From: a virus
IMG/VR virus record: IMGVR_UViG_3300007609_000100
Coordinates: 1-21,970 of that record
DNA length: 21,970 bases
Reading direction: 5' to 3' (one strand)
The position numbers and the translations under genes are program-made. The notes under the pieces were generated by a model, which was given only the letters and a program-made list of their open reading frames with translations, had not been told where the DNA came from and did no database searches. Numbering within the stretch: position 1 is the first letter of the stretch; each line of letters starts with the position of its first letter. Below are positions 1 to 21,970 of this stretch, in pieces.

Positions 1-411
1 GGGAGAGGGGAGGAAGAAAAAAGATCGGTAGGGGGGAGACAAAATAGCCATAGGGGGGGCGACAAAATAGACATACGAACTATAACCAATGAACTAGACC
101 CAATAAATAGTATGTATAGCAAACAGTTTGAGGTCTTTTGGGCAAGCTATCCCCACAAGGTTGACAAGGTTAGAGCTCGTAAAGCTTTTCGCAAGATAGA
201 CCGTAAAAAACTAAAGCTTGTTGTCGAGGGTGCGCAGCGTTTCGCCGAGGACCCTAACCTGCCACCGAGGGCGTTTATCCCGTACCCTGCTACTTGGCTT
301 AACGGTGAACGGTGGGAGGACGGGCCACTGCCGGCACGATCTAAACGTGGCGAGTCAAAGACGAGGGCTCAAGAAAATCTGGATAGACTGCACGAACTAG
401 GGGGGGTGTAG
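1..411 (+). CDS. Phage replication protein, C-terminal part (5' end outside window)
   Basis: The frame ending at TAG 409-411 is open back to base 1 with no stop, so the ATG at 112 is probably internal and the gene begins upstream of the window; 136 residues are visible. Residues 1-38 are a low-complexity, charged linker rich in Gly, Arg and Glu. The rest resembles the C-terminal domain found in many phage replication initiators and DnaD/helicase-loader-like proteins: an FxxFWxxYPxKxxK start (FEVFWASYPHKVDK) and a PYPATWLNGERW end. Those landmarks are what I recognise; the role in origin binding or helicase recruitment is from the family. The linker DNA contains two imperfect 22-23-bp direct repeats. 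The methyltransferase gene follows after 2 bases. If the ATG at 112 is the true start, it would be a 99-aa stand-alone version. Confidence 0.65.
   Translation, partial: GRGEEEKRSVGGRQNSHRGGDKIDIRTITNELDPINSMYSKQFEVFWASYPHKVDKVRARKAFRKIDRKKLKLVVEGAQRFAEDPNLPPRAFIPYPATWLNGERWEDGPLPARSKRGESKTRAQENLDRLHELGGV
30..75. repeat. Two imperfect tandem 22/23-bp repeats in the replication-gene linker
   Basis: Copy A (30-51) and copy B (52-75) share a G-run followed by GACAAAATAG and a nearly identical end (CCAT versus ACAT). The copies are not a whole number of codons apart, so they encode different residues. Repetition at DNA level rather than protein level would fit an iteron-type binding site inside a replication gene, but two copies is few and this is inference. 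Confidence 0.45.
400..406 (+). promoter_or_regulatory. Seven-G ribosome-binding tract for the methyltransferase gene
   Basis: G400-G406 ends 7 bases before the ATG at 414 and is the only purine-rich tract positioned to act as a Shine-Dalgarno site. It overlaps the last codons of the upstream gene. An all-G tract would pair with the anti-SD partly through G.U. Confidence 0.4.
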
Positions 412-413
412 TA

Positions 414-1265
414 ATGCTAAATGCGACTATTCTGGTCGGTAACGCGGTCGAGCGCTTGCAAACGATCGGGGGGGGGGTGGCGCAAACGTGTATAACCTCG
501 CCACCTTATTTTGGTCTCAGGGATTACGGGCACGACGGTCAGATAGGTTTAGAGCACTCGCTCGAGGGCTACGTTTCCGCGCTGGTAGCTGTGTTTGCAG
601 AGGTGCGTAGGGTGTTGTCCGACGACGGTACTCTGTGGGTCAACTTGGGCGATAGCTACGGCAAGAATAAACAGTTACTCGGTATACCGTGGCGGGTCGC
701 GTTTGCTTTACAGTCGCACGGTTGGTACTTGCGCAGCGAGGTAATTTGGCACAAACCTAACCCTATGCCTGAGTCGGTTACCGATCGTCCTACTAAGGCG
801 CACGAGACTATTTTTTTACTCGCTAAAAATGAGCAGTATTTTTACGACGTGGACGCTATAAAAGAGCCGGCAATATGGGCAGACGACGGTAGGGCTGGTC
901 TTGGTCGACTAAATTATCGCGGGAAACGCCAGGGCCAAGAGGGCACAGGTCAAGAGGCTTTCGTTTCTATTAAAGAGTTTCGTAACAAACGCTCGGTATG
1001 GACTGTGCCGGTAAGAGCTTACAAAGGTGCTCACTTTGCCACGTACCCGCCGGCGCTTATCGAGCCGTGCGTTTTAGCTGGTAGCAAAGAGGGCGACACC
1101 GTGCTAGACCCGTTTAGTGGCTCTGGTACGACCGGCGAGGTCGCGCTACTAAATAATCGCCATTATGTCGGCACTGAGCTAAACCCAGACTACGCCGATA
1201 TGAGTGTCGACAGAATCGGTAACGCTGTGGGTATGCTGGGGCAAGTAACACTAGAGAGAGGGTAG
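414..1265 (+). CDS. Orphan DNA methyltransferase, beta class (N4-cytosine or N6-adenine)
   Basis: A 283-aa SAM-dependent amino-methyltransferase. Catalytic motif IV (TSPPY, residues 28-32) lies near the N-terminus and the SAM-binding motif I (DPFSGSGTT, 232-240) near the C-terminus, which is the beta-class order. SPPY is more typical of N4-cytosine enzymes, but N6-adenine cannot be excluded. The long middle (about 100-200) would hold target recognition. There is no restriction endonuclease beside it, so it probably protects phage DNA from host restriction. Codons 19-22 contain an uninterrupted run of ten G (468-477), just before motif IV; loss of one G would bring TAA 493-495 into frame. Stop TAG is followed directly by the next gene. 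The methyltransferase call is secure; specificity is unknown. Confidence 0.93.
   Translation: MLNATILVGNAVERLQTIGGGVAQTCITSPPYFGLRDYGHDGQIGLEHSLEGYVSALVAVFAEVRRVLSDDGTLWVNLGDSYGKNKQLLGIPWRVAFALQSHGWYLRSEVIWHKPNPMPESVTDRPTKAHETIFLLAKNEQYFYDVDAIKEPAIWADDGRAGLGRLNYRGKRQGQEGTGQEAFVSIKEFRNKRSVWTVPVRAYKGAHFATYPPALIEPCVLAGSKEGDTVLDPFSGSGTTGEVALLNNRHYVGTELNPDYADMSVDRIGNAVGMLGQVTLERG
468..477. repeat. Homopolymer run of ten G inside the methyltransferase gene
   Basis: Ten consecutive G encode Gly19-Gly20-Gly21 and the first base of Val22. It is the longest single-base run I found in the window. Such tracts are prone to slippage; both +1 and -1 frames reach a stop before motif I (TAA at 493-495 for one lost G, TAG at 608-610 for one gained). 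Confidence 0.9.
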
Positions 1266-1267
1266 TA

Positions 1268-1687
1268 ATGCTGAAAACAGAGACAGAGCGGTTAGTGCGC
1301 AAGCTGGCCGTATTGGATAACAGGACTGTAAACGACGGTGTCGTGGACGCTTGGCACGAGCTGGTAGCGCACTTGTCGTATCAGGTGGCCGAGCTCGCGG
1401 TTCGTAAGGCCCGGCAGGACGTGACCATAAACTGGGTGGAGCCTAAGCACGTTTTGGCTAAGGCTCACGACGCAGCTAAAGAGCTAAACGAGCAGGCGAC
1501 GAAACTGGCACGCCAGGCCGAGGAGAACGGTACGGGTGCGCCAGAGCCTAAGTGTGCCGAGCACGGGTTACGTATTACGACGTGTAAAGACTGTTGTCTC
1601 ACGATATACCGTAAGTCGTTGGAGTTGCCGGCTGACCGTTTGCACTCGTGGTGCGTAGGTAACGTGTACGAGGACGCTCTGCTATGA
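1268..1687 (+). CDS. Small protein with N-terminal helical domain and Cys-rich C-terminal region
   Basis: 139 aa, unnamed. Residues 1-75 are predicted helical and include VNDGVVDAWHELV and a later WVEPKHVL; this layout resembles small actinophage replication-region proteins of unknown role, some suspected to be loader-like, though I am not sure of the match. Residues 95-110 carry CAEHGLRITTCKDCC, a CxxH/CxxC-like arrangement that could bind zinc, with another Cys at about 129. It starts at the ATG 2 bases after the methyltransferase stop, with GAGAGGG as ribosome-binding site, and its stop overlaps the next start as ATGA. Confidence 0.7.
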   Translation: MLKTETERLVRKLAVLDNRTVNDGVVDAWHELVAHLSYQVAELAVRKARQDVTINWVEPKHVLAKAHDAAKELNEQATKLARQAEENGTGAPEPKCAEHGLRITTCKDCCLTIYRKSLELPADRLHSWCVGNVYEDALL

Positions 1688-1848
1688 CCGAAATAATGCC
1701 GTTTTGGCAACCGCCAGGCTTTAGACCTATGAGCGACGGGGCAATAGAGGCACTGTGCAACGGCGACGCAGCAGAGGACATAAAAAGCCAACGCGCAGAC
1801 ACGCTACTCGTGAGGATCGTAGACGGGAAACTCGCGCCGAATGCCTAG
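1684..1848 (+). CDS. Hypothetical 54-aa protein
   Basis: Starts at ATG 1684, overlapping the previous stop as ATGA, and ends at TAG 1846-1848, inside the start of the next gene (ATGCCTAG). The product begins MTEIMPFWQPPGFRPMSD and continues as a short mixed helix without Cys clusters or membrane segment. The coding call rests on this tight coupling on both sides and on codon use like its neighbours. No family recognised. Confidence 0.6.
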   Translation: MTEIMPFWQPPGFRPMSDGAIEALCNGDAAEDIKSQRADTLLVRIVDGKLAPNA

Positions 1849-2125
1849 CTACGCCGAGCACCTTGGTATAGACCTCGCTAGGCTCGAGGCTGAGCGCCAC
1901 CACCACTACGAGGCACCCGAGCCACAATATGTAACCAATGACATAACGCCACCGCCAGAGTCGTCGGAGGACTGGCAACCAATAACGAGGGCGGCCAACG
2001 CAATAGGGTACGCGGTCGAGACACTGCGCAGGTGGACCAAGAGCGACCACGTGGCTTACGAAAAGCGGGGCGGGCGCACTTGGGTCTACTATCCCGACGT
2101 TTTACGACACGCCGGCAAAGCCTAA
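1841..2125 (+). CDS. Helix-turn-helix DNA-binding protein (MerR/excisionase-like)
   Basis: 94 aa. Residues 1-45 are acidic and His-rich with no clear fold. Residues 46-90 read as a MerR-superfamily winged-HTH: an ITRAANAIGYAVETLRRW helix-turn-helix, then a wing (EKRGGRTWVYYPDVLR) of the kind seen in phage excisionases and small regulators. It would act as a small DNA-binding regulator or an architectural protein. No integrase is visible nearby, so excisionase is not supported specifically. A palindrome 13 bases past its stop, upstream of the ssDNA-binding-like gene, is a candidate binding site, by proximity only. Confidence 0.7.
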   Translation: MPSYAEHLGIDLARLEAERHHHYEAPEPQYVTNDITPPPESSEDWQPITRAANAIGYAVETLRRWTKSDHVAYEKRGGRTWVYYPDVLRHAGKA

Positions 2126-2137
2126 ACCCCTACTCGA

Positions 2138-2153
2138 ATTACACCCGTGTAAT
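2138..2153. promoter_or_regulatory. Perfect 7-bp inverted repeat, candidate operator
   Basis: ATTACAC-CC-GTGTAAT is a perfect dyad with a 2-bp centre, in the 64-bp gap between the HTH gene and the ssDNA-binding-like gene. It could be a repressor/activator site. It shares the half-site core CGTGTA with the dyad at 5011-5028. Confidence 0.45.
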
Positions 2154-2189
2154 ACCCTAGAGCCCGTACACAATTTTTTAGGGGGGACC

Positions 2190-2564
2190 GTGGCTAAAAT
2201 CACGTTAAACAAAGTGCAGGTAACTCGAGTATTTTGGGACGGTAAAGGTGCGCAGGTTGTCGAGACGTACAAGACACAGGCCGGCGAACGTAGCACCCGT
2301 TACTCGCTGTTTTTTGACGAGCCACACGGTCTCGCAGAGGGTACCGTTATTGACGTCGAGGGTTTGCTCTCGGCAAGCGTAGACGAGTACGAGAAACGAG
2401 ACGGTAGCGGTACCGGTCACTCGGTCGCACTCAAGGTAAACAAGCCTCGCGTATCTAATATCGACTCACCGGTACAGTCTGACAAGGTTGGCGTAGCAGC
2501 GGTAACGGAAACGTGGCCGACTGTAAACCCTAACGCTCTAGTCGACGATAGTGCCCCATTCTAA
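2190..2564 (+). CDS. ssDNA-binding-protein-like, OB-fold with acidic tail
   Basis: 124 aa from a GTG start; AGGGGGG ends 3 bases before it. Residues 1-88 look like a small beta-barrel: alternating strands with a central TVIDVEGLLSASVDEY typical of OB folds, where strand 4 enters the barrel. A low-complexity linker follows, and the protein ends DDSAPF, which matches the acidic C-terminal tip of SSB proteins (usually D-D-D-I-P-F) that recruits partner enzymes. It is shorter than bacterial SSB. I infer coating of ssDNA during phage replication. It overlaps the next gene by 14 bases, which makes coupled translation likely. Confidence 0.7.
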   Translation: MAKITLNKVQVTRVFWDGKGAQVVETYKTQAGERSTRYSLFFDEPHGLAEGTVIDVEGLLSASVDEYEKRDGSGTGHSVALKVNKPRVSNIDSPVQSDKVGVAAVTETWPTVNPNALVDDSAPF

Positions 2565-3324
2565 CCCGTTAGACGAACTACTAAACGTTGTGGATCGGCT
2601 TACGCAAGTCCACAGGTCCGAGGTCTTGGTAGAGGACGACGACGGCACCGAGCAACGCGTAACAATGTTGCACGACGCCCTAATAGTCCAGCTACGTAAC
2701 CTCGTCCACTCGAGTCTCGGCTACACAGTGCAAGGCGCAGGGCTCGCGTCGGAGCGTAACGTTATCGACGCGGACGCACTAGAGCAGTACGAGCAAGTAC
2801 GGGCGCAAGCGACGAGACTGTTTAAAGAGGTCTCGGACGCTAAACCATTCTCGAGCCCAGAGTCGAACCTACGGCACTGGTATATTGAGTTTAAAAATCA
2901 GGTCAACGGCCGTAAAGTGTCGACCGAGGTGCTACACGCCAAGCTACGCAAGCTAAACGGTATGGCGTACGCGATCGACAACAAACTAAACCCGCCGACA
3001 GCTCTCGAGATTACGGCAGCGTGCCCAAGGTGCGACGCTACACACGGCACAGACGAGCAAGGTATATACCGTAGGTCTATACTCGTCGAGTCTCGTATAG
3101 TCCAGTACCGCTCGCTGGACCACACTAAAGCTCGTTGTATTGTGTGCTCGGCCACGTGGCTACACGGCCGCGGTATGCGCCAGCTACGGTACGAAATCGA
3201 CACACGCGAGGACGTGCGACACGCCGATAAAGAAAATACCGAAATTATCGAAAATTTGTTCGAGGATTATGGTACGATTGAGGTGCGCTCTATTAGTGTG
3301 CCCGAAATCGAAACGAGGCCCTAG
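2551..3324 (+). CDS. Zinc-ribbon protein of actinophage type, unknown function
   Basis: 257 aa from a GTG inside the ssDNA-binding-like gene. It begins PHSNPLDELLNVVDRLT and is largely helical to about residue 150. Two CxxC knuckles follow (CPRCDATHG and CIVCSATW, about 25 residues apart), forming a zinc ribbon, then an acidic helical tail rich in Glu. Proteins with this layout are common in actinophage replication regions and carry only DUF names; I do not recognise a proven function. The context suggests DNA replication or regulation. There is no clear Shine-Dalgarno site, so translation may be coupled to the upstream gene. Confidence 0.7.
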   Translation: MPHSNPLDELLNVVDRLTQVHRSEVLVEDDDGTEQRVTMLHDALIVQLRNLVHSSLGYTVQGAGLASERNVIDADALEQYEQVRAQATRLFKEVSDAKPFSSPESNLRHWYIEFKNQVNGRKVSTEVLHAKLRKLNGMAYAIDNKLNPPTALEITAACPRCDATHGTDEQGIYRRSILVESRIVQYRSLDHTKARCIVCSATWLHGRGMRQLRYEIDTREDVRHADKENTEIIENLFEDYGTIEVRSISVPEIETRP

Positions 3325-4061
3325 TGCGTATCCTCTTTTTTGACTTAGAGACGTCGCCTATGACGGCTCACACGTGGGGACTCTGGCAGCAGAACGTAAG
3401 CCTCTCCCAGATAGTCGAGAGCACCGAGGTTATCTGTTTCGGTGCCCAATGGTACGGCGAGAAAAAAGTACACTTTTACTCGGTACACCACGACGGTAAA
3501 GCCGGTATGCTCCAGGCGTTACACGATCTAATGGACGAGGCCGACGTGCTCGTGGGCTGGAATTCCAAGGGTTTCGACCACAAGCATATCCGGCGAGAAT
3601 TCTTAGAGGCCGGCATATTGCCACCGAGCCCGACTAAAGACTTTGACCTTATGGCGTTAGTAAAGCGCCTGTTTAGGTTTCCGAGCAACAAGCTCGACTA
3701 CGTCGCTCAGCGTTTAGGTGTTGGCGCTAAAGTACCGCACACCGGTTTTCAGCTCTGGCTGGACGTTATGGCCGGCGACGATAAAGCTTGGCGCACTATG
3801 CGCAAGTACCAGATACAGGACGTAAAGCTACTTGTAGAGTTGTACGAGAAACTACGCCCGTGGGCCGACGGCCAACTACCTAACGCAGCACTCTCGAACG
3901 GTAAACCCGACTCGTGTGTGGCTTGCGGTAGTGACCACTTGACTGTACGCGGTCGATACTACACGGCCAGCCAGTCCTACCCTCGTTACCGTTGCCACGA
4001 CTGCGGTAAATGGCAGCGTCTCAAGACGTCCGAGGGTACCAGCAGTTTACGATCTATTTAG
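3324..4061 (+). CDS. DEDD-family 3'-5' exonuclease (RNase H-like) with C-terminal zinc ribbon
   Basis: 245 aa; GTG start overlaps the preceding TAG by one base. Exo I is FFDLETS (Asp7, Glu9), Exo II is WNSKGFDHKHI (Asp85), and Exo III is YQIQD (Tyr162, Asp166, the YxxxD type of DEDDy enzymes). These are the four metal-binding acids of DnaQ-like proofreading exonucleases. A zinc ribbon follows (CVACG at 198-202, CHDCG at 224-228), which may grip nucleic acid. No polymerase domain is attached and none is in the window, so it may work on recombination or degradation intermediates rather than as a built-in proofreader. Confidence 0.88.
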   Translation: MRILFFDLETSPMTAHTWGLWQQNVSLSQIVESTEVICFGAQWYGEKKVHFYSVHHDGKAGMLQALHDLMDEADVLVGWNSKGFDHKHIRREFLEAGILPPSPTKDFDLMALVKRLFRFPSNKLDYVAQRLGVGAKVPHTGFQLWLDVMAGDDKAWRTMRKYQIQDVKLLVELYEKLRPWADGQLPNAALSNGKPDSCVACGSDHLTVRGRYYTASQSYPRYRCHDCGKWQRLKTSEGTSSLRSI

Positions 4062-4176
4062 TTTTACCCGAGTGCACTCTGGCAATAGTCCACACTCTAC
4101 GATAACGACTACCCTATGGCGGTCGAGGCAATAGCCAATAAGACAGAGACTAAGCCAGGTTACGAAAGGTATTTTT

Positions 4177-4413
4177 ATGTCGGCCGAGACGTACGAGGCG
4201 CTAGGCCGTGCCATTAGCGAGCACGTACTCGACGAGGCTATGGAGGCCGCCGACTTTGTCCGCGACTGGGTAGTAGTAGCGTCGACGTCTAGTATGGACT
4301 CGGACGGTGAGAGCGCCGAAATTGTAGTGTTTAGAAACGCGACTACCCCACTGTATGCCGTTACCGGTCTACTCGAGTGGGGCAAGTCAGCTTACGGGGA
4401 GGTGGAACTATGA
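4177..4413 (+). CDS. Hypothetical 78-aa acidic protein
   Basis: Starts at ATG 4177 with GAAAGG 8 bases upstream. The first half is helical and acidic (HVLDEAMEAADFVRDW); the second half looks like a small beta hairpin domain (AEIVVFRN, PLYAVTGLLEWG). No Cys cluster, signal peptide or membrane segment. The stop overlaps the start of the next gene as ATGA, so the two are translationally coupled. No family recognised. Confidence 0.65.
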   Translation: MSAETYEALGRAISEHVLDEAMEAADFVRDWVVVASTSSMDSDGESAEIVVFRNATTPLYAVTGLLEWGKSAYGEVEL

Positions 4414-4565
4414 GCGTATGGGAGTTTATAGGGTGGGTAATTGCTGTGCCACTGGCACTAACGAGCTTGGTCTTTGTGTTTGCGGTGAGCGTTGCTGTTG
4501 TACGGGTTACTGCGAAACGAGCACGACGCAAGACTGCGACTAGACACCTAAGACCAGTTGACTAA
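4410..4565 (+). CDS. Small single-pass membrane protein
   Basis: 51 aa from ATG 4410, chosen over an upstream in-frame ATG at 4377 because it overlaps the previous stop as ATGA and has GGGGAGGTGG just upstream. Residues 4-34 are strongly hydrophobic (FIGWVIAVPLALTSLVFVF onward), then come many Arg and Lys (RVTAKRARRKTATR), so the N-terminus is expected outside and the basic tail in the cytoplasm. A holin is possible by size, but the position in the replication block and the absence of an endolysin argue against it. The stop overlaps the next start. Confidence 0.65.
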   Translation: MSVWEFIGWVIAVPLALTSLVFVFAVSVAVVRVTAKRARRKTATRHLRPVD

Positions 4566-4885
4566 TGGCAACGTACGACCCACCGGCAGACGTCCAGAAC
4601 GCAGCTAAACGCGCCCTAATCTGGATCGCAGAGGGTCGCGCAGGGTCAGGCTTTACCGACACTGGTAGAGCTCGAGCCGTGCAACTCGCTAACGGTCGCC
4701 CAGTATCAGACGAGACCATAACCCGTATGCGGTCATTCTTTGCCAGGCAGGCAGGTAACAAAGACGCCGAGGGTTTTTACCGTGGCGAGGACGGTTACCC
4801 GAGCCCTGGCCGTGTCGCTTGGGACGCCTGGGGTGGAGACCCTGGGGAGCGCTGGGCTAACTCGGTGCGACTCCCAAACGAGTAG
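4565..4885 (+). CDS. Small phage protein with conserved GRVAWDAWGGDPG motif
   Basis: 106 aa; ATG 4565 overlaps the upstream TAA (TAATG). Residues 45-66 are helical (SDETITRMRSFFARQ) and residues 75-100 contain YPSPGRVAWDAWGGDPGERW. I know this combination (a helix ending in SFFARH-like text, then PSPGRIAW.LWGGD.G..W) from stand-alone phage proteins and as an appendage on some phage structural proteins; its function is not established to my knowledge. Its TAG stop (4883-4885) ends on the first base of the tRNA-like element. Confidence 0.7.
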   Translation: MATYDPPADVQNAAKRALIWIAEGRAGSGFTDTGRARAVQLANGRPVSDETITRMRSFFARQAGNKDAEGFYRGEDGYPSPGRVAWDAWGGDPGERWANSVRLPNE

Positions 4886-4963
4886 GGGCAGTATCGGTAT
4901 CGCCGGTAGCGAAAGCCACACGTGGATCGTTACCGTACGCCAGTTCGACTCTGGCCTGCTCCA
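4885..4963 (+). ncRNA. tRNA-like element with alanine-type acceptor, no regular anticodon arm
   Basis: A 7-bp acceptor stem pairs GGGGCAG (4885-4891) with CTGCTCC (4956-4962), with a single G3.U70 wobble, followed by A4963 in the discriminator place. Bases 8-9 are TA. The T arm is perfect: GCCAG-TTCGACT-CTGGC (4939-4955), matching the TTCRANY T-loop consensus. Between them there is no 5-bp/7-nt anticodon arm; the best fold is a 9-bp hairpin (4904-4912 with 4927-4935, one G.U) with a small inner CCA/TGG stem. G3.U70 plus A73 are alanyl-tRNA synthetase identity elements and are also universal in tmRNA. CCA is not encoded (CTA follows). It could be a functional tRNA mimic, a decayed tRNA, or an attachment-site copy. 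Confidence 0.5.
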
Positions 4964-4995
4964 CTAGCTCCCTACCCTCGACCGAGTGGCAGGGT

Positions 4996-5028
4996 GTATT
5001 TTTATATAAACGTGTATATAAGTACACG
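4996..5028 (+). promoter_or_regulatory. AT-rich block with two TATATAA boxes and a dyad, candidate late promoter/operator
   Basis: This is the most AT-rich patch in the intergenic region. TATATAA occurs at 5003-5009 and again at 5015-5021. A 6-bp dyad, CGTGTA-TATAAG-TACACG (5011-5028), overlaps the second box. It lies about 50 bases before the HNH gene that opens the packaging module, which is where a promoter with an overlapping operator would be expected. No clear -35 box is visible. Confidence 0.4.
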
Positions 5029-5068
5029 ATAAGGCAACCTAATCGCCGTATAGCAACACCCAGAGAGA

Positions 5069-5075
5069 CCCCCCC
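5069..5075. repeat. Seven-C run immediately before the HNH start codon
   Basis: C5069-C5075 lies between an AGAGAGA tract and ATG 5077, where a spacer of mixed sequence is usual. A second seven-C run lies at 5115-5121 within the gene. The only possible ribosome-binding tract is the upstream AGAGAGA. Confidence 0.8.
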
Positions 5076-5076
5076 T

Positions 5077-5382
5077 ATGGCCCACAACTGGGACAGTAGC
5101 ACAAGACCTAAAGACCCCCCCGGCTGGGCTAAGACCCGGGCCCTAGTGATCCAACGAGCAGGTGGCTTATGTCAACACGAGGACGGCTGTACACACAACG
5201 GTACGGACGTGGACCATATAGTAAACCTGGCGGCCGGCGGAAACCACGACCTAAATAACCTGAGACTACTGTGCACTTGGCACCATAAGCGTAAGACAGC
5301 ACAAGAGGCAGCACAAGCAAGGGCCCGTATGGCAGTACCCCGAGAGGTACGACCTAAACAAAAGCACCCCGGCCTCGCGTAG
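5077..5382 (+). CDS. HNH endonuclease (packaging-associated)
   Basis: 101 aa. Residues 29-34 (CQHEDGC) with a later Cys-x-x-His (CTWHH) form the zinc knuckles; the catalytic HNH core is VDHI, then HDLNNLRLLC, ending in HHKRKT. This is the small HNH family encoded beside terminases in many cos-packaging phages, where the nuclease is needed with the large terminase for cutting genome ends. Here a primase gene intervenes before the terminases. The Pro pair in KDPPG is encoded by a seven-C run, a potential slippage point. Confidence 0.9.
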   Translation: MAHNWDSSTRPKDPPGWAKTRALVIQRAGGLCQHEDGCTHNGTDVDHIVNLAAGGNHDLNNLRLLCTWHHKRKTAQEAAQARARMAVPREVRPKQKHPGLA

Positions 5383-5606
5383 GTAGGGGGACCCACCCCC
5401 CTCCCCCCCCACTCCCTGCCCGGGGAGGGGCTGTAGTTCGCTGTGCGTGCAATACTCCAAGCTTTACCCCCTGGCTGGCGCTGTGCGACTGGATAAAAGG
5501 CTTACCAGTATTGCCACGGGTGGCGAGACGTTTGTACAGGCTAGAGGCTTAGACAGGCGCAGAATCGCTCGTTGCCGTTTATCGTTACACCTGGTAAAGT
5601 CGCGGT
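5383..5606. other. 224-bp non-coding junction, GC-rich hairpins; possible cos region
   Basis: No gene seen. The first 50 bases are made of G and C runs, including eight C at 5403-5410, and can fold into two hairpins: GGGGG/CCCCC at 5386-5400 and CCC-A-CTCCC/GGGAGGGG at 5408-5430 (loop TGCCCG, one bulged A). No T tract follows, so an intrinsic terminator is doubtful. Phages with an HNH gene next to terminase usually carry cos near here, so this is the best place for genome ends, but I cannot define an overhang. Bases 5431-5606 show no feature I can name. Confidence 0.35.
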
Positions 5607-6221
5607 ATGACTAATTGCCGTGTGTGTGGTGTTGACCTTATCCAGCCTAAACGTGGACGTAAACCGTCCTACTGTGGCAGCGCTTGCAGGGTGCGAGCTC
5701 ACAGACACCGCCGACGTTCGCCTAAGTGGGTTGCCGATAGGCAGGCAGAGCTCGACGTTATCCCGGCTGAGTTACGATCGTTGCGCCGTTGGGTCCGGCA
5801 CCGAGCGAAACGACCGATAGCGACGGGTGGCTGGACTATATCGGTTCACGACCAGCAGGCTTGGGTCTCGTACACCGAGGCTCGCCAGTCTAACGCTGGA
5901 GACGGTTACGGTTTTGTCCTAAATGGCGACGGTATTGTGTGTATCGACCTCGACGACTGTGTTACCGACGGGGTTGTGGACGACGAGGCTTTAGTGTTTC
6001 TCGAGTTGCTTGGTCCAAGCTATACGGAATTTTCGCCGTCTAAGCGTGGCCTACACGTTTGGGGTTACGGTTACCTGGACAAAGGTAAAAGGTTTAAGCT
6101 GGGCAGTCTCAAGGTGGAGGCTTACCCTGCTGGCAGGTTTATTACGGTTACGGGCGATCCGTATCGTACTGGCAAGCTCGACGTCTTGTACTTTGAGCGT
6201 GCCGTTTCTAAATTGGCGTGA
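5607..6221 (+). CDS. Primase-polymerase-like protein (AEP superfamily) with N-terminal zinc finger
   Basis: 204 aa. Residues 4-27 form a zinc finger (CRVC, then YCGSACR: Cys4, Cys7, Cys23, Cys27), followed by a basic stretch. The rest matches the phage bifunctional primase/polymerase N-terminal fold: VCIDLDD with the DxD metal acids at Asp114 and Asp116, SKRGLHVWG with the conserved His150, and KVEAYPAGRFITVTG with Glu171 as the third metal ligand. It would synthesise primers or short DNA from NTP/dNTP. The usual helicase domain is missing; the protein ends about 30 residues after the catalytic core. Its place between HNH and small terminase is odd for a replication enzyme. No strong Shine-Dalgarno site precedes ATG 5607. 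Confidence 0.8.
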   Translation: MTNCRVCGVDLIQPKRGRKPSYCGSACRVRAHRHRRRSPKWVADRQAELDVIPAELRSLRRWVRHRAKRPIATGGWTISVHDQQAWVSYTEARQSNAGDGYGFVLNGDGIVCIDLDDCVTDGVVDDEALVFLELLGPSYTEFSPSKRGLHVWGYGYLDKGKRFKLGSLKVEAYPAGRFITVTGDPYRTGKLDVLYFERAVSKLA

Positions 6222-6254
6222 GAGACGCCGTTATGCTCGAGACGAGGTAACACT

Positions 6255-6713
6255 ATGGTAATGGCTGGACGTAAACCCAGTGAGCGCCCGACAGTCACTA
6301 GGCACAAGCCTACGGTGGACTGGACCGAGGTGCCGAACGTGCCCTATGCGGGCGAGCGTCCTAGCTTGCCCGAGGTGCGCGAAATTATGAGCAAGGCCGG
6401 CGACGTCTCTGTGTACCCTATGCCAGAGCAGACGGTGACGTGGTGGCAGTCGGTTACGACTATGCCTCACTGTGCACTCTGGTCGTCGTCCGACTGGGCT
6501 TTTTGTTTAGACACCGCGCTTATACACGCGCAAGCCGTTACCGGTGTCGTGTCTGCTATGTCAGAGCTTAGGCAGCGCGAGAAAATACTCGGCACTACGT
6601 TAGACGCTCGTAGAGACTTGCGTATACGTTACGTGGAGCCTGAGACCGAGTCGGTTATTCTTGCGCCAGTCGACGAGCTCGACGAGCGCAGGGCCCGGCT
6701 CTCTAATGCGTGA
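6255..6713 (+). CDS. terS: Terminase small subunit
   Basis: 152 aa. The N-terminus (GRKPSERPTVTRHKPTVDWTEVPNVPY) is the typical opening of actinophage small terminases, followed by a helical core (SDWAFCLDTALIHAQAV, SAMSELRQREKILGTT) that would oligomerise and bind the packaging site. The C-terminus is acidic and Arg-rich. ATG 6255 has GAGG 9 bases upstream; a second ATG at 6261 is possible. It overlaps the large-subunit start by 8 bases. Identity comes from the N-terminal pattern plus its place directly before the large subunit. Confidence 0.8.
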   Translation: MVMAGRKPSERPTVTRHKPTVDWTEVPNVPYAGERPSLPEVREIMSKAGDVSVYPMPEQTVTWWQSVTTMPHCALWSSSDWAFCLDTALIHAQAVTGVVSAMSELRQREKILGTTLDARRDLRIRYVEPETESVILAPVDELDERRARLSNA

Positions 6714-8367
6714 GCTAGTCCGAGCAGACGAGCACGATCGTACCCGCTCGCTTGGGTGGCTGGCTGTGTGGTGGATAGAGTCGTTTTGTGTCCACGGGCC
6801 CGGCGACGTGCAAGGCCAACCGGTCAGACTAGACGACGAATTTACCGCGTTTGTGGTCGACGTATACGCGCTCGACGCGGACGGTAAAAGACTTTACGAC
6901 TCGGCTTTTATGTCGCGTGCCAAAGGCCGCGCTAAGTCCGAGCTCGCCGGCTTTATTGTGTTGTTCGAGGCTATGGGCCCGGCACGCTTTAGCCACTGGG
7001 CCGAGGCGGGCGAAAAGTACGAGCGCGACGGTTTGCTATACACGTATAGCAAAGGCGAGCCGGTGGGTGTACCGGTGACCGCGCCCGTTATCCGTTGCCT
7101 AGCAACCGAGGAAAGCCAAGCCGGCAACACTTACGACAACGTTTATTTTAATCTTACCGAGGGCACTTTAGCCCAGGGGTTGCCTCGCGACGCGGCAGGT
7201 TTGACCCGTATTTTCTTGCCTGGCGGTGGCGAAATTATCCCGTCGACCGCGAGCAACAGCTCTAAAGACGGCGGTCGGGAGACGCACGTCGTTTTCGACG
7301 AAACCCACTTATATAACCGGCCCGAGCTAAAGCGTATGTATCAGACGGTTAGGCGTAACCTGGCTAAACGTAAAATCGCTGAGCCGTGGTCGCTCGAGAC
7401 CTCTACTATGTACTTGCCTGGCGAGAAATCGGTAGCCGAGGAAACGCACGAGCTCGCCAAGCTAATAAACGAGGGCAAGACTAAAAGGCAGCGCCTACTT
7501 TTTGACCACCGCGAGGCCGACGCAGACGTAGACCTCACAGACGAGGACCAAGTACGCGCCGGTATTGCCGAGGCGTATGGCCCGTTTGCCGAAATTATGG
7601 ACGTCGACCGTATCGTCTCGGAAATCTACGACCCGCGTAACGATCCCTCGGACTCCCGCCGCTATTACTTTAACCAACCTACGAGCGCACGCGACGCCTG
7701 GATAACCGCGCCCGAGTGGAACGCCTGCTACTCCAATAAAACGGTTTTATCGGGCGAGGAAATTACGCTCGGGTTTGACGGTTCACGTAAACGCGCCAGA
7801 GGTGTTACAGACGCTACCGCTTTGGTCGGTTGCCGTGTATCAGACGGTCACCTATTCGAGGTTAAGGTTTGGGAGCAGCCTAACGGTCCAGCCGGCGACG
7901 ACTGGGCTGTGCCGGTCGACGAGGTCGACTACGAGGTTACTAAAGCTTTTGAGACCTACAACGTTGTCGGTATGTTTGCGGACCCGGCACGGTGGGAGGG
8001 TTACGTAGCTAAGTGGGAGGCCGCTTATGGCAAGAAACTTAAAGCCAGAGCGAGCCAATCTAACCCAATAGCCTGGTGGCTCACCGGTAACCGGTCTTAT
8101 CTAGTTGTGCGAGCGGTAGAGCAATTTAGCACCGCTGTAATGGATAAAGAGCTGACACACGACGGCTCTCTAGCTCTCACTCGACACGTTTTAAACGCCC
8201 GACGCCGTATCGGGCGCTCTGGTATCACTATTGCAAAGTCTCACCCGGAAAGCCGGGACAAAATCGACGCGGCTATAAGTGCTCTGCTGGCTTACCAAGC
8301 ACGGCTAATAGCCCTCTCAAAAGGTGAGGCCACGCGATCTACTTTTATACCGCGCCGTATACGTTAG
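6706..8367 (+). CDS. terL: Terminase large subunit
   Basis: 553 aa from ATG 6706, preferred to an in-frame TTG at 6661 because it starts at the end of the small-subunit gene. The packaging ATPase has a degenerate Walker A, SRAKGRAKS (70-78; Ala instead of Gly before Lys77), and a clear Walker B, VVFDET (Asp198-Glu199). The C-terminal RNase H-like nuclease shows its metal acids: GFDGS (Asp358), FADP (Asp426) and KIDAA (Asp521). It pumps DNA into the procapsid through the portal and cuts the concatemer. Length is normal for the HNH-associated actinophage group. Confidence 0.94.
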   Translation: MRELVRADEHDRTRSLGWLAVWWIESFCVHGPGDVQGQPVRLDDEFTAFVVDVYALDADGKRLYDSAFMSRAKGRAKSELAGFIVLFEAMGPARFSHWAEAGEKYERDGLLYTYSKGEPVGVPVTAPVIRCLATEESQAGNTYDNVYFNLTEGTLAQGLPRDAAGLTRIFLPGGGEIIPSTASNSSKDGGRETHVVFDETHLYNRPELKRMYQTVRRNLAKRKIAEPWSLETSTMYLPGEKSVAEETHELAKLINEGKTKRQRLLFDHREADADVDLTDEDQVRAGIAEAYGPFAEIMDVDRIVSEIYDPRNDPSDSRRYYFNQPTSARDAWITAPEWNACYSNKTVLSGEEITLGFDGSRKRARGVTDATALVGCRVSDGHLFEVKVWEQPNGPAGDDWAVPVDEVDYEVTKAFETYNVVGMFADPARWEGYVAKWEAAYGKKLKARASQSNPIAWWLTGNRSYLVVRAVEQFSTAVMDKELTHDGSLALTRHVLNARRRIGRSGITIAKSHPESRDKIDAAISALLAYQARLIALSKGEATRSTFIPRRIR

Positions 8368-8379
8368 GACACTTTTTAT

Positions 8380-9702
8380 ATGGCTACACAGCTCACTAAG
8401 ACCCAGCAGGGTCTACTTAAGGCTTTGGCTCGCAAACAGTCTCACTACAACCTGCTCGAGCGCTACTACGACGGCGACGCACCTCTACCTGAGTCTGCGG
8501 ACGGTCAGAGTAGAGCGTATCGGCGTTTCCAGCGTAAAGCACGTCTAAACCTGGCCCAGTTGTCGGTGGCAGCGGTTCGCGAGCGTATGGTAATCGGCGG
8601 TTTCCGCACGGGTGCCGAGGACGACGAAAACGGGGACCGCGAGGCCCGTCGTTTGTGGAAAGCTAGCAACCTCGACTACGGTGCCGCCGACTTGCACTCG
8701 TACCTACTGCGTTTTGGTACCGCGTACGCGCTTGTAGGGTACCCAGAGGGCTCAGAATATCCGATAGTGACCGTAGAGGACCCTCGACAGGTTTACGGCT
8801 ACACGTCGCCTACAGAGCCGTTTAAGGTTATCCAGGCTATCAAGGTTTTTAAAGAGGACGACCAGAACTACCTCTACTGCTACCACGCGGACGTAATCGA
8901 GGTCTTTGTAAAGCCTGGCGACCAAAATATATTCGACGGAGACGGTTACCAGTTGCTCGACGAAATGGTAAACCCGCTCGGCGAGACTCCAGTAGTCAAG
9001 TTCGCTAACGCCGACGAAAAAGGCGAGTACGAGCCCTACCTAGACATTATCGACCGCGTAAACCATATGATCCTACAGCGTCTCGTAATCGCGACGACGC
9101 AAGCGTTTAGACAGCGTGTACTAAAAGGCGATTTTCCCACACACGACGCCGACGGTAACGAAATTGACTATAACGGTATTTTCGAGTCGTCTGCCGGCTC
9201 TCTGTGGGTTATCCCCGAGGGTGCGGACGTTGACGAGCTCGGCCAGGCCGAGATTATGGGTATCCTAAACGCGGTACGCGCCGATATCCAAGACTTTGCA
9301 GCGGTTACCCGTACACCTATGCACTATTTTAGCCCAGAGGGCGCTAACGGCTCAGCAGAGGGCGCACAGCTCGCACGCGAGGGCCTAGTCTTTAAGACAG
9401 AGGATCGTATTACACGGGTTAGCCCTGGCTGGTCTCGCGTAATGTCTCTACTGTTTAGGTGGGTTGGCGACGACGTTCGCGCTAGCCTGCTCGACCTCGA
9501 GCCACTGTGGAAGCCGGCGGAGCGTTACTCTATGGCTGAGCGTGCCGACGCTAACTCGAAATTCCAGGATATTCCGTTTAGGTCGCGTATGCAGCTTATC
9601 GGCCAGTTCTCCCCCGCGGAAATTGACGAAATGCAAGTAGAACGCGCAGGCGAGGCGATTTTGGCCCAGTCTCTAACAGGTGGTGGAGCTGGTGGCTCTT
9701 GA
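8380..9702 (+). CDS. Portal protein (SPP1 Gp6-like)
   Basis: 440 aa, starting 12 bases after the large terminase. Recognisable portal features are the N-terminal helical segment with LLERYYDG, an R-x-N-L wing opening (KARLNLAQLSVAAVRERM), a beta-rich wing (IVTVEDPRQVYGYTSP), the crown/clip region, and the conserved late helix with RTPMHYFSPEGANGSAEGAQ, the hallmark of SPP1 Gp6-type portals. It forms the dodecameric ring at one capsid vertex through which DNA enters and to which connectors bind. The 3' end overlaps the MuF gene by about 20 bases. Confidence 0.92.
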   Translation: MATQLTKTQQGLLKALARKQSHYNLLERYYDGDAPLPESADGQSRAYRRFQRKARLNLAQLSVAAVRERMVIGGFRTGAEDDENGDREARRLWKASNLDYGAADLHSYLLRFGTAYALVGYPEGSEYPIVTVEDPRQVYGYTSPTEPFKVIQAIKVFKEDDQNYLYCYHADVIEVFVKPGDQNIFDGDGYQLLDEMVNPLGETPVVKFANADEKGEYEPYLDIIDRVNHMILQRLVIATTQAFRQRVLKGDFPTHDADGNEIDYNGIFESSAGSLWVIPEGADVDELGQAEIMGILNAVRADIQDFAAVTRTPMHYFSPEGANGSAEGAQLAREGLVFKTEDRITRVSPGWSRVMSLLFRWVGDDVRASLLDLEPLWKPAERYSMAERADANSKFQDIPFRSRMQLIGQFSPAEIDEMQVERAGEAILAQSLTGGGAGGS

Positions 9703-11725
9703 TGACGTTACCGAGGGTTATCTAGCCCTAACGGCGCGTTATGTCGAGGACGCTGGCGCTCTCGCTGGTAACACGTTTACCAATCTGGGGTCTTGGCGCG
9801 ACGAGGACATAGAACGTTTTATTGAGGAATTGTCTGTGCCTCTAACGGGTATCAAACGGCAAACCTCTAACGCTGTAGTCGCATACCACGAGAAAATGGC
9901 CGGCTTAGCCGAAAAGGCTTTTAAAGCGCCCAATCTTGCCGACCTAGATTTATCTACGGCCGCCTTGCGTAACGGTGCTAATGTACGTGACGTGTATACT
10001 CGGCCGTTTGTCCAAATGCGTATGGCTTTAGCCAATGGTGACCAGTTTAGCGACGCCCTAAAAACTGGCTCACAAACCGCCACGTCTTTAGCTCGTACCG
10101 AGGTGCAACTCTCGAAGCGTAAAGCGTCTCTGTTTGCTCGTAGCGCTAACGATAATATCGTCGGCTATCTGCGCACTTTGACGGGCTCGGAAAACTGCGC
10201 TCTATGTTATGTCGCGTCTACGCAGCGTTACCGTAAAGGCGAGCTAATGCCTATTCACCCCGGTTGCGACTGTGGCGAAATGCCTATTTACGGCGACAGC
10301 GACCCTGGCCAAGTAATTGACCAACAGTTGTTAGACAAGTCCCACCAAGCCGTCGAGGACCGTTTTGGCTTTTCGTCCGCTACTGGTCGCGACGCAATCG
10401 ACTACCGAAAAATTGCGATTAAAGACCACGGCGAGCTCGGCCCAATGTTGACTGTAAAAGGTCACAAGTTCGTCGGACCGAATAACCTTAACCTAATCGG
10501 TAAGGCTATGCCTAAGCCGCCGGCTCTACCTCCAGCCACCGATCGCGTGTCAAAAATTCGTGAGAGGGCCGACCGCATAGACGGTGCCCAGATACAGGCC
10601 GACATTCGGCAAGACTTTTTAGACCCTAAAAATCCAGTCGTCAAGACAAACCGTAAAGCTGTTACTTTTGTGCAAGCTAGTGATAGGGCCGAAAAGTACC
10701 TCGACGAGGTTTTAGAGGTTGGCAAAGACGTAGACGACGAGTTGTCTCGCCGGATTAAACAACGGATTGACGACCTCGACCTGCCTGTTGTCGACGTAAA
10801 GGCTGTAGAGGCCCAAAAAAACGTTATCAAACAACAGATTGACCAAAAAACTGCTGAAATAATTGGCGTAAAAGAAACAATCCAAGAAGCGGTGTTGGCT
10901 CAGGCCGCTAGTACCGGCGTTTCGGGTGACGCGCTACTGAGTTTTAGGTATAGCCGAGACTTTAACCGGATAGTCGAAAATAGGTTGGAAAAACAACAGC
11001 CTACAATCGCAAGATTGACAGCGCAAAAACAGGGTTTACAAGACGAGTTTTTTGCTTTGCAAAATCAGCTCGACGACGTTATAGCACCCGGCTCGAAACG
11101 TTTTGACGCAATTATGGCCGAGGAAGCCGCTAATCTAATCGCTGAAATTAGGGGTACGTCTACAAAAGTGCCCAATCTTGTCGGGCCCCAGGCTATGCAA
11201 GATTTAACCCAAAAGGCCCTGGACCTGTACCCGGCGGACTGGGTCGACACTTTTGCCGAGCAGTTTTCTACCGTACGGGTTGCTCTTGTCAAACGTGGCT
11301 CGTGGCGAAACTCGCGAGACGGCACCGCAAGGTTAGCCATTAGTACGCGAAAGCCTAGAATCGCTGACCAAGACGCGGGGTTTGCGACCGCTGTGCACGA
11401 GGTTGGGCACGGTATGGAGGACGTCATACCTGGCGTAAAGCAAATGGAATATGTCTATTGGCAAAGACGAGCCAAAAGCGACGATAATAGAATTCAGGGT
11501 ATTTTTTCGCCTCGTAGCACAAGCGAGTTTGGTAATAAAGACGACTGGCGAGAAGCTTACACCGGAAAATCTTACGGCTTAGGCGCTAACGACAACTACG
11601 AAATTTTTACCACGGGCGTCGAGAGTTTGCTCGGTGGCGGCGGATACTTTGGCGACTCAACTAAAGGTTTGACCGTTGACGAGGATTTTCGCCGGTTTAT
11701 TTTAGGGGTGCTAATTGGCCTTTAA
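9680..11725 (+). CDS. MuF-type minor head protein fused to a C-terminal HEVGH metallopeptidase-like domain
   Basis: 681 aa from GTG 9680 (GTG at 9683 or 9692 also fits). Residues 1-210 are the MuF/SPP1 gp7-like domain, which binds the portal: RTEVQLSKRKA, ENCALC (Cys173/176), HPGCDCGEMPIYG (His193, Cys196, Cys198). Residues 270-480 are charged, Gln-rich and probably coiled-coil. The C-terminal part carries AVHEVGHGME (His573, Glu574, His577), the zinc and catalytic motif of gluzincin-like peptidases, with Glu641 in NYEIFTTGVE as a likely third ligand. MuF proteins of temperate phages are known to carry variable C-terminal toxin or enzyme domains that may enter the cell with the DNA. DNA beyond about 10620 is visibly richer in A/T and in GAA, AAA and CAA codons than neighbours, suggesting a swapped module. 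No separate prohead protease is in the window. Confidence 0.85.
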   Translation: MVELVALDDVTEGYLALTARYVEDAGALAGNTFTNLGSWRDEDIERFIEELSVPLTGIKRQTSNAVVAYHEKMAGLAEKAFKAPNLADLDLSTAALRNGANVRDVYTRPFVQMRMALANGDQFSDALKTGSQTATSLARTEVQLSKRKASLFARSANDNIVGYLRTLTGSENCALCYVASTQRYRKGELMPIHPGCDCGEMPIYGDSDPGQVIDQQLLDKSHQAVEDRFGFSSATGRDAIDYRKIAIKDHGELGPMLTVKGHKFVGPNNLNLIGKAMPKPPALPPATDRVSKIRERADRIDGAQIQADIRQDFLDPKNPVVKTNRKAVTFVQASDRAEKYLDEVLEVGKDVDDELSRRIKQRIDDLDLPVVDVKAVEAQKNVIKQQIDQKTAEIIGVKETIQEAVLAQAASTGVSGDALLSFRYSRDFNRIVENRLEKQQPTIARLTAQKQGLQDEFFALQNQLDDVIAPGSKRFDAIMAEEAANLIAEIRGTSTKVPNLVGPQAMQDLTQKALDLYPADWVDTFAEQFSTVRVALVKRGSWRNSRDGTARLAISTRKPRIADQDAGFATAVHEVGHGMEDVIPGVKQMEYVYWQRRAKSDDNRIQGIFSPRSTSEFGNKDDWREAYTGKSYGLGANDNYEIFTTGVESLLGGGGYFGDSTKGLTVDEDFRRFILGVLIGL

Positions 11726-11990
11726 TGCAACCATAAATAACGAGGTAGTTAGCTGGACTGCCGACTTTGGTCTTTTGGGTCCGCCACAACCAATTTTCGC
11801 AATAGCTAAGTTACTAGATCGCTCGGAAATATCCCCGTTTGGGCCTGGTCCTAACTTGCAACTTGACGAGACAAACCCGTACGCCGTTGTTTGGGCGATT
11901 AGTCAGCTCTACCCCGAGGCTCTACTCGGTGGCGACGTCCCAGACTTTGACGACATTCTTGGGCCGATTGACCCAGACGTAATTTACTAA
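11715..11990 (+). CDS. Small acidic protein overlapping the MuF-peptidase gene
   Basis: 91 aa from TTG 11715, with AGGGG 6 bases upstream, overlapping the MuF stop by 11 bases. The sequence is strongly acidic at its end (GGDVPDFDDILGPIDPDVIY) and has a conserved-looking middle (NPYAVVWAISQLYPEALLGG). Composition is AT-richer, like the 3' part of the MuF gene. I do not recognise a family. Two readings fit: an immunity or inhibitor protein for the peptidase domain, since such partners follow MuF toxins, or a small head accessory protein. Neither is proven by sequence. Confidence 0.6.
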   Translation: MAFNATINNEVVSWTADFGLLGPPQPIFAIAKLLDRSEISPFGPGPNLQLDETNPYAVVWAISQLYPEALLGGDVPDFDDILGPIDPDVIY

Positions 11991-11994
11991 GTTT

Positions 11995-12011
11995 CCGACC
12001 ACCCTGGTCGG
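11995..12011 (+). terminator. 7-bp hairpin after the small acidic gene
   Basis: CCGACCA-CCC-TGGTCGG is a perfect 7-bp stem with a 3-nt loop, 5 bases after the stop at 11990. Only TT follows, so termination is doubtful; it may mark a processing or attenuation point before the scaffold gene. It ends 3 bases before an in-frame ATG at 12015 and would hide any ribosome site for it. Confidence 0.4.
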
Positions 12012-12047
12012 TTAATGGCTCGAGACGAGTCGTATCTATTCCGAGAC

Positions 12048-12054
12048 GGAAAGG
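12048..12054 (+). promoter_or_regulatory. Ribosome-binding site deciding the scaffold start
   Basis: GGAAAGG lies 8 bases before ATG 12063, normal spacing. The longer in-frame start at 12015 has a stem-loop directly before it and no Shine-Dalgarno site, so 12063 is preferred. Confidence 0.6.
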
Positions 12055-12062
12055 TAACCCCT

Positions 12063-12656
12063 ATGTCGCAAGACGAAACAAAAACAGAAAATGACGTAGA
12101 CGAAACACCGGTAGACACTGAGACAGTGGAAACTGGCGAGGACACTACGGAACTCCCAGACGACCACCCGCTGGTCAAGACTTTAGCTAAGCAACGCGCC
12201 GAGCTTAAAGAGTTACGCAAGACGTATACGCAAGCCTCTAAAGAGCTTGACGAGGTACGTAAATCGCAGCTCTCGGAAACTGAGCGGCTGATAGAGCAGA
12301 CTAAAGACGACACGCGTCGAGCGGTACGTTTGGAGTTCGCCGAGAAACTGGTAGAGGCAGAGCTAAAAAGTTCTCTCAAGGGCAGGACCCTCGAGGGCGA
12401 CTCTATTCTTACGTTTGATAAAACGGCTTTTATTGACGACTCTGGCGACATTGACAGCGAGGCTATTGCGACGTGGGTGGAGGCTCACAGTACACACCCC
12501 GACGCACCTAAACCCAATCTAGGGCAGGGTGCTCGCGGTGATAAAAATTCGCTCGCGCAAATTCGTACGCGAGACGAGTTAACCAATATGTCCCCGGCGG
12601 AAATCTTGCAGGCCCGTAAAGACGGTCGGCTTGACTCGCTTATGGGGAAATCCTAA
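12063..12656 (+). CDS. Capsid scaffolding protein
   Basis: 197 aa. The first 35 residues are almost all acidic or Thr (ETKTENDVDETPVDTETVE), then a long charged helix follows (LAKQRAELKELRKTYTQASK and on), predicted coiled coil to about residue 95. The C-terminus is short and basic-polar. Position directly before the major capsid gene and this acidic-plus-coiled-coil design are standard for phage scaffolds, which direct shell assembly and leave or are cleaved. Start 12063 is chosen on the ribosome-binding site; 12015 would add 16 residues. Confidence 0.82.
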   Translation: MSQDETKTENDVDETPVDTETVETGEDTTELPDDHPLVKTLAKQRAELKELRKTYTQASKELDEVRKSQLSETERLIEQTKDDTRRAVRLEFAEKLVEAELKSSLKGRTLEGDSILTFDKTAFIDDSGDIDSEAIATWVEAHSTHPDAPKPNLGQGARGDKNSLAQIRTRDELTNMSPAEILQARKDGRLDSLMGKS

Positions 12657-12677
12657 CAAGAAAGGATATAGCTAATA

Positions 12678-13496
12678 ATGGCTATTGACCAATTTATTCC
12701 CGAGGTATGGGCGGCCGGGGTTACCCAGTCGTTTATCGCCAACCAGGTCGTTATCCCGACCCTTAACAACGCTTTTACTGGCGACGTCGTTGCCGGTAAC
12801 AAGGTGCACATTATCAACGCCACCACGCCTACTATTGTGGACTACGCTGGCGCTGGCCGTACTATCTCGGCAGAGGCTCTTAACGACACCGAGGTAGAGC
12901 TCACGATCGACCAAGAAAAAGCGTTCTCTGTGAACGTTGACGACGTCGACCGTGTCCAGGCTAGCTCCGAGTTTGCCCCCTGGGTTGACTCTGCTGGTCG
13001 CGCACTTGCCGAGGACGCAGAGGAATACCTGCTTAACACGGTTATGCTCGTTGGCGCAAGCAACTCTAACCCTACTGACATTGTCGTAAACAGCGCAGAG
13101 ACCGCTCTTACCGCTGTGCGCACTATGCGTACCGATATGTCACAGGCTAAGGTTCCGGCCGCTGGTCGTTACCTGGTCGTTTCCCCCGAGTTCGCCGACC
13201 TGCTCATTCAGGGCCTCGACGACGTCTCGGTGGCTGGACAAGACAGCGAACTGCGTAACGGCGTTATCGGACGTCTCTACGGGTTCACCGTCCTCGAGTC
13301 CGCACTGATTGACTACAGCGGAAACACTAACGGAGCGTTCGCATACCACGAGTCTATGGTGGCGTTTGTTTCCCAGGTTCAGTCTCTCGAGTCACTGCGT
13401 AACCCCACTAAGTTCGCCGACATTGTCCGCGGTCTTAACGTGTACGGTGGCAAGGTGCTCAAGAACGACGCCGTTTACCGTTACTTTACTGGCTAA
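12678..13496 (+). CDS. Major capsid protein (P22 coat-like, HK97 fold)
   Basis: 272 aa. The opening (FIPEVWAAGVTQSFIANQVVIPTLNN) and the central EKAFSVNVDDVDRVQA are typical of P22 coat-like proteins in actinophages; AGRYLVVSPEFADLLIQ and the late RNPTKFADIVRGLNVYGGKVL fit the P-domain and A-domain ends of the HK97 fold. The codon choice is markedly tilted to C-ending codons (AAC, TTC, ATC, GTC) compared with neighbours, as expected for the most abundant protein. AAGAAAGGA precedes the ATG by 12 bases. A long hairpin follows the gene. No cleaved N-terminal extension is evident. Confidence 0.93.
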   Translation: MAIDQFIPEVWAAGVTQSFIANQVVIPTLNNAFTGDVVAGNKVHIINATTPTIVDYAGAGRTISAEALNDTEVELTIDQEKAFSVNVDDVDRVQASSEFAPWVDSAGRALAEDAEEYLLNTVMLVGASNSNPTDIVVNSAETALTAVRTMRTDMSQAKVPAAGRYLVVSPEFADLLIQGLDDVSVAGQDSELRNGVIGRLYGFTVLESALIDYSGNTNGAFAYHESMVAFVSQVQSLESLRNPTKFADIVRGLNVYGGKVLKNDAVYRYFTG

Positions 13497-13517
13497 TACC
13501 AGTAGGTAATCGCTACG

Positions 13518-13543
13518 GGTGGGTGGCCTACGGGCCACCCACT
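13518..13543 (+). terminator. Very stable stem-loop after the major capsid gene
   Basis: A perfect 10-bp GC-rich stem, GTGGGTGGCC with GGCCACCCAC, plus an outer G.U pair, closed by the tetraloop TACG (UNCG class, exceptionally stable in C-UACG-G context). No T run follows, so it more likely protects the 3' end of capsid mRNA or attenuates read-through than terminates fully. Confidence 0.65.
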
Positions 13544-13579
13544 CTACGCCGCGCAAGGTTTCACACGAGAGGCTAAAAA

Positions 13580-14185
13580 TTGGCTCTAGCTACTATTGCC
13601 GACGTAGAGGCACGTATAGGTCGGTCTTTGACCGCTGGCGAGACCGCACAAGCTACCGCGTGGCTTGCCGACGCGTCCGCTATGTTTGTCCAGCGTGCCG
13701 TCCAAAAATTCGAGGTATCCGAGTCCACTGTGCGACTTTTCCCTCGCGACGGTATTGTGCGTCTCGTGCAACGCCCCGTAATCGAAATCGTGAACGTTAC
13801 CGATATTGACGGTGCCACGATCGACTACACGTACGACGGTTTCCAGTCTATCTACGAGCTCGGCACTTATAGCCCGGTAATCGTAAACTATGAGCACGGC
13901 TCAGACACGATCCCCGCCGACGTTGTCGCTGTGGTCGCCGGTATGGTCGTGCGTACTTTGCTTATCCCGGACGACGCCGCCGCTGGTATCCAGCAGCAGA
14001 GCGTAGGCCCATTCTCTCAGTCGTACGCTAACTGGGCGGTTGGCCGGCAAGTGCTTATGAGCCCGTCCGACATTGAGGTAGCCGAGCACTACCGCGAAAA
14101 AACTTTTAGGTCCGCGTCGACGATTGGAAACGGTAACTATGGAGTCTATTACCCAAACCCGACGAAGTTCGACCTCTACCGATAG
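13580..14185 (+). CDS. Head-to-tail connector (adaptor, gp6/gp15-like)
   Basis: 201 aa from a TTG start (no ATG nearby in frame; GAGAGG is about 9 bases upstream). ATIADVEARIGRSLTAGETAQATAWLADASA is the typical N-terminal helix bundle of head-tail adaptors that dock under the portal. The middle (VRLVQRPVIEIVNVTDIDG, TYDGFQSIYEL) is a small beta domain, and the end is a Tyr-rich tail. Position immediately after the capsid gene agrees. It overlaps the next gene by 47 bases. Confidence 0.8.
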   Translation: MALATIADVEARIGRSLTAGETAQATAWLADASAMFVQRAVQKFEVSESTVRLFPRDGIVRLVQRPVIEIVNVTDIDGATIDYTYDGFQSIYELGTYSPVIVNYEHGSDTIPADVVAVVAGMVVRTLLIPDDAAAGIQQQSVGPFSQSYANWAVGRQVLMSPSDIEVAEHYREKTFRSASTIGNGNYGVYYPNPTKFDLYR

Positions 14186-14462
14186 CTACGGCCAACCGGT
14201 ATTTACCACTACAACGTCGACCGTCCAGGCTATCGTCTCGGCTCGAGTATCCGGTACCAATTTTGACGCCGACCAGATTGTAGTAACCGACGGGCTAACT
14301 ATCTATTTACCGACAGGCCACGACGTCCAAGACGACGACACTTTTACTATTCGAGGCAAGCTGTATGAAATCGACGGTGAGGCGTTTGACTGGCGCGACG
14401 GTCTCGGATCGTGGAGCCCTGGCACGGTTGTAAACCTACAGAGGCAGATAGACCGTGGCTAG
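14139..14462 (+). CDS. Head closure / head-to-tail stopper protein
   Basis: 107 aa from ATG 14139; a TTG at 14124 would add five residues. The protein is beta-rich with the classic small-barrel closure pattern of SPP1 gp16-like stoppers: GLTIYLPTGHDVQDDDTFTIRG, then KLYEIDGEAFDWR and a final GTVVNLQR strand. It would seal the head after packaging and bind the tail. It overlaps the adaptor by 47 bases and the following gene by 8. The call uses fold pattern plus order. Confidence 0.75.
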   Translation: MESITQTRRSSTSTDSYGQPVFTTTTSTVQAIVSARVSGTNFDADQIVVTDGLTIYLPTGHDVQDDDTFTIRGKLYEIDGEAFDWRDGLGSWSPGTVVNLQRQIDRG

Positions 14463-14760
14463 TAAAATACCTGGTGGCGGTGGCGAGGTAAAACTAAATT
14501 TTAAAGGTATGGGCGAGCTTTTACGCTCCCCTGCTATCGCGAGCGAGCTACGTACTCGTATGCGTCGAGTCCAGTCTGCCGTACCCGGTAGCGAGCTTCA
14601 CGTGGTCACAAGTGGCCGGCGTGCTCGAGCTAAAGTGTCGCGAGGCTCAGACTTTGACGAGGCTAACACTGGCACTCTGTCGCGTGCGCTTGACTTGGCT
14701 GGCGGGCAACGCGGCTACAAAGTAAAGACCAATAAACCCCGACAAGCGAGGGCGAGCTAA
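14455..14760 (+). CDS. Neck / tail-completion protein (gp10-like position)
   Basis: 101 aa from GTG 14455. A Gly-rich opening (KIPGGGGEVKLNF) is followed by a helix (MGELLRSPAIASELRTRMRRVQSAV), then a short beta section with many Arg (SGRRARAKVSRG), and a basic C-terminus (KVKTNKPRQARAS). Proteins at this slot between stopper and tail terminator are HK97 gp10-like neck proteins; length and helix-strand order agree, but the sequence itself is not decisive. The stop overlaps the next start by one base (TAATG). Confidence 0.6.
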   Translation: MASKIPGGGGEVKLNFKGMGELLRSPAIASELRTRMRRVQSAVPGSELHVVTSGRRARAKVSRGSDFDEANTGTLSRALDLAGGQRGYKVKTNKPRQARAS

Positions 14761-15143
14761 TGGCCGACGCAGTTATTTTTAGCGACATTATGGCGCACCT
14801 CGTAAGCCGTGTGAGCTCTCTGCTCACAGCCGAGGGGTTCACCACTACACGCGTAGGCGTCCTCGCCGACGACACAAGCTCACAAGTAATTTTACGCCGA
14901 GACGGCGGTACACGACGGTCGAAAACTATTATGACCGATTCTATTGGCGTGAACGTTTACGAGACGTCTTACGCTAACGCCGAGACTTTGGCCCGTACTG
15001 TAATGGCGGTCTTTGACGATCTACCCGACGGTAACCCTATTGTCGACGTAATCCCAGAGAGCTCTATTCAGGACGTGACCGACCTAAAGGCCCAACGTAG
15101 GTTTATGCGTTTTGCCGTTGACCATAGAGGTACCAACCTCTAA
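14760..15143 (+). CDS. Tail terminator protein
   Basis: 127 aa. It begins with a helix (DIMAHLVSRVSSLLTAEGF), then strands with SSQVILRRDGGT, a central IGVNVYETSYANAETLARTVMAVFDDLP, and a last strand (RRFMRFAVDHRGT). This alpha/beta order is that of gpU/gp17-like tail terminators, which cap the tail tube and join it to the neck. It immediately precedes the major tail gene, as usual. Confidence comes from the combination of fold pattern and order. Confidence 0.78.
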   Translation: MADAVIFSDIMAHLVSRVSSLLTAEGFTTTRVGVLADDTSSQVILRRDGGTRRSKTIMTDSIGVNVYETSYANAETLARTVMAVFDDLPDGNPIVDVIPESSIQDVTDLKAQRRFMRFAVDHRGTNL

Positions 15144-15160
15144 CGAAAGGATAAAATATA

Positions 15161-15706
15161 ATGGCTTTAGACTCTGACAACGTAAGAGTAGCCGTTACCG
15201 GTGCGGTTTATGTCGCACCGACTGGCACAGCAGCACCCAGCTACAGCGACGACGCCCTTAACGTGGCGTTTCAGGACCTCGGATATGTAAGCTCCGACGG
15301 TATTAGCGAGAGTATGGACAAGTCCACTACACAGATTCGCTCGTGGCAAGACGGTAGCCTCGTTCGCGAGATTATCTCAGAGGGTACCTACTCGGTATCG
15401 CTTACGTTTATCGAAACTAACGAGGACGTCGTAAACCTCTACTACGGTGGCACTGTTACCGTAGGTGGCTCTCTCGATATTGACCCTCGCTCGTCCGGTG
15501 GCCGTAAGTCGTTTGTTATCGACGTTATCGACGGTACCAATATCGAACGTACCTATATTGCAGCCGGTGAGATTACCTCGGTTGGTGAGCGCACGCTCGC
15601 GTCCGGTGAGGCTATCGGCTATGAGGTGACCATTACCGCATACGCAGACGCGTCCGAGGTTGTGGCTACCAAGCTGTTTAGCGCGTTCGGTTCAGTCGAG
15701 CCGTAA
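15161..15706 (+). CDS. Major tail protein (tail tube)
   Basis: 181 aa, beta-rich. VRVAVTGAVYVAPTGTAAP and FQDLGYVSSDGISESMDKSTTQIRSWQDG are signature stretches of actinophage tail-tube proteins, followed by SVSLTFIETNEDVVNLYYG and a last-strand pair ending EVTITAYADASE. It polymerises into hexameric rings around the tape measure. GAAAGGA lies 9 bases before the ATG, nearly identical to the major capsid leader, and two hairpins follow the stop; both suggest high expression. Confidence 0.92.
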   Translation: MALDSDNVRVAVTGAVYVAPTGTAAPSYSDDALNVAFQDLGYVSSDGISESMDKSTTQIRSWQDGSLVREIISEGTYSVSLTFIETNEDVVNLYYGGTVTVGGSLDIDPRSSGGRKSFVIDVIDGTNIERTYIAAGEITSVGERTLASGEAIGYEVTITAYADASEVVATKLFSAFGSVEP

Positions 15707-15713
15707 GCACTTG

Positions 15714-15748
15714 CCCTCTAGGTTACTTGCGGCGGCCTAGAGGGTTTT
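15714..15748 (+). terminator. Rho-independent-type terminator after the major tail gene
   Basis: CCCTCTAGG (15714-15722) pairs perfectly with CCTAGAGGG (15736-15744); the loop is 13 nt and TTTT follows directly. A short T run means partial termination is likely, allowing downstream tail genes to be made at lower levels. Confidence 0.7.
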
Positions 15749-15753
15749 AACTC

Positions 15754-15789
15754 GGTGGGGAGTGTCTGCCACCCCCGACGCTCCCCACC
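15754..15789 (+). terminator. Second stem-loop, 13-bp stem, before the chaperone genes
   Basis: GGTGGGGAGTGTC (15754-15766) pairs with GACGCTCCCCACC (15777-15789) with one G.U and a 10-nt C-rich loop. It starts 5 bases after the first terminator's T run. No T run follows. It could be a second-line attenuator or an RNase-stop protecting upstream mRNA. Confidence 0.6.
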
Positions 15790-15826
15790 AGCCGCTACAC
15801 TAATATCTACGAAAGGTAGAGCCGCT

Positions 15827-16057
15827 ATGAGTTACGTTATCGAGCACAAAGGTAAAAAGGTCGAGTTGCCAGCGTTTGGCGAAATGCCCGTTGGAATTCT
15901 GCGCAAGGCGCGACACGAGACCGAGCAAGAGCAAACCTGGTATATCCTCGAAAATGTCCTATCGCCAAAAGACTTGGCCGTATTGGACGCTTTACCCGTG
16001 TCCGAGTTTTCTAAGCATATGAAAGCTTGGACGGGTGGCGTAGCACTGGGGGAATAA
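15827..16057 (+). CDS. Tail assembly chaperone, short form
   Basis: 76 aa from ATG 15827, with GAAAGG 10 bases upstream (an in-frame GTG at 15755 lies inside a hairpin and is rejected). The text KVELPAFGEMPVGILRKARH and SPKDLAVLDALPVSEFSKHMKAW is characteristic of actinophage gpG-like chaperones. It coats the tape measure before tube assembly. The last codons CTG GGG GAA TAA hold a slippery G-run at which about a fraction of ribosomes would shift back one base to make the longer fusion with the next frame. Confidence 0.85.
   Translation: MSYVIEHKGKKVELPAFGEMPVGILRKARHETEQEQTWYILENVLSPKDLAVLDALPVSEFSKHMKAWTGGVALGE
16046..16054 (+). promoter_or_regulatory. Programmed -1 frameshift site in the tail chaperone genes
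   Basis: The sequence CTGGGGGAA has five G (16048-16052). In frame 0 it reads CTG GGG GAA TAA; after the Gly codon at 16049-16051 slips to 16048-16050 it still pairs GGG, and reading continues GGA ATA ATT. The downstream frame is -1 relative to the first gene, as in other siphovirus chaperone pairs. It is not a full X-XXY-YYZ heptamer, so P-site slippage near the stop is the likely mode. Confidence 0.7.
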
Positions 16058-16449
16058 TTGCGGTCCTCGCCCTAGTCGAGGACCATAAAGCCGCTTTTCT
16101 TTATGACTTTAGGCAACGTTTCGGACTAGGCCTAAAAGACCTTGGGACTACTGTGCCCTGGGTCGAGGTCGTGTACCTAGTAGCAGTATTGCTACGCGAT
16201 CCGTCGTCGTGGCTACAGGTGAGCTATAACGGTTGGCACCACCCCGTCTCGTACGAGTGGGCTGTGCACGCCGCCACTTACGACCTACTCGCACAGGTGC
16301 ACTCGAAACGTAAACCCAAACCGTACCCTCGCCCGTGGCCGACGAGTAACAATACTCGCAAAGGCACGCCCAGAGCGGACGGCCGAGAAATTCTACAGCG
16401 TGCACGAAATGGAGGCCTTAAGTGGCAGAGCAGGCCTACGCCTATGTAA
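16051..16449 (+). CDS. Tail assembly chaperone, frameshift extension (gpT-like)
   Basis: The -1 frame adds about 132 residues to the 75 of the short form (total about 207 aa). It begins GIIAVLALVEDHKAAFLYDFRQRFGLGLKDLG, where EDHxxAFxYDFRxRF is a hallmark of the second chaperone of actinophages, then WVEVVYLVAVLLRDPSSWL and SYEWAVHAATYDLLAQ, and a basic C-terminus rich in Arg and Pro. It has no own start with a ribosome site; a TTG at 16027 exists but lies inside the first gene. It overlaps the tape-measure start by 28 bases. Confidence 0.82.
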   Translation, partial: GIIAVLALVEDHKAAFLYDFRQRFGLGLKDLGTTVPWVEVVYLVAVLLRDPSSWLQVSYNGWHHPVSYEWAVHAATYDLLAQVHSKRKPKPYPRPWPTSNNTRKGTPRADGREILQRARNGGLKWQSRPTPM

Positions 16450-18233
16450 CACTTATACCCGTTGCAAAGGGTTTCCAGCAGGCAGTCGCTAAAGAAATGG
16501 GCGGCGTTAACAACGTCGGCGCTAAGGCTGGCCAGGACGCCGGTAAAGGTTTTAGCGGTGGCTTTGGCGGTGCCCTAAAAACTCTTGGCGGTGTTATCGC
16601 CGGTGGTCTTGCGGCGGCCGGTATCGGCAATTTTGTTAAAGAGTCTGTTACTGCCGCGTCCGATCTAGAGGAGTCTCTAAACGCGGTCTCTGTGGCTTAT
16701 GGCACAGCGACCGAGAGCGTGGTGGCTTTAGGTGAGGACGCCGCTAGCCGACTAGGTGTAACACAGGCAGACTTTAACGCGTCCGCTGTGCGTTTCTCGG
16801 CGTTTGCTGAGCGTGTGGTAGGTGAGGGCGGTAACGTTGCCGGCTTTGTCGACGACGTCACTACTCGCGCCGCTGACTTTGCCTCGGTGTTTAATATCGA
16901 CGTTTCCGAGGCGTTGCAGGTTTTCCAGTCTGGTCTCTCTGGCGAGGCTGAGCCTCTAAAGCGTTTTGGTATAAACCTGCTCGACTCTGAGGTGCAGGCT
17001 TACGCTCTGCGTGAGGGACTTATTGGCGTCGGCGAGCAAATGACCGAGGACCAAAAGACGCAAGCTCGTTACGGTTTGCTTATGGAGTCGACCGCTAAGA
17101 CACAGGGCGATTTTGCTAATACGTCGGACGGTCTCGCTAACTCGCAGCGTATCCTAAAGGCACAGTTTGAGGATATCCAGGCCGAGGTTGGCGGTCCACT
17201 GCTGGGCGCGTTCGCTGAGCTTACCCAGGGACTTATCCCCGTGGTCGAGGAACTCGCGCCGGTATTGGTCGACGTTATGGGCGAGCTTGCGCCGGTGCTT
17301 GCGGACGTGGCCGGTCAGATACCAGGGTTATTAACCTCACTTTTCCCGTTGCTCCCCGTGCTGGGCGACCTAGCTATTGTTTTCTTAGACCTCGTAGCAC
17401 AGTTGCTACCGGTCTTTGTCGAGTTGTTTGCGGCCTTATTGCCGACGATCGTAGAGCTCGTACCGGTTATCGCTGAGTTTATTAGCGAGGCTATGGAGGT
17501 CTTAGTACCTATCCTGCTGGACTTGGTCGAGGCGCTTGCGCCTATTGTGGAGGCTTTGCTACCGGTCTTTATGGAGCTTTTCGAGGCTTTGGCACCGGTG
17601 GCGATTACGCTTATCGAGGCTATGCTCCCACTTATCGAGCGACTGCTACCGCTATTTATCGAGTTTATAGAGTTTCTTACACCTATCCTCGTCTTTGTGG
17701 CCGAGGTTATTGGCGAAATTTTGGTAGCAGCGGTCGGCTTTTTTATCGGCGCTATCGAAAACGTAACCGAGGACATAGACGCTTTTAGCACGTTTTTCCA
17801 AGAGGTGTGGGGCGGTATAAAGAGCTTTTTTGGCGACATCATAAACGGGCTTATTAGCGGTTTCGAGGGTTTCGTAAACGGTGCCATTCGTGGCGTAAAC
17901 CGTGTAATCGACGCTATAAATAGTTTGTCGTTTACTATCCCTGACTGGGTGCCCGAGGTTGGCGGTCAAAGCTTTGGCTTTAACCTACGACGTATCGCGG
18001 AAATTAGTTTACCGAGGGTGGCGCTTGCAGAGGGCGGTCTCGTGACCGGTCCGACGCGTGCGCTTATCGGTGAGGCTGGCCCGGAAATGGTAATACCGTT
18101 GGATCGTTTCGAGTCTATGCTCGGTGAGCGTGGCGACGGTCGAACGCTAAACTATTACGCGGCACCTAACAAGAGTTTCGACGCTGAGCAAGAGCTACGG
18201 CTAGCTATGACGAGGGCGAGGGTTTTGGCGTGA
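16422..18233 (+). CDS. Tape measure protein (short)
   Basis: 603 aa from GTG 16422 with a strong GGAGG 6 bases upstream. YVTLIPVAKGFQQAVAKEM is the usual actinophage opening, then a Gly/Ala-rich region with a membrane-active helix (GGVIAGGLAAAGIGNFV), a conserved SDLEESLNAVSVAYGTA block, and a long hydrophobic zone (about 270-445) punctuated by Pro in LxPV steps 7, 11, 15 or 18 residues apart. The C-terminus has GLVTGPTRALIGEAGPEMVIPL, common near tape-measure ends. At about 0.15 nm per residue it predicts a tail near 90 nm. No lysozyme or peptidase motif is visible. Confidence 0.93.
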   Translation: MAEQAYAYVTLIPVAKGFQQAVAKEMGGVNNVGAKAGQDAGKGFSGGFGGALKTLGGVIAGGLAAAGIGNFVKESVTAASDLEESLNAVSVAYGTATESVVALGEDAASRLGVTQADFNASAVRFSAFAERVVGEGGNVAGFVDDVTTRAADFASVFNIDVSEALQVFQSGLSGEAEPLKRFGINLLDSEVQAYALREGLIGVGEQMTEDQKTQARYGLLMESTAKTQGDFANTSDGLANSQRILKAQFEDIQAEVGGPLLGAFAELTQGLIPVVEELAPVLVDVMGELAPVLADVAGQIPGLLTSLFPLLPVLGDLAIVFLDLVAQLLPVFVELFAALLPTIVELVPVIAEFISEAMEVLVPILLDLVEALAPIVEALLPVFMELFEALAPVAITLIEAMLPLIERLLPLFIEFIEFLTPILVFVAEVIGEILVAAVGFFIGAIENVTEDIDAFSTFFQEVWGGIKSFFGDIINGLISGFEGFVNGAIRGVNRVIDAINSLSFTIPDWVPEVGGQSFGFNLRRIAEISLPRVALAEGGLVTGPTRALIGEAGPEMVIPLDRFESMLGERGDGRTLNYYAAPNKSFDAEQELRLAMTRARVLA

Positions 18234-19081
18234 GCAACTACACTCTGACAGGCTCTAACGGCGACGTTATCACTTTTGATAACTCGACCTACGTGCTAAA
18301 CCCGTCTCTCGTCGGTTTTGGTATCCCACCGACCGCGGTGCGTATTGACGAGTCCGCTCGTTTCGGCGGTATCCACCGATACACGCGTCGAGGTGTACGT
18401 AATGTCGATATGCCGGTAACTGTGCTCGGTGACACTGCTGTAGACGTGGAGACTAACCTACGCCGTCTCGCTAAGCTCACACAGGACACGGCTGGCCCTA
18501 CACGGCTTACCGCTTTGCGCGACGCCGGTAACGTCTTTTTAGACTTACACTATGTCGGTGGTGCCGAGCTCGAGTATGGTGGCGACACAGGTGGCAAGAC
18601 GTGGGCGAAACTGTTGCTCTCTTTTCAGGCACCTAACCCGTATTGGCAGTCTGCCGATACCGAAAGTTTTAGTGTCACTACGGGTAACACTGGGCGCGGT
18701 CTTTTACCGCAGCTCACTAAGCTACGTGTCTCGTCCTCGCAAGCGCTCGGGCTGATAAACGTAAACAACACTAGCGACGTGCCCGTGTACCCGAGTTTCG
18801 AGATCGTGGGACCGGTAAACGGTCTCGAGGTGTCTCTGAACGGTGAGGGCTGGAGCTTTACCGAAAACGTTGTTACCGGTGATATTTTCACGGTCGACCA
18901 CGAGGCCGCTACCGTTACCGGTATTGGCGAGGTAAACCGTTACGACATTCTGGCGACTGCGCCTAAATTCTTTGCGTTTCCCCCAGGTGTTTCGAGCGTG
19001 CTCGTGACTGGTACTAACGCGGACGCTAACACACGTATCGAGTGTGTTTACAACCTCGCGTACGAGGTGGTGCACGGGTGA
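18230..19081 (+). CDS. Distal tail protein (Dit-like)
   Basis: 283 aa; the GTG start overlaps the tape-measure stop as GTGA. The N-terminal region (TGSNGDVITFDNSTYVLNPSLVGFGIPP, HRYTRRGVRNVDMPVTVLG, and the LRRLAKLTQDTAGPTRL helix) matches siphovirus Dit/phage_tail family proteins that form the hub ring at the tube end; the C-terminal part (PVYPSFEIVGPVNGLEVSL) is the galectin-like half. It would connect tube and tip. The next gene overlaps by 4 bases. Confidence 0.85.
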   Translation: MSNYTLTGSNGDVITFDNSTYVLNPSLVGFGIPPTAVRIDESARFGGIHRYTRRGVRNVDMPVTVLGDTAVDVETNLRRLAKLTQDTAGPTRLTALRDAGNVFLDLHYVGGAELEYGGDTGGKTWAKLLLSFQAPNPYWQSADTESFSVTTGNTGRGLLPQLTKLRVSSSQALGLINVNNTSDVPVYPSFEIVGPVNGLEVSLNGEGWSFTENVVTGDIFTVDHEAATVTGIGEVNRYDILATAPKFFAFPPGVSSVLVTGTNADANTRIECVYNLAYEVVHG

Positions 19082-20649
19082 GAGTAGACGACCTAACTGT
19101 AGAGGTACGTAACAAGTCTCTCGAGCGGGTAGGACAGCTCTCAGGCGCGGACTTGGTCGGTGCCGAGTTTATACTGCGCCACAACGAGGTCGGTACTTGG
19201 AGGGTAAACCTACACGCCACCTCGGATATGGCAGAGCTTTTACGGACACCTGGCTACGGTCTTATTGTGACTGGCCCCGACGGTGTAATAATGTCTGGCC
19301 CTATGTTGTCTGCGGCGCTTGTGCAAACGCAAGACGACGCCGAGGGTTCGTGGACTATTGAGGGCGTGGACGACTCGGTTATTTTGGCTGAGCGGTTGGC
19401 TTACCCCGACCCGGCCGAGGACGACGTTACCGCACAGACAGAGGCATACGACGTACGTAACGACGCGGTCGAGACGGTACTAAAAGAGTACGTAGACGAG
19501 AATTTAGTTAGTGGTCCGACGGCTCGCAGGGTTGCCGACTTGACTGTGGCGACCGACTTGGGGCGTGGCTCTACAGTGTACGGCTCGGCACGGTTCGACA
19601 AAATGCAAGAGTTTTTTTATGGGCTTGCACAGTCTGGCGGTGTCGGTTACACGATAGAGCAGCAGGCCTCTAGCCTCGTCTTTGACGTGTACGAGCCGGT
19701 CGACCGTAGCGGTCTTATCCGGTTCGATATTGACAACGGCCGACTAACGTCTGCGGACTACGCTTATTCTGCGCCGTCTGTTACTCGTGCGATCGTGGGC
19801 GGTGCGGGTGAGCAAGAGGAAAGACTATTTTTTGAGGGCACACTAACTCAGTCGACAGACGCCGAGACTGTGTGGGGTCGTCGTATCGAGTCGTTTGTGG
19901 ACTCGAGGACTACGCAAGAGGCGGCAGAGTTTACACAGGTCGCGACCGAGGCGCTTATAGACGAGGGTAAAACTCGCGTCTCTATGACGGTTACACCGAC
20001 CGACAATACGACTATGTTGTTTGGGTCCGAGTGGGGTCTGGGCGACACTATTACGGTTACCGTGCGCAATATCGTCGCGACGGCTGTGGTGTATACGGTG
20101 GCGTTGTCTATCCAGTCGGACGGGGTTTACTTGGCGGCCGAGGTGGGTACACCTATGCCAGTCTCGTACGAGGCTAAGCTAGGTAAGGCTACCCTAACCC
20201 AGTCTAAGCGTCTGGGCGAGATTGAGCGCAATACAACGGGTTACGGTGTCGTAACAACGTTTAGCGACGTAAGTGGTGGTACGGACGGTACACAACCAAC
20301 GTTTAGCGGCCCAGTCTTTACCGCGACCTATACTCGTTTTGGCGATATGGTCTACTTTGCGTACTCGGTCGACTTTACCAATATCCTCACGTTTGGTACC
20401 GGTCAATACTTTATGACTTTGCCGTACAACAGTCGCCGACCGGTTACGTTCTCTGGCGGATCGTTGACCGACGACTCGGGTGGCACGGTGTACTCGATTA
20501 TTGGCAACGTGGCCGCCGGCTCTAACGTTATGACCTTGTCCTATATAAAGTCCAACGGTGAGACTGAGCCGTTTGAGTACAATAAACCGATTACGCTTAC
20601 CACCGCCGATAGTTTCGACATTACGGGCACGTACGAGCTCGAGTATTAA
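19078..20649 (+). CDS. Tail-tip hub protein (ReqiPepy6 Gp37-like)
   Basis: 523 aa from GTG 19078, chosen because it overlaps the previous stop as GTGA; an in-frame GTG at 19042 would extend into the Dit gene. Residues 1-110 (LVGAEFILRHNEVGTWRVNLHA, PGYGLIVTGPDGVIMSGPM, WTIEGVDDSVILAERLAYPDP) are the Gp37-like hub domain. The central part (RFDKMQEFFYGLAQSGGVGYTIEQ) continues the hub, and the last 120 residues are a separate beta-rich, Thr/Gly-rich domain that may bind the host or glycan. No peptidase motif is seen. Confidence 0.83.
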   Translation: MRVDDLTVEVRNKSLERVGQLSGADLVGAEFILRHNEVGTWRVNLHATSDMAELLRTPGYGLIVTGPDGVIMSGPMLSAALVQTQDDAEGSWTIEGVDDSVILAERLAYPDPAEDDVTAQTEAYDVRNDAVETVLKEYVDENLVSGPTARRVADLTVATDLGRGSTVYGSARFDKMQEFFYGLAQSGGVGYTIEQQASSLVFDVYEPVDRSGLIRFDIDNGRLTSADYAYSAPSVTRAIVGGAGEQEERLFFEGTLTQSTDAETVWGRRIESFVDSRTTQEAAEFTQVATEALIDEGKTRVSMTVTPTDNTTMLFGSEWGLGDTITVTVRNIVATAVVYTVALSIQSDGVYLAAEVGTPMPVSYEAKLGKATLTQSKRLGEIERNTTGYGVVTTFSDVSGGTDGTQPTFSGPVFTATYTRFGDMVYFAYSVDFTNILTFGTGQYFMTLPYNSRRPVTFSGGSLTDDSGGTVYSIIGNVAAGSNVMTLSYIKSNGETEPFEYNKPITLTTADSFDITGTYELEY

Positions 20650-20661
20650 GAGAGGCAATAA

Positions 20662-21282
20662 ATGACCCAGGCGAGTTTTCCGTTTGAGGGTATCGACACT
20701 ACCGAGACCCAGTTTAGTAAGTGGGCGAGGCACTTTAACAGTGGTGTCGACGACGTACCTACGGGTACGGCTTTGGAGGTGTCGGCTGGTACTGGTCTCG
20801 CGGTTGACGTGGAGGCTGGCGAGGCTATGGTGCGCGGACACTATTACACGTCGGACGCTACCGAGGCTCTAGCTTTGGCTACAGCGGACGCCACTAACGA
20901 CCGTATCGACACGGTTGTACTGCGTCTCGACCCTACAGCTAACAGTATTGTTTTGGCGGTCAAGACTGGTACACCGGCAGGTTCACCGAGCGCCCCGGCT
21001 TTGGTGCAAACGGACGCCGGTATTTTCGAGCAACCGCTGGCCGACGTGCTTGTGCCGGCTACTGCCGGGGTGCCCTCGACTATTACGGATCGTCGCGAGT
21101 TTATGGGTACACGGCTTGGCTCGTGGGATACTGCTGGGCGACCTACGCCTGCCGGTCGCGTCTTGTTCGGTTTTAACACCACAAGCGGTGCGGTGGAGTA
21201 CTACAATGTCAATACGTCTGCCTGGGAGCCCGTCGGTGGCGGTCTAGGTTTTGAGGGTCAGTTTCTACTAGGAGGAATGTAA
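20662..21282 (+). CDS. Minor tail / upper baseplate-like protein
   Basis: 206 aa; GAGAGG is about 6 bases before the ATG. SFPFEGIDTTETQFSKWARHF and AVDVEAGEAMVRGHYYTSD followed by NDRIDTVVLRLDPTANSIVLAVKTGTPAGSPSAPAL are a recurrent baseplate-upper-protein pattern in phages of Gram-positive hosts: a beta-sandwich that holds the receptor-binding protein. The C-terminus (GRVLFGFNTTSGAVEYYN) resembles a short tail-fibre strand repeat ending in Gly. It is followed 4 bases later by the next gene. Confidence 0.7.
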   Translation: MTQASFPFEGIDTTETQFSKWARHFNSGVDDVPTGTALEVSAGTGLAVDVEAGEAMVRGHYYTSDATEALALATADATNDRIDTVVLRLDPTANSIVLAVKTGTPAGSPSAPALVQTDAGIFEQPLADVLVPATAGVPSTITDRREFMGTRLGSWDTAGRPTPAGRVLFGFNTTSGAVEYYNVNTSAWEPVGGGLGFEGQFLLGGM

Positions 21283-21286
21283 ATAA

Positions 21287-21616
21287 ATGGCTAACGCATA
21301 CAAGGTACTCGGTCAAAACGACCTACCTGCTACAACGCTTACCGACGTCTACACGGTCCCGTCGGCTACCGAGACCGTTATTAGCACTATCATTATTGCT
21401 AACCGTACGGCGTCCGCTGAGAGCTTTAGGATCGCGATTAGGCCTAACGGTGCGAGTATTAGCGACGAGCACTATATCGCGTACGACGTGCCTATTGCGG
21501 CTAACGATTCGACTACGCTTACGCTGGGTATTACTTTGGACGCCGCCGACGTTTTGAGCGTGTACGCGTCCGCTATAGACTTGAGTGTAAACGTTTTCGG
21601 TACCGAGATTAGCTAA
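21287..21616 (+). CDS. Small tail-tip protein, beta-sandwich type
   Basis: 109 aa starting 4 bases after the previous stop; GGAGGAATG upstream holds the ribosome site. It is almost wholly beta-strand with Ile/Thr/Ala alternation (VISTIIIANRTASAESFRIAIRPNG, then TTLTLGITLDAADVLSVYAS), like the small Ig-like or carbohydrate-binding proteins that sit between baseplate and fibre genes in actinophages. No specific family is certain. It is expected in the virion because of its place in the tail block. Confidence 0.65.
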   Translation: MANAYKVLGQNDLPATTLTDVYTVPSATETVISTIIIANRTASAESFRIAIRPNGASISDEHYIAYDVPIAANDSTTLTLGITLDAADVLSVYASAIDLSVNVFGTEIS

Positions 21617-21631
21617 AGGGGGTAACGACTA

Positions 21632-21970
21632 ATGGCTGTTACTCGAATGACGCGTAGTTCTATACAGGACTTTGTTAAGTTCAATTCTATGAGGGCTGGG
21701 TTCCCGTTTTTTCTGTCGTACCTTGTTATTGCTGGGGGTGGCGGAGGCGGAGGTGACTCAGGGAACGACGGGCGTGCTGGGGCTGGAGGTGCTGGAGGAT
21801 ACCGGTGCAATGTCCCTGGTGAATCGTCTGGTGGCGGTGCTTCGGCTGAGTCACAAATAGAGGTTGTTGCTGGTACTTATACGGTGACGGTTGGGGCTGG
21901 GGGCGCTGGCGGACCGAACCGAGATACTGGTGGCTCACCAGGGAATAATTCTGTGTTTTCTAGTTTCACA
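21632..21970 (+). CDS. Gly-rich minor tail protein, N-terminal part (runs off the window)
   Basis: 113 residues from ATG 21632 with no stop before the end of the window; AAAGGGGG lies about 9 bases upstream. After a 28-residue N-terminus comes FFLSYLVIAGGGGGGG, then repeated Gly-rich stretches (AGAGGAGGYR, ESSGGGASAES, VGAGGAGGPN). This is the glycine-rich tail domain common in phage minor tail proteins, usually forming a polyglycine-II-like or strand-rich bundle at the fibre tip. The eight-Gly run is encoded with mixed codons, so it is not a slippage tract. Likely involved in host recognition, by family and position. Confidence 0.8.
   Translation, partial: MAVTRMTRSSIQDFVKFNSMRAGFPFFLSYLVIAGGGGGGGDSGNDGRAGAGGAGGYRCNVPGESSGGGASAESQIEVVAGTYTVTVGAGGAGGPNRDTGGSPGNNSVFSSFT

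Follow-up and report, generated by a model that had tools for sequence, protein, structure and literature searches.

The window analysed here, meaning the whole 21,970-base stretch of DNA that makes up the IMG/VR virus record, is a siphophage-like genome whose terminase, portal-like and tail genes identify the carrier as a phage, with the terminase closest to those of Gordonia phages at ~53% identity. A phrog_2859-like gene (4565–4885) is followed by an 82-nt RNA gene (4885–4966, measured to the CCA-equivalent position) and an HNH endonuclease gene (5077–5382), all on the plus strand, as are the parts of the RNA and the hairpin that follows it. The first G of the RNA doubles as the final base of the upstream gene’s TAG stop codon, and in relatives without the RNA this upstream gene abuts the HNH gene. 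We assign the RNA to the tRNA-like domain (TLD) of tmRNA, as a “TLD-only” tmRNA gene, from a match to the Rfam tmRNA family RF00023 and from the compensatory changes in its syntenic homologues. A scan for promoter-like sites detected none, and immediately downstream an imperfect G+C-rich hairpin followed by ATTTTT (4967–5003) is, from its fold, tentatively a possible intrinsic terminator, which the consensus scanner did not report as one. Between the HNH gene and a primase-like gene lies a C/G-rich run (window ~5383–5440), and many related contigs start within ~200 bases of it; the run may be a physical genome end (cos), which would place the TLD near the right end.

Structurally, the body of the element (4885–4963) opens with the 5′ acceptor strand GGGGCAG (4885–4891), which forms 7 bp with the 3′ strand CTGCTCC (4956–4962); together with the discriminator A73 at 4963 the latter spans 4956–4963, and it sets U70 opposite G3. 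Between the two strands lie a D-loop region, TATCGGTATCGC (4892–4903), of the tmRNA type GGNNTCG and with no D stem; a 9-bp P2 helix (4904–4912 paired with 4927–4935) that replaces the anticodon stem; a linker TAC (4936–4938), which is GAC in most of the TLD-only family; and a T arm, GCCAG-TTCGACT-CTGGC (4939–4955). Within P2 sits an apical hairpin, CCA-CACG-TGG (4916–4925), whose 3-bp stem and CACG loop, with an A-rich internal loop (GAAAG) directly before them, are a family signature, and at the 3′ end CTA occupies the CCA position (4964–4966). A preliminary description of this DNA, made from its letters alone, had reported the 7-bp acceptor with G3.U70 and A73, the T arm with TTCGACT, TA at positions 8–9 and a 9-bp hairpin where the anticodon arm would be, and we find each of these where it had been placed.

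When the window was compared with all Rfam families by cmscan, a single match was obtained, to tmRNA (RF00023) at 4885–4966, with 52 bits (cut-off 47) and E = 4.7e-18; this Infernal result, a check that the preliminary description had proposed, also bears out its estimate that the arrangement was beyond chance. A whole-record search with RF00023 (E 1.1e-21) agreed with the full-window search, and the score depends on search mode, with a 501-base slice and permissive settings giving a 5′-truncated alignment of 8.6 bits. In control bacterial genomes, sub-cut-off matches to the same model scored at most 38.6 bits and have lengths that make ordinary tRNAs their probable source. The alignment matched both ends of the model (1–374) and skipped most interior positions, and the folding z-score of the element is −3.0. 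All features of a tmRNA TLD (acceptor, D loop, P2 and T arm) are present in the 82 nt, which contain neither a resume codon nor pseudoknots nor a reading frame for a tag; nor does the element have the form of a tRNA, with no anticodon arm and no D stem, and P2 with its apical hairpin instead. The element is thus a complete tmRNA TLD without a message domain, and a two-piece or permuted tmRNA with its message half elsewhere is ruled out because P2 is closed by the element’s own hairpin. The alanine/tmRNA-type acceptor had been seen correctly in the preliminary description, which went astray in holding the element far too short for tmRNA, since what is present is the TLD alone. ARAGORN, also among its proposed checks, reported no gene at the element.

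Evolutionarily, the element belongs to a gained-or-lost accessory cassette. The HNH-gene search for relatives yielded four loci only, of which L327 was decisive. TLD-only elements occupy the window site in L082, with flanks that align at ~69% identity, and in L327, which has an apical hairpin identical to that of the window and whose contig also gave L006, with a terminase 92% identical. In L002 (same contig as L260) the flanking genes lie 14 bases apart with no RNA between them, and in L261 they adjoin each other and the RNA is absent. Across the window, L082 and L327, standard pairs fill 59 of 60 paired cells and 8 pairs are changed on both sides (3 acceptor, 1 T stem and 4 P2), so that the compensatory change once suggested as a test in relatives is found and the pairing is conserved. 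Because the syntenic copies are compensated and relatives without the RNA exist, the cassette is kept as an RNA structure, and selection maintains the window element as an RNA gene. The contig of L082, the nearest TLD relative, also carries a diversity-generating retroelement RNA (RF03022, 77 bits, at 1266–1387).

Beyond these relatives, a motif search of viral contigs returned at least 120 stretches, and a first set that combined viral motif matches with bacterial genome matches comprised at least 88 distinct sequences, at least 74 after removal of near-duplicates. P2 played no part in selecting this set. Because MAFFT placed the 5′ acceptor strand one or two columns off, pairs were counted in a structure-anchored alignment. 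Among the 74 non-redundant matches listed, the first seven pairs of P2 are paired in 82–99%, the variable P2 pairs show both-sided changes in 35–46 of the 74 sequences, and sliding the P2 partner by 1 or 2 positions lowers pairing to ~24–55%. None of 1000 shuffles reached the observed pairing at the variable P2 pairs, a result that lends support and is not a probability, since the shuffles ignore relatedness. The filter applied to the first set itself forced G3.U70, and the pair was therefore retested with the 3′ side free and then with the acceptor free. With the 3′ acceptor side left unconstrained, the matches listed from the first set have U70 in 62/62. The second search motif, limited to the D loop, apical hairpin and T arm with the acceptor unconstrained, returned 76 contigs, all with 7/7 acceptor pairs and 5/5 T pairs; in the 57 distinct sequences among them, G3.U70 and A73 are each invariant (57/57), and acceptor pairs 4–6 are highly variable, with compensatory changes.

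In total, we collected at least 131 distinct TLD-only tmRNAs, 109 of them from viral contigs, 20 from bacterial contigs and 2 from named phages, which makes this a large family that for the most part lacks annotation. G3.U70 is present in all of these (131/131, in part through filter selection), A73 in 130/131, and the apical signature AR-N-CCN-CAYG-NGG in about half (70/131); the signature is absent from the 12 full-length tmRNAs compared. In its D loop the window lineage reads TCGCC, with a C at a position that is A (TCGAC) in nearly all others. Among cultured phages, TLD-only genes occur in Streptomyces phages LuckySocke, GiJojo and pSt2308 and in Stenotrophomonas virus Jojan60, and Streptomyces phage BRock has one that has diverged further; these copies sit among annotated tRNA genes while themselves unannotated as RNA genes. 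BLASTN of the window element against named phages gave only fragments of 18–30 bases, and consensus-like queries succeeded. An association with tRNA arrays is seen at some loci (L083, L086, L117, L162 and the Streptomyces phages); as a general rule it was rejected, since it does not hold for most loci. Run on the TLD-only loci, ARAGORN reported no tmRNA in most and full-length tmRNAs with doubtful tags in three, and such genes are missed or misread by annotation tools. Bacterial genomes with a TLD-only gene mostly also have a full-length tmRNA.

Functionally, alanyl-tRNA synthetase is known to recognise G3.U70 and A73 as identity elements, and SmpB binds tmRNA at the D loop and elbow. The alanine identity element is conserved in the family and the message domain is absent, as is SmpB from the viral side (0/50 viral records, many of them fragments, so that the phage-encoded content is a lower bound), and a control search found SmpB in 10 bacterial genomes; with no SmpB in those viral records, host SmpB would have to serve. 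We posit, as a reading that is rather probable on sequence and by analogy, that the phage TLD-only RNA is charged with alanine, engages the SmpB of the host and either blocks trans-translation or diverts it. The course we infer leads from transcription to inhibition: the transcript would probably be co-transcribed with the preceding gene and trimmed by host tRNA-processing enzymes, host alanyl-tRNA synthetase would charge it with alanine via G3.U70 and A73, host SmpB and EF-Tu would bind the charged RNA, and this would enter stalled ribosomes without a resume codon, tag or stop, leaving host ribosome rescue (trans-translation) jammed or diverted. The option of a charged mimic in the preliminary description would thus point in the right direction, with charging itself predicted from sequence. 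In E. coli, a TLD-only-like molecule is reported to be a strong inhibitor of tmRNA in both chargeable and unchargeable form, perhaps via SmpB titration (PMC4131195, PMC11915505, both citing Mao et al. 2009). An inhibitor or diverter is favoured because the alanine and SmpB features are kept, the message parts are absent and a molecule similar to the known precedent, the TLD-only tmRNA of mycobacteriophage DS6A, inhibits tmRNA. The strictness of G3.U70 suggests something more than passive SmpB titration, and a purely passive sponge is doubtful because titration needs no charging, yet G3.U70 is strictly kept. Selected charging would point to entry into the A site, either as a dead-end acceptor or in tag-less rescue. 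For the window lineage in particular, the C in the D loop may count against the predicted SmpB binding.

How the RNA might act otherwise, or not act at all, is weighed against the same features. Since integration at ssrA is common and a tyrosine integrase occurs in 6/50 viral records, the window element could be an attachment-site (att) copy of a host ssrA end, or else a functionless decayed tmRNA or tRNA, and the preliminary description had raised both att copy and decayed tRNA. We consider this very improbable: the integrases of those 6/50 records lie kilobases from the RNA, none is among the annotated genes around the window element, and in 12 bacterial contigs the acceptor and T stem of the TLD-only gene are generally unlike the ends of the same genome’s full-length tmRNA. 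The att copy was rejected because the whole TLD is present, with the 5′ half kept as well as the 3′ half, and decay is contradicted by abundant compensatory changes. Gordonia phage Yeezy and Mycobacterium phage Shandong1, by comparison, have only the 3′ end of ssrA, beside an integrase, and these fragments look like real attachment sites. For the TLD-only family as a whole, sequence comparison indicates that the att/decay reading is already refuted.

A more serious contender, though still an unlikely one, is tag-less rescue, whereby the alanylated RNA and SmpB would accept the nascent chain and another factor would release the peptidyl-RNA, so that ribosomes would be freed and phage proteins would receive no proteolysis tag. 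The strict alanine identity suggests that the charged form matters, which would suit this scheme, as would the mitochondrial tmRNAs that coexist with SmpB and likewise have no message domain (PMC11915505); however, a similar molecule inhibits tmRNA whether chargeable or not (PMC4131195), and no release factor gene is seen beside the window element. Less likely again is a charged decoy for which SmpB would be incidental and the main target would be alanyl-tRNA synthetase, EF-Tu or a defence protein that either cuts tRNA/tmRNA or resembles SmpB. Strictly kept G3.U70 and A73 would be expected of such a decoy, the conserved apical hairpin that full-length tmRNAs lack could bind a further partner, and CoCoNuT restriction systems are described as containing SmpB-like domains (PMC11090510), whereas the conserved tmRNA-type D loop argues for selection on SmpB recognition.

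TLD-only phage tmRNA is already known as a kind, to which the window element adds: the tmRNA of mycobacteriophage DS6A is listed as “TLD only” on the tmRNA Website and as “Standard, no CDS” in a 2025 database (PMC4131195, PMC11915505). The likeness, drawn from published descriptions, consists in a phage gene with a tmRNA TLD and no reading frame. With standard one-piece tmRNA (ssrA, RF00023) the window element shares the G3.U70/A73 acceptor, the D-loop motif, the base of P2, a GAC-type linker and the T arm, but it lacks the message domain along with pseudoknots, a resume codon and a tag, and its P2 is closed by a short hairpin. A TLD without a tag reading frame is also found in mitochondrial tmRNAs (RF02544) and in two ~65-bp Mallomonadaceae plastid genes (PMC11915505); these are organellar, and the mitochondrial ones, for which tag-less rescue has been proposed, differ further in that they are usually permuted genes used with a nucleus-encoded SmpB. 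Full-length phage tmRNAs, such as those of mycobacteriophage Bxz1 and Streptomyces phage Daubenski, are phage-borne too, but with a tag reading frame. We found no published survey in the openly licensed literature that showed a TLD-only tmRNA in more than one phage, and that literature appears not to report how large the family is, its apical signature, the strictness of the alanine identity or the chromosomal copies in Poribacteria. Phage effects on ribosome rescue have been little studied, and the TLD-only phage tmRNA, with a single published case, seemed a curiosity. Should the inhibitor reading be true, an RNA of 80 bases that shuts down or reroutes trans-translation is present in many phages, trans-translation as a limit on phage growth becomes testable, and nature supplies a compact inhibitor of a pathway studied as an antibiotic target; strict conservation of charging amid otherwise freely varying sequences is a specific clue to the mechanism. 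Going further, and with confidence somewhat short of even, we suggest that TLD-only tmRNAs could form a major class of phage RNA that has escaped notice and for which the apical hairpin is diagnostic. On this view they would be selected for charging and for active entry into stalled ribosomes as dead-end or tag-less acceptors, not as passive SmpB sponges, and a related form could be a resident chromosomal gene beside the normal tmRNA in one Poribacteria clade.

Among bacteria, eight Poribacteria MAGs (L205, L206, L210, L211, L215, L217, L226 and L227) contain an 86-nt TLD-only tmRNA, and near-full-length copies of it occur in 10/85 genomes of the phylum. A convergent gene of ~540 aa, probably a PLP-dependent decarboxylase from its sequence, lies near this RNA and is conserved in 7/8 genomes; most of these genomes also carry full-length ssrA. 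The Poribacteria RNA looks chromosomal, and its apical loop is different. Minimal forms of 68–69 nt, in which P2 is closed by a short loop with no apical hairpin, were seen in L129 (115–182) and L166 (8246–8314), and in Tunturiibacter phage Tunturi_4 (L243) an annotated RF-1 domain release factor (ArfB-like) lies just upstream of an ssrA-like 3′ end, a candidate neighbourhood for phage rescue factors. One 136-kb viral record (G053, locus L153) has two TLD-only tmRNAs, at 42520–42602 and 109671–109753, and a 123-kb viral record (G031, locus L098) has both a TLD-only RNA (46486–46567) and a full-length-scoring tmRNA (77588–77979, 94 bits).
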